Origin: Ascochyta rabiei
Lineage: Eukaryota; Ascomycota; Dothideomycetes; Pleosporales; Didymellaceae
Direction of reading: 5' to 3'
NCBI RefSeq assembly: GCF_004011695.2
Contig: NC_082412.1
Location: 186,001-250,000 of the forward strand
DNA length: 64,000 nucleotides
Shown here: piece after piece, positions 1 through 64,000 of the stretch
How the letters are laid out: every line of letters begins with the position of its first letter
Numbering within the stretch: position 1 is the stretch's first letter
The notes under the pieces: model-generated
Databases searched by the model: none
The model's input: only the letters and a program-made list of their open reading frames with translations
What the model was told of the DNA's origin: nothing
Position numbers and translations under genes: made by a program

Positions 1-715
1 TAGCGATACTCAGCAATTCAAAACATGCATTGAAAGTTATCGCATATGTGCAGTGCGTTCTCACCGTGCGCTCGTGAAGTGGCGGAGCATGTGGGTTTTG
101 ACACGATACTTGTAGCATTGTTTATGAGTTTCTTGTGTGGCAGCAAAGCTCTCATATGCATTTATTCCTAGCGACGGCTTCCACACAGAAGCTTTGGAAG
201 CTTCCAAGCAACCACCCGACAATTTTGAAGCAACTCGCATTGCCTTGTGAGTAGTATTCCGTGTTCTTGCTGGCCTACACAATGTCGACTCTCACGCTGC
301 AGAAGAGCTGATTTGGCGAATTCGTAACAATACACAGACGGCGTGACTGACTAGTGAGATAACAGAAGAGCTTGTGCTGGACTTCTCTAGCAGTGATGCA
401 GAATGCCTTGGCGTTTTCAAAGTTATCTTACAATGATTTGCGGCTTACTATTAAGTTCCTTCTCATGTGGGTCGCTGTCGCTGTCGCTGTCGCGAATGTC
501 CGGTGCTGACTCAGCTTCACGTGATACATGAGCGTCGTGCATTACTAGCAAAATCTCGAAATCAACATGGCACAACCTACTAGCAGATTCAAAAACCAAA
601 GTGGCACAACCTACTAGCAGAATCTCGAAATCAACATGGCACAACCTACTAGTGGAGTGTTGATTGTGATGGGCCCTGATGAACACGCCTCCACCCCCCA
701 ATCAAATTCTTTGTA
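1..715. other. Gene-free left edge with a duplicated segment
   Basis: No coding region is recognisable here. There is a short run of CTGTCG units at about 471-494 and a duplicated segment described separately (543-655). It forms the upstream flank of the broken HET gene that starts at 716. Confidence 0.5.
543..655. repeat. Direct duplication, spacing about 69 bp
   Basis: A segment containing AATCTCGAAATCAACATGG followed by CACAACCTACTAG occurs at about 551-583 and again at 621-652. A partial third copy (GGCACAACCTACTAGCAG) lies between them at 603-620. The unit is present nowhere else that I could see in the window. It sits just upstream of the HET pseudogene start, so it could be promoter-proximal minisatellite DNA. 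Confidence 0.75.
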
Positions 716-2699
716 ATGCTTTGTCAGAAGTGCTCGACGATCGTTTTCCAGCCCGACCCATGGTTTCCTGACGACGATGAACATCTCATTTACGAACATT
801 ACGACACTTTTGAACGCTTCTGCATCTCGGCAGAAAACTGCCATGCATGCCACTGGTTCTCTAACACCTTCCTTTCGCAGTCCAACAAGGGCTCTCAAGT
901 AAAGGGACCAGTAATTCTGGCAGCGTCGCTCTTTGGATCCGAAAGGAGACGAGTTAGTATATTGTATGTCAGGTGCGGAGGTGTGCAGATCAAAGCGGTT
1001 TAACGGGTTATTAGTAAACGACTATACCGTAAGTAAAGCCTGGCTATCAAAGCTTTAGAAAATTGCTACCAACGTGATAGAGGTGCCTGAAGAAGAATGT
1101 CCGGCTCAGCAGTTGAACGATTGTCTGTTGTCTCCACAGAATATAGATCTCGCAAAACGATGGATGTCCCATTGTTTTGAATTCCACCCTTCCTGTAGCT
1201 CCAAGGGGCTATTGCCGATGTGGGTCATTCAGATATCAAGTGATCACAACAGTCTCACAGCCAGACTCGTTAGGGGGCAAGACAAAGAGGCTCAGTATGT
1301 CACCTTAAGCTAGAAATGGGGCTCTGTCGCTCGGTACACATTGACGTCAGCAAACAAGGCAGAATTGCAGCGACAAATCCCGTTGCAACAAATTCCAAGG
1401 ACGTTTGCCGACGCCATCACAGTGGCATACAAGCTCGGCTACTCCTATCTGTGGATAGATGCCTTGTGCATAACTCAAGACGCGGAGGCCGAACTCCACC
1501 AGCAGATCAATTTCATGCACACGGTTTACTCGGGTTCGAGCTTTACACTATTTGCCGCAGCAGGAGATGATAAGGGGCAGGATTGGATCGTGAACGACAC
1601 ATCTTCAGCACGCATCCCCTCCAGCTGATGGTCCAAATACCATTCGAGAAGGGATACGTCAGTGATCGCATAACGATATTTAGAGATCAATTTGTAGACC
1701 ACAACCTTCCCCTCCATGAATGTGGTTGGGTACTTCAAGAAGAAGTACTATCGCGACGCGCACTTTCTTTCACGGACATACAAATCACATGGCGATGTTT
1801 GCTCAAGCACGTATCAGAGCGATTCCCGTTCTGCCGCAAAATGCCCCAAGAGCGCTACAGATTCCTGCCTTTCGATGGCGCCGAGGGGGATAGCCTTGCG
1901 GCGAGCCGGGCGTGGTTGTGCGCCGATCACTCGGGAACTGGTGGATACAAGCCACAACAGCTAAACACCTTCTATGACATTGTCAAGGCCTATTGCGCAC
2001 GTGAACTGACACATGAAAGCGATGTCCTACCCGCAATCTCTGGCTTGACGTCTGCATACGCGGAACGCCTCAATATAGCCTTTGTGGAAGGAACCTGTCT
2101 GAATGATATCAGAGGACTTCTGTGGAGAGTACATTATTGAAATGGATTCTATCAGACGAAGACCCACACCGAATCGGCCATCATGGTCATAGACGTCACG
2201 CTTTGGGAGTGGAATGGATTTCTGGCGCGATACAAGTATCCAAACATCATCATCATCGAAGACCATGCAAGTCAGCTTGGCTCCGCGTACAAAAGGATCA
2301 AGCGCCAAGCTCACGGTCAAGTCTTGGACACGTTGGGGCGACCTCGAGTTTTGTCGCAAGGAGGGCGCTACCTACTTTTACTTTGACAACAATCATTGGG
2401 ACGGCAGGTATGAAGCCGAGAGGCCGAGGCGTTTCCTAGACGCCTGGGAAGATCTCCTAGATCCGTCGGAACCTACTCGCTGGGCACTCTTCATTTACGG
2501 TACGCACTCGGAAACAGAAGGACGGTATGTGTGTATCGTTGCTGTGCCTCATCCAAAGACGCCCAACTGTTTCACAAGATTTGGTATCGGGCTTGCATTG
2601 AACTCTGACTTCTTCGGAGACATGGGAGAAACCGATGCTGCGTATGAATCTCAGCGGTGCACCGATGGACCGGATTTCACGATTCAAGACCTAGTCTGA
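716..2699 (+). pseudogene. Broken HET-domain (heterokaryon incompatibility) gene
   Basis: The pieces match the fungal HET family, which controls non-self recognition and cell death after hyphal fusion. An N-terminal piece starts at ATG 716 (MLCQKCST), followed by the HET core: YVTLS at about 1297-1310, then YLWIDALCITQD at about 1447-1482, and the C-terminal HET pattern GWVLQEEVLSRRALSF at about 1724-1771. The reading frame is broken. A TAG at 1311-1313 falls inside the normally conserved LS-x-x-WG motif, with KWGS continuing in the same frame. There is a frame change near 1580, a TGA at 2138-2140 after LLWRVHY, and a further frame change near 2200 before the tail ending at 2699. The join between the piece ending at 1003 and the one at 1074 could be an intron. 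Several lesions together make a pseudogene far more likely than a missed intron. A CAG-to-TAG change would explain the first stop, as RIP would produce, but this is inference. Confidence 0.8.
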
Positions 2700-5464
2700 T
2701 GTAACGAAACTATACTCACTTATCGTACTGGATCAGTGTAAACCTAAGCCAATAATCAATACAAGTGCAGACACTCGGTGCTAAGCCAAAGACTACTTGT
2801 GACGGACTAAAGACTTTGAAGGGCACATCGTATTCGATAAAATCTGCAGGACACCAACATCATGTCAAAGAACATGTGACCAAAGACGGTAAAAAGCACA
2901 CAGAAAATGCGCCCAAACGATACCACCGGGTCAATGCAGGACAAGAGTCTAGCAAAATGCGCTGTTTTTACCGTGTTGGGCTTTTGCACCTGGACTTAGG
3001 TCGTGTCTCGCCTTTTGAATGTCCTTCTTTGCGGCAGTGCAGCGTAGCACAGTCACGCAGACAAGCGAACAAGGCGCAGCAGTCGTACACAGCCAACAAC
3101 CGGTGAGTGTGGAGGACTGGCGCTACTTTGACCGGTCTGGCGTGACAGCACGGCCAGCTACGACACAGAGATGGTGGGTGTCTTGCTGGGAGTGTGACTG
3201 AAGTGTTTACATGATGCGAAGCCGCTAGGTAGCGTGGCTGTGCAAAGGCTGGGCTTGTGCCCGCAGCATCGATCAAAGGGTGCCTTCTCGGAACCGAGTT
3301 CTCCCACTGGGATGAACTGTGTTCGCCGTGGAGGACTTGACAAGTTCCCAGTGAAGCGAGTACACAATGCGTTACCCGAAGCGGAAAGTGCGGTGCATAC
3401 AGCGAGTCACGTGACATGTGGCAACGGAGTCGCCGTAATGAGAGGTTCGTTGAGCTGATGGACTGACGGCTGAAAAACTCGATGCGCATCAGTGATTTGC
3501 CTTCCTTTGATATGCTCATATGCTTCTACGCCAGTAAAATGATGTTTCGCATGATCGCCTCAGTTCATCGAACTACCCTGGCAAGTAGATCTGACACCAG
3601 CCCTATGAACGGCGTGCCCGAATATCTCGGAAAGGAGATCGTAAGGGGCGCGCCGTTGATTCGCGATTCGGAAATGATTCACATGTGAAGATATTTAGGG
3701 AGCCGTCTACGGTGATCGACCGCGTAAAACTGCTCAACGGTGTATGGCTGCATCGACGATTCGAGTAGCAATCAGGGATCCCACGCCGTTCCATTTCGGA
3801 GAGGCCGTGAAGGCAAGAAATAGTTGCAAATCCCCATAATTTGGCTCTCGTTTTGCAGGAAGAAGGGGATGCAGCAGCTAACAATTCTTGACTCTCACGA
3901 CGAAGGGCGAGAATCATTGGCACGTCTAAGCTAGTTGTCTAATATAGGCAAGGCACCCTGTAGTCTACTTGGGTCTGCATTGTGCCGTGGCTATCTCCTG
4001 GAGAGAAGGGGATGGCGCATGGTTAACTGGTAGGTAACAAACAGTGCACGAGTCGCCTCAATGGGTAATGCTCGGCAATACCAATCTCCTGGATGCCTCC
4101 GAATAAACGGTCCATCGTCAAAGGCTTCTTGCTTCTGGGTTCGTCTCGCAATGTCGAATGAGTGTCTGTCCCGCTATTGAACCACTATGATTCAGAGAGC
4201 CTCGACTGCATCTTCAACGGTCGCTAAGGATACCAGGTCTCGCTAGGCCCTGTTTTGCGAGGTACGATCCAAGTCACAAGGCGCGAGTCTAAGAATATTC
4301 TTGGAACATGAAGAGTTTGGTTCCCCAGATCACAGCAGCCACCAAGCCATTCTCGCGCGTATGAAGATGCGGATCTGCTGAGGACCACCAGAATCAGTAG
4401 GTATTAGCTCAGCGATCTAGTCAAGACCTGTCTTTATTGCAGCATGCCCGCAGTTGAGGAAATAATACGCGGTAGCAATCGCTTGACTGGCCCCTGCTCG
4501 CGCGTCGGAGGTGCTGCGCGTGTGAGGTGCAAAGTTGGCCCAGCGCTCTGAGGCACCTTACTCGTGCATAATATCAGCTGGCGCGCGCTGAGGAGCTGAA
4601 GCTACCAAAAGAGAAGCGTCACGCGTACCAGAGAACAAAGAATCAAGTTTTGAAACAGCTCAGATCGAAGAGTGATGATTTGTGGCGGTTGAAGAGTCTG
4701 CGTAGATGCGCTGATGCCAGCTCGCCGTTGGCAGTTGCGACCGAGCTTGACCAGGCTGTCCTAGGCGAAATGGCCCATGCAACGCGTCCCAGTACGCCAC
4801 AACGACGCCATCGCTCGCTCTTCAGCTGAAGACGCTCCTCAACTCAATACCAAGACGTACGAATACTGGTTGAGTTGGTACAACCGACCACACCATGCCT
4901 ACCCTAGCATCCTACTCCTGCAACGCTCCCATGGGCGCGGACCGCAACAGCTGAGCAACACGACTCTTTTGCCTGATCGATCGCAGCAACGTGAACTATG
5001 TCGCTGTCATCAGCGCGAGTGTAGCACGATGAGGGACCCTAAGGCTGCTCATGTTCCTCCGTACTTTGTGAAGGCTGCGGGTGGGTGGTTAGACTGATGG
5101 CCGGGGTGCCACCAAAGCGCCGCTGTAGCTTCATATACGGAAGACGGCGCACTGCTTGTTCTTGACATGGGAGCCGTTTCCAATATCGCATCTACCAACA
5201 CCCTTGCGCCGATCTTATATCCAGGAACGCGCATGCGAGTATTGTTCACTGACACAGATCGGAGCTCTACAATCTAGTGCTTATGCGAAACGCTCGCCCG
5301 TGCTTCCATGTGAGTGCTATGAAAACCATGGCTTTCCTCTCTTGTGCAACGTCCTGACTGGTCAACAGCTACAGATGCCTGCAGCACGCGACATCGTCTC
5401 GCCTGCGAGCTCACTCATACTCAAGCTCTTGAGTGTTCCGATATTCTTTGTTCTTCCCACCACC
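2700..5464. other. 2.7 kb stretch with no recognisable gene
   Basis: Both strands hold only short open frames without recognisable motifs, splice-site patterns or codon bias. No tRNA-like fold, inverted repeat or transposon remnant was evident. It may contain a degenerated gene I cannot recognise. Confidence 0.45.
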
Positions 5465-6034
5465 ATGCCACCTCTCTCAGGATTCAAGAAGCTCCATCAT
5501 GCTGGACAGTTGGTGTCGAACTTCGAGTATGATCGACTTATCGAAGTCTCTGTGGTAATTCTAGTCGCCGCGACTATCATCTGGTTTGCGGTTGCTTGGA
5601 TTTCACGGAGAGGGAGCCGAACTGTTGAAGCAGGTCCGGACGCTCCGGAAAAATCTCTCGACAGGCCTTTGGTAGTGAGACAGGACTCGGCTATATGCTG
5701 CCAGAAGCACTGGGAAAGTTATCACAATGACCGCCTGAATTCCCTTCAGCAAGAGATCCTCCAGCATACCAAAAAACCTATTCACCCTTGGATACTGCCG
5801 CCTCAAAAATTGCCTGGGCCCTATGACCCGATGTACTATCCTTTACCACCGCCAACGATCCGGCCAGTGTCTCCTAGACCTCCAAGAGAAAAGTCTGAAG
5901 GGAGACATTCCACGTCTTACACTCGATTGGTACCTGCCACAGGTGCACCGCCGGAAAAACTCAATCTCTACGGGACCATGACCATGTCGACAAAAGGCTG
6001 GCGCCGAACACACTGGAACGTGACTGGCGGTTGA
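5465..6034 (+). CDS. Small single-pass membrane protein, unknown function
   Basis: An uninterrupted 189-codon frame begins at ATG 5465, which has a strong fungal start context (CACCATGCC). The same frame is open further upstream to 5156, but that part has no good start context. Residues about 25-47 form one clear hydrophobic segment (VSVVILVAATIIWFAVAWIS) followed at once by RRGSR, so the C-terminal part probably faces the cytosol. The region after it is proline-rich (PLPPPTIRPVSPRPPREK) and the protein ends in WRRTHWNVTGG, a well-defined terminal motif that suggests a selected protein rather than chance. I do not recognise the family and assign no function. Confidence 0.6.
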   Translation: MPPLSGFKKLHHAGQLVSNFEYDRLIEVSVVILVAATIIWFAVAWISRRGSRTVEAGPDAPEKSLDRPLVVRQDSAICCQKHWESYHNDRLNSLQQEILQHTKKPIHPWILPPQKLPGPYDPMYYPLPPPTIRPVSPRPPREKSEGRHSTSYTRLVPATGAPPEKLNLYGTMTMSTKGWRRTHWNVTGG

Positions 6035-7271
6035 AGGAGCACGGCAGCCTCGATCATCTCACTTCTCAACATACACCAACACACGTCATGACCTCACTTG
6101 TGGAGTATGCACGACACACACCGAGCTTGCAGAGTCAGACCACCACGGCCAGTTCGCAGCATGGCGCATGGACGCCTACAAGCTGATGCCGAATACGAGT
6201 CACAGCCAGGTAGTTGTCAAGTCTAGTCGGTGGCGGTCCGCTTAGCAGCTGGAGAAGTGGACAGGCGGCGGGGCGGGCACGCGGATGTCTAGGATTCGTA
6301 GCGTAGCGACGTGTCTCTTTCTATACAATACCACCACGACCACGATCGCGATCGTGAGCACCATGACCCAGCATCAGCCAAAGTCACGCACCCTCTACAT
6401 TTCCACATTCTAGTCTCGTGTGGCTGGCTGGCTGGCTGTACATAGTGCACGGGTTGTTCCGCGGGAACACGGCACTATCTTGGACTTTGCACAGATTATA
6501 CAAGAAGCTATCTAACCCTCCCCTTTCTCTCTCCGCCAAACCCAAACCCCCTCCCCTTTGTCCACGTGGAGAAAATTAAAAATAAAATAAAGAAAATTGC
6601 GGAAGCACGTGGTTCCGCGCAGCGAACTCGACGGGTTCCCGAGCTCGAGACCAACCCGGGTGCTGGCGGCGTCCTCGTCTGGCAGCTGGCCTCGCCGTAG
6701 CGTCGCTAACCTGCAGGTCACTAGCTCCCGCCCCAGACCTCGCGAGGCTGAAGTCTAGATGGCCCAAGGGCGATGGTAGCGCAGGCGGTCGATGAGCGAG
6801 GCTGACTGTCTGCGTGCTGTTGACGGGCCTGAGGCTGGTCGTGTCGGTGTTGAGACGCAGCCTCGACCAGGGGCGGAGATGGTTGGTCGATCTGATGATC
6901 AGATTGTGGCGTTGGGTGGAATCGGCTAGGGGGTTTGGTGGTGAGGGAGTGTGTGTCGCGGGGAGATGTAGATGGAGCTGTGGATGTGGATGTGGATTGT
7001 GTTGGGTTTGGGTGTGGTGTGTCGTTGCTGCTGTGGCGACTTGCATGTGCTGCTCGAAAGTGTCTTTGAATCGTGCACGCTCGCGACGCTTGCCATTCAA
7101 CCGGGATATCGCGACTACGTGGCTTCCGTGTATGCTTTCCTCCGTCGCTCTGCGTCGTCTCTGCACCCGGCTCGTGGTCTTCTGGTGCTGTAGATCCAGG
7201 CCGTTGCACCTCAGGTGTCAGACGCCATGGCACCACCTACCACCGCAACAGAGAGATTGTCCAGCCATCTC
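6035..7271. other. Intergenic region, low-complexity CT/GT tracts
   Basis: Long open frames occur on both strands but are made of His/Pro/Thr/Ser or Gly/Arg/Val runs arising from CA/GT-rich DNA, with no ATG in good context and no family match. A (TGGC)n tract lies at about 6421-6439. Nothing else supported. Confidence 0.5.
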
Positions 7272-7407
7272 CTCACGATCATCAGCCACATCCTCCCCTC
7301 ACCTCCTATGATCATCAACCACATCCTCTCTTCACCTCCCATGATCATCAACTACATCCTCTCCTCACCTCCCACGATCATCAACCACATCCTCCCCTCA
7401 CCTCCCC
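7272..7407. repeat. 33-bp minisatellite, about four units, overlapping the PEX4 stop
   Basis: The phrase GATCATCAACCACATCCTC recurs at 7277, 7310, 7343 and 7376, an exact 33-bp period with a few substitutions. Each unit carries a TGATCATC or CGATCATC core. The last unit runs into the stop codon of the minus-strand PEX4 gene (7398-7400), so copy-number change here could alter the 3' UTR or the last codons. Confidence 0.9.
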
Positions 7408-8019
7408 CGCCCAGTATACCGCTCGGTCTCGGTGTAAAACCTAATCAGCGCCTCGGCAGCCACATAATCGCGCTGCCGAAACAGCTGGGCAACATCGACA
7501 TTTAGCGGGCTGTCCGGCTCCGCGCTCGTCAGCAGCTGGTGGACGCTGGTCAGGGTGGTCGCAATGGTGTAGGCAGGGGACCAGCTCGTCTTCAGCAGAT
7601 CCAGACAGATGTCGCCGGTCCTGAAGTCGATGTTGGGGTGGCAGATGGGGGTTATGAAGCGGATGGAGGGCGGCGCGTTGGGGTACGTGGACGGGATGTG
7701 GATGTCGAGGAGCCAGGTGCCGCCTGTGGTGTGTCAGTGCCGCGTTGCTGTGTTGCTGACTGTGGTTGTGGTTATGGTTGTGGTTGTGCATGTGCATGTG
7801 CAGAGTCATGGTGCGGGGAGGATGTGCGAGGTGCAGAGGTCTGTTCCATGTACCTTCATATGCTGTCCCTTGGACGCCTTTCATCACGGCGCGCCAGTGC
7901 ATTACATCCTCGTCTACGGGGCCGAGTTCGAGCAGCTCTTCGTTTGGGTCGCGCTGGTATGTTTGCAGCTCCGTCATGAGCCGCTTGATGGGTGATGGGC
8001 CGCGCGATGAGCCTGCCAT
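7398..8019 (-). CDS. PEX4: Peroxisomal ubiquitin-conjugating enzyme E2 (Pex4)
   Basis: Two exons, 8019-7854 and 7723-7398, joined across a 130-bp intron (donor GTACAT, acceptor CACAG), give 163 aa, the usual length for Pex4. The sequence shows the E2 (UBC) fold: PIKRLMTELQ helix at the N-terminus, YEGGTWLLDIHIP across the splice junction, the CHPNID motif, the active-site cysteine in GDICLDLLKTSWSP, and SPLNVDVAQLF near the end. In Pex4 this E2, anchored by Pex22 on the peroxisome surface, mono-ubiquitinates the cysteine of Pex5 so that the import receptor can be recycled. The DICLDLLKT-W-P pattern and 'EPDSPLNVD' fit Pex4 better than general E2s, but a different E2 class cannot be excluded without a tree. 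RRP46 starts 378 bp away in the opposite direction, so they probably share a promoter region. Confidence 0.85.
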
Positions 8020-8112
8020 TGTGTGTGTGGTGTGTGGTGTTGGTGTGTGGCGTGTGGTATGTGGTGTGTGGCGTGTGGTGTGTGGCGTGTGGTGTGTGGC
8101 GTGTGGTGTGGA
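8020..8112. repeat. GTGTGG/GTGTGC microsatellite in the PEX4-RRP46 promoter
   Basis: A near-pure run of TGTGTGG and CGTGTGG words fills the DNA immediately upstream of the PEX4 start codon, within the shared divergent promoter of PEX4 and RRP46. Confidence 0.85.
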
Positions 8113-8396
8113 GGGCTATGGATTCAACAGCTATACAGACAGCCACGCAGACCAGAGTCTCCCAAGGAACAGCCAAGTAGAGACAGGGCCGTGTTTACAG
8201 CATCTGAGCATCTGCAGAGGCTGGCGCTCGCTGGTCTCCAGCTCCAGTCCAGCACCTCGGCTTCCCGCCCACGCCATTGGCTGCCCCAAGCTCGGCCCCA
8301 CGAGAAGACGGAGAAGTTTGGATCGCGGTCGCATGGGGCGGTGATCTCATCGTCGAGATGCAGAACCGTTCCTGTTCACAGCCACCCACCGCCAAC

Positions 8397-9214
8397 ATGG
8401 TCGCGCCGGAGGTCACACTCACGCATTTGAACCGCGCAGACGGCTCGGCGACATACACACACCACGGCTACTCCATCATCGGCGCAGTCAATGGCCCCAT
8501 CGAAGTACAGCGCCGCGACGAGCAGCCCGAGGAAGCCACATTGGAAGTCAACGTGCGACCTTCTGCAGGCGTAGGCAGCACGTCACCTCTCCACAACACG
8601 CGAGTCCAGCTACTGACCCTTCGCCAGCACCACGCGAACGCCACCTGGAAACGCTACTGCACACCACGCTCCGCAGCATCATCCTCACACGCCTCATCCC
8701 GCGCACGCTCGTGCAGGTCACGCTGCAAGTGCGCAGCCTCCCCGAGGAAGACACATCGACCGGCGTCAACACCAGCCTGACGCTGCTCCCGCACCTGCTG
8801 CACACGGCGCTGCTCGGCCTGCTGTCCGCCTCGATCCCGCTCGCCACGACGCTGACGAGCGTCCTCGTCGCCTACCCCTCCGCGTCGACCAAGAGCTCCA
8901 CGCCGCTCCTCGCGCCCACGGCGAACGAGCTGCTGCGCGCCAAGCCCGTCAGGTCGATCCACGTGTTTGCCTTTTCGGGCGACCGGCGACTGCTGCTGGA
9001 CGAGAGCGATGGGAGGTTCGGCTACGACGAGTGGGAGGAGGCGAGTGAGCTGGCAGAGGAAGCGTGCTGCAGAGAGGAGGACGAGGGGGGTGTGAGTTTA
9101 CGAGACAGCATGGAGGTGGACGGGGGGGTGCAGAGCAAGAATCTGCACCAGTGGCTGCGGGGGATCGTGGCGACGAAGGTGGCGTACGAACAGAGGTGGA
9201 AGAGCGCCACGTGA
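8397..9214 (+). CDS. RRP46: RNA exosome core subunit Rrp46
   Basis: Start ATG 8397 (CCAACATGG) opens a frame matching the RNase PH-fold subunit Rrp46: LNRADGSATY, then GAVNGPIEVQRRDE and EVNVRPSA. After a short intron, a second exon reads PRERHLETLLHTTLRSIIL, RTLVQVTLQV and so on to a stop at 9214. Rrp46 is one of six ring subunits of the nuclear and cytoplasmic 3'-5' RNA exosome and is not itself catalytic in yeast. The intron has a perfect branch point (TACTGAC at 8611-8617) and a CAG acceptor at 8625-8627. The only donor that keeps the frame is a GC donor (GCAG/GCGTAG), giving exons 8397-8568 and 8628-9214 and 252 aa. The tempting GTAGGC at 8571 would shift the frame. The C-terminus is acidic and ends in KVAYEQRWKSAT. 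An upstream in-frame ATG at 8277 gives a longer but unconserved start. Confidence 0.85.
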
Positions 9215-9797
9215 TGGACCGTACCTCATCGAACCACGTGAGTTTGGAAAGTTCGCTGCCTTGGAGCGCACGCCCCCGCCAACTGCGTCCTCGACACGCT
9301 GTTTCAGTCTCTCCACACACCGCACCCACGTCTGTGGGCGGCAGCCCCCCAAGCAGCGAGGCTGCTCATGTCATGCAGCCACGCCTCAGCCACGCATGCG
9401 GCCGCGTCTATAAAGACAGACGCCCGGCACTTGGCAACCGGCAAATGCGAGTACGAAGACGAGCTCAAAAGAGCGGATAAGAAGTGATGAATGAACGCTA
9501 CAAAAACACCCCCAAACAGAGATTCCATCCTATACAACACGCCGTGAAATTGGCCAGAAACGCTATGCAAATCGCTCGCCCGTGTCTCGTCCCTATGCAG
9601 TTGAGAGTCTAAATCGTGGGTCGTCGTGGTGTCGTTCTGTCCTGTGCTGTCTGTCCTGTGCTGTCCGTCCTGTGCTGTCCGTCCTGTGCTGTCCGTCCTG
9701 TGCTGTCTGTCCTATGCTGTCCGTCGCGTCATGTCCTGCGCTGTGCTGTGCTATGCTGTGCTGTAGGATACTATAACTACAACAAAAAAAACCACTA
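9215..9797. other. Intergenic, contains a 14-bp minisatellite
   Basis: No gene seen between RRP46 and the membrane-protein pseudogene. Its only structured element is the repeat at 9641-9724. Confidence 0.5.
9641..9724. repeat. 14-bp minisatellite, six units
   Basis: Six consecutive copies of CCTGTGCTGTCCGT (variants CTGT for CCGT and CTATG for CTGTG) run without gaps for 84 bp. A similar CTGTGCTATGCTGTG tract continues to about 9765. Open frames over it encode cysteine-rich runs and are artefacts. Confidence 0.9.
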
Positions 9798-11240
9798 TCA
9801 AGCATGTCTCGCCAAGTGGCTGACGCCTCGCTTCCTCGCCTCTGTCTGCAGCAGCTCGGTAAAATACTTCTGCGGATCCCACGACGGAATCGCCCACGTC
9901 CTGACGCCGCTGGCTATGGGATGCGCTTCGCCTTCCTTGAAGTCGCCGCTGCACGATTTGGCCATCTGCAGCCAGTCGTCCCACATCGTCGTGCTGGGGC
10001 ATGCGTTGTTGCGGTGCACCCACCCCGTGTCCTTGCTGACTACGATGGCCTTCCACAGCGCCTGGGTGAAGGTCTGGCTCGGCGAGTACCACGTCCCCGT
10101 TTCGGTCTGGATGGAATCCGAGAGGGCTTCTGGGACGACTCGGTAGGCCGAGGTATCCCAGTGTAGCTTCCCCGGAAGAGCAGCAACGATCCAGTACGAG
10201 GAGCCGAGCAGCATGTACGAACCGGCCCAGGCGATTTGGCTTTCTATCTTCGCGTTGGCTAGACAGACGACACCTCCCATAAGCATCATGGTGCCAACTA
10301 GACTGAGGAGACGGTATGCCCATGCGTGCTTCAGATAGTAGTCGATCTCTACCGGGGCAAAGTACAACTCCCGTGCCACATTTTCGTGGCAGCGCACTAC
10401 CAGAAAGGTACCTCTGGGATACCGAATCACAAGGTCGCCCGGCGGAACGTAGTCTTCTCTGTCGTTCTTTTCCTCATCGGGCCGCTCTTCGGCATGGGGC
10501 CTTTCTTGTGGCTTGCCGTGTTTGCTTTCTTGATTCTTTTTCTGCTGGTCTTGCAGACGCTCGGGAAGGCGTAGCGTCCAGAAGTTGCCCAGGCCGATTA
10601 GGGTGGATAGGAGCGACAACAGCACAGTAGCAAGGATAGACATGCCATCACGCAAATGTATCGAGAGGACGAGCAGCAGTATAGAAAGGCTGCAGCCGAT
10701 GACGGCGACAAACGTAAGGGGCGCGAACGTCCTCACTTTCAAAGGTTTCGTTTCGTCGACTCGTTGAATCGAGACCACACGTACCGAGAAGGGCGGGAGC
10801 TCGTTCGCGTCGCTGGATGTGAGTCAGCAACACATGGTGTTCAGTGTCGAGGCAGTGCATTCCAGACAAGCATACCAAGCCTCCCAAATCTGGGACCTAA
10901 CATGTGGGGAATACCTTGACTTGACATGCGCTAACACCGGGGAAGCAAGGGCAACCTACCAGACTATGCTCGCAATATGGTTGACATTATCCCTGTCGTT
11001 GCCTGACCACACGCCTGACACGAAGCCAGGAACGGGCTCGAGTTCCAATGGCCTGGCGGGCCTCATGAGCGCCTGGGGGGCTGGTATCAAGCGTGGCAGG
11101 AAAATCCATCTCGAGAGCGTCGAGACTTGGGCGTTGGCGAGCACCGAACCCTCTCCGAGGATGGCCAGAAAACCGACGATATCAAGCTGGAGTGCCTGTA
11201 AATCATAACCACCATCTTCCTGAGCCTGGAGCCAATGCAT
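9798..11240 (-). pseudogene. Multi-pass membrane protein gene with two in-frame stop codons
   Basis: One frame runs for 480 codons from ATG 11240 (MHWLQAQEDGGYDLQALQ) to the stop at 9798. It is interrupted by TAG at 10958-10956 and TGA at 10826-10824. Sequence on both sides of each stop keeps protein-like character: READING ...DNVNHIASIVW before the first stop, VALASPVLAHVKSRY then WEAWYACLECTASTLNT between the stops, and SSDANELPPFSVRVVSIQR after the second. The C-terminal part has four hydrophobic segments (around FVAVIGCSLSILLLVLSI, ILATVLLSLLSTLIGLG, LLSLVGTMMLMGGVVC and WAGSYMLLGSSYWIVAAL) and ends in HLARHA. I recognise the general look of a fungal-specific family of uncharacterised membrane proteins but cannot name it. 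The stops could come from CAG-to-TAG and CGA-to-TGA changes. Splicing out both stops would need implausibly short introns, although a TGCTGAC branch-like word and CCAG acceptor follow the second one, so an intron there is the main alternative. Confidence 0.6.
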
Positions 11241-12668
11241 GCCTGATCAACAAGGCAGGTGTGGAGACTTGACCGAACACGCTAGCAATGGGGCAAGACG
11301 GCAGAAGAGCATGGGTTGGGTGTAGCGATGTGCGGCCGTGGTTGAGCATCTATATCTCCAAGAGACCACACAAGCATCAGGCTCGATGGGGGGCTACGAC
11401 GCCTGAGGGCTGAAGAGAAAGCGTGGGTGAGATGCGTACCGCTTGGCGTGCATCACGTAGGCGCGCGGATGGGGGCCAAACGAGTCCCCTGCACCCAGCC
11501 TGGCTTGACACGCATTGCTCGAGACATGGCCGGTGGGCGCACAAGAAAGCCAGAGTAAGCCAGTGCCCAGAGCCCGGGAAGTCGTGCCCTCTCAGCCTCA
11601 GCGATTGGCGCCTGCGTCGCTCATTGGTGCCTCAGGCCAAAACAGGTGAGGGGCATGGCTGACAGGCACAGCGAGGTGGCTAGGCAGCCGGACTTTTGCA
11701 TAGCCTCACTGGGACCTCGAGGGTGGGAGTGTCCTGCCCAGAGTCCACTTCAAACATCACACTGGACACAGACCCCCGTTACAGACTTTGTTTGCGCGCA
11801 GATTCCGCTGCGCCTCGTCGTGTGGAGTCAGGCTCTACACTGATCATCCGCCGCCGCTGGTCCCCCACAACATCGCACGCGCCAGGCTGGCTCCCATGTG
11901 ACCGTCGACAACAACTGCTGCTTCGAAAGTGGATCGATCCTCTCTCAGGCTGAAGCTGAGTCTGTTGTCGCGCTCGACTCGAGAAGCAAAGAAAATCAAA
12001 GGCGATTGCAAAGGGAGCGCGCTGATGTACGTAGGTGCTCTTTCCTTTGCGCCTTGCACCTTGCCTTCTCAGGCACGACGGTGTTCTTCTGCACTTGCCC
12101 TCCCCAGGCCCAGAGCATGTGGCAGGAGCTCGAGACATTTCAAGAATGCAGATGATCTCTCTTTCGTACTGTCGACTTGCTGTTGCTACTCACCTCGACC
12201 GGGAACGTCTGCCTAGAGCCATGGTGTCAGACACAGTGCCTGGTCATTCAGCCTTCCCTTCAACCTCGCCTGTCCGCTAAAGGGAGGCGAAGTACTCGCT
12301 GCAGTGCACTCGTAGTCAGAGATTGTGCTCAACCCGTGTAACTGATGCAAAGTAGGCCATCAACCGGGACAACGTCTATTCAAACCGCTACCCTACATAC
12401 ACCGCCTGGATAGTCCGCTCCTCTTTTCGGTAACGGCGCTGTGAAGACTTCTGCCCTACGGAGACGGCACCACATCACGCCCTCGAAATTTGGTTCACCA
12501 CGGACACCGCCACGAGCTTGACTAGTCACGTTCAACTTCCGGTCAATCAGGCAGGGCTTCAGCAAGATTAAAGGTTGTGTAACCGTCAAGACTGGATCTG
12601 CATCTTCAGCTCACCTCGACCGGCATGAGCAACCGGTGACGGAACATACGCAAACCTACACACTCGCT
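11241..12668. other. 1.4 kb with no recognisable gene
   Basis: Only short, overlapping open frames on both strands, without motifs or plausible exons. It is the upstream flank of the membrane-protein pseudogene on one side and of the deaminase gene on the other. Confidence 0.5.
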
Positions 12669-15029
12669 ATGCCCAGTGGAAGTGAGCCGAGACTTTCGAG
12701 CGAATCCCAGAGTTCCCCCACGTCGTGGTGGTCCAGGTATCTCCCAACTAGGTGAGTGTTCCTCAGTGAACGCGCGGCCCTCGACTGCCCCCAGAAATTA
12801 TACTGATGACACCAGATCTGTACGTGCAAGGCGTGGGTCTGCAGCTGACGTCGAACCATCAGCCATGAAGGTCGCTGACTCTCCAAAGAAGAGGAAAAGA
12901 ACATCTAGTGCCCGCCCAGGACGCAGGATCTCGATTCAGATTGGCAGACACAAAGCCGCCAATATGGGTGACGACGGTTTGAATGTCCGGGACTTGTTCA
13001 AAACTAAACTCAAAGATCCTGCTCCAGTCGGGCGGTACAACCATGCCCACAGTGAACTGTTGAAAGAAGAAGAGGATGATGCTTGGGACCGCGATGCAAA
13101 ACCCAAGACTACGTCTCCTTCCGATACGATAGAGAAGAGGACCATGATCATCGTCCATGCTTTGCGGGAGTATGAGAGAAGGGTGACGTTTGGTAACCTT
13201 CCATCAGAAGCAATCCCGGGCCCAGAGACGCAGGACATGGGTGGTCAGTTCTTGACAAATAAGGACCGCATTGAGACAAAGAGCAAACTCTTTGAGATAT
13301 CAAAACTTGTGCCAAAAGGAGCTCTCTTGCATCTGCACTTCAACTCTGAGCTTGATCCAGAAGAGCTGTTAGCACAGGCACGGAACATGGACAACATGTA
13401 CATACGCAGCATTATGCCTTTAGAGAAGGATGAGGCCTTTCCCGAGACGGAGATGGTCCTTAGCGTCCTGGATCCTGATAAAATCGACAGAGATGTCGAC
13501 ATTTTCTCGGAGCACTACCCAGGAACCGCAGCTAATTGGAGAGAAGCAGACATGCAAGCGAAAATCTGGATGAAATGGTCATATTTCCAGGAGAAGTACA
13601 ATGCGAGGTTTCCTGAAGGTCCCGTTCAGCGCAGAGCCTCGGAAATGCCGCTTCGTGGATGTTGCGCAGACCCTGGGCGTCCGGCGCTAAACGCTGCTGA
13701 GTACTGGCTCAAGTCGAAGATGATACTCAGCCCGGAGGAAGCCTACGGCTACACGCAGACTGTCAACGGGTAAGTCGCACTTGCACGTGTCGTAGTGGAG
13801 TCAGGACTAATGAGACGCAGAGTGTGGGCACGCTTCAACCAAGCAACACGATGTTTCAAGGGTCTCATGAACTATAAGAAAGTCTATGAGTGGTACATTG
13901 ACCATGCTATCGAACGCATGATTAGTGAAGGTATCATGTATGCTGAGCTTCGGCCAATGCTGCTGGATAAGTCGATACCTACCGATGACGGCAAAGGCCA
14001 GGTCGACAACGCTGGACAGATGCAGATGATCATCGATGGCGTGCTTGCAAAGCAGGAGGAACTGCGAAGCCGGGGCGAAATCAACAAGTTCCCTTTCGGT
14101 TTAAAGATTGTCTACTGCACGCCTCGTTCGATACCGAAGGGAAGGATGCAAGAAGAGATGATGCAATGCATCGAGTTGAAGCAGCAGTTCCCGAATCTTA
14201 TCTGCGGTACGTACCACAACCATGCCTCTCTCGCTCCACTGACATGGTCTAGGATTCGACCTGGTAGGGGCCGAAGATCGACCCAACCACATTGGGTTTT
14301 ACAAGGAGGAGCTTCTTGCCTTCCAAGAAACGTGCAAAGCCAAGGGTCTGGTCATACCTTTTCTGTTCCACGCCGGCGAAACATTGCTTGACACTGGCGG
14401 TTCTGGAGACCCAGCCAACTCCAACCTGTACGATGCCGTCCTTCTCAATGCGAAGCGCATCGGCCATGGCTTTGCCTTGATGAAGCATCCCCATCTGGTG
14501 GAAAAGTTCAAGAGAGACCCTTGCAAGCCCGGTTCGGGCATCTGCGTCGAGCTCTGCCCCATCTCCAACGAGCTGCTCCATCTGTGCAGAAACATCAAAG
14601 AGCATCCATTCCCCGAGCTTCTAGCTGCAGGCATTCCCTGCACGGTGAACAGCGACAACCCCTCGCTCTTCAGGTAAGTCGTCGTCCGAACGAACGTCGC
14701 ACCGTCACGGCAACCTAATCCGCTCCAGAAACTCGATGAACCACGAATTCTACCAGATCATGGTCGGCGCGCCCACCATGTCGCTCTACAGCTGGAAGCA
14801 GCTCGCGCGCTGGAGCATCGAGTACAGCTGTCTGATGCCGAGCGAGATCGAGCAGGGCCTGCAGATCCTCGACAGCACATGGCGCGACTTCTGCCAGCTG
14901 ATAGTGGACGTGTGCGACGACGAGCACGACGGCGTCATGAACGGCGATGAAATCGACGGCGACAAAGCCGCGCGCTTCTACGCACACAAGACCGACTGGA
15001 AGCGCAAGCCAATGGCCGAGTCGTCTTGA
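12669..15029 (+). CDS. Adenosine/AMP deaminase family protein (ADGF/CECR1-like)
   Basis: Exons 12816-13769, 13821-14206, 14253-14673 and 14729-15029 are joined by GT-AG introns of 46-55 bp with CTAAT/CTGAC branch points. A first exon at 12669-12736 (ATG CCC AGT...) joins in phase through a 79-bp intron, giving 709 aa. If that exon is wrong, the next likely start is ATG 12864. The protein has the metal-dependent amidohydrolase fold of adenosine deaminases: ALLHLHFNSEL (two zinc histidines, about residue 195), LVIPFLFHAGETL (zinc histidine and catalytic glutamate neighbourhood), KRIGHGFAL and VNSDNPSLF (the ADA SLNTDDP-like zinc aspartate). Length and the long N-terminal extension fit the growth-factor/CECR1-like subgroup, which deaminates adenosine or deoxyadenosine to inosine. 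No signal peptide is visible and the N-terminus is basic (KKRKR), so an intracellular location is more likely than the secretion typical of animal members. Confidence 0.85.
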
Positions 15030-15619
15030 CCCTGCCCGTAGCGTACGCGAAGTTGCCTCTTCGTCGCACCGCCAGATGCATGTTTCGTCCGCGGGGAATG
15101 TGAGCGCGTCCGCGGGTGGCGCTGCATTTCGTATGCACGTACCGGTACTCCTCTCCGCGGCAAGCGTCTCTCGTCACTCATGTTTCTTCGAACCGCGCGC
15201 CCGCGTTCAGGCACAGGAACGTTGACGTGTCGAGCCCAGGACCCAGGCGAAACGAACAAGGCCGAGCTCTGGCGCGTGGCTTGTGAGCGTGGACGGGCGG
15301 CGTGCTTTCGTTTTGCTCGGTCTGTGGGCGGGGACGGAAAGGAGAGGTGCAGTGTTTTGGGCGATGGAGTGGTCGATTGCTTTCCTTTGTCTCTTTCTTT
15401 TGCTGCTGTATGGATGGATGGATGGATGGATGGATGGATGGATGGATTCCTCGCCTGACTACTTGAATGACCGATACGACGAAGCCATACCCTGCCCCAA
15501 CAAACAAGACGTACGAAACGAAACAGCAAGAAAACAAAGTCGCTCGTCACCTTCACCCTGTCCACGCACCTCCCATCACAACCCGACCCTCTCTCCCTCT
15601 CTCGCCCAAACAATCCACC
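15030..15619. other. Convergent intergenic region with (GGAT)n tract
   Basis: Lies between the 3' ends of the deaminase and SRPBCC genes. A pure run of ATGG units occupies about 15413-15446. Nothing else supported. Confidence 0.55.
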
Positions 15620-16528
15620 TCACTTCCCCACCCCACCCCCAACCTCGCTCTCACACACGCTCTTCAAATCCCTATCAAACCGCTCCCACGCCCTGCGCGT
15701 CTTCAGCTTCACCCCGACCCCCTTCCCCAGCAGCCCATCACCCATCAGCAGCCAGCCCAGGGCGCCGCTGAACGTCTCCTCCTGCGTGAACGTCGTGGAC
15801 GGCGCGTGCTGCGCAGAGGCGGAGGAGGGTGCGAAATGGAAGCTGTGGGTTCCGGTGAAGAGGAAGGGGATGGTGCCGGTCCAGGAGAACTTCTGGGGTG
15901 TGTTTTCCTGCGGGGAGGGTGGTTAGCTGGTTAGTGCGTGAGTGGGTGGGTGAGTGGGTGAGTGAGTGGGTGAGTAGGTGAGTGGGTGAGTGGGTGAGTG
16001 GGTGAGTGGGTGAGTGGGTGAGTGAGTGAGTGGGTGAGTGAGTGAGTGGGTGAGTGGGTGAGTGGGTGAGTGCGTGAGTGCGTGAGTGCGTGAGTGCATG
16101 AGTGCGTGAGTGCGTGAGTGCGTGCGTGCGTGAGTGAGTGAGCAAGTGAGTATAGAGCGCAGCGAAGCCGGCAGCAGGGTTAGCACCAACAGGCAGCGGC
16201 GAAGCAGCAAGACAACACAAGCAATATCAAAACAGCAAATAGAGGGGAGGGGCCAAACCTCCACGACCCCCGCGAACGCCGTCCCGTTCGCCATCACCAC
16301 CCTCACCGTATCCCCCTTCTTCAGCTCGGCGCCTGGCTTCGATGCGCTTAGCGACTGGAAACAGCTGCTGTGGTAGGAAGATAGGGTGGCGAAGTCGAGG
16401 AACTGCACGTTGCCAGAGGGTGGTTAGAACTGGATATTTGTGTCTGTATAGGGGGGGGGGGGGGTTACTTTCAACCGCACTTGCTCGGGCGGTGCGGCGA
16501 TTTCAATGCTAGTGCGGAGGGACGACAT
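15620..16528 (-). CDS. SRPBCC/START-like ligand-binding protein
   Basis: Three exons (16528-16469, 16402-16259, 15907-15620) give exactly 163 aa. The start is ATG 16528 (MSSLRTSIEIAAPPEQVR), a typical first strand of the SRPBCC superfamily (polyketide cyclase/CoxG/Bet v 1-like), followed by FLDFATLSSYH, KKGDTVRVVMANGTAFAGVV, then KFSWTGTIPFLFTGTHSFHF, TTFTQEETFSGALGWLL and a C-terminal helix RRAWERFDRDLKSVCE. The fold makes a deep hydrophobic pocket; the ligand in these fungal proteins is not established and I infer none. Intron 1 contains a run of 14 G (16451-16464). Intron 2 is unusually long for this genome (351 bp) because it holds a GTGAGTGG-type minisatellite. Both introns are phase 0. 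Confidence 0.8.
15934..16143. repeat. GTGAGTGG/GTGAGTGC minisatellite inside an intron
   Basis: About 200 bp of 4- and 8-bp units (GTGAGTGG, GTGAGTGA, GTGCGTGA) fill most of intron 2 of the SRPBCC gene. On the gene's own strand this reads as CACTCAC repeats. Plus-strand GTGAGT words imitate 5' splice sites, but the gene is on the minus strand, so they are not donors for it. Confidence 0.9.
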
Positions 16529-17128
16529 TGCCTTATCTTTCGTTTTTGAATCTTTTTATTGTTGTTCTCGTTTGCGTTTCTTCGATGGTGCACGCGAGGA
16601 AACGCGAATGTACAGGGAGACGTGCGGAATCACTGCGGCTGCGACTGCGACTGGGATGGAATGGTAAGACGTGATGTTATAGTCCTTACCCTCCCTACCT
16701 ACCCTACCCTACCTTACAGCTAGGCTCGCGGCTGATTCTCGAGAGCGCATGATAAGGGTCAGGTCACGCGGCGCGTGGTTGAATGCATCAGTCTGTGGCT
16801 GCTTATGTGCTTGCTATACTACGGTTTGCACGCAAATCAACGGCGTGGTTGTTGCGTTTGGGCGCTCGAACGGGGCTAGTGCTGATGGAGGGGGGGTGTT
16901 GGTCCTTGTGAAGCTGACATTGGGCGCGTAGATAGCCCGGCGGAACGGCGCCATGTCGAAGATTTGGCATGGGTGGGTGATGGGGCTGGGGTTGGGGTTG
17001 GGATTGATATCGTCTTCAGCCTTCACAGTGACGAGGTGCATCGTTGGGCGGCACTCGTTGATTGTGGTGGGTCTGATCACTGTACAGCTGTAGCTCTCGT
17101 TGCCGTCTTGGGTCGCTACCCTTCATGC
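16529..17128. other. Intergenic region between SRPBCC and DUG3 genes
   Basis: Upstream flank of the SRPBCC gene and downstream flank of DUG3. There are short CCTACC and GGGGTTGG runs. No gene seen. Confidence 0.5.
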
Positions 17129-18425
17129 CTACTGCACCCTCAGTCGTCTAATCGCGCCACTGACCAGCTCGTCGGCGTCGAGACTGCCGTGCGGGCTATC
17201 GGCACCGCTGCCTGGCGTCTTTGTGTCAGTCAAGACGCGCTTGTCAGGGCCGGTCACTGTCTGCCCTTTGGCCTGGGCGAAGCCGGCGGAGCGCTCGTGC
17301 GCGGGGTTCGGCGAGTAGAAGCTGTCGATGATGGGGTGGATCATGACGGTCTGCTTGGAGATGGTGAGGGTGCTGTTGGTGGGGACGGTGACCCAGTTGT
17401 CTGTCCTGCGTCAGTGGAATGCATCACACGGCTGGATGCTGCGTACCGCGCTCGAACGTGAGCGGCTCGCTGGCAACCAGAACAATGTCGGAGCCCTTGT
17501 CGCGTCGCTCCATGACGTAGTTGCTGTCTTCGTCTTCGGCGTCGGATCTTCCGCCGTGGGAGCCGTGGTCGGTCTTCTGCTGCTTCCAGCTTGTGCCGCT
17601 CGAGAAGAACAAGCTCGAGGCTTCGTCGGTGGTGGAGCTCACGTAACGTGTGCACACGACGCTCTCGCCATCCGTGACGGCAAAGTTGAGCAGACTGCGG
17701 CTGTCTTCGTTGCCCATGTTCTCCTCGCCTACCACGTCGCGTATGAAGCCGTTGATGCGGTCAATCGTCGTCAACATGGCCTTGCGCAGCACCGAGTGTC
17801 CAAACCCGCCCTTTCCGGGCTCGGCGTCTGGCGAGATGCCTGCCTTGTCCAGCGAGTCCAGGAACAGGGCAAAGGCCCACTCGGAGTCGGTGGAGCCCTG
17901 CACGAGAGTGAACCACTGCTCGTTCAGGCTCATGGCCAGGCGCCGCTTGATCTGCTTGAAGCAGCCGATGCCGCCGTTGTGCATGAACAGGAGGCGCTTG
18001 TGGGAGAAGGGGTGGCAGTTCTGCTCGGACAGGTTGCCTTCGGTGGTGGCACGCACGTGTGCGAAGAGGAGCGAGGACGTCGTCTTGGAGGCGATGCGCG
18101 ACAGGTTGATGCAGTTCCACGCGGGGATGGTGGACGTGAACACACAGGGCTCGGGGCCGAGCGAGGGCGAGGTGTAGTAGCCGATGCCGAAGCCATCGCC
18201 GTTGTGAGGCCGCCGGCGGTCCTGTGGCGCGTGAGCGGCGTCGTGCGGGCAGCCGAGCGCGGGTTACCAGGCGGAGGCGCGAGTCGAACGACTGGGTCAG
18301 GATCGAGTGGGAGGGATGGAGGATCAGCTCAGAGAGGAGGATCTCGTCCTTGCCTTTGTACACCTGCGTCTCGTGAGCTGGGCGGACGGTGGCCTGTGTC
18401 GCTGGCTGACCATGAATCTGCACAT
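17129..18425 (-). CDS. DUG3: Glutamine amidotransferase class-II protein Dug3-like
   Basis: Four exons (18425-18411, 18363-18268, 18221-17447, 17400-17129) sum to 385 aa. The first exon has only 15 nt and encodes MCRFM, placing the catalytic N-terminal nucleophile Cys2 directly after the start, as in class-II glutamine amidotransferases. Further motifs are HNGDGFGIGYY, the FAHVRATTEGNLSEQNCHPF block, FMHNGGIGCF and QGSTDSEWAFALFLDSL. In yeast, Dug3 works with Dug2 as a gamma-glutamyl hydrolase that starts the DUG pathway of glutathione breakdown in the cytosol. The domain is complete through a C-terminal stretch reading TVPTNSTLTISKQTVMIHP. The 15-nt exon would be missed by most gene finders, which would then lose the catalytic cysteine. 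Donor GTCAGC is weaker than average; the other sites are ordinary. Confidence 0.88.
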
Positions 18426-18750
18426 GCTGGGCACCTGGCGGGCGGTCGTGGGAGCGTGGGTGTGGTCTTGCAGATGCCGTGCCCGGGCGGTCGTGGGGGC
18501 GTGGGTGTGGTCTTGGAGATGCCGTGCTCAGGAGGAGTGCGTTCGCTGTACAGTCAGGGCGGGATGGCGCCATCGGACCAGGACAGGGTGCGAAGCGCAT
18601 CATTCCAGGGCAAACATTGTGTCGACCTCTTAGCCTTGGTCAGCTCAAGCGTGTCCTGGGGAGACGGGCGAACACCACGAACGCTGCGTGGCAGACGCTG
18701 AGCACACCGGGGCCGAGCGGTAACGGTAGCCGCGGCGTGTCCGCCATCAG

Positions 18751-18978
18751 ATATCACAACATCACAACACTACAGCATCACAACATTACAACATCACAAC
18801 ATCACAACATCACAACATTACAACATCACAACATTACAACATCACAACACACAACATCACAACATTACAACATCACAACACACAACATCACAACATTACA
18901 ACATCACAACACACAACATCACAACATTACAACATCACAACACACAACATCACAACATCACAACATCACAACACACAC
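18751..18978. repeat. ACAACATC minisatellite with higher-order structure
   Basis: About 230 bp of 8- and 9-bp words (CACAACATC, TACAACATC, ACACACAAC) arranged in larger blocks of roughly 35 bp that themselves repeat four times between about 18835 and 18960. The strand asymmetry is extreme: this strand has almost no G. Confidence 0.9.
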
Positions 18979-19256
18979 AGAAGCTTCCAAAAACCGATGC
19001 ATTCGGTACACACTGCCCATGGAGCTCGCACGTCGCGCCCCTCGTCCGTGTCTTCGCACACGGCGCAATCCGTCGTGCACACGAAACCACCCAGCCCGGC
19101 CAAGCCCCTCTTGCCCGGCGGCCATACAAGAATGGGATAAGCAAACAGCAACAAACGCCAGGGATATGATGCGGATAGTAAACATGGTGGGGTTACAAGA
19201 CGGTGGATCTTTCGATGCTTGGTGGAAACAAGGGGGTGGGGGAGGGAAGAGGCAGG

Positions 19257-19370
19257 GAAGACGGGCGGTGTTGCCAAGGACAAGGGAAGACGGGGGTGTT
19301 GCCAAGGACAAGGGAAGACGGGCGGTGTTGCCAAGGACAAGGGAAGACGGGGGTGTTGCCAAGGACAAGG
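19257..19370. repeat. Four-unit 29/28-bp minisatellite, alternating types
   Basis: Units read GAAGACGGG-CGGTG or GAAGACGGGGGTG, each followed by TTGCCAAGGACAAGG. The two variants alternate strictly (29, 28, 29, 28 bp), so the true period is a 57-bp dimer duplicated once. It lies 185 bp downstream of the importin-alpha stop codon. Confidence 0.9.
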
Positions 19371-19554
19371 CAACGCCCAGAGGCGCGCGCACAGGGTGGG
19401 TTTCCAAGAGACGTGCATCAAATCGTCGCCTAGTCGTCCTCTCGAGTCGGGGGTCCGGCAGACAGCCGTCGCTGCCGTCCTGCCTCCTTCCGTTCGCGCA
19501 CGCACAAGGGGGAGCAGAAGCAATCAAAGGTGGGCTTGGGACGGGCGTGCAAGC

Positions 19555-21565
19555 TCACATGTCCATCGAGTCCCCGCCGTTGGCAAAGTGGAAGTTCTGC
19601 TGCGGCTGCTGCTGCTGGTTGCCGGCGCCGAAGCCAAAGTGGCCCTCCTGGTTGACGGCAGGGTTCGTCTCTGCCATGTTCTCCGCATCGCCGTCCTCGT
19701 CGGAGAAGTACTTCTCGATGATGTTGTAGGCCTTCATGTAGATCTCCTCGTTGGCGTTGTTCTGGCACTCGTGGATCTTGCCCATGCCGTCCACCTCCTC
19801 GATGAAGAGGGCGTAGCGGTTGATCTGCTCGCCTGTGCCGTCCGCGCTGGCCTCCTTGTCCATCTCGCCGACCTTGAGGATGTTCTCGAGCCCGTCCAGG
19901 GCGACCTGGATGATCTTGTTGTCAGGGCAGGTGAGCAGGTCGCACAGCGGCTTGATGCAGCCGCTCTGGACGAGGTAGCGGATCTGCGCGGGCTTCTGCA
20001 GACCACCGCTGGTGGCGTTGGAGATGGCCCAGCACGCCTCCTTGCGCGTCTTGAAGTCGCCGTTCTGGAGCAGGTGGATCAGGGGCGGGATGATGTTGGC
20101 GTCGATGACGGCCTGGATCTGGGTCGAGTTGCCCGCGGTGACGTTGGAGATGGTCCAGCACGCCTCCTTGCGGATGCCGTCCTTGGTGGAGCTCAGCAGA
20201 GAGAGCAGAGCGGTGAGCGCGCCGCAGTTGATGATGACCTGTGTCTGCACGTCATCGCCCGTAACAATGTTGCCGACGGAGCGCAGGGCGGGGGTCTGGA
20301 CCGAGGTGGAGGCGTGCATGAGCAGCTCGACGAGACGACGGGGGATGCCGGCCTCGATGACGGCCTGGATCTTGTCGTTGGAGCCGTCGGAGAGGTAGGA
20401 GATGGCCCAGCAGGCGTCGATGAGGACCTCGTCGTCGAGCGAGTAGACGAGCTTGGCAAGGACGGGGAGGGCGGGCTGGATCTGGGCATGTGGGTCAGGT
20501 CATGCAGGAGAGAGGGGGTGGGTGCCAGGAGGGGTCTTACTGTCTGCCAGTCGGGCTGGGGCGTCTTTCCACGGCAGAAGTTGCTCAGCGTCCATGTGGC
20601 GTTCCTCAGCATGCTCAGCTTGCGGCTGTCGCCCAGCAGGGCCAGCAGCGGGCGCAGGGCACCGGCCTGGAGGACAAAGTCGCGGCATGCGGGGCTGTCA
20701 CCGGCGATGTTGCCCAGAGCCCACACGGCCTGCTCGCGGACGTCGGGCTCGTGGCTGCTCAGCAGCTCGACGAAGATGGGCACGGCGCCGGCCTCGATGA
20801 CGACCTGCGTCTGCTGGGCCGAGCCCGAGGCGATGTTGGTGAGGGCCCAGGCGGCCTCGAACTGCACGAGCGTGTGGGGGGAGCGCAGGAACTCGACGAA
20901 GCGGCTGACGACGCCCGTCTCGATGACGCGCTCGATGGGGGGGTTGCGCTCCTTGGACAGCAGCTTGCGGAACTTTGTGGTCGCCTGGATCTGCTCGTCG
21001 ATCTGCTCGGAGAAGACGCCCTTGACCATCTGGGGGAGTTCCTCGTTGAGCTGGCATGGTCAGTCGAAGCTGGATACAACGTGGACGCATGATCCAAGAG
21101 GGAGACACCCAAGGGGAGGAGAGGGAGGGGGAGGGGGGGAAGGAGAGGGAGAGGGAGAGGGAGATGGAGGGGAGGGGGAGGGGGAGAAGGAGAGGGAGAG
21201 GGAGAGGGAGAAGGAGAGGGAGAGGGAGAGGGAGAAGGAGAAGGAGAGGGAGAGGGAGAGAGAGAGGAAGACGGAGAAGGAGAGGAAGAAGGCGAAAGTT
21301 AAAGACAAAGACTCAAAGAAAGACTACGGACCTGCCCCTCAATGTTGCCGCCCTCATCGTCGCTGTCGGGGGCGGCACCGAGCGAGGCACCCGGGCGGTC
21401 GGCGCCGCCTGCAATACCGCGGCGCTTGGCGAGGTTCTCTTCACGCTTCGCGCGGCGGATCTCGACCTGTTGCTCCTCGCGGCGGCGGCGGAGCTCGTCG
21501 GGCTTGAAGGCGCTCTTGGCCTTGAACGTCGTGCGGCGGTGCTCGGGGATGTACTTGTCAGCCAT
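19555..21565 (-). CDS. SRP1: Importin subunit alpha (karyopherin alpha)
   Basis: Exons 21565-21332, 21050-20541 and 20481-19555 join in phase 0 to give 556 aa, the normal length. Residues 1-75 form the importin-beta-binding domain with its basic cluster ([19 protein letters not shown] and NLAKRRG). Next come the armadillo repeats with the W-x-x-x-N ladder that binds nuclear localisation signals: [36 protein letters not shown] and WAISNATSG. The C-terminal acidic helix includes [12 protein letters not shown], where the exporter Cse1 binds, followed by a Q/G/N-rich tail ending in GGDSMDM. The protein carries classical NLS cargo into the nucleus together with importin beta. Intron 1 (281 bp) is long and consists mainly of a purine repeat. 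POT1 is transcribed away from it, with 572 bp between the starts. Confidence 0.96.
21110..21293. repeat. GGAGAGGGAGAGGG polypurine tract inside importin-alpha intron 1
   Basis: Roughly 180 bp of almost unbroken A/G on the plus strand (GGAGAGGGAGAGGGAGAAGG units). On the transcribed minus strand the intron is therefore a polypyrimidine tract of CTCCCT words. Such mirror purine tracts can form triplex (H-DNA), which is an inference. Confidence 0.9.
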
Positions 21566-21600
21566 GTTTGCGGCGACGGGGCGTGTGGGCTGCGGGGGAG

Positions 21601-21636
<36 letters not shown>

Positions 21637-22137
21637 GTCGGCGGAGTCGGCTGGGGGGGGTGGCGGGGAGGCAGGACGGGCGGTGTTTGTTTGCAGGCGG
21701 TGAAATCGATCTTTCTTGTTCCGCTGCGTGCGGCGTGGGGCACGAGGAAAAGGCGGCGGCGCCCGCGGCGGAAACGGCAAAGCGGCTGGCGCTAGTGCCC
21801 TCGCTGCGGCGCGTCAACGGTCACAGCAACATCGACCGCCTGCACGTGAACAGGACAGGCCGTGACGTCCAACGACGGTGTGAGTCGAGCACTCGTCCCG
21901 CGAGTGCAGCGCGCAAGCTGAGCGCAGCAGGCCGCTCCTTCTCCAGTTGACCAGACACACGGTTTCTCGACGCTGGCAAGACACCTCGTTTGGTAATGGT
22001 GGTTGCTGTTCGCTCACTTAGTATAACGTTATACTGTTCCAATTGTTGCGGTCCACTCACTTAGCATACCAGTACAGCCGCTTTCAAGGTAACAGCTGAT
22101 AGGCAACAAACAACAAAAGCTGATCAGCAAAACAGCC
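21566..22137. promoter_or_regulatory. Shared importin-alpha / POT1 promoter region with (CTG)n tract
   Basis: The 572-bp divergent intergenic region has a CTG/CAG run at about 21600-21635, only 35-70 bp upstream of the importin-alpha ATG and therefore probably in its 5' UTR. Two copies of a CACTTAGTATAACG/CACTTAGCATACC word occur at about 22014 and 22056, close to the POT1 start. Confidence 0.6.
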
Positions 22138-23996
22138 ATGTCTGGCCTACCCCAAGGCTTCACCGCTGTCAAAGACGCCAACGCTGCTGGCGCCGTCGTC
22201 AGCCTGCTGGGCGTCGTCGTGAGCCTGCGAGACCCCCGCAAAACCCGCGGCACAGACTGGAGTCTCAACTTCTTCATCCAAGATGACTTCACCGTCGGCT
22301 CGGTGGGCGGCTGCTCCAGCATGGGTTGCCGCGTCTTCAAGCCGTCCGAGGCCAGCCTGCCCAACATCACGGGCGCCGGCGACGTCGTCATCCTGCGCAA
22401 CTTCAAGCTGAACCCATGGCGAGAGCGCATGGACTGCGTCAGCACCCCGTCAAGCGGAGTCCTGGTCTTCCCAGCCAGCAAGATCCCCGTCCCAGAGCTG
22501 AGCCATGCCTACCTGCTCGGAACACGGCGTCTGGTGCATCATGCCACGCCTGGCGCTAGAGAGCCCACGATGCCCGAGCAGACGGCTGTCTTGAAGTTGA
22601 AGCATTCTTCGTCTGGTGCCGCGCAACATGTCCAGCAGCATGCTTCAATGACGTCCTTCAATGCCCCGGCCAGACGCAAGGAGGCTTTGATCAAGGATCT
22701 CGAACTCGGCAGGTTTTCCGACATCAAAGCGCAAGTAGTCAACATCTACTACTCCAACAACGGTACAGTAGAGCTCAAGGTTACAGACTACACCGCCAAC
22801 AAGAACCTCTATCTCTACGCAGATCCAGACAAAGACCCGGATTTGGTGGCCAAGCACGACTGGCGAGGCCCGTACGGACAGGTAACCATGGATGTACGAC
22901 TCTACGAGCCGCATGCTGCGTGGGCTCGCGGGAACCTCTCCAACGGCGACTTCGTCTTCCTCAGGAATGTCCACATCAAGGCCTCACCTGCCAACATGCT
23001 CGAAGGTGCGATGCATGAAGACCGGCAGATGCCTCATCAGGTCGACGTACGCAAATTAATGCACCAGCCAGCGATCGATGAGATCAACGAGCGTAAAGCG
23101 GTGTACGAGCAGCAGCGATCGAACCAAGGGACTGTCCATCTCGCCAACGCCCCTAAGAAGCCGTCAGCAAAGACCGCTGCAAAGAAAAGGTTCGAGAAGA
23201 AGGAGAGACTACGTCTGCAGAAAGAAGAGGAACTGAAGGAGCTCGAAGAGAAGGAGAAGAGCTGGGATGCTGAACGCAATGGCATCAACTTGCTCGGTAG
23301 GTATTCACAATATACTCAATCACAACGCTAACAACTACAGTCCGTGCTGGCTTTCCTGAGATGAAGCTCTCGACACTGTCCGAGATCCACAACAACCCTC
23401 ACTTGCAAGCACAGACGACCAAGTACAACAATTTTACCCTACCCTTCATCAACTGCAGACACCGGTCCCGCGTCAGAGTGGTCGATTTCTATCCGCCAGA
23501 AATCGAGTACTTTGTGCATTCCTCAAACGACCCCAGCTGGACTCCGCGCTCGAGAAAAAACAGTCTTTGGGAATGGGGCTTCGTCCTGCTGCTTGAGGAT
23601 GCACACGTGCCGCACAACACGGTGCCGGAGCAGCTGCGCGTCATAGTGAACAATGATGCCGCGCAGCACTTGGGTCTGCCGAATGCTCGAGAGTGAGTCA
23701 AGATGCATGCGCTGCAACCTACACGATTGACCTTTCTCAGCCTCAAAGAAGAGCCCCGAGCCCTCGTTCAAGTCAAAGAGAAACTCTTCCGCCTGTGGGG
23801 TAACCTCGCAGAACTGAAGGAAGAACTGAGGGCTCGCAGCGCAGACCTTCCACTACCGCCAGGAGACAACAGGCTGCAGAACCTACCATTCGACTGTTGC
23901 ATTGAAGAGTACGGCCACGAGGTTCTGGTGAGCGAAGAGAACCCAACAGGATACCAGCGACTCCACAAGCTTGCCCTGACAAAGATCATGGATTAA
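22138..23996 (+). CDS. POT1: Telomere end-binding protein Pot1
   Basis: Exons 22138-23296, 23341-23692 and 23741-23996 (introns 44 and 48 bp) give 588 aa. The N-terminal OB fold has the Pot1 pattern DWSLNFFIQDD, CRVFKPSEASLP and GDVVILRNFKLNPW. The second OB fold (POT1PC) shows KDLELGRFSDIKAQVVNIYY, VELKVTDYTANKNLYLY and GDFVFLRNVHIK. A Lys/Glu-rich coiled segment follows (about residues 325-380), and then a C-terminal domain including EIEYFVHSS and WEWGFVLLLEDA. Pot1 binds the single-stranded G-rich telomere overhang, protects chromosome ends and regulates telomerase as part of shelterin. The start at 22138 has a good context (GCCATGTC). All three exons keep frame, so the gene appears intact. 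Confidence 0.9.
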
Positions 23997-24600
23997 AGCT
24001 GGGAGCATACATGTCCAGTGATTTCGAAACGAGAACTATTTGGTATCGCTGGATACACGGCTCCCACCATTCTGAACACTTTGCGTTATACTTTTTGATA
24101 CCCAGATAATTCCAATCATTCTTTGCAAGTCGAGCCTCAGGTGATGACTGATCTGGAAGCGGTTTAGATGGGCGAATACATGACCCTCGCAACGCTTCTT
24201 GGCGGGCGCACGAGGAGTGAATGCACGAGCGTTAGTTTTGGGTCAAGGAAAGGTTTCAAAATAACAGATGGCGGTGAGGACGCAACCAAGCGTGGTACGC
24301 TTGTTGGTGTTGGAAGGTGCAAGATGGCGTTCCTGGATTGCGTGATCCGACGTGCTTGTGTCAACATGTCACTCACTGTCAACCACAAAACAGCAAATAC
24401 GGAACTGTAGAAGTACCTATTCTAGTACGCAGAGTTATTTGAGCAGGAACCACCCACGTATGGTTATTGCAGTTTACTGCACAAATTATCAATTCAAGAG
24501 CTGGAAACAATTGGGAACTAGACGGCAGCAAGACATCAGCAAGACATCAGGAATACGCGAGCGTCAAGTACTCGAATCGTATCTACATTAAAGCGACACC
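23997..24600. other. Intergenic region, no gene seen
   Basis: Lies between POT1 and the UPF0643 gene. A short direct duplication CAGCAAGACAT occurs at about 24526-24548. No other structure noticed. Confidence 0.5.
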
Positions 24601-25618
24601 ATGGCACCTTCGGTGGATGTATCGCTACTTCGACACAACGACGCGTCTTCTTTTGTGGATATACTACCTTCGAAATCCGCCATAACCACCCAATCCGCCA
24701 TAACCACCCAATCCGCCATAACCACCCAAATCCACGAAATCCCAAAAACCGACACCCAACCACGACCCACCACACTTGACCTCCCCAACACTCTCGTTCT
24801 CAACCCAGCCTTCGTAACGCAGGACTTTGACGCACTCCGCTTCGAAGCCGCCGCACACCACCAACTGCCGTCGCCGGACTCGCCAACCACAACGCCCAAC
24901 AGCGGTGCTTCCACCCCGTCCTCCTCGCCAGCCTACTCCACGCTCCTCATCTCCTCGCCCTACAACAATCCAGGCCACTACCTCGACCTAACCACCCTCG
25001 CCGGGCCATCACGCCTGCTCGCACTCTCTCTCACAGCCCTCGCCCCAACACGCCCGGACTACGCCCTAGCACCGTACACGTCGAGTCTCAACCTCGCGAC
25101 CGTGGTCGCGGAGCTGCGCGCCGCCGTGCACCGCGAGGGCATCCCGTGGCGTGAAACGTCGTTTTACGTCGTCGTGTTCCGCAGCCAGTTGAATGTGGGC
25201 GTCGATCAGGACTGGCTGTACAAACTCGACTACGAGAGTCACCGCGAGGCGTGCGAGAGTGGCGGGTTGCTGAAGTATTGGTTTGGGAAGGCGGATCTGC
25301 AGGGAGAGAGGCGGAATCTAGCGACGTGTGAGTCTATTTTTTATTTTTATTTTTTCTTTATTTGATATCCTCTTTCTTTTTTTTTGGATTTCTATTTTTA
25401 CTGCCAGGCTTTACTTGCTGCTGCTGCCCAGGCGACTGACCATTCGTCCAGGCTTTTGGCACTCCCGCGAAGACGCACACAAAGGCGGCTTGGGGCCCTG
25501 GCATGCAAAAGCGCGAGCGGCGGGGAGAACGCTGTACGAGAGCATTGTGTTCTCGACGCATCGGTTTACCGTGCTGGACGGGGTGGAGGGGTGGAGATTT
25601 GAAGATTGGAAGGATTGA
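24601..25618 (+). CDS. UPF0643 family protein
   Basis: Exons 24601-25327 and 25452-25618, joined by a 124-bp intron with donor GTGAGT, branch GACTGACC and acceptor TCCAG, give 297 aa. Features typical of the fungal UPF0643 family are LLALSLTALAPTRPDYALAPY, SFYVVVFRSQ, LDYESHREACESGGLLKYWFG and RNLATCFWHSREDA across the splice junction, ending in a short tail with FEDWKD. The biochemical role of the family is unknown. The N-terminal region contains three exact copies of an 18-bp unit (24676-24729) encoding SAITTQ three times, a recent in-frame expansion. The intron is T-rich and longer than most here. Confidence 0.85.
24676..24729. repeat. Three exact 18-bp coding repeats
   Basis: TCCGCCATAACCACCCAA occurs three times in tandem without a mismatch, keeping the reading frame of the UPF0643 gene and encoding SAITTQ each time. 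Confidence 0.95.
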
Positions 25619-26003
25619 ATGGGTTGGGTTGGGGTGGTGGTGTACGCTACTGTGTGCTGGTGGTTCGAGACACTGATGCTTGCACACAGCGGCGCACGGC
25701 TGAAACCACGGGGTTTTGGGTACTGGCGTGTTGGTGTAGACGGGGCTTCAACTGCAGTTCGACTGCTCGTGCAGAAGAAGAGCGCTGTGTCCGGCGATGG
25801 GTCACAAATGGATGGAGTGGGAGCATCAACATGAATGCCAAAATTCCTGCAAAGTACTTCTCAAGTGCAGATTCGCCGAAGAACATGTAAAGTATGTCCA
25901 GTCAGCTGCACGGATGTCAACTCACGGTGAATGATGAGGTCACCTTATCTCATTTTCAGACCCTCGGCAGGGTGTGGCGCAGGCGAGGCAGCGAAGCTCT
26001 GCC
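25619..26003. other. Flank between UPF0643 gene and transposon island
   Basis: No gene recognised. Base composition changes abruptly to AT-rich at about 26040, just inside the first outer inverted repeat. Confidence 0.5.
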
Positions 26004-26343
26004 GAGCGTCTGAGAGATTTTGGTTTAGCGTTGTATGTGACACAATCTCACTTTAGTAAGGGGATTTTCTACCTACTACCCCCTACTTGTTAACAAGAAC
26101 AACGTCTCCTAGTCTATTGCATAGGACGCAGTAATTACTCTCTCTTTAGGCTATCTTTTAAGTATAACTAGGTATAGGCCTAAACGCTGCTTCTTAAGTG
26201 CTAGAGGTCAGGCAGTGTAAAAGAGGGAGCCAAACTAGATTACTAAAAATAGAACAACTTTTAACGCTGTAGTTGTAGACAAGAAAGAGTAAAATAAGAT
26301 AAGAAATATAGATATTCTAATAGATTACTACCTTCTCTATATA

Positions 26344-28206
26344 ACGTACTCCACAGGTAAGCGGATCAAACGGGTGAGCGGATCACTCTGCCAAGACCAC
26401 ACCAAACCTCCACCTTACCACGCAATGCCTCAACAACAACATTAATCTACGCCCTTAAGAGAAGCTGCAATACAGCTTGCGCTCCAGGCAATTAAATAAG
26501 ATGTAACACTTACCCTGTAATGTGCTGCAGCTATATATAACGCGCCTTACAGTACACTACACGCTTAATACACAGGATAACCTACATAAGCTAATTGTAC
26601 GCCAGTTTAACAGATTATAGACCAGACTAAAGAGGACGTGATTACTAAGTACATCCTTAAGCTAGATGCACAAGGATTTACCCCTTAGCTAGCTGCTATA
26701 GCTAATATAGCTAATTCTTTGCGTACTAAGCGTAATATAGGCCATGTTAGCATAAACTAGCCTAACACGTTTATTAAGCGCTGCCCTAACCTTAAAGTAA
26801 GGTTTAATTATAAGTATAACTATAAGAGAGCCCTCTATAAGGATCTAGAGATTATTAGGGGCTAGTTTAGGCTTATAGCAAATGTTAAAGCTAAGTATAG
26901 TATTTAGAACAATAACACGTATAACTTTAATAAGACAGGCTTTATAATAGGCTAGATATTAACAGAAGCAGTTGTTACAGGCTTAGAGCGTTAAGGACAG
27001 CTAAAGGCAGTGTAGTAGGGTAATTAAGAGTAGACAACGGTTATATAGGGCATTAATGGCATAGGGTAGGCTATTCTACCCTTTATTATCTTTAAAGGCT
27101 GCAACCACCTCTCTGCCTGGTATAAAGAGGACAATCTGCCCTATAACTGGGTTATTAGAGTCTCTGAGAACAGATAGACTACTAACAAGCTTAGTCTAGA
27201 CTAGTTAAAGCACTTTAATGCCTATACAAAGACGCGCACCTAAGGAGTACACTAGCTGCTCCTTATTAACAGCTACAAGAGCCACAACTCCCTTAACTTC
27301 TAATAATACTGTAAGGAAGTAAAGATTGTTATACTATATATACCTCTACACTTATCTTACCTCTTATAACCACTAGATATAGGTTGTTTTACCCCTCTAA
27401 AGAAGGTATATAGGCGCTAAGCTAAGAATCTTATATATAACTATATTACTTATATTACTAAAACTAAGTTCCTACTATGCTTTATAGACGCCTATAAGGA
27501 GACATTTACTTCTAGCAATATCTAAGGAGGCTTCTAAGGCGCTGGAATAGTCCCCCTTAACCCAGAACAGGTTATAATAGGTCTTGATGTCCGCCTACAT
27601 ACCCTACCACTACCTACTATAGAAGATAAGCCCTAGCAGTCCTAAACCCTAAGCACTACCCTGCAATTAGGGTCGCAATTAACGCTAGTTTAAGAGAGGA
27701 TTTAAAGGCATGCAAGCAGCTTACTAACTTTAATAGTTAAGGCCTTTAAAAAGCTTACTAAAGGCGCAGCTATAGTAGCGCACAAGCTAGTGTTAGCTTA
27801 AAGAGAGATTACTAGGCTTTAAGCAGCAAATAAGGCTGCTACGTAATATAAATTGCATAAAAGAAAGCAATTACAGCAGGAGGGAGTCCTAACAGCTAAG
27901 GAAGGCCTTTAATTAACTACTCTAACTAAGTTTAGGGCGTATAGTAATAGTAAGAAGGCAAAGAAGTAAGTACGCGCTAAAGGAGGGGAAGTAACCTAAA
28001 GACGCTGTATAAAGTACTATAATGTTAGACATAACTTACATATATATAAGAAGGCTGTAAAAGATGTTTCTAAATAATATTATGTACTGCACTACTGTAT
28101 ACAAGGCTAAAGTAGGCTAATGCAAGCTATAATAGGGTAGAAATTTGGTGTAGTCTTGGCAGAGTGATCTGCTCACCCGTTTGATCCGCTCACCTGTGGA
28201 GTACGT
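26344..28206 (+). mobile_element. Fot1/pogo-type DNA transposon, copy A (1863 bp), RIP-damaged
   Basis: Inverted ends of about 60 bp begin ACGTACTCCACAGGT and pair with the inverted sequence ending at 28206. They are flanked by TA on both sides (26342-26343 and 28207-28208), the target duplication of Tc1/mariner elements. The end contains two copies of RAGCGGATCA (26359 and 26376), probably transposase binding sites. The size is that of a full-length Fot1 element. The interior is very rich in TA and TAG, as expected from RIP. Confidence 0.9.
26425..28077 (+). pseudogene. Fot1-like transposase, copy A, many nonsense codons
   Basis: From ATG 26425 to the TAA at 28077 there are exactly 551 codons with no need for an indel, but TAG stops occur throughout, at places where CAG or TGG is expected. 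Recognisable blocks are the CENP-B type helix-turn-helix (NTFIKRCPNL, then RALYKDLEIIRG), the damaged DDE block NFNKTGF, LPFIIFKGCNHL-AWY, LLLINSYKSHNS and QPLDIGCFTPLKKVY. In active Fot1/pogo transposases the first two blocks read with D (and E) at the catalytic positions; here both first and second catalytic Asp are Asn, consistent with G-to-A change, while the third (QPLD) survives. It cannot encode an active enzyme. Confidence 0.9.
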
Positions 28207-28657
28207 TAATAAGCTTGCTGTAAGGCTTTCTAGCATCTATACGTAGAGAGAGAGCCTGTAAAAGAAAAATTCTTAGCATTTTAAAACCGCTTCACATACA
28301 ACAAGGAACCAAAATCTCTCAGACGCTCCGCTCACAAAACACTAGCTGTGGCGCAGCACTGTGGCAGCCAATTGACGTGCGCGGAGCGTCGGATTGATGA
28401 GATAAAGGTCACCTGCTTTCGCGTGTCTGGACCCTGGCGCTCTGCGACATTTTGCCGCGCTTCGTCCCCACTGCAACAGCATCCGTCGCTGTCCAACGGC
28501 TTCTTTGTTTTTGGTGCCTTGGATAGTACAGCCATCGTTTGCTGTTCTACCTGAAAACCAATCCTCCCATCCACACGGCACACCCTCGCACACACCCTCG
28601 TGCACCGGCGCACAGCCCAGCTCCACCGCAAACCGGCCCTCACCTACACATGCTGAC

Positions 28658-30586
28658 ATGAAAATGGCGCCCAAGCGAATAAGCGTGCGCACGCGCCAAA
28701 CGAAACTCGGCTTCTCCCCCGCCTCAAAATCCCGGCCTGCGAACCCAACGCCTACCAACGCCATGCGGTCCAAGGAGAGCAGACAGCCCAAGCTCGACGT
28801 CAACCGCATCGCACCGAAAGGCGCGCCAAAGCGGGCGCGCACCCTCGACTCCGACTCCAGCGAGGACGAGCTGCAAGTCCAGGAAAAAACGAACCTGCAC
28901 GTCGGCGTGCCGGTCCGGGCGAAGAGCAATGGCACGTTTGGCAGCTCGGATGTGGATAGTGCCGAGGAGAGCAGTTCGGAGGCGCAGAGCGAGGCGGAGA
29001 AGCCGGCACAGGCCAAGGCGACGAGAAGCAATCGCAAGCGCCAGCGCGCGGAGAGCAGCGGTGACGAAGACACGGTCACGGTCGTGCAGAGGAAGCGCGC
29101 GCGCCAGGCTGAGTCGGGGGACGAGGATGAGCTGCGCGTCCCCAGCAAGCGGAGGAGGGGAGAGCGGCGAGCTGCGACGCCGCTGGAGAGCGAGGAGGAC
29201 GTGGCCACGCCTCCGCGGAGCACGCGACGTAGACTTGCTAGGCGGCCTGCGACGCCGGAGGGAGAGCAAACACCACCGCCGAGTACGAGGCGGAGGGCGA
29301 GGAGGCAGCGGGCGTCTTCAGATGAGGAAGAGGAGGGCGAAGAGCAGGACGAAGACAGCGGTGGTGAGCACGAAGAGCTGCAGGAGGAGTTGGCTTTCTT
29401 GAGATCGTCACCACCGCCGGACAGGGGCAGGCTGCGAAGCACCCAGGGCAAGCCCAAGAACAAGCGGCAGGAGGCGCTGGAAGCTCTCAAGAGACGACGG
29501 GCCGGCAGCACGCAGGAGCCCTCGTCCACGCCCGCCCGCAAGACACGCACGGTCATCGACTCCGACTCCGACTCTGAGCTCGAGGTCATCAAGGAGGAGC
29601 CGGACAGCGATGAGGTGGGCGACCCTGAGAGTGAGGCTGAGGACGATGAAGAAGAAGACGACCGAGACGCGAACGCGCTGGACATGTTCCAGGAAGACGA
29701 GGACGACACGGGCTTCATCGACGACGATCCGGACGCCATCATCGGCGAGCCAGACGACGGCCAGCCGCAGCTCCCCATGCAGTTCAGCAGCATGTCGCGC
29801 GCCAAGCCCAAGGAGCTGTTCAAATACGCCGTCGAGTGGATGGTCATGAAGAAGATCCACCCAGCCTTCAACCCGCACGACGAAATCTACGAACTCACCT
29901 TCCGCAAGCTCGGCGACGAAGTAAAAGGCCTCGCATCCTCCAAGTTCACGTCCTCGGCCTGGACCCCCGACTTCACCAGAGCCATCAACGCGCGGCCTTT
30001 TCTTGCCGTCAGCGAAATCGCCGGCGCCCGTCGCGAATTCCTCGCCGACCACTGCGAAGCATGCAACCGCAGAAACCACCCTGCCTCGTTTGAGCTCGCG
30101 CTCACAGGGCAGCCCTACAACCCCGACACGCTGGAGCCGCTGGAGCCCGACTCCTCCGACTCCGGCTCCGACTCCGACTCCGACTCCGACTCCTCTTCAC
30201 TAAGCGCCTCCACCTCCCCCCATCCCATCAGCACGTCCCGCACCCACGACGCACGAGGCGACCGCATCCCCCCGGAGAGCAAAACCTTCACACTCGGCAG
30301 CACCTGCAGCGCCAACGCGCAAGTCGCACACACGCTGCACCACTGGCGCTTCCACCTCAACGACTGGGTGCGCGACTACCTGTCCACCAACGGCTACCTC
30401 GCGCCCGAGAAGCTGATCAAACGCGATCGCAAGAGCGACGCCAAGCGCGCGGCCGAGGCGAGGCGCATTGTGGATAAAATGGAGCGCAAGGGCGAGATTG
30501 CGAAGCTGCATCGCCAGTACAAGGACCAGGTCAAGTTTGCCGTCGAGGCGGTCAACGACTTCGAGAGAGGGTGGGGGAGGCGGTGA
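28658..30586 (+). CDS. DUF4211-domain nuclear protein
   Basis: A single uninterrupted exon of 642 codons from ATG 28658 (MKMAPKRISVRTRQTKLGF). The N-terminal half is highly charged and low-complexity, with repeated S-D/E acidic stretches (DSDSSEDEL, DSDSDSELE) alternating with basic runs (RRRARRQR) that resemble nuclear localisation signals. The C-terminal part has the DUF4211 signature: LPMQFSSMSRAKPKELFKYA, VEWMVMKKIHPAF, then DHCEACNRRNHPASFELALT with a CxxC, and HWRFHLNDWVRDYL. DUF4211 is fungal and of unknown biochemical function. The N-terminal RQTKLGF is reminiscent of, but does not match, a PCNA-binding PIP box. The gene lies alone between two transposon islands and shows no stop codons, so it has escaped the mutation seen on both sides. 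Confidence 0.88.
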   Translation: MKMAPKRISVRTRQTKLGFSPASKSRPANPTPTNAMRSKESRQPKLDVNRIAPKGAPKRARTLDSDSSEDELQVQEKTNLHVGVPVRAKSNGTFGSSDVDSAEESSSEAQSEAEKPAQAKATRSNRKRQRAESSGDEDTVTVVQRKRARQAESGDEDELRVPSKRRRGERRAATPLESEEDVATPPRSTRRRLARRPATPEGEQTPPPSTRRRARRQRASSDEEEEGEEQDEDSGGEHEELQEELAFLRSSPPPDRGRLRSTQGKPKNKRQEALEALKRRRAGSTQEPSSTPARKTRTVIDSDSDSELEVIKEEPDSDEVGDPESEAEDDEEEDDRDANALDMFQEDEDDTGFIDDDPDAIIGEPDDGQPQLPMQFSSMSRAKPKELFKYAVEWMVMKKIHPAFNPHDEIYELTFRKLGDEVKGLASSKFTSSAWTPDFTRAINARPFLAVSEIAGARREFLADHCEACNRRNHPASFELALTGQPYNPDTLEPLEPDSSDSGSDSDSDSDSSSLSASTSPHPISTSRTHDARGDRIPPESKTFTLGSTCSANAQVAHTLHHWRFHLNDWVRDYLSTNGYLAPEKLIKRDRKSDAKRAAEARRIVDKMERKGEIAKLHRQYKDQVKFAVEAVNDFERGWGRR

Positions 30587-31331
30587 TGTGTGCAACTGTT
30601 TTTGGAGGCTACTCAATCCTATCCCTCGTGCTGTGCTGTTGCTCGTCCTTCTCTACTTCTCTATACCTACTTACCTATACCTACACCTACACCTATACCT
30701 ATACCTACACCTACACCTACACCTACACCTACACCTATACCTATACCTATACCTATACCTACACCTACACCTACACCTACACCTATACCTACACCTATAC
30801 CTACACCTTTACCTACCTTCTATAACTCTAACCTTCTTTCTTATAATTATACTCTTTATACACTACACTACACTACACTACACTACACTACACTACACTA
30901 CACTACACCACACTTCTCTACGCTTCTCTACTCTTCCCCACACTCCCCGCACTCCCTACATCTCTACCCACTCCTTACTCTAACAACCTATTCAACAGAG
31001 AATACCACACTACTGCGTATCCATCTGTGCTTTAAGCTTAAAAATTGAAGCGTGTTGTCTGCTATAACTGCATTGTATTGTTTTGTATTGTATCGTATTG
31101 CATTGTATTGTACTGTATCGTTTTGTTTCGTATCTCCTCTCCTCTTAACACCAAGCACGATACAAACACTTACCTAGACAAAGTACACGCTCTGCGCGCT
31201 AGCAGCTCGTTGCAAAGTGTGAGTTGTGTTAGGGGTGAGCGGGTTAGGTTGGGTTTGGTTTAGATTTAGGTATATAGGCTAGGTTAGGTCAGATCAGGTA
31301 GGGTTAGGTTAGGGCTGGTAAAGGTAGGGTA
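30587..31331. repeat. Stacked microsatellites downstream of the DUF4211 gene
   Basis: Three different simple repeats follow one another: ACCTAYACCTAY over about 30661-30817, CTACACTACA over about 30853-30912, and TTGTATTGTATTG over about 31070-31130. After these, 31230-31320 is rich in GGTTAGG and GGTTAGGTT words. No gene is present. Confidence 0.85.
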
Positions 31332-31781
31332 TACGGTAAAAACTCGATTCTCTTGCCACAAGCTTACAGCAGGTAGTTTAGTACGGCTGAGGTGGAAGTA
31401 GATGTCAACGAATAGGTAGGAGCCCCTAGGTGCGCTTAGACTAATATGAGAAACCTGCTAAACCACTTGTTAGCGTTTACCACAAAATCTGTTCACTTTT
31501 TCTCTACAACGTGTCTTACCTACTAGGTTTAACAGATTGTTAGGGCTTTAATGTAGCTATAGCATATTTAGTTTATAAACACTTTAAATTTGCTTATCTG
31601 TTCTATTACAGACTGTCTATTTAGGTAAGGTGCTAACTTAACACGTGCTACTCTTATAAACACTAGAACTATAAAATAATAATTAAATACAGATCTTTGC
31701 TGTTGCAACAAAGGTGCATAAATTATTTAGGGAGTATAGGGACTATAGGCTATGCAAATTTGTAGGGCGCCCTACCTAATA

Positions 31782-33646
31782 ACGTACCCCACAGGCGAGC
31801 CGCTCAACGGGCGAGCCGCTCACTTTTGCCAAGCCCCTACCAAACTTCTCCTCCTACACTAATGTCTTCTTAACAACACCATTTAGACGCGTCAAAGGAA
31901 GCTTAGATATAGCTTGCGCTCCAGGCTCTTAAACAAGACGCGAATCTCTCTTAGTAACGCGCTGCAGCTATCTACAGGGTCCCTTAAAAGACACTAAGCA
32001 ACTAACACACAGGACAACCTTCACGCGCAGATTCTATAGCTAACTTACAGAAGCTAGATAACAATAAGGAGGAGGTAATTATTAAGCATATTCTTAAGCT
32101 AGATGTGTAAGGATTTTCTCCTTAGCTCTTAGATGTAGCTACTATAGCTAATTCTTTGCGCGCTAAGCACAATCTAGGCCCTATTAGCGTAAACTGGCCT
32201 AGTACGTTTATTAAGCAACACCTAGAGCTTAAAGTTAAGTTTAATCGCAAGTACGACTATAAGAGAGCCCTCTGTAAGGATTCTAAGGTTCTACAGGGCT
32301 AGTTTAGCCTAGTAGCTAATATTAAAGCTAAGTATAGTATCTAGGATAAAGACATATACAACTTTAACAAGACAGGCTTTATAATAGGCTAGATCTCCCT
32401 AGGAGCAGTTGTTACAGCTTTAGAACAACAGGGTCGGCCAAAGGCTATCCAGCCAGGCAACTAAGAGTGGGCTACGGCTATAGTAAGCATTAATGCCAAA
32501 GGATAGGCTATTCTAGCCTTCCTTATCTTTAAAGCCTACTACTACCTCTCTACCTGGTACAAAGAAGAGGATCTGCCTTATAACTAGGTTATTAGAGTCT
32601 CTAATAACAGCTGGACTACTAACAAGCTTGGTCTTAACTGGTTAAAGCACTTTAACAGGCATACAAAGGAGCGTACTATTAGCACCTACTATTTGCTTAT
32701 TATTAATAGTTATAAGAGCCACAACTCTCTTAAATTCTAGCAATACTGCAAGGATAACAAGATTATTACTCTCTGTTTGCCTTCTTACTTATTACACCTT
32801 ACACAGCCCCTTAATATAGGTTATTTTGCTGCTTTAAAGAAGGTGTATAGGTGCTAAGCTAAAATACTTATATATAACTAGATTAACTACATTACAAAGA
32901 CAGAGTTCCTGCTATGCTTTATACGCGCCTATAATGCTGCAATTACTTCTAAGAATATCTAGGGAGGGTTCTAAGGTGCTAGATTAGTCCTATTTAACCT
33001 AGACCGGGTTATAATAGCCCTTAATATAAAGTTGCGCACTCTATCACCACCACTACCTGTTAACAACAAGCTCTGGCAGTCGCAAACCCTAAGCAACACC
33101 CTTAAACTTAGGTTGCAATCAACGCTTGTAAAGACAAGGATTTAGAGGCATATAGATAGTTCGCCTACCTCTATAGTTAAGGCGTTTAAGAAGGTAGCAA
33201 AAGAGGCAGCAATAATTGCGCATAAGCTAGTGTTGGCGTAACAGGAGATTACTTAGCTTTAAGCTACTAATAAGGCAGCTATACAACAAAAATCACACAA
33301 AAGAAAGTAAGTTTAGGTAGAAGGGACTCTAACAGTTAAGAATAGCCTGTAATTAACAACTCTAAAGGAGTTTAGGGCGCGTAGTAATAGGAAGAAGGCA
33401 AAGAAGCAGGTGCGCGCTAAAGGAGGTGAGCCCTCCCAAAGACGCTGTGGATAGTGCAATCAGACAGGACACAACGCGCGAACGTGTCAGAAAGAGGTAG
33501 AAGTAGTTTCTAAATAGTATTACAGGCCATACTGCACTTTGCAGCACCAAACTAGGTTGTTTTGGGCCATAATAGGGTGGAGTTTGGTGGGGGCTTGGCA
33601 AAAGTGAGCGGCTCGCCCGTTGAGCGGCTCGCCCGTGGGGTACGTT
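31782..33646 (+). mobile_element. Fot1/pogo-type DNA transposon, copy B (1865 bp), RIP-damaged
   Basis: Ends begin ACGTACCCCACRGGCGAG and are inverted at 33646, flanked by TA (31780-31781 and 33647-33648). Paired GAGCCGCTCA words lie at 31797 and 31813 in the left end. The overall plan matches copy A, but the end sequences differ in ways RIP cannot produce (for example GCCGCTC versus GCGGATC), so this is a related family rather than a duplicate of copy A. Confidence 0.9.
31862..33517 (+). pseudogene. Fot1-like transposase, copy B, many nonsense codons
   Basis: From ATG 31862 to the TAG at 33517 there are exactly 552 codons, again frame-intact but full of TAG/TAA codons. The blocks seen in copy A are present: helix-turn-helix (STFIKQHLELK-like, then KDSKVLQG-like), NFNKTGF, IIINSYKSHNS and QPLNIGYF. 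All three catalytic Asp positions now read Asn, so this copy is more damaged than A at the active site. Equal length and shared breakage style indicate both copies were inactivated by point mutation rather than deletion. Confidence 0.88.
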
Positions 33647-33716
33647 ATTGCATTACGCGTTATCTAAACTTATCGCGCCTGTTAGCTTGCGGCTAGAGAA
33701 TCGAGTTTTTACGGTA

Positions 33717-34641
33717 GGTTTCACAGCCTAGAATGCTAGTTGGGAGGTGACAAGGAGATTTGGCAGGAGGGTAGTTGGGATATGGAAGGAGCGGGTTGTA
33801 GAGAGGGGAGTGTAGGTATGAGGTGTCGAAACATGGGGTACCTGGATTTTCTGTATTGAACTGAGATGGAAGAATGCCAGGTATAGACATGTGTGTTTTT
33901 TGTAATTGTGTTTCTGTTCCATTTCTAGTTCTGCTTCTTAAGTTTGGTTCGGGTCTGATTTATCCTGGTTGATCATCTTTTCTTTTCTTTTCTTTAACTA
34001 ACGCTGTTGATGTTTTTGTGTTTCTACGCTGTTTTCTTCCTCGTGGACTCTTTCTGTTCTGTGGGTTGCTTGCTTTCTGTGTCCTGGAAGTTCTTACCTA
34101 ACCCCCCGACTTCTGACAGTGGGACGGCTGGCGCATGTAAGTCGTTGAATTTAGGGTATCGCGTTGTGAGTTCCAGTGGGATTTGCTAGGGGGGCTGCAA
34201 TGCGTGGGTTAGACTTCATGGGTTCATCCCATCACACTAGAAGGTACGATGCCCCGAGCATCACCACACCACAGGGCACACCATACCTTCCACCGCCCTA
34301 AAACTCACGTCTTGTGGTTCGTCGATTTGAGTCGGTAGATGTAATTAAAATTATTACATCGCTCTGCAATGCAACGCACCCCTCGTTCGGGCCAAAACCG
34401 CAACGGCCCGGTTCAGCACGCCTTCATCTCCGACGGCCTTATTCGACCACCTTCACACGCACCAAGCTCAGCCACCATCCAGACTCATCCGTATCACAAC
34501 ACGACGCAGCGGTGTCCGGGGGGATTTTAAGATGGGCGTCAACGCGCGGTGATTGTATGTGTATATATAGAGTGACACAACCGCCGTCTACATTTACATC
34601 TGCACCCCAACCCAGTAATCCCCTTCATCCCACCACCCGCC
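33717..34641. other. Intergenic region upstream of the feruloyl esterase
   Basis: No gene recognised. CTTTT runs occur at about 33978-33995. The only supported element is the TATA box noted separately. Confidence 0.5.
34561..34570 (+). promoter_or_regulatory. TATA box of the esterase gene
   Basis: GTATATATAG lies 72-81 bp upstream of the ATG at 34642, in a C-rich leader. Position and sequence fit a TATA-driven, regulated promoter, as is common for secreted plant-wall enzymes. Confidence 0.65.
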
Positions 34642-35720
34642 ATGAAATCCTTCCTCCTCGGTACAGCGCTGTGCGTGCTATCCACCGCCAGCGCAGCCAG
34701 CACCGGCTGCGCGAGAGCGCTGGCCTCGAACCTGACGCCGGGGTCGTCGACGTACAACCTGACCGTGTCCTCGAAATCGGTCATCGGCAAGACGACGCAG
34801 CGCGAGTACATCCTGCACTTGCCGGCGTCGTTCAGCGCTAAGAACGATAAGCCGGCGGCGCTGGTGCTGGCGTTCCATGGCCAGCAGCAGCCGGCGTGGA
34901 GTATGGAGAAGATTAGCGAACTGTCGAATCCGGCGTACAATGGGGAATTCGTCGTTGCGTATCCGGCGGGTATGAACGTGCAGAACCCGGGGGTATGTAT
35001 TCATCTTCTATCCGTATCAGCTCGATATACGAAGAGTTGGGAAGTGGAGTGTTTCATGTAGCTAACAGCACAAAGGTCCAATGGCTGGGTGATCCCCTCG
35101 CGCCCACGTCAAATAAAATCGACGACCGCATCTTCGTCGCCGAGCTGTTAGATCACCTCACGTCGACTCTGTGCATCGACGAGCAGCGCATCTACGCGGC
35201 TGGGCTCAGCAACGGCGGCGGGCTGACGGGGCTGCTGATGTGCGACTCCGCGATCAACAAGCGCTTCGCTGCTTTTGCGACCGTGGCTGGGGCTTTCTAC
35301 CCTGACGCATCGCTGACCGAACCGCTGTTCCAGAAGGACTGCCTCCCAGCACTGGGAAGCAGGAGACTTCCGTACCTGAACCTCCACGGCCTGAGCGATG
35401 GCATTGTAGCGTACAATGGCGCCAACAAGCCGCCTCCTGCCTCTATCCCCATCCCTACCTGGGTCGGTGGATGGGCGGAGCGGAACAAGTGTGCGGATGC
35501 CGCTACAGTGCAGACTGTTGAGGGCGGAAATGTCCAGGAGAGCTCGTGGCAGTGTGGAGGGCAGCAGGGTCTTGTTTTGCACCGCGCGATTAAGGGATTT
35601 GGACACGGGTGGCCGAGTAAGAAGAAGCAGGGTGAGCCGTTTGATACGCTGAGGAATGGACCGACGACGTGGGATGCGACACCGCTCATGTTGAACTGGT
35701 TCAAGAAGTGGAGGCTGTAG
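34642..35720 (+). CDS. Secreted feruloyl esterase (PHB-depolymerase-like alpha/beta hydrolase)
   Basis: Two exons (34642-34992 and 35076-35720, intron GTATGT...AAAG with branch GCTAAC) give 331 aa. A signal peptide is clear (MKSFLLGTALCVLSTASA). The core follows the esterase PHB / carbohydrate-esterase family 1 layout: REYILHLPASF, LVLAFHGQQQPAW for the oxyanion region, IYAAGLSNGGGLTG with the nucleophile serine in G-x-S-x-G, LHGLSDGIVAYNG carrying the acid aspartate, and GFGHGWPS with the catalytic histidine. Enzymes of this group release ferulate from arabinoxylan or, less often, cleave acetyl or polyester bonds; the exact substrate cannot be read from sequence. No carbohydrate-binding module follows: the protein ends directly in NWFKKWRL. 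Confidence 0.85.
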
Positions 35721-36703
35721 AGTGGGAGCAGGATGTGGACGAGTTTAGTGGTAGTGAGAGCTTGATTATAGATTGGTAAAGGGTGTGCCGCATGAGTTGC
35801 AAGACATACCCAGATAGGCGGGTAATCAAAAGCGTAGATTTGATGTATGCGATGACCTTGAAGTCAGTGTTTTGAACCGGCCGTGGTTGTGAAAGCATGA
35901 GACGCAATGTACTCTGTCGTCTCGAGAACAAGCGACGTGCGGTTGGGCGGCCGTGCATCTAGGGGCCTGGAAGGAAGCCATCTACAAGCCCCAGCACCTT
36001 TCAATGGATTTGGACTTCTTCAGCTCGAGAACCATGAATTCCTCAACCTTCGAAGACCTGGAGGCTTTGGCAATCTGGTAGATGGTGGAAGCAACGACAG
36101 ACTCTGCACAGAGTCGAAGTTCGCTGCTGACAATACACGCTGAGCACATCAATCAGCGTATAGCAGCCAACACATTGTACCGTGTCATATGCCGACCGAG
36201 AGGTGGCGCAGGGCTGTGTGGTGTGGCGGTCCTGCATGAGGTGAGTACCTGAGTGTATAGGCCACGAGCACCATGATGGCTGAGGGGTGCGTTTATAGCG
36301 ATTTGGGCCGCACCGCATCTCGCGAACAGACCGCCGCACCTGCGTTCATCAGCGTCTTCTTAAAATATCCTACCCTCGTGCGCAGGATTATATGTTTTGC
36401 TGCACAAGCCATGGCAATACACCTTACGCCCAGACTTCACAACACCCCGAACTCGGATTTGCCATGACGATTGGTATCAGGATGGAATTTTGTTTATTTG
36501 CAGCCAGACACGACGCCGACCGGGAAGACGAGGAAAGAAGTCCCTAAGAAAAGCCATGCAGAACCATCCTGACTATCCTGTCCCGCGCTCTCCGCCCCAT
36601 CATGCTCGTGGAAGTCGAATCGAGTCGAGATCGTGTCGTCAGGGAATCGTCGCGTCACACCGTTGCGCCTCCTCTACTCCGGTCGTGGAATTCGTGGGTA
36701 CAT
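35721..36703. other. Intergenic region, no gene seen
   Basis: Holds short unrelated open frames on both strands without motifs. The 3' end of the ribosomal protein S29 gene lies at its right border. Confidence 0.5.
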
Positions 36704-37137
36704 TTAGCGGTGCTGAGACGTGTTAGTCATTGCTCTTGATACGTGCGGGGTGCCCGGTCGCAACGCCGTGCTCCTTTTCAGCGGGGAATCACGGGTTCTG
36801 CTGTGACCGAGGGATAGAGGGCGTCGTACCTTGACGAAACCAATGTCGGCGGCCTTCTCGCGGAAGCACTGACGGCAGATGTTCAGGCCGTACTTGCGGA
36901 TCAGACCAGCGGGGTGGGTGCAGACGCGGCTGTGAGTATCATGTCAGCCTGCAGTCCTTCTTCAAACTCCTGGTATGCCCTTCAGCGTGCGCGGTTGCTC
37001 ATTGGCGCACATCGCACTGTGTTCCACGCAATGCCAGCGTCCTCCGCCGTCGCAAACAGATCATCGCAAACGTACCACTCGCGGGAGCCCTTGCCGTAGG
37101 TCCTAGGGCGGGAGTACCAGACCGACTCGTGAGACAT
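36704..37137 (-). CDS. RPS29: 40S ribosomal protein S29 (uS14)
   Basis: A tiny gene in three exons: 37137-37076, 36929-36830 and 36712-36704, totalling 56 aa, exactly the eukaryotic S29 length. The protein begins [20 protein letters not shown] and has the zinc-binding pattern Cys21-x2-Cys24 (CRVC) and Cys39-x2-Cys42 (CRQC), with LIRKYGLNI between them. The last exon is only 9 nt (CAC CGC TAA), found by its branch point TGACTAAC and acceptor CTCAG; it supplies the conserved final His-Arg. S29 sits in the head of the small ribosomal subunit close to the mRNA path. No single open frame covers the gene, so it is easily missed. Confidence 0.95.
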
Positions 37138-38045
37138 GATGTGTGGTTGATTGGGGGTTTTCGGTGTCGCTGCAGCGTCAAAGTCAGTCTTGACCTTGTG
37201 CGAATGTGGCTCGCGGCTCGACGGGTGTACTGACAAAAGTTGGCTGTCGGAGACGGGTTAGCGGGCGTGCGTTGGCTGAGGCGTTCACGGTGTTGAAGTT
37301 GCAGGTATGAGATTCAATATTGCAGCCGGGCGATCCTCGGGTGCGGGCTAAGCGAGGCAAAGGCTAGTACCGAACCGAACGACGATAGCAACACCAACTC
37401 CAGCAGCACGCACGTTGGTGAGCTGGAAGTATCGCCATTGCACTGCGGCATTGATTGAGGACCAACGCATTTTTATTCTGGTAATACCATTGGGGTGTGA
37501 AGAGTGAGGCCGGCGCATATACATTCGAAGCACTCCACAAAAGGTCAGCGAGTGAAACGAGTCGACTGCGATCGACGCTGCGCCAAACCTGCCTATTCCG
37601 GTAATCCAGTAGAAAAGCCACTACAATCTTTCAACGGGAGTCAGGTAAATTCACTCTCGAGATGCACGAAAAGCCGACTCAATGCTTCAGCGGCAGTACT
37701 GCTGGGGCCTTTAGCGCGTCTGTCGGTGCTCTGCGGCTTCTACGAAGATGGCTGGAGGCTCGTGATGTTTCTTTACGTCGCAGACTGGCTTTAAGAACCT
37801 CCTATTTGATCGAGCACCATCGGCTTGCAACCAGCTGTTCCTGCAACACAAAGGTTCAGATGCGTATCCAGTCGAGAGACCGAGCTCCAAAAGTCACTTT
37901 ATATCAGTTAGCCACACGTAGATCAGGAGGAAAACTTCAGTGTACGTCATCAATTCGTAGTATCGTGAATCCAGTAGGGACTGTGGTCATGAAGCAAACA
38001 CCTCTCACACCAACATGCACAGAAAGCTCCAACCCCTTACGATCC
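37138..38045. other. Intergenic region, no gene seen
   Basis: Upstream flank of RPS29 and 3' flank of the secreted-protein gene. No motifs, repeats or RNA folds recognised. Confidence 0.5.
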
Positions 38046-39994
38046 CTACTCAAACCCGCCCAAAATGCCTCTCCGCCTGCGCCTTGTCGTCTGCGTGCCC
38101 GTCCTCTGCGTGCTCTTGCCAGTCAAATCAGACACACACTGCAGCGTGTTCGGGCGCGCAGTGCTCCTCGCTGTGTATGCCCACCGGCCGGCTCCTCCAC
38201 TGACAGCCATGGGTATGTTGGTGATACCGTTGATCAGGAGTGTCATCTTCTTGTTGCTGCCGTCGCGCACATTGGAACTGCATGATACTGCGATTGTACC
38301 AGACTGGCGGGAATCCCATGTGTAGGTGTCAACGGTGACAATGTCTGGTGCAGTTGGGCTGACCTTGACGGTGACGTTGGCCTTGCTTGTCTTGGTGGTG
38401 TCTGACTTGAGGCTGACGGTGAGCTCGAAGATGAAGGAGGTTTCGGTGGTCACTTTGGGTGCGGTGAAGCTGGCAGTAGGCGTGTTGGGGTTGGTGAGCG
38501 TGATAGCAGGAGTACCGGAAGCTTGTGTCCACTTGAAGTTGAGCTGATCGTTGTTAAGCCCCTGCGCCGTGTTTGAACCTGCCAATGAGAGTAGTGCACC
38601 AACACGTTGCACGGCAGCAAACTGCGCGGCTGCTGCTACAGGCTCGGTGACAGGTGCGTTGGGCGTGGTAGGGTCGCCGGTAGTAGGCGTCGTGGGCGTG
38701 GTTGGGTTGTTCGCGGGAATGTCACTGGCGCTGCACTGCTTGGAAGGGTTGGGTGGAGCAGCCCCAGGGAACGGGCTCAACGGGCCAAATTGCTGGTCGT
38801 CCAAGAAGTCACCTTGAACGAGACCGCGGATGTCGCTGAAGATGAGCGGCGGTGGGTTCGTTCCGGGTATGTCGACCTCAGGGAATATCCACTCGCCGAC
38901 AGCCTGGACGTATTGACCAGCCTCGATACCGTTCTTGGTCTTGACGGATGGGGTGTTGGTGGTAATGAGGTACTCGCGGGTGTAGGGAGCAAGGCCGGCT
39001 GTGTTGAGGCGAGCCTCCCACTTGCAGCGAGTTTCTTGCCTTGGTGTGGCAGAACCAATGCGACGGTAGGTCTCTGCACCCGTGCAAGGATCGACATCGA
39101 TGGCGCTGATAGTGACTGTAGCGCCAGCGCAGCTCGAGAGAAACCCGATGACACGCACGTCAGCGACCTCAACGTTGGCTGCGGTGTCCTGAACACCAAC
39201 GAGCATATCCTCGACTCGGATGTAGTTGGGAACCGTGTCCGAGGCTTTGGTTGTTACTTGGACATTGATTGCTGTCACACTCCAGGCCAGAATCTCTCCG
39301 TTGCTTCGCAGTCCAGAGTACTCGATGAAATCGCCAACCTTGAACGGAACCATGCTGAGCGGGTCGGGCGCATCGAAGGTTGTCTGTCCAGCAGGGCGGT
39401 TTGAGTCCTTGCATGTCTCGGCATTGCCTGCATGAGGGATGCACATGGGGAAGCCAGAGAAGGATGTGATGGATGGATTCTCTGTGTCGGCGATGAAGTA
39501 GGGCGATGCCGCACTCTTGGGTGCGAAGATGCCTTCGGGGTCATTGATTCTGACCGTTGGCCCGCCAGCAATCTGCAGCGCGCCGTTGCTGATTCCAGAA
39601 ATATAGCCTTGGCTACCTTCGAGACCGAACCTGCCTGCAACTTGAATTTGTCCAGCGATGGGCTTACCGCTGACAATGTTGCCGGTGACGGTAGTCTCAA
39701 AGTCTCCAGCTCCTGCGTTGCATAGCTTGGGGAACGGAGCCCATGCGACAGGGAGTTGAACGATCAAGTTCTTGGGAACGGTGACCGTGAACTCATTGAC
39801 ACTGATGGTGCCTCCGGCATTATATTCCGACCCAGCTGAGCAGCTGTTGATGTGTGAGTCGAAGGACTGAAGACAGTGGCATGGACTTACGCATCCAAAG
39901 ATCCAGTGACTTGGAATGGGATTATGTTCGGAATTTGAGCAAGGCCAACCGAGACCAGAGATAGCAGAGACGCTAGCTGTGTCAGACGAGACAT
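38046..39994 (-). CDS. Secreted protein with Ig/PKD-like domain, function unknown
   Basis: Exons 39994-39891 and 39843-38046 (48-bp intron, donor GTAAGT) give 633 aa. A signal peptide starts the protein (MSRLTQLASLLSLVSVGLAQ). The first two-thirds is a beta-rich region with several cysteines and motifs such as NEFTVTVPKNLIVQLP, GEILAWSVTAINVQ and RVIGFLSSCAGATVTI. A Thr/Pro linker follows (NNPTTPTTPTTGDPTTPNAP), then a PKD/Ig-like beta sandwich with LSLAGSNTAQG, LNFKWTQASGTPAITL and SFIFELTVSLKSDTTKTSKA. The C-terminal segment has SGTIAVSCSSNVRDG and ends in RRRRRGILGGFE. I do not recognise the first part as a known enzyme. It is probably an extracellular adhesion or matrix protein, by inference from architecture only. 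A related reading is a cell-surface protein without an anchor. Confidence 0.75.
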
Positions 39995-40050
39995 CTTGGT
40001 GAATGTAACGAGAGCGTTGTAATGAGGTCTAATGGAGAGCAGACATGGTA

Positions 40051-40057
40051 TTTTATA
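40051..40057 (-). promoter_or_regulatory. TATA box of the secreted-protein gene
   Basis: TATAAAA on the minus strand, 57 bp upstream of the ATG at 39994. Such a consensus TATA box is unusual among the housekeeping genes of the window. Confidence 0.6.
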
Positions 40058-41728
40058 TCTTGCTCTCATAGCCATGTTCCACGTTGCGGTCCCCTCATCG
40101 AAGGCCTACACGAGATATTCCGAAGTAGCAGCTGAACCATCTTGCCGTGGTAAGGCTGTCTAGACGCACGTTATCCAGCGTGTGACGGATGCAGTAACCA
40201 CAGTCGTGCTGGCATCAAAGTCAAGCGAACAACGCCGCCAGAACCTGCTTACCAGAGACGCCAGGCAGCATTTCCAAGACTTTTGACGAGGCTTGCAGCG
40301 CATGAGGTATCCAAACGGGTCAGTGTGCTCGCGTATTCAGGCTGTAGTGGCAAGGCTGACCCAAATACAGCAACGCGTGAGCTTGCTCAAAGCAGGCCAA
40401 GCTTCCAACAGACAAGTTTGGCGTCAAAAATCTGGTGTAGAGATTAGTCTCGACACTTTGGCGCGGGTTCTGTACACCCCAGGTAGGATTGCCACGCGGG
40501 AGCGGCTGAGGACTGCCCACAATCTCGTACTCCATGGGCCATGAGTATAACTAGACCTGCCAACGACGTGAAGCGGAACGCCAGACCAAAAGGTGAAAGA
40601 TCTGCCACCCGGCAAGCGGGGTCGTTTAAGTTAGTTGTGTTGGTCTCTTTGTTCTCGTTCCTGTTCCGGACAGCTACGTTGAAGTTAGTCAGAACAGCGA
40701 GAGCATCTTCTACCTACCTACAAGTCGTCGAATAGTCCAAAATACCAGCTGGGCTCCATGCGCCGCACACAGCTGGCAGACGGCGCAACACGACGTCCTA
40801 TTCCGAGCTACTCCGCGCAGGAAAAACACCCAGTCAACCCAAGACGTGCAACTCCAGCCACCGCGCAGCAAAGCCGGTAAGCCAGCTCGCTCGCCATCGC
40901 TGTCCACTCGCTGCTTTGACCACAGCACGGCGAAGCGAGGGAGAGACATCACGGGGCTGCATTAGAGCCAGGCCAGCTGAACGGTAGACGCTTGGCCTCC
41001 TCTCCAATACCGGTACCGCGTGGTGTGGAGATCCGCCAAGTCTACGCACCACAACGGCCGAGGGCAACACTAAAAGAGCAACACCGAAAGGGCAACACTG
41101 AAAGGACAACACTGAAAGCGAGAACTCGCAATGTTCCAAGCTGGAGAAAACTCCGCTTTTGCCTTGCGCGGTCCTCGCTTACCTACTCTACGCCACCTAC
41201 ATCGCATCTTGCATTTACGTTTACGCTCGCATTGGCCCAAGAAGCCCCAAGGTCGGCCCAACTATACACAACATTGCATTTACCTTGCCATGCCATGCCT
41301 TGCCTTGCCATGCCTTGCCTTGCCATGCCATGCCTTGTAACAAGAACATCAGCGTCAGCATCAGCATCAGTATCAGCGTCAGCATCAGCATCAGCATCTT
41401 CATCTCTCCCGCGCGCGTTCAGCACTCCCATACCAGCCAGCACTTCGCCCCTAGCTTCTAGAGAGCACATCTACGTAACGTACACACTGTAGAGTAGCTA
41501 GCGCTTAGTGTCTGTCTACTTGGACAAGCTGAAAGGAAATCTAGCTGTGGGTTCGTTGCACACACAGTAGAAGGCAAGGCAAGGCAAGGCACGCGAGACA
41601 TTGTTTACAGGTGTGATTTACTGTTTCGTTTTATTTTTATTTTTTTATTTTTTTTGTTTTGTTTTTTCTGCTCTTCTGCGTGTAGTAGAGATGTGGTTGG
41701 ATGGATACAGGGGTTTAAGTAGAGGGGT

Positions 41729-41776
41729 ATAAATGTATAAATGTATAAATGTATAAATGTATAAATGTATAAATGT
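41729..41776. repeat. Six exact 8-bp TATAAATG units
   Basis: TATAAATG repeated six times without a mismatch. Each unit contains a TATAAA word and an ATG, so the array imitates a core promoter, but no gene follows that I can support. Confidence 0.95.
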
Positions 41777-41908
41777 ACTGTGCCGCACTGTGCACTATCA
41801 TAGGGAAAGCAGAGAAGAGACTCGACGAAGAAAAGCAGAAGAAAAAAAAGGGCAGCACTCCAGTGCAGTACGGTCAGCGCTTGACCGTCACTGCGACTCG
41901 CCGCGCTA

Positions 41909-42021
41909 CGCTATGCTATGTTATGCTATGCTATGCTGTGCTATGCTGTGCTATGCTGTGCTGTGCTGTGCTGTGCTGTGCTGTGCTGTGCTGTGCTGTG
42001 CTGTGCTGTGCTGTGCTGTGC
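41909..42021. repeat. GCTATGCTGTGCTGTG microsatellite
   Basis: About 110 bp of 5-bp units GCTAT and GCTGT, pure in its right half. It yields long leucine/cysteine open frames in all three frames. Confidence 0.9.
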
Positions 42022-42986
42022 AACGCTCGCTCGCTTTTTGTTCAAGACTATGCTGTGCTGTGTTTCGTGGATGTTCATCGTTGTCGTCGTCACCTTTAAT
42101 AACCGTCTCTTGTTTCGCTGTCATTTACTCCGCAGCCTTATCTGCTCGGCGTATCCTCGTCCCCAGGTCGGTCCTTTGCAAGGGATATACCCACATGCCA
42201 TCACATGCCGCACGCAGACGAACCCCTCCAGGGTCCGACCCCCTGCGTCCTTTTTTCTCCTCGCCCACGAACACAAAGGTGTGTCCTGCGCATCGAGTAA
42301 ATCTCGAGTAATAGCAACTCAAGCCCCCACTTTCGGCGTCGGCGTAAACCGGCTGACGCGGGCCCAGGCTTGTCGGAGACGTACTCCGACGAGCGCACGT
42401 TTTTTCTTTCCTGCTCAGATCCTGCCCTGCTTGCTGCAGGTACGTAGTAGTCTGCGGTCCTGCGCTGCGTGCCTGGCGTGGCATCGTGTCAGACGCTGGG
42501 GCTGAAGAATTCTCGCCTCCGAGGCGGCCCCGAGTGCAGTGGGACTGCGGAGGGCGCGAGGCAGGTGTGCCGGGGCGTGACTTGTACAGGCGCCAAGTGT
42601 TTGTGCTGTCCCTTTTGGGTGGGACATCATACATGATGTGTATGCAATTCTACCTGCGTGCTCGGTGCGCCTACACATTCCCAGCTCAGCGGTCATGGGC
42701 GCGCTACTCCGCATGCGGTAATTTGTAAAGAACACGGTATCCACTTCAGGACACCGCTAGCACCGCCCAAGGTCATGCGATCCGTCCAATGTGTGAACAC
42801 CGCTAGGAACTAGCGCCATGGACGTCCAACGGTTTCTGCGCCGGTCTTGCTGTCGCAAATTTCGTCGTGTCGCGAACGTTACGAGGGTCTGGCTGCGCAG
42901 GTGCCCGACGGCAAATTGCATCTTGCGAGAATGCGATTTTTCCAGCCTAACAGACGTGTCCGTCTCTTAGCGCCTTTGCAAGCGCT

Positions 42987-44468
42987 TCAGGCCGCGATGC
43001 CAGTCCATCTGCTCGGCACACGGCTTGCGCTCTGAAAGGCAGGTGCTTTGCTAGAGCTCAGTTGCCTCGGCGGGAGCCAAATGCGTGCCTTGCCGACGGC
43101 CTTTGCGTCGAGCTTGCCAACCCGGCGCATGTTCATCTCCAGCACGATGACACGCAAAAAGTCGCTGTTCTCGCGGGGCTCGCGCTGGCGGACAGACGGG
43201 GTGGGTGATTGCAGCCGCCCTGCTTCAGAGCACGGGTCCACTTTGCGTCGGTTGCGCGATGACCGACCTCGTCGGTCGTACGTCTGCATCTGGATCATCG
43301 GCGCGTGGGTCTCGGCATCGGTGTCGATCATGAGCGCATCATGAAGCTGCATGGACAGCTCCGTGGGGGAGATGGGAGCCGGCTGCGGGTTGAGATAGCG
43401 GCGGAGTTCTGGCGAGGGCAGTTCCTCGAGGTGTTTGGGGCGCATCTCGCTGGTGAATTTGGGCGACAACAGCGATCGAGTAAGAAAGTCGTCGGGCGGC
43501 ACGCTTGGTGCAGTGAAGTTGGAAAATGACTTGGCCGCTTCCCGCAGAGCCTGCAGTGACGCCGTGAGGTTGGACTTGAACGACTTGAACCTCTCGTTCG
43601 GGGGGGAGACTGTCATGACGTGTGGCACGTTGGCTTCTGTGAGCTCCTCTGACTGTTCCACGTTGAAGTGGAGGAGCGGGTGGTCCAGTGCGCAGTCTTC
43701 CTTTGGAGGGGACGAATATACTTTTTCCCTGCGCTCGGAGAGAGACTTGCGGCTCATCGAGTCTGGTGTACTGAGGTTGTCCCATTGCGACGCGTACGAC
43801 GGAGCGTCGTAGTCGAGCGATGGAGGCAATGTCGACAGTGAGTCGCTGGATACCGATCTCGAGGCACTGAAGCGGTCCCTCTCTTGCTCCAGGCTCGGCA
43901 GGCTGCCACCGTAGTCGGACTCGGCTTCGTCTATGCGGCCCAAGAGCAGATCCATGGGCGAGCCGGACAGTGAGGAGGGAATGTCGAGGTCGTCCTGCTT
44001 CCACTCCTGGATCAGCTCATCCATGGACATGTTCCTGTCTGGGGTGGAGCGCTTGCGGCGGCGCGGAGGGTGCCTGGGGATGGCGGTGATGGCGAGCAGG
44101 GCGGCGACTGCTGGCGGGAGGGCGTCTGGGTTGTGGCTCTTGGCCGAGCGTGCTGGCCTGCCGCCGTTCTGGCCCTTGGCGCGGACTGTCTGGGTGGAAG
44201 AAGCTCGGGTGGGCGTGCGCGGCGGTATGACGACGGGGCTGGAGTGCTTGAACATGTTGTCGGCGGGCTCAGCGGGCGTGGTGGGTGTGCATGCGGGATT
44301 GACGGTGCGTTGTGAGAGCGTGTTGGGTGTGCATGCGGGATTGGTGGTGCGTTGTGAGAGCGGCGTCCTCGGATTTCTCGCTGTTCGCGTGCCCATCTTC
44401 TCCTGTGGTCTGGTGCGTGGCGAAGGCGGAGGGTGCTGGAGATAGGGAAACGACCTTGGCGAGATCAT
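42987..44468 (-). CDS. Conserved, largely disordered fungal protein
   Basis: A single exon of 493 aa from ATG 44468 (MISPRSFPYLQH). Most of it is Ser/Pro/Arg-rich and probably unstructured. More ordered, conserved-looking segments are DELIQEWKQDDLDIPSSLSG, the DHPLLHFNVEQ to RFKSFKSNLTASLQALREAA region, and the C-terminal DFLRVIVLEMNMRRVGKLD followed by ARIWLPPR. This C-terminal signature recurs in fungal proteins of unknown role as far as I remember, but I cannot name the family. Near the N-terminus a 42-bp unit is duplicated in the DNA (at about 44283 and 44325), giving LSQRTTNPACTPN and LSQRTVNPACTPT in tandem. No membrane segment or signal peptide is visible. Confidence 0.75.
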   Translation of the reverse strand: MISPRSFPYLQHPPPSPRTRPQEKMGTRTARNPRTPLSQRTTNPACTPNTLSQRTVNPACTPTTPAEPADNMFKHSSPVVIPPRTPTRASSTQTVRAKGQNGGRPARSAKSHNPDALPPAVAALLAITAIPRHPPRRRKRSTPDRNMSMDELIQEWKQDDLDIPSSLSGSPMDLLLGRIDEAESDYGGSLPSLEQERDRFSASRSVSSDSLSTLPPSLDYDAPSYASQWDNLSTPDSMSRKSLSERREKVYSSPPKEDCALDHPLLHFNVEQSEELTEANVPHVMTVSPPNERFKSFKSNLTASLQALREAAKSFSNFTAPSVPPDDFLTRSLLSPKFTSEMRPKHLEELPSPELRRYLNPQPAPISPTELSMQLHDALMIDTDAETHAPMIQMQTYDRRGRSSRNRRKVDPCSEAGRLQSPTPSVRQREPRENSDFLRVIVLEMNMRRVGKLDAKAVGKARIWLPPRQLSSSKAPAFQSASRVPSRWTGIAA

Positions 44469-46617
44469 GGCAGGCAAGCGTGGTGCGTCCCTGGGAGCGT
44501 TTGCCGGTGACTAACGAGGCTCCGAGTCCGCGTCTGGCTAGACGTGCGTGACGTTGATCGCAAGGCAATCCTTTACGTTATTGCTGCGGCGGGATTGGAT
44601 GGCTGGCGAGGGGAGCATTAGACGTGCAGGGTCAGGACCGGCCGAAGGTCCCCGGGCACGCGACAGCAACGGTATGGATGTGGAGGTAAGACTTGAGTGT
44701 GAAAATGTGCAGGCAGCGGTTGGCAGGCGTGTTGTTGCGCGAAGAGCAGAGGCGAGAGGAATGGAGAGGAAGATGCAGCAGTAGCAGCAGCAGTAGCAGC
44801 AGCAGTAGCAGCAGTGGCACGCAGCGATAAGGCAAGGCAGCACAGCACAGCACACCCACGGGTTGCACCGGGATAGTCACCACACAACACGAGGGTTATC
44901 AGCGCTCGATACGCCTGCGATAATAACGGCCAGTCGCGTGGGCGAGCGTCCGTAGTCCGTACCGAGTCCAAGAGGCCACGTCCAAGAGCACGCTGGATCA
45001 GCACGCGCTGCATGACAGCGACGCACGCACGCACACACGCACACACGCACAAGCGGCCACCAGGCACCGCCGAGACAAGGCAGCAGCTGAGCCTCCTCTG
45101 TGCACTCTGCGCTCCTCGCTCCTCGCTCCTCGCTCCTCGCTTCTCGCTGCTCAGCGCGCCCCCTTGCTGCACCCAACTGCCTGAAACCCGTGAAGCGCTG
45201 GCGGGCTGGCGTTGGGCCGAGGAGCAGATCGCCTGCGCGCGGCCTGTCCTCTCCACCCTGTTACCTGTGCACGGCCAGCAGGTCAGCCCTGCCCCACGCC
45301 GCGTTTCTTCTGGAAGGTCTGCAGAACAGGCGTGTGCGTACCTACCACAGCACAACCAGGCCCGTCCCTCGAAAGCCCCACAGCCCTCACTCTGCCTCTG
45401 CCTCTGCCTCTGCCTCTGCCTCTGCCTCTGTCTCTGCCTCTCTCTTCCGCTGCGGCCACCTCCACAACAACGATACGCCCCTGGTCCGTCCACCACCCCT
45501 CGACAGAGCATGACCGCATAGCACGTCGGGCTGACGTCCGTAGTGGCGGTCCAGCACCTGGGGGGAGCCTGTCAGATAGCGAATCCTTATCTTTCGACGC
45601 TGCACCTCTGTCTCGCATGACGCCGCGCTAGCCGCTATCTTTACCCCAACCTGGCTGTGGGGTGCATGCGAGCCCAAGCCGAAACGGGACGCAATCGCTG
45701 CGGCCTTGGCGCGTCGTGACGCCCGCGACCTGACGTGTGGCTCATGACCTGGAAGCTGGATTTTCCGGTTTTTCTCCTCGTTGCTTTCTTGGCTCGAGAC
45801 CCGTGTGTGCTGGCATCGTGGCCTCGCTGCCATGCCTTCCTCGTTCCATGCTTTCGTCAGGCCGTGAGTACCGACACCGTGTGAATGTCACTGTGCTCGC
45901 ACCGCATCGACCTTCCGCTTCAGTCGGAAATATGCTTAGCCCAGATGAAGAAGGTGGGCGGTGCCAGGAGCCTCAATAGGAAGGACTACACCGCCTCTCA
46001 CACGATGCACTGCAAAGAACGGGCACAGACGTCGCACGCTTCAGCGTCATGGTAGCCGTTTTTCGCATTCCTCATTTCCCTCTTGCCCTGACCCTGCGCT
46101 ACTGCGGCCCTCGGCTCAGTCATAATAGTACACGGCGCCATCCTGCTCGCGGGCATTACCACATGTGTCCGCAGCTTCGCTACACTAACAGACGAATAAA
46201 CAAAAAAAGAAGCTAAAAAGAAGCAATATCAGAACAAGGCCCCAGAGCGCTATCCAGAACGCCGTCGACTCGCTGCTAAACGGGCGAGGACCAAAAATGC
46301 AACAAGGGCAAGAATGTGAAACGAGAAGCCTGAGCTGCCCCAGTCGTGTGGCCATTCGTGGGTGGTACATGCACAGTGATATGTAGACACCCTGTCGGCT
46401 TGGTACGTGGCGATTATCACCGCCAGTCCTGCCTCGTGCTGAAATGAGTCCAAGAAAGTTTTCAGACAGCCGAGCGGTCAAAGAATACAGATGAAGAACG
46501 AAAATTCGCCGGGACAAGGCCAGACGGCTGTGAAGTCGACGTGCCTGCGCTGTGACTGCACCTCTGTGAACGGCAAGGCTGGCGTGACGGTTGCGCAGGA
46601 AGAACGAGAGCGACATG
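44469..46617. other. 2.1 kb gene-free stretch with several microsatellites
   Basis: Repeats include CAGCAGTAG units (about 44773-44816), ACGCACACAC (about 45011-45052), CTCCTCGC units (about 45111-45150) and CTCTGC units (about 45389-45440). A segment on the minus strand at 46150-46119 reads in one frame ..QDGAVYYYD then stop and is discussed as a possible alternative ASE1 end. Nothing else supported. Confidence 0.5.
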
Positions 46618-49074
46618 TTAGTACACGCTGCCATCGTCGGTCCAGCCAGCTTCACTGCATCGAACCATGCGGCCGTCCTGGTCCATCGTCATACTGCCGC
46701 CGTCGACATTGCGGATGCCTCTAATCTTCTTGCCTTGGATGGCCCGTGGCGTAGATGCGTGGTCAGGTGTGCCACGCTTGATCTGACTGCCCCGGTAGCT
46801 CGGAAAGTCGACGTTGCTCTCAGGTGCTTCGTCAGACTGTTCGCTGAATGTCTCCCAGTTCTCTGATCCTCCCTGACCAGAGCCCGCCGAAGACGCTTGC
46901 GAAATGTGCCGGCTGCTGTTGGACGACAGCGATGGAGTGGGCGCATGGACATAGGACAAACCGTAGCCAGGACGCATCGTTTGGCTGAACCGATCGTCAT
47001 ACGGATCCTCCGGAGGTAGGCTTCGAACAATACTTTCGCTGCGCTCGCCACGGTTGAACTCAAACCGATTCCTCGGCGTCTCAGTAGCTTCTGGCGGGAT
47101 AAAGAGATCCTTCATTCGTGGAGGTGGGGCCATGGGCGCGCCTTTCCTTCGTAGTGTTGACGACTGTGAGTCTGCTCGCGAGTGCATGGACGAGGCCGTG
47201 GAATGTATGGAGTCACCTCGAGAGTGGGTCGAGTAGCTCGAATCAGCTCGAGAGAGCGTCGAGTCAGTTCGACAAAGGGTCCCAGGTCGTCGCTCAGGCG
47301 AACCCATGGTCTTTTGTGGCGCGCGAGTGGGCAGCTTCGAAGGGCTCTTTGCACCCGATGCTGCAGAGACAGACTGAGCAAATGGGTTGCCGCGCATCAC
47401 GCTTGCACCAAAGTTGGTTGATACCGGCGTTTTGGCTCGGCTAGGTGGCTCGTTGAGTGTCTGACGGTGGACCGCCTGTCCATGGACTGTACCAGATCGG
47501 GGGCGAATGGTGGAATTAGATCTGGTCAGCGTTCCCTGCTTCGTGGGCATGCTCATGTTGGATGGAGTCTTGGCTCGAGGTGGAGGACCCTTTTGAGCGA
47601 CAGCATACAGCTCATCTAGGTAACGCTCGCCGTGGACAAGGAAAGGTCGACCCCATTCGCTCTCGTAGCCCTCGAGGGTCGCTCTGAGATCAGCTTCCAC
47701 CTTGGGCAAATCCTTTGCAATGCGTTTCCGCATCTTCTCCTCGCGCAACAGCTTTCCAGGGTCGCGCTTCTCGCCCTTCTGACCGCGACCCATCAGTCGA
47801 GAAGCATCCTGGCTGGATTGCTGGAGCTCGGTTCGCTCCTTGATCAGCTCACGGTGTCGGTCAATCTTGGAGAGGATGGGTAAGCGTTGCTCCTTGAGCG
47901 ATTCGAGTCGTGAAATCTCCGCCTCGTGTGCTGATAGAAGTGCGTCGCTGCAGACGTCCGAGAAGGCAGGTGTAAAGTCAAGCATTTCCTCCTCGGAGAA
48001 GTACAGTGCATCCCACAGCTCTTGCAGTTTTATCCGCGCCTCCTCCACAAAGATGTGCAGGTTTTGGCGTTTCAGCTCGTTGAGTCGCGAGAGCTCGTCT
48101 TCGAACTCGTTGATGGTGCGCAGACCACAGCCACGGTTGCTCGCAAGGAAGTGCTTACGCTCGTTGGGCTCGACGCTGAGACGTTCCCACAGCTCTTCGA
48201 TGGTGGCTCGTAGCTGAGCTAGTCGTCGTTCGCGCCCGCGCTTCTCCTCGATCAGACGCTCCTTCTTCGCCTTCAACTCAACCAGATCCTCCTTGTGCAG
48301 ACCCAATTGCTCTGGCGCGTCGCGATAGCATTGCACGATGGTCGAGTCTGTCTGCGCCTGCGGGGTTCCCAGTTCAGCCCAAAGCTGGATGATGTCCTGG
48401 CACACCACCTGGACTGTGTTCAGACGCTTTGTGTATTCCTCGTAGACGCGGGTGAACTCGCTGTCTAGCTTGGCGACGTAGGCAGAGGAGATGTCGAAAG
48501 CGGGCGAGACGGTCGCGCCCGGCGCTGTGGGCGGCAGCTTGATGGTAACGAAGTCGGACTCGAGGTGAGAGGCGTAGGACTCGAGAGCCTCGGCGAGTTC
48601 TGCTACATGTCAGCATGGTTGCGCGGCTGTGGAAAGAAGCAACCTACTGCGCACTTGCTCGAAGCGCTCCTGGTGCTGCTTATGGACGGCATTGTACTTC
48701 TCTTTCAGCGTCTTCAGGCAGCGCGTCAGGGGATAGGTGACCTTTGGCTCGCCCTTGTTGTACTTGGGGCTTGTCTTGTTGTCGTTCAGAGAGGCGTCCA
48801 TCTGCTTGATGGTCTCGATCAGGCGCTGCGCTTCCTCGGTCATCTCGTGCTTTTCGTTGGTGACGGTGCGCAGTTGGCCATGGAGCGTGTCTGAGAGGGC
48901 AGCGAAGAGCTAGAACAAGGTCAGCCGTGTGCGCAGGAGCCGTACGTGTGCCGCGGCGTGTACCTCTGCCTCGCGTGAGTCGCGCTCATGGCTGGGGACG
49001 CCGATGTCGTCGAAGAGGCCGTGCAGCTGGCCGATGATGGAGGTGACCTGCTGAGCGAGGTAGCCGGTGTCCAT
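46618..49074 (-). CDS. ASE1: Anaphase spindle midzone protein Ase1 (PRC1/MAP65 family)
   Basis: Exons 49074-48964, 48909-48648 and 48602-46618 give 785 aa. The N-terminal dimerisation region is helical (LAQQVTSIIGQLHGLFDDIG). The spectrin-like microtubule-binding part carries the family hallmarks: LNELKRQNLHIFVEEARIKL, ELWDALYFSEEEMLDFTPAF, KEQRLPILSKIDRHRELI and KMRKRIAKDLPKVEADLRATL with WGRPFLVHGERYLDEL. The C-terminal tail after about residue 475 is Ser/Pro/Arg-rich with many SRADS and TP sites, matching the CDK-regulated tail of Ase1. Ase1 crosslinks antiparallel microtubules at the spindle midzone. The intron-2 acceptor could be GTAG or TAGCAG (3-nt shift); the first gives RTELAEALES, closer to the family. 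The protein ends DDGSVY. A downstream segment with a similar ending is noted among the findings. Confidence 0.9.
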
Positions 49075-50584
49075 GATGGCTGCAGACCTGCCCGCGGCTT
49101 CCTTGGTCGCGTTCGCGCTCGCGTATGCACTGTGATTGCGCAGTGCGGTGGGGCAGCCCGGCGGTGATCTCGAGTATGCAATGCGGTGTGCAATCGGCCG
49201 AGTATCGAGGTCAACGCACGGGTGGGGGAGGGCAGCAGGACCCAAGCAAAGCAAGGAATGCTGGTCGTCGCAAGAGCTGCAATTAAAGAGAGAAATTGCG
49301 CCGGCCACGCTCGAAGCACTCCCACGGTGTGGATGGGTGGTCGCGTCAACAAATGCGTTGTTGGCAAGACGCAAGGCCGACGTGATGCAATGTTGAAGAT
49401 GGCGGCAGTCGGCCTGTGATCAATCAGTGGCTCGCGCGTTTATTTTTGGCTGGAGCGGTTGTTGATCGCCGTTGCCGTGGCAATCAGCCGCCCATCAACA
49501 CGAAAGTTCCGTTTCATCCACATTATCTCCGCACCACTCGCGGAGGACACAGCGTTCAACAGAGAAAAAACTTGGTTGTACTGCAGGGATGCACGTCGTG
49601 TAGCGTACCATGGCTTAGCTGGGTTGAAGGGCAGAGGTCTTGAGGACACTGTTTTGGGTCATCGTGAACAAGCTGGTGTCCTTCAAGTCTGCCCACCTGT
49701 GATGAGCCACCCCCGAGACTGTACCGCATTGTCAATTGCCATGCCCACGCAGCATCGAGAAGACGCCAGTCTCGCGTGTACCGTTCGCATCGGCATGATC
49801 TCCCGATCGTCCTTTGTCTGTGCCTCTTCTGCCGCTCCGCCTTCACGCACCAACCACTCAGCTGACAAGCGCCCCGCTGCATCTGTGCCTGCTCCTCACG
49901 TTCGCAGTGACAAAGTGGGGGAGCCTAATGGCGTTTCCCAGCAACCATCGCGACCTTGCTTCCGTTGACCTTAGAGACTCGACAACTTGGGTGCTAGCTT
50001 AGCCCGTCTTGCCGCGAGCTGCATGCACTGTGAGATACAGCGGAACTTGAAAGCATCTTCCTCTTTCCGTTGAGTCAATGCAAGGTTCTAACCAAATTGG
50101 ATGGCTTGGATACTCGCTCTATCATAGTGTCAGCTCACCATGTTTACTCAACGCCCTGGGCCATCCACTCTACCCCCAGTTAGCCATCAGCAAGTCCAAA
50201 TGCGTCAGACACCGTGTACTTGACTGTAGGAGCCTCGTACTAGATTCCCAACAGACACCGCGTACTTGACTGCGCTGCGAGATATTCGATCAGACCATGA
50301 TTCCCAACAGACGTCGAGTCTTGCGTAACATGATAGCAGCACTTCCAAGCATCAATGGCGACAGAACCGCACGGGATGCATGGCCTTTGAAGTGGTCGGC
50401 TAAGGGCGATCATAGATGCCAAGGCGAGCGTCAAAGTCGGGTAAGGATTGATGATTTAGCGGGGTCAGGGCATCGGCGCCGGCCGAGCTTCATGCGAGGG
50501 CCATTGCACGCAACCCGGGATGGATTGCAATCAAGAATATAATATATAAATGCGTTCTTCCTTTCATCAATCAGATCATCATCT
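49075..50584. other. Intergenic region between ASE1 and the tRNA gene
   Basis: No protein gene recognised on either strand. The last 50 bp contain a TATA element that appears to belong to the tRNA gene. Confidence 0.5.
50543..50550 (+). promoter_or_regulatory. Upstream TATA element of the tRNA gene
   Basis: TATATAAA about 35 bp upstream of the tRNA 5' end, within an AT-only stretch. TATA elements at this distance are common upstream of fungal Pol III genes. Confidence 0.55.
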
Positions 50585-50721
50585 GGCCTAATGGCCCAAT
50601 GGCAAGGCGCTTGACTACGATTCGTTCGGCAATCAAGAGATTCCAGGTTGTAAGTACTGCCCCAATTGTCAGACCCAGCGTTCGAATCCTTACATCGTTC
50701 CAGCGACCCCTGGTTAGGTCA
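50585..50721 (+). tRNA. tRNA-Arg(ACG) with anticodon-loop intron and a 54-nt T-loop insert
   Basis: The cloverleaf is complete when two inserts are removed. Acceptor stem GGCCTAA (50585-50591) pairs with TTAGGTC (50714-50720). The A box is TGGCCCAATGG. The anticodon stem CTTGA/TCAAG encloses loop CTACGA-A, anticodon ACG at 50617-50619. An 11-nt intron (about 50621-50631) sits one base after the anticodon, the canonical position 37/38. The T stem CCAGG (50643-50647) pairs with CCTGG (50709-50713). Its loop should be TTCGACC but is cut after TT by 54 nt (50650-50703) that begin GTAAGT and end CCAG, like an mRNA intron. The insert splits the B box GGTTCGACCCC, yet carries its own B-box-like word GTTCGAATCC (50681-50690). 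Variable loop AGATT and discriminator A are normal. An upstream TATA and a downstream T-run terminator are present. It may be a functional interrupted tRNA or a tRNA pseudogene. Confidence 0.72.
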
Positions 50722-50738
50722 TCACAAAACCAATACCT

Positions 50739-50751
50739 TATTTTTGTTTTT
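50739..50751 (+). terminator. Pol III T-run terminator
   Basis: TTATTTTTGTTTTT begins 18 bp after the tRNA discriminator base. Two runs of five T on the coding strand are sufficient for RNA polymerase III termination. Confidence 0.65.
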
Positions 50752-52928
50752 ACGCCTAGTCTCCCTTCAACTACTGCCTGCGTCCTCCATGTTTCTACGC
50801 ATCTTAGATCGCGTTGTGATGATCGCGAAACCCTCCAGGCTTATTGCTAGCCTTCTTTTGGGGCGCGAGGGCATGTGTGCTGTCTGGGCGTGAGCTTTGT
50901 TTTAGCTTATCGTGAATTTCAATAACATAATTGGTCCTTGATGAGCGGCCAAGGAGAACAGGAGGATGGAGAGACCGTCAAGGTTGTTGACAACGGTCTT
51001 AATTCCTCTGCTTAAGCGCGAGCCTGCCGTTAACATATTCGGTCCTTTCGCCGGGCGCAAGAGAACGCTATTAGCCAGTTGGATACCGTAATCAACCGCC
51101 ATGTAAGCAAGACTCGACTCAACTTTAACAGGTGGTCCTGTACTAACCTTGAATGGGACAGAGACACCCAGCCAACGGTGGGCCTGCAAGAGCACCAGAT
51201 CAAAGGGCGTGATAGGTACTTCGGCACTGAAGATAACGGCCTAGACAATGAGGCTTTATGCCGTCCGAGAGTGTTGTAAGGTGGTTTACACCAGCTAGTG
51301 TCTGTTGCCCGTTTGGGCTAGTCTGTTCATCTCTCCCCATATAGCGCGTCTCCCGACGTCTGAATCCATCAATTTTACACCCAGCTTCCAATGGCCGGAA
51401 CCATACATGTTCCAGAACATCAAGACACTGGGGACTTGGAAGAGACCAGGCTCATACACTACCGAAGATGAGATCCAGTGGTCAAATGGTACCACAGCGC
51501 TCTCAAGTGCTACACTACTGGAGAAAACGAGTCTCCACAGCACGAGACGGTACTGCAGCACGGCAAGCGATGCAAAGCGGTTGTTGGGTACGAATACAGC
51601 GCGCTGAAGTGCCTCCGCAAAGGAGTCGTGGACATGGCCGAGGAGCAACGAATACGGTAACCACTTCCATCCTACCAGAAATAGCCTTTACCGCAATACG
51701 TTGTATCTACCTTGTCGTTATATACACGACTTGATTGCTCTGCAGAAAGCACTTTAGGTACCTTTAAAATCCTAAGCATCGCAGTGCTGTGTACACATAT
51801 TCTTTCCACTCTTCCCTTCCCTTGCCTTGCTTGGCCTCACACAAGAATATTATAATGCATTCGTACAAACACATTGTAGTCTTATGCACGATTCAATACA
51901 CCCACAATCAGTGCTGTAGAGTCCCAATTCCCGGCACCGCATACAATTTGAAGATAACGAGCAGGGATCGGAAGCGGGCTGTCTGGTGGTGGGAGGGGGA
52001 TATTTGAACCGCGAGCTCGAACACAGTGAGAGGTTTGATCCTGGAGTATTGGCTATTCACTGCACCCACACCAGCGCCCTACACGGGAATTCAAACCCCT
52101 ACAGCCAGCGCTGTAGCTGCCTGATCTCTAGCGCTGTAGAAATTCCGAGGTGAAGAGTAGTGGTTGCAAACGTACTATCCAGCGTGGGCGGGCGTTTGGG
52201 CTGCAAGCGACGGCATTTCAGACACGATGGTTTGTTTTAGAGTGTTGGTTATTCAGGGTAGCCATTTTACTGTCCAGCAGGACCTAACCCTCGTACCGCT
52301 AGCGCTACAGTCTCCTGGTTCCCAGCACCACGAACATCTCGAGACGGCAATCACTGATCAAAAGCAGCAGCCCGTCTGGTTTGTGGGTGTGCGTTTGAAA
52401 TGCATATCGTAGTGCTTCGGACGGGGAGAGGTTTGATCCTAGAGTGTTGGTCTGAGAGGCAGAGACAGAGGCAGAGTCTTGAGTCAGATGGTTGGCTGGC
52501 TGGGGATTTCTTTTCGTTCTTGAAGCGTCGCTTCGTGTTCGTGCACATCCAAGCAGTAGTGACGTGGTTTCTGCTTGATGGATATATCTACACTGTTTAG
52601 ATGCTTTGAGCACATGTTGGGTGTTGAAAGCGCGGTCCTCTCTGTGATTTCTTCACCTTTCTGTGTTTGCTGTACGTATGTCGTTGTCGGTGAGCGGGCT
52701 GGGTCTGCTCCTACAACAGTGTAGCAATGTGACCACATCTAAATTCTACGCGACGCAGACGCGTCGGGTATACGCACTGGGTGCTACTGCGCAATTAATT
52801 ATATACCAGTGGCTCAAGTCTTCATCAACAATCCCACCACATGCAACATTCACTTCTCCAACAGAAAACGCTTCCAAAGTCTTCTTCTCAACATGGCGAT
52901 TACGTTTATACATTTGAGTATACAACTT
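50752..52928. other. Gene-poor stretch with dispersed short repeats
   Basis: No gene recognised. A word related to TTTGATCCTAGAGTGTTGGT occurs at about 52034, 52231 and 52430 with variations. A minus-strand frame at 51195-50902 has a hydrophobic stretch (LSILLFSLAAHQGPIMLL), but no motif or start supports it as a gene. Confidence 0.45.
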
Positions 52929-55068
52929 CTATATCTTGACAATATCCACGCGACTCCGCTCCCACAAGCGATGCGCGAGCGCGATACCCCGCTGCCGCTC
53001 TTCGTCGGTGACTTTTGCGGGCTGGACAATGACGCGGGCATATGTGCCTGCAGCGCGGCGCTTGGCGAGGGTGCCTGGGTTGATGACCACGACGGATTCG
53101 ACGACCTGTGCAATTTTATGTTAGCAAGGGCTAAGAAAGGGGTGTGGAGGACGTGCCTTGACGGTGCCTTGCAGCACGCTCGGTGTGATGAGTATGTCTG
53201 GGCGTACGTTCAGCATCTCGCCGAGCTTGAGGTACGATGTGTCGAGTGGTGTGCCAATGGGCAGGAAAGGACTTGGTTCGTCGTCTGCTACGTCTTCGCC
53301 CTCTTCGCCCTTGATGAGCTTCTCTTCCACTTCAACAGGCTTGAGGTACTTCTCTCGGTTCGTCGGCGGGAAGATGGGCAGGAAGCTCCTCTGTTCTAGC
53401 ACGTTTCGAGCCCCACGCTCGTAAAAGTTCGAGCCCTTTGCTTTTCCACCGCTGATCTCTTCTTGCCGCAACATGGATAAGGTGTCCACAGAGCTCATGC
53501 CCACGGTGATCTCGTTCATGCTCAATGTCATGGGGTTCGTGACGCACTGCACCGTCTTGCCGGCCGCACCGAGCCCCAGCTCACGCTTGTTGAACTTGTC
53601 TTGCGGGAAGGCGGCGGCGTGGTGGTGTGCATCGCGCAGACTCGGCACCAGAATGACATTACACGCTTGGTTTCGCGCCACGAAATCCTGTATCGCGCTC
53701 GAGATGTGGTGTCGGAACAGATCGGTCATGGTCGCCTGGTCGGGACTGGCATTTGGTGGCGCGTCGAAGTCGCCAGTGCGTATCTGGGGGTGCTCGGCGT
53801 CTAGGAAGGGACCGAGTAGGATAATGGTGTCGGCATAGGCGGCGGCGGCGTTGTCGAGGAAGGTGTGGAGGGGTGCGAAGTCGAGGTTCTGGTCTGTTGT
53901 GTATGGGCCTGCTGCGATCATCATGGTCAGAGGGCGGGCGTTGTCGGGGTCGGAATCGGGCGTGTCGAGGTAGCGAGTGTTGATTGCGTCGAGCTCTTCC
54001 GGCTTGGTGGCCGGTGGATTGAGAAGCGGGAGTGAGAGGACCTCGGAGGCGACGAAGACGTCGCCCGAGGCGTTTGTGCCGCGTAATGCGACAATCTGTC
54101 CTGGGAAGAAGTTGTAGGAGGGGAGACTGTCAACCTTCACCGGCACACGCCGACCTGAGCCCATGCGCCGTGAGCCTTCGAGAAGGAGTGATGCGGCGTT
54201 GAGTTTCCCCTCGCTTGTGTCGCTTGCTATGCGCCCTACTGCGATGATCTGATTTGGCGATTGCAGGCTTGGGTTCCCAAATGCGCTGTCATCCAGGTCC
54301 ATCGACTCTTGTATCAGCTGGCGGAACTCGTCTATCCTGTCATCGAGGACTTCTGATGCCTCCGACAGCTTCATGGTCATGGTTCGGTACGAGAATTTGG
54401 ACATGTCCGTGTTCGCTTTCAGCTTCATGCGTGGTGCGGTGGGCGCCTCCGAGGGAGGGTCTGGGAGCGCAATGTCGCTGCTCATGAACTGTTCGGTGAT
54501 GTCGTTTGCGTTTGTGCGGGAGGCAAAGTCGAAGGTTCTGAGAACGTCAGCCACAGGCAGCGGATCAAGCATGAAGCACATACGGTCCGCTCGAGGCGTC
54601 GGCTCTTGGAGTCAGGGCGCCAGCAGGTGAGCTCATCAGGTGTGCCTTGTTCGCCCTCCCGTTGGGCGTGTCAAAGTTGTTCTTGCGCTTCACTGCGCTT
54701 CCGTTCGCTCGTGGTGTATTTGGTATCAAACCCTCGATCATATCGTACATGTCTCCACCCCTCGCTCGCGGTGTTGGGCGCTCTCTCTTGATCTCGGTCC
54801 TCTGCTGTGCCTTGCCCCGGCTCTCGCGTTCCAAAGTGTCCTGGATGGTCTTTTTGAAGTCGCGCACGCTCTTCAGCTCCAGCTTGTCGCCCTCTGCGCC
54901 CATCTTGATGCTGTAGGCCTGCCATTTGAAGTCCAGCTCCTCGGCAGAGATCGAGTACAGTCGCAGCATCGACTGCAGTTCTGCGAGCACATCCGTGGGG
55001 AGTGCGTGGTCCTTTGTGTCGCAGTAGCGCTCGAAGCGCTCGGTGAGCTCGGTGGTGCCGTCGTCCAT
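52929..55068 (-). CDS. POL12: DNA polymerase alpha subunit B (Pol12)
   Basis: Exons 55068-54584, 54537-53157 and 53105-52929 sum to 680 aa. The N-terminal helical domain (MDDGTTELTERFERYC to LDFKWQAYSI) is followed by a Ser/Pro/Lys linker with TP sites, an OB-fold region around IIAVGRIASDTSEGKLNAAS, and the inactive calcineurin-like phosphoesterase domain: LTMMIAAGPYTTDQNLDFAP, TIILLGPFLDAEHPQI, ILVPSLRDAHHH and QCVTNPMTLSMNEI. The final exon reads VVESVVVINPGTLAK and then RVIVQPAKV. Pol12 is the regulatory B subunit of the DNA polymerase alpha-primase complex that starts Okazaki fragments. Intron 2 (52 bp) has a GC donor (AAG/GCACGT) with branch TGCTAACA and acceptor CACAG; no GT donor gives as good a protein. 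The SEC14-like gene diverges, with 375 bp between the starts. Confidence 0.93.
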
Positions 55069-55124
55069 GGTTGAGGTGTCTATATGTGAGGATTTGTGAA
55101 GACGCCGGTATGAGACGTCAATGG

Positions 55125-55240
55125 GAGACGCCAACAGAGACTTCAATGTGAGACGTCACTAAAGACTTCAATGCGAGACGTCACTAAAGACTTCAATGTG
55201 AGACGTCAATAAAGCCTTCAATGCGAAGACGTCAATGAGG
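55125..55240. repeat. 25-bp minisatellite with GACGTCA cores upstream of POL12
   Basis: Four consecutive 25-bp units at 55125, 55150, 55175 and 55200 (GAGACGTCACTAAAGACTTC core), then a partial unit to 55240. Most units contain GACGTCA, the central part of a CRE/ATF-type bZIP site, at a regular spacing within the POL12/SEC14-like divergent promoter. Confidence 0.9.
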
Positions 55241-55253
55241 TTCTGCGCGCGAG

Positions 55254-55259
55254 ACGCGT
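55254..55259. promoter_or_regulatory. MCB-like ACGCGT element
   Basis: ACGCGT, the MluI cell-cycle box bound by MBF in fungi, lies 186 bp upstream of POL12 in a CG-rich patch that includes GCGCGTCG. DNA replication genes are classic MBF targets, which makes the site plausible, but a 6-bp word alone is weak evidence. Confidence 0.45.
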
Positions 55260-55443
55260 CGCGCGTCGTGGTAAAGTGGTGGGGCTAGCCGAGAACGGCT
55301 AGTGATGTGCTGCAGGGACCGGGGCGGTCGCCAAAAGTTATTGTGCTCCTATCGTGGAGGTACTCATCCCCTCGTAGTGATAGCGTACTCCAGTGCCGAA
55401 CACACCATTGCAGCTGCTCCAGGCTTCAAGATTGAGATTCAAG

Positions 55444-56568
55444 ATGACGACAATGGGCCCCATCCCCGAACCCGCAGCAGGCTGCACGCCCGCACCGCCC
55501 GCCGCGCTCACCGCCGACCAGCAGACCAAGTACGACCAGTTTCTCGCTGAAGTCCGCGCCTGGGAGTCCCTCCCGGCATCCTCGGCCAAAGGCGCCGAAC
55601 CCACTCCCCTCGACGACAACGAGCGCATGTGGCTGACCCGCGAGTGCCTCCTTCGCTACCTTCGCGCTACCAAATGGAACCTTGCACAATCCTCTACCCG
55701 CCTGCGCTCAACGGCGGTCTGGCGGCGCGAGTTCGGCACCGAGAAGCTCTCAGCCTCGTACATATCCCCCGAGAACGAGAAGGGCAAGCAGGTCCAGCTC
55801 GGTTTCGACAAGTCAGGAAGGCCGTGCCTGTACCTTCTGCCTCAGAACCAGAACACCAAGCCTAGCCCAAGGCAAGTCGAGCACCTCGTCTACATGCTGG
55901 AGAGGACCATCGACCTGCACCCTCCCGGCCAAGAGAGCCTGGCGCTGCTCATCGACTTCCGAAACACATCCTCCGGCGGCACACCAGGGTTGGGCATAGC
56001 GAAGCAAGTCCTCGACATCCTGCAGAACCACTACCCTGAGCGCCTCGGCCGCGCACTGCTAACGCACTTGCCCTGGTACATCTCCATATTCTTGAAGGCC
56101 ATCAACCCCTTCATCGATCCTGTCACCAAGGAGAAGATCAAGTACAACGAACCCCTCACCGACCACGTACCCGCCGCCCAGCTCATGAAAGTGTCCGGCG
56201 GCGATATCGACTTCAAGTACGACCACGACCTTTACTGGCCCGCGCTGGAGAAGCTGGCTGCTGATCGTAGGGCGAAGAGGGTAGAGAGGTGGGAGAAAGC
56301 AGGCAAGCTGATTGGCGAGAGCGAGATCTACCTCTGGGGCGGAGAAGAGTCCAGCGTTGGTGGAGGCCAGGTTGCGGGCAACGAACCAGCAACAAACGCC
56401 GCTCCCGTCGACGTAGCATCAGCACCTGTCGAGGCTGCACCGCTCAGCAACGCCGCAGTCGTTGCCCCTCCCGTCCACGCACCAGGTGCCAACGGCGATG
56501 CCGCGCTGGCCGACGGCGTTGCAAACTTGGACGTCAAGGACGGTGAATCTGCCAAGCCTGCAGCCTAA
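55444..56568 (+). CDS. SEC14-family phosphatidylinositol transfer protein (Pdr16-like)
   Basis: A single exon of 374 aa from ATG 55444 (MTTMGPIPEPAAG). The CRAL-TRIO N-terminal part shows ECLLRYLRATKWNLAQSSTR and WRREFG. The Sec14 lipid-binding domain follows, with VQLGFDKSGRPCLYLLPQNQ, EHLVYMLERTIDL, SLALLIDFRNTSS, ILQNHYPERLGRALLTHLPW and FLKAINPFIDPVTKEKIKY. These patterns are closest to the Pdr16/Pdr17 branch, which moves phosphatidylinositol and affects sterol content and azole tolerance in yeast. The C-terminal tail after about residue 300 is Ala/Pro-rich and probably disordered. The open frame extends upstream without an ATG, so 55444 is taken as start. Confidence 0.85.
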   Translation: MTTMGPIPEPAAGCTPAPPAALTADQQTKYDQFLAEVRAWESLPASSAKGAEPTPLDDNERMWLTRECLLRYLRATKWNLAQSSTRLRSTAVWRREFGTEKLSASYISPENEKGKQVQLGFDKSGRPCLYLLPQNQNTKPSPRQVEHLVYMLERTIDLHPPGQESLALLIDFRNTSSGGTPGLGIAKQVLDILQNHYPERLGRALLTHLPWYISIFLKAINPFIDPVTKEKIKYNEPLTDHVPAAQLMKVSGGDIDFKYDHDLYWPALEKLAADRRAKRVERWEKAGKLIGESEIYLWGGEESSVGGGQVAGNEPATNAAPVDVASAPVEAAPLSNAAVVAPPVHAPGANGDAALADGVANLDVKDGESAKPAA

Positions 56569-57571
56569 GCACACGAGGGTTTTTGAGCGTTGCATTGCAA
56601 ACTTGAGCGACATGCATTATTAGACATAGACACAGCGAGTTTCTAATAACCAAGATCAGCGGGATGGAATTACCCTACCAACGACTATTCCGCCTTGAAG
56701 AGTTTCTAATGGTTCTTTAATTCTCTGCAGCATCAGCCTGCTATTGAACTGGCAAAAGAAGTAGACTCACATTCTACAATCTTCAGCATTCCACGCAGCA
56801 AACTACTGACACTCCCCATGCAACACGGACTCACTCAGCAAGCAGCCACAGACCTCAACATTTCTCCTGTGTCCTGTATGGTTCCTAGGCCAAACGCACC
56901 TTTCCACAGCAAATTCCAGTTAAGGGACATCACCGGCAACATATTCACCACCGAGATATACGTCCAACCGCGGAGGAGATTTCATCTACCGAGGAATTCA
57001 AGCATTGCGGTGCTCTTTATCAGCTCTCCCAAGACGGCGACAGCATGAATTTCAGAACGATGCTTGGAGAGAGTAGGATGATGGCGAAATAACAGGGACG
57101 ATGTGTTGGTGGTTGAAGGATACGCCTGGCTGTGCTTTTACCATCTGCTTACGGATTTTCAGCATTGTTAGCCGTGTCGCATCCTATTGTAAGGATATCA
57201 AGTCGGGCGCAAGTTATGTGCTTATCGGCGCTGAATACATTGGCCATTTCTAAATGAATCACTGGACTTCGGTGTGAGTAGGTGGTATACACAGTGACGG
57301 GCAAGGCAATTGCAGTTTAACGCTCGATCGTTGTCTGCAGCAGTGGTCGTTCACTGACGAACCCAAGAGGAACCCCAAGCGCACCATAATCCCCCATTGC
57401 ACCGAAAAGCCATGCTTGCTTTGCCGGATACCTTCAGCGTGTCGAGCGAGCCTGACGTATGTAACAAACGTCATCTCGTGGGTGCTCTTACCCCCTGGGT
57501 CAAGTAAACACGCCCACCACCACCGACCACACCACCTCACCCGTCTCACCTACGTCACGCTTCAAGCCCCC
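56569..57571. other. Intergenic region, no gene seen
   Basis: Short open frames only. A small frame at 56818-57048 has no recognisable motif. Nothing else supported. Confidence 0.5.
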
Positions 57572-58543
57572 ATGGAAGGTTCAAGCCCTTCATACGCGAG
57601 ATTCTCGCCTGGAGAAGACGGAAAACACGCCATGAATATCTCGCACTTGCAAGCGAATCATATCAAGAGAGAGACTTCACCACCAAAGAGCCTAAAGCCG
57701 GAGCCAGCGCATGATGATGGCGTGGTGAAGGGCGAACCTGATGGCTTTGTGCCAAAGAGCGAGTTCGATGACGGCGGGGAGAGCTCCAGTGAGGATGGTG
57801 AGCTCGATGATGTCCCTGTTCCGCTTGTGGCTCCTCTTGCTGCTCCTTTTGCAGTACCGCTCGCAGCACCGCTCGAATCATTCCACGTAGCACATTTTGC
57901 AGCTCCTTTCGTAGCACCGCTCGCAGCGTTACTCACAGCCCCTGTCCCCGCACAGGCAAAAGTCATCCAGGATCTGCCAGGTATCGAGGACACGCCAGCT
58001 ATGGTGACAGTTCTGAGCAAGAGGATGAACAAGATACACGATCTTACCGAGAGAGAACGGGCTTGCCGAGCAGGAATAGAGGGAATCGGGATGGAAGTCG
58101 GAGATTTGAAACGCAGGGCTCTAGGTAAGTTGAAATCTTCCTGTACCTGAGACTGTATGCTGACTGGATCAGAGCTCTTGAATACCGGACAGACGAACTG
58201 GCTGTTTTCCCGAATTGGTTCTCTCTCAGGACAGAAGGCGATCATCCAGATGATCTTGACCAAGATAGAGCAACGGAAGTTGCGGCGACAGGCGAAGTTG
58301 CGGCGTCGTGAGCAGGAGAAACAGCGCCAAAAGCAACGAGAAGCAGAACTGAAGATCCAGCTGGAAGTGAAGCGACAGTCGAACAAGCAGCAGCTTCAGG
58401 CTCAGAGCGCACTCAAGATGCAAGTTCCGCTTCTAGACCTGACTGCAGCGCCCAAGCCTGATATCAAGAGAGAGGCGAGGGCGGTGGTCAAAATCGAGCC
58501 TGAAATCAAAATAGAGTCATACATCAAAATCGAGGAGGATTGA
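57572..58543 (+). CDS. Coiled-coil protein with Ala/Pro repeat, function unknown
   Basis: Exons 57572-58124 and 58173-58543 (48-bp intron, GTAAGT, branch CTGACTGG) give 307 aa. The N-terminal part is acidic and carries VKGEPD and IKRE words that look like SUMO-attachment sites, then an Ala/Pro/Leu/Val stretch with recurring APLAAPF and APFVAPLAAL units (about residues 90-125). A conserved-looking core is MNKIHDLTERERACRAGIEG. The second exon forms a long basic coiled coil (KIEQRKLRRQAKLRRREQEKQ) and ends with several K-I-E/K-x-E words (VVKIEPEIKIES, IKIEED), again possible SUMO sites. I do not recognise the family. A nuclear, SUMO-modified protein is an inference from composition. Confidence 0.65.
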
Positions 58544-59460
58544 AGCGTGCCAGTACGAGGCAGTGTGTTGTCGTACTGCGTGACTTCGGTCAGCATTCTG
58601 CTGCAGGACATAGGAAATTACCATAAACATGTACTATGAAATACAGATAGTCAATGCAGCGACAAGCCTGTTTACATACATTTTAGTCCTGAGCCCGTCG
58701 GATGATGGTCCAGCATCAGTATCTAGTGCATCCATGTCATGTCGGGAAGGTCAAGGGTGCACCGCCTCAACCAACACCATAGCCAGCTATGATCAACCCA
58801 CTCTTATACGTCGACCAGTGTATACGTTTAGAGCTTGTGTCCCATAATCAACAGATACCCGCCTCTACACCGCAAATCCTTCTCGTCGCCCATTCCCGAG
58901 CTGGAGACACCGCCTCTCACACTGAACGTACGGGTCCATGCGTCACAGGTCTAGTGCATCTACCTCGACTTCTTCTCGACAAAGAGTATCGAGTTGTGTT
59001 GGGGCCGGTTGATGGGTATTGTTGCAGGGAGGTTGGGCACCGGGAGCGCGTTCTTTGTTGAGGGCCTGCGCACGGAAATCCGTCGCGAGCTGCAGTTTGT
59101 GAGGACGTGGGCAGGGAGTGGGAATGCACGGTTTGCTTCCAGGGCATCTGTCAAGCGCTTGACGTCGAGGAAGTAGATCTGGCTCGGCGAGCGGCGGGGG
59201 GAGAGTCAGATCGGTGGGTGTGGGATTGGAGGACTGATGATCTGTTCGCTATACCTGCGCACGCGGCGCATGAGCTCCAACTCTTTGATGATGTGGAGAC
59301 GGTTGCTGGGTCCGTGACTAAGCGGGACAGGGCGGAGCTGGATATGTCGTGTGAGGAGGGCGTTCCAGCGCGAGGTTGCAGCGGACTGGGGTGTGAAGAC
59401 CACTGGGAAGGGCCAAGGCGACGATAGACATGTCGTTGTGCGGTGATGGCTTCAGAGTTC
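58544..59460. other. Intergenic region, no gene seen
   Basis: Open frames on both strands overlap each other and lack motifs. Contains the 3' flanks of the coiled-coil gene and the CHY zinc-finger gene. Confidence 0.5.
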
Positions 59461-59820
59461 TCACTTCTTGCTGCAAGACGCCGAGTCGCCTTCGTCAACC
59501 TCAAAATACAAGCCCCAGTGATTCTTGCATCCTGGGTTGAATCCCTCCCCGCACAGAGTACACCTGCTTCCACTGTCCATGTACTCGTCGACACTCAAGA
59601 CGTGCTTGCATGCTCCACAAAGCACTGCTTTTTCGGTTCTTTGATTCCTCGGCCAGACTCCAGACTTGTGTGTCTCCCCTGCGTCGTGGCAGCTGATGCA
59701 GGCGTAGAACTTCTGGCAGCAGAAATGCTTGATGGCGATTATGTCCAGTGGTGAGTGCCAGTGGGCACATTGGGTCAGTGGAGTGACGGAAAGACCGTGT
59801 ACGATGGGCGATGAAGGCAT
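59461..59820 (-). CDS. CHY zinc-finger protein (Hot13-like)
   Basis: A single exon of 119 aa from ATG 59820 (MPSSPIVHGLSVTPLTQCAHWHSP). The CHY domain covers nearly the whole protein: CAHWHSPLDIIAIKHFCC, YACISCHDAGETHKSGVWP, AVLCGACKHVLSVDEY and CTLCGEGFNPGCKNHWGLYFE. All Cys/His ligand pairs of the family appear to be present. In yeast, the single-domain member Hot13 acts in the mitochondrial intermembrane space and helps Mia40-dependent import by removing zinc. The present protein has the same size and domain limits, so an equivalent role is reasonable but inferred. The RING-containing CHY proteins of plants and animals are ruled out by length. Confidence 0.88.
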   Translation of the reverse strand: MPSSPIVHGLSVTPLTQCAHWHSPLDIIAIKHFCCQKFYACISCHDAGETHKSGVWPRNQRTEKAVLCGACKHVLSVDEYMDSGSRCTLCGEGFNPGCKNHWGLYFEVDEGDSASCSKK

Positions 59821-60402
59821 GTTTTGGATGCTGGACTGATATTCCTAGCTGGCAGTCGAAGCTGGGGATGTAGCAAATGATAGGGCTGAGCTAGTGCTCG
59901 GAAGCGGAGATCCACTTTGAGGCTTCAGGCGAGTTGAATCCTTGCCGGTGACGTTTTGTTGCTCGATCTTCAGCAGAGCCTCAAAGGCATGTTCAACGGT
60001 GGTCTGAAGAGCTGCAGAACGCAAAGCGAGGCATGACGGAGACTGAGCGAGCTTTCAAGACCGCCGATGGTCTCATCTGCAGCCAGCAAGAAAGGAGGCA
60101 GTACACCAACAGCAGACATGCAACGCACACCAGCTCAACCCGGGTGACTTTCTTTCACATTCCAAGCGCTCGTGCGCTCCGCATCTCCAGTGTTTTCACG
60201 GCCGGGCCATGCGAGGTTTTCGGGCAGCTTCGGGGCTGGTCAAAAGTCGTCACTTGCCCCACCATCGACCCCGCCAGCTCAAACATTAAGTAGAGAAGCT
60301 CAACAACGCATTGCAACACTCTCACACCTTCCACCTCGACTGAATTTCCTTAATACCCTTTATACCCCCTTTTCAAACCAAACACCCACATCAACCGTCA
60401 AA
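59821..60402. promoter_or_regulatory. Upstream region of TPI1 with pyrimidine-rich leader
   Basis: The 80 bp before the TPI1 start (about 60320-60400) are strongly C/T-rich (CACCTTCCACCTCGACTG, TACCCCCTTTTC), the pattern of highly expressed glycolytic promoters and leaders in filamentous fungi. No TATA box is evident. No gene lies further upstream. Confidence 0.5.
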
Positions 60403-61318
<916 letters not shown>

Positions 61319-61596
61319 ATTCGTGGCGGCGAGGCTCGGTTGTAGTTGGACTTGATGACATGGCGTTACCTGACGAGCAATGAACAAAGTGAACGATCCA
61401 CATGAGAGAGGTGTAGGGGTTGCGTGTATGTGAAGTGATTGTTCAAGTGATGATAGTATTCGTACGTGTTTGTACATGTCTAATCCAATGTGCGCCGCCC
61501 ATGCTAGGTATTGGTACAATCGACGTCGGCACGCTCTCTTCCAGGATGGTGCTGCGTTGGCCCTCCTGATACTCGGTGCTCGATGCGTCGGCGCGC
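61319..61596. other. Convergent 3' region of TPI1 and the mL43 gene
   Basis: 278 bp between two stop codons facing each other; no feature seen. Confidence 0.5.
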
Positions 61597-62061
61597 TCAG
61601 ATCCGAATCTTCGCACCGTGGAAGGGCGACCAGATACCCCTGACGCTCTCGTTGATACTCGTGACGGGCTTGCCGAGCTTCTTGTTCTTCTCGCCATTCG
61701 AGTCCCTCAGCATCTCAGCCTTGTCCCTCACGCCCTCGTTCTGCAGGTTCTTGACGCAGATGGACCGTGTGGCGCCGTTGATGTAGTGTGCGATGATGAC
61801 CGGGTGCTTGCGTGGCCGCGGGCTGACGGAGAACTCGACCGAGGGGTTGCGCTTGGCGAAGACGGGCAGCGACGACTTGATGAAGGCGTTCATGCCCTTG
61901 GAGGATCCCCACCAGTTGCAGTAGTGGAATTCGAGGCGCTTGCACTGGAGCACGAAGGCGCCGACGCCGTTCTGGAGGAGTCAGTTTGCGTGGGCGTCCT
62001 TGCCGGGAGGGCTTCTACGCACCTGGGCCTTTGCGACCGTCCTGGTCGCTGCGAGAGGCAT
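61597..62061 (-). CDS. MRPL51: Mitochondrial large ribosomal subunit protein mL43 (Mrpl51)
   Basis: Exons 62061-62023 and 61971-61597 (51-bp intron, GTGCGT...CCAG) give 137 aa, near the yeast length. The protein starts MPLAATRTVAKAQ, continues NGVGAFVLQCKRLEFHYCNW and contains the thioredoxin-like L51/S25/CI-B8 domain, with SSLPVFAKRNPSVEFSV, PVIIAHYINGATRSICVKNL and a C-terminal FHGAKIRI. It is a component of the mitochondrial large ribosomal subunit. The U1-70K start lies 203 bp away on the other strand, so the two share a short promoter. Confidence 0.9.
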
Positions 62062-62263
62062 TCTGGCTGTCGATGGCTGGGCGAGGGTGTATCTGGAGGT
62101 TGCCCGTGGTTCGGTCGGTGTTCTGCAACGCGCCAAGACCACAAGAAACGTGAGAAGCGATGCCTAGGCCCTACACGCGCCTCCCGCCCCGGTCCAGTCC
62201 ACGTCAACCACACCCCAACTCTCCTACATCGCTGCTGGAGCGCCTTCCCGCACTGCATCCACG

Positions 62264-63482
62264 ATGACGTACCAGCTCCCGCCGATGCTGCTGAACCTGT
62301 TCGCCCCGCGCCCGCCGCTGCGCTGGGTAGAGCCGAGCGACCACGCGCCGGAGAAGCGCTGCACGCCCAAGATCTCGGGCGTCGGCCAGTACCTGCAGGC
62401 GATGCGCGAGTACAAGGACGCCGACGGCTACGTGCCGACCGACAGCTGGCTGCAGAAGCGCGACCGCAAGAAGATTGAGAAAAAGGAGAAGCGGGAGAAG
62501 CTGCTCACCGAGGGCATCAACGATTGTACGGTTTGGCATTGTTCTACTTCTTCACGCACGCATGCTGACCCACTGCGCAGACAAGCCCAGCGAAGACCCA
62601 AAGGTCCAGGGCGACGCCTTCAAGACGCTCTTCGTCTCGCGCCTCGCGTACGGCGCTACTTCTGACGACCTCGAGCGCGAGTTCGGCCGCTACGGCCCCA
62701 TTGAGCGCATCCGAATCGTCGAGGACACCACCGCGCCGCCTGACGCGCCGCCCAAGAAGAAGAAGCGCGGCTATGCTTTCATCGTGTACGAGCGCGAGAA
62801 GGACATGAAGGCCGCCTACAAGGAGACCGACGGCATCAAGATCAAGGACCGCCGTGTGCTCGTCGACGTCGAGCGCGGCCGCACCGTCTCTGGCTGGCGC
62901 CCGCGTCGCTTTGGTGGAGGTCTCGGCGGTCGAGGCTACACCAAGGGCCCTGCTGCGCGTCCCTCTGGCCCAGGCGGCTTCGGTGCGCCCGCTGGACCTG
63001 GCGGCTTCGGAGGCCGTGGCGGTGGTTTCGGTGGTGGCTTCGGCGGTCGTGGAGGCGGTCGCGGTGGCTTTGGCGGCGGCGACCGTGGAGGCTTCCGAGG
63101 CGGCTTTGGCGGCGACCGCGGCGGTGGTCGAGGTGGATTCGGTGCCAGTCGCGGAGGCATTGGATACCAAGGCTCGAACGGCTACGGCCCGCCCGACGGT
63201 GCTCCTGCCGGTCCTCGAGGGCCACGAGGTGGGTTTGGCGGTGAGCGTGGTGAGCGCGGTAGCCATGGCGGCGACCGCGGCGGCGATCGCTACGGCGGTG
63301 GTGACAGGCGCGGAGGAGGCGATCGAGGATCCAGCGGCGCTAACAACGAACCGCTCGGCAGAGACCGATACAACGACCGCGACCGCGGCGGCCGCGACAG
63401 CTACAGTGGCCGCGACGACTCGCGCAAGCGTGCGTACGAGGGCGACAGCTACGATGACAGGAGCCAGCGCAGGAGGTACTAG
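62264..63482 (+). CDS. SNP1: U1 snRNP 70 kDa protein (U1-70K)
   Basis: Exons 62264-62525 and 62581-63482 (55-bp intron, GTACGG...CGCAG) give 387 aa. The N-terminal U1-70K domain is evident ([19 protein letters not shown] and [15 protein letters not shown]). The RRM follows from about residue 103, with RNP2 LFVSRL and RNP1 RGYAFIVY, and includes an [20 protein letters not shown] insert. The C-terminal 200 residues are almost purely Gly/Arg/Phe/Ser (RGG repeats), with a short RD/RS-like end ([19 protein letters not shown]). The protein binds stem-loop I of U1 snRNA and helps 5' splice-site recognition. The long RGG region is encoded by GGC/GGT repeats; a long antisense open frame over it is an artefact. 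Confidence 0.93.
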
Positions 63483-64000
63483 GCTCGGTGCGCTCTTGAA
63501 CGGGTTTGTCACAGGTTCGCTCCTATATCTCCACCCTACCTTGTTCGTCAACGAGGGTAAGACCAAGAACAAGCACGTACACAACCCGCACCAGCCATTG
63601 GAGGGTAAGCAGATTCACTCTGGCAGATGGCGCGACACGACGACAAGAAGACTTCAACGAGCGAAGCCCGTGTACCTCACACGCACAGGCACACACAGGG
63701 AGAAACACCCACGACTCCGCCCATCGACTTCGGTCCTCGCTTTTGCTTTAGATTCAGCGCGGGAAACAATGGCTGTTCGATGAAAAAAATACGCAGTGCC
63801 AGGGTAGGCAAGAGTGACGCTCACACCCGTATCTGTATTTCCATGTTTCCTTTTCTTTTCGGTTCGAGCTTGCGGGCGCGTAGTAGGTAGGTAGTAAGTA
63901 TTAGTTTTCTCTTCGCCCGCAACCTGCACCCTGCACCCTGCAACCTGCAATCTGAAAACCGTCAAGGTAGGATAGTGTGGTGTGGTGTGGTGTGGTGTGA
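63483..64000. other. Right edge, 3' flank of U1-70K
   Basis: No gene seen. The last 25 bp are a GTGTG microsatellite (TGTGG units) that runs off the window, preceded by a CCCTGCACCCTGCA run at about 63925-63950. Confidence 0.55.

Follow-up and report, generated by a model that had tools for sequence, protein, structure and literature searches.

How can a tRNA be produced from a gene whose T loop is split by a stretch that resembles an mRNA intron? The question is raised by a tRNA-Arg(ACG) gene of three exons and two inserts, located at 50585-50721 on the + strand of the Ascochyta rabiei (Pleosporales) window, the window being the whole 64,000-nt stretch of DNA that was analysed. The coordinates given in the first-pass annotation for the gene, for the T-loop insert (50650-50703, GTAAGT...CCAG) and for an 11-nt anticodon-loop intron (50621-50631) proved exact. 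The parts of the gene and its surroundings are:

50536 to 50551, + strand: probable TFIIIB site, a TATA-like A/T stretch upstream of the gene
50585 to 50620, + strand: exon 1, with the acceptor 5′ strand, the D arm containing the A box, and the anticodon ACG; identical in 6/6 copies
50621 to 50631, + strand: canonical tRNA intron at 37/38, 11 nt; 11 nt in five copies and 10 nt in one
50632 to 50649, + strand: exon 2, with the anticodon 3′ strand, the variable loop, the T stem 5′ strand, T54 and T55; identical in 6/6 copies
50650 to 50703, + strand: T-loop insert, a spliceosomal-type intron of 54 nt between T55 and C56, from the split-T-loop pattern and the alignment of copies
50650 to 50656, + strand: 5′ splice site GTAAGTA, invariant in 6/6 copies
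50679 to 50689, + strand: intronic B box CGTTCGAATCC, log-odds 12.7
50689 to 50693, + strand: branch-point-like CTTAC; CTAAC in the other five copies
50701 to 50703, + strand: 3′ splice site CAG; CAG in five copies and TAG in one
50704 to 50721, + strand: exon 3, from C56 onwards, with the T loop, the T stem and acceptor 3′ strands and the discriminator A; identical in 6/6 copies
50741 to 50751, + strand: probable Pol III terminator, two T5 runs; T runs lie 3′ of 6/6 copies

The explanation that best fits these parts, with a probability of roughly 0.85, is that every tRNA-Arg(ACG) gene found in this genome carries a spliceosomal (GU-AG, branch-point) intron in its T loop, and that this intron brings a replacement for the B box it interrupts.

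The need to remove the insert was examined with ARAGORN, which called a tRNA at 0/6 loci when the full genes were supplied and at 6/6 when the insert was taken out. The anticodon was then read as acg in 4/6 copies; the other two were read as Cys(aca) and Ser(act) because the anticodon intron was placed differently in them. Of 1622 segments removed by way of trial from the window copy, 20 left a sequence that was called as a tRNA, and both ends of each segment lay no more than 7 bases from those of the insert. Of these 20, the removal of 50650-50703 alone restores the loop TTCGACC as read from the sequence, and the junction gives a T arm of CCAGG-TTCGACC-CCTGG. The claim made at first pass that a full cloverleaf requires the loss of exactly this segment was thereby borne out. 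RNAfold, given the joined 72 nt, did not return a full cloverleaf as its best structure. The unspliced window copy is no more stable than its shuffles (z 0.37), of which 127/200 were at least as stable. Rfam returned nothing at gathering score for the window and no tRNA at E up to 1 for the six loci, where two sub-gathering matches were to a miRNA family (E 0.0041) and a snoRNA family (E 0.059). The B-box stretch inside the insert was also considered as a T arm in its own right and rejected, as its flanks form no stem.

The search for further copies, proposed in the first-pass annotation, gave six loci (L001 to L006), all with the insert. With the gene as query against the 40.9 Mb, 23-contig assembly, in which the window belongs to contig C8, these were six matches on six contigs, of 136-138 nt and 80-100% identity. 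The insert lies between T55 and C56 in every copy and measures 54-55 nt, and a 10-11 nt intron at 37/38 is present in 6/6. A pattern for a GT-type insert in a split T loop matched exactly those six loci, with 0 matches for the reversed-pattern control; the split T loop pattern also gave 0 matches in each of the viral and prokaryote genome collections. An assembly error at 50650-50703, named at first pass as a risk, was rejected as unlikely since the insert is present at six separate loci. The insert is shared by all tRNA-Arg(ACG) genes found in this genome and is no peculiarity of a single one.

The joined exons (72 bases) are 100% identical in 6/6 copies, and the intron at 37/38 has a mean pairwise identity of 66.8%. 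At 100-300 nt from the genes, the flanks share 37.0% identity upstream and 39.0% downstream, against 36.4% and 37.6% in shuffles. Nearer the genes, 59.3% is shared among copies in the first 110 nt downstream (shuffles 38.3%) and 42.3% in the last 50 nt upstream (shuffles 35.9%, the highest of 12 shuffles reaching 42.5%). The upstream flanks of L001 and L005 match over 26 nt. A common 3′ flank of ~100 nt, with pairwise matches of 72-83% identity, is found in L002, L004, L005 and L006; these copies were therefore duplicated with some of their flank, long enough ago for the flank to diverge. When the 3′ flank of L005 was used as query against the whole genome, it matched itself alone. Membership of a wider repeat family was rejected on this result and on the count of six gene copies in the genome. 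Separately, the 3′ flanks of L002 and L003 have a 496-base stretch in common, starting ~800-1000 nt downstream, at 67% identity.

Conservation within the insert is as in a short fungal intron, with a 5′ splice site, CTAAC, 11 nt and YAG in this order. The 5′ end is GTAAGTA in 6/6 copies and fits GTRNGT, the consensus of the spliceosomal 5′ splice site. A branch-like CTAAC is present in 5/6 copies and CTTAC in 1/6 (the window copy), with 11 nt from the branch A to the end of the insert. The 3′ end is YAG at constant spacing. A core resembling a B box, GTTCRAWTCC, is also kept and overlaps the branch-point-like CTAAC. The block GTTCRAWTCCTWACA, which comprises the B box and the branch point, has a mean identity of 90.7% in the six copies. 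The 23-24 nt preceding it have 58.0%, and the 6 nt between it and the YAG have 31.1% at constant length. The gene anatomy, the six copies and this pattern of conservation are direct observations.

The length of the insert was said at first pass to match the introns of neighbouring protein genes, and this holds: 54-55 nt compares with 45, 46, 51 and 54 nt for four protein-gene introns in the window, which have CTRAC branch sites. Two of these belong to the gene for DNA polymerase alpha subunit B (GTATGT...GCTGAC...CAG, 46 nt; GCACGT...GCTAAC...CAG, 51 nt) and are proven, since the gene without them translates exactly to the A. rabiei protein. The other two, of 45 and 54 nt with GCTGAC, were read by eye in a neighbouring gene. 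The 51-nt intron (GCACGT...CAG; 53106-53156, minus strand, exact translation) is of the GC-AG type. With both strands counted, the window has three stretches of the form GTAAGT...CTNAC...YAG at 45-65 nt; one is the insert, and the two others may be real introns.

Some features of the gene count against the spliceosomal reading. Upstream of the 5′ splice site of the insert, the exon ends in GTT, a mismatch to the usual CAG, although the invariant GTAAGT may make up for the poor pairing of GTT with U1. Exon 3 has just 18 nt. The window copy is the sole carrier of CTTAC, and its 5′ splice site can pair fully with that site. At 50649-50694 of the window, TGTAAG at the 5′ splice site can form pairs with CTTACA at the branch site over 6/6 bases; in the other five copies the corresponding potential is 5/6.

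The alternative that survives best, although improbable, is that the insert is an ectopic tRNA intron cut by the tRNA splicing endonuclease, under a relaxed bulge-helix-bulge or some other rule, and that its GT-AG look is coincidental. The same six genes do hold an endonuclease-type intron of 10-11 nt at 37/38. Canonical introns of this kind differ from the T-loop insert in position, in lacking a splice consensus and in the enzyme that removes them. In a loose test for the bulge-helix-bulge, the insert gave a central helix of 4/4 pairs in one copy and 3/4 in five, with the same spread at 37/38. In the strict form, it gave 0-2/4 pairs in the central helix in 6/6 copies and 1-3/4 in the inner one, and the canonical control at 37/38 reached 2/4 and 2-4/4. 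The test is weak, since the canonical intron scored hardly better than the T-loop insert. None of the 13 predicted pairs showed covariation in the aligned T-loop region (0/13). The conserved bases are those of the spliceosomal signals and the B box, and that the conserved bases of the insert are splice signals is the main argument for the spliceosome over the endonuclease. Precedents for the endonuclease come from other lineages: the accessible text of the sources describes T-arm tRNA introns in C. merolae and in nucleomorphs (PMC9602550, PMC4090602) and many ectopic introns of Guillardia theta without a defined motif (PMC3978253). The tRNAs of C. merolae and of the Guillardia theta nucleomorph are similar to tRNA-Arg(ACG) of A. 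rabiei in having T-arm introns besides those at 37/38, as far as these portions of the sources go. The introns of C. merolae are described as bulge-helix-bulge in the accessible parts of PMC4090602 and PMC3978253, whereas the insert of A. rabiei conserves spliceosomal signals.

The second half of the explanation concerns the promoter. It had been noted at first pass that the insert holds a B-box-like stretch and breaks the native box, and the scores agree. The interrupted native B box has a log-odds of -10.7, and the intronic boxes of L001 to L006 score 12.7, 12.7, 13.4, 13.4, 9.1 and 9.1. The matrix was built from 31/42 other nuclear tRNAs of the same genome, with the 11/42 outside a simple B-box expression omitted. 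These reference boxes (n=31) score from 13.8 to 19.4 with a median of 18.7, so all six intronic boxes fall below the lowest of them. Among 2000 shuffles of the window insert, five scored at least 9.1 as a B box. The intronic B box and the branch site overlap by one base. An A box, TGGCCCAATGG, was read in the sequence. T runs of five or more start no more than 20 nt downstream in 6/6 copies; for comparison, a T run of four or more occurs within 40 nt in 40/42 other nuclear tRNAs. A TATA-like or A/T-rich stretch lies upstream of 5/6 copies, L003 being the one without a match, and by a similar criterion a TATA-like stretch was found for 34/42 other nuclear tRNAs.

The proposal that the whole family is split depends on whether an unbroken gene exists elsewhere. 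The mature 72-nt tRNA as query against the genome found no locus other than the six split genes, and in each of them the match covered positions 1-54 of 72. A 20-base query for the unsplit 3′ end, allowing up to 3 mismatches, hit exon 3 of all six split genes and one relic, with 0 matches for the reversed control. The relic lies 128 bases downstream of exon 3 of L005, at G000:C5:350182-350201; no tRNA 5′ half was found near it, the best match being 16/36. An unbroken ACG tRNA was also sought with three gapped patterns; these had 0, 3 and 2 matches against 0, 12 and 9 for their controls, and no Arg(ACG) gene was among the matches. ARAGORN found no tRNA in four of these five and a tRNA-Arg(TCG) in the other. 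The Rfam genome search gave 61 matches, 19 of them on C23, which was taken for the mitochondrial contig. No ACG was present among the 42 nuclear tRNAs of that search as read by ARAGORN, the census being partial at 63/1588 candidates scored. Intact Arg(ACG) copies, which the first-pass annotation had named as a threat to its proposal, were thus not encountered in the mature-tRNA, unsplit-3′-end and pattern searches, within a partial census. These results strongly indicate, but do not prove, that this genome has no uninterrupted Arg(ACG) gene. For the spliceosomal reading, the lack of an intact 3′ end weighs more than the weakness of the bulge-helix-bulge test.

The same searches bear on the possibility that the six loci represent pseudogenes or a repeat derived from a tRNA, with translation served by an intact Arg(ACG) gene that was missed. 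The partial census leaves room for such a gene, the six genes as they stand are called by neither ARAGORN nor Rfam, and L002, L004, L005 and L006 were copied with ~100 nt of 3′ flank. Against this, the mature-sequence and unsplit-3′-end queries revealed no intact gene, T runs lie 3′ of 6/6 copies, and the 3′ flank of L005 is unique in the genome, which speaks against a wider repeat. The 72 exon bases are identical in 6/6 copies though flanks and intron middles have diverged, which disfavours pseudogenes. This alternative is very unlikely; rapid decay of the locus, another concern voiced at first pass, is likewise not what the identical exons indicate. Least credible of all is a role of the insert mainly as a promoter insertion with a functional B box, the unspliced RNA itself being a functional tRNA-like regulatory RNA. 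The intronic B box is indeed conserved and substitutes for the broken one. Against this, a T stem with a normal loop needs joined exons, the window copy in its unspliced form is no more stable than shuffles, and the conservation of GTAAGTA, CTWAC and YAG is left without reason.

The origin of the split may have left traces. Decayed, unsplit tRNA-Arg 3′ ends lie ~85-130 nt downstream of L002, L004 and L005, where 17, 21 and 21 of 25 bases match; each of these matches was equalled by 0/200 shuffles. No such relic above chance was found downstream of L001, L003 and L006. At 50675-50689 of the window, the insert contains a T-arm-like CCAGCGTTCGAATCC that is similar to CCAGGTTCGACCCC of the exon, as a copy of the T arm would be. 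The relics and the T-arm-like stretch suggest that the split T arm arose by partial duplication of the 3′ part of the tRNA, the old end having been left behind to decay. Splicing onto the downstream relics was considered and rejected, as the CGACC of the relics has no preceding AG.

Introns of the mRNA type are known in U6 genes of other fungi, and B boxes occur inside U6 introns. The present genome has a comparable case. A U6 gene, L008 (G000:C9:1076009 onwards), contains two inserts of 66 nt (GTATGT...GCAG) and 53 nt (GTGAGT...ACAG). An intron-free U6, L007 (G000:C14:905425-905524), is identical over 98 nt to L008 with its inserts removed and so marks the junctions expected for L008. Together, the two loci indicate that mRNA-type introns occur in Pol III-type genes of this genome. 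Directly past its terminator, L007 has a B-box-like GGTTCGAATCT with a score of 12.7, and L008 has a weak one only (0.2). Like tRNA-Arg(ACG) here, the U6 gene of S. pombe encodes a small RNA, is transcribed by Pol III and has a GT-AG intron with a branch site. It differs in that the host in A. rabiei is a multicopy tRNA family, the intron lies inside the native B box and an endonuclease-type intron is present in addition. Furthermore, U6 is a component of the spliceosome and a tRNA is not.

To our knowledge, no spliceosomal intron has been demonstrated experimentally in a tRNA. No report of one in a nuclear tRNA gene was present among the matches listed in the open-licence literature. A 2026 review describes eukaryotic tRNA splicing as spliceosome-independent in its accessible portion (PMC13149111). 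Non-canonical tRNA introns of eukaryotes are, according to the part of PMC4090602 available, rare outside algae and nucleomorphs, mostly confined to one of many synonymous genes and taken as marks of pseudogenes. Unlike the cases in that portion of the source, the insert of A. rabiei occurs in 6/6 Arg(ACG) genes.

How the gene is transcribed, that the spliceosome removes the insert, in which order the steps occur and whether the cell needs tRNA-Arg(ACG) are all read from the DNA, and the route from gene to tRNA would be as follows. The upstream TATA-like site would mark the Pol III start, and TFIIIC would sit on the A box of exon 1 and, the native B box being split, on the replacement B box within the intron. 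The 54-55 nt intron would next be cut out by the spliceosome via GUAAGU, CUAAC and YAG. The T arm is expected to fold only after this removal; therefore, end trimming, formation of pseudouridine-55 and the action of the tRNA endonuclease on the 37/38 intron probably come afterwards. In C. merolae, the loss of the D and T introns is believed to precede that of the anticodon intron, and a T-arm intron blocks the formation of pseudouridine-55 by cmPus4 (PMC9602550). By analogy, the case of C. merolae suggests the order of steps proposed for tRNA-Arg(ACG) of A. rabiei. The first-pass annotation had considered a spliceosomal-type intron within a tRNA and an insert substituting for the broken B box; both halves of this proposal fit the sequence evidence.

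In eukaryotes, tRNA-Arg(ICG) decodes the codons CGT, CGC and CGA. Of the 47 Arg codons in the gene for DNA polymerase alpha subunit B, 3, 22 and 8, respectively, are of these types (33/47 together). It is likely that the entire nuclear tRNA family decoding CGU, CGC and CGA needs the spliceosome for its maturation and an intron-borne promoter box for its transcription. The translation of arginine codons would then be tied to the spliceosome, with two unrelated splicing machineries acting in turn on one tRNA. Whole gene families of this kind may be missed by tRNA finders, as ARAGORN and Rfam overlooked all six genes here. If the reading is true, a tRNA family without an intact gene would break the separation between tRNA splicing and the spliceosome, and A. 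rabiei would offer a simple natural system in which Pol III transcripts are spliced. The family would, in addition, show how an intron which destroys a promoter box can survive by bringing a replacement box with it.
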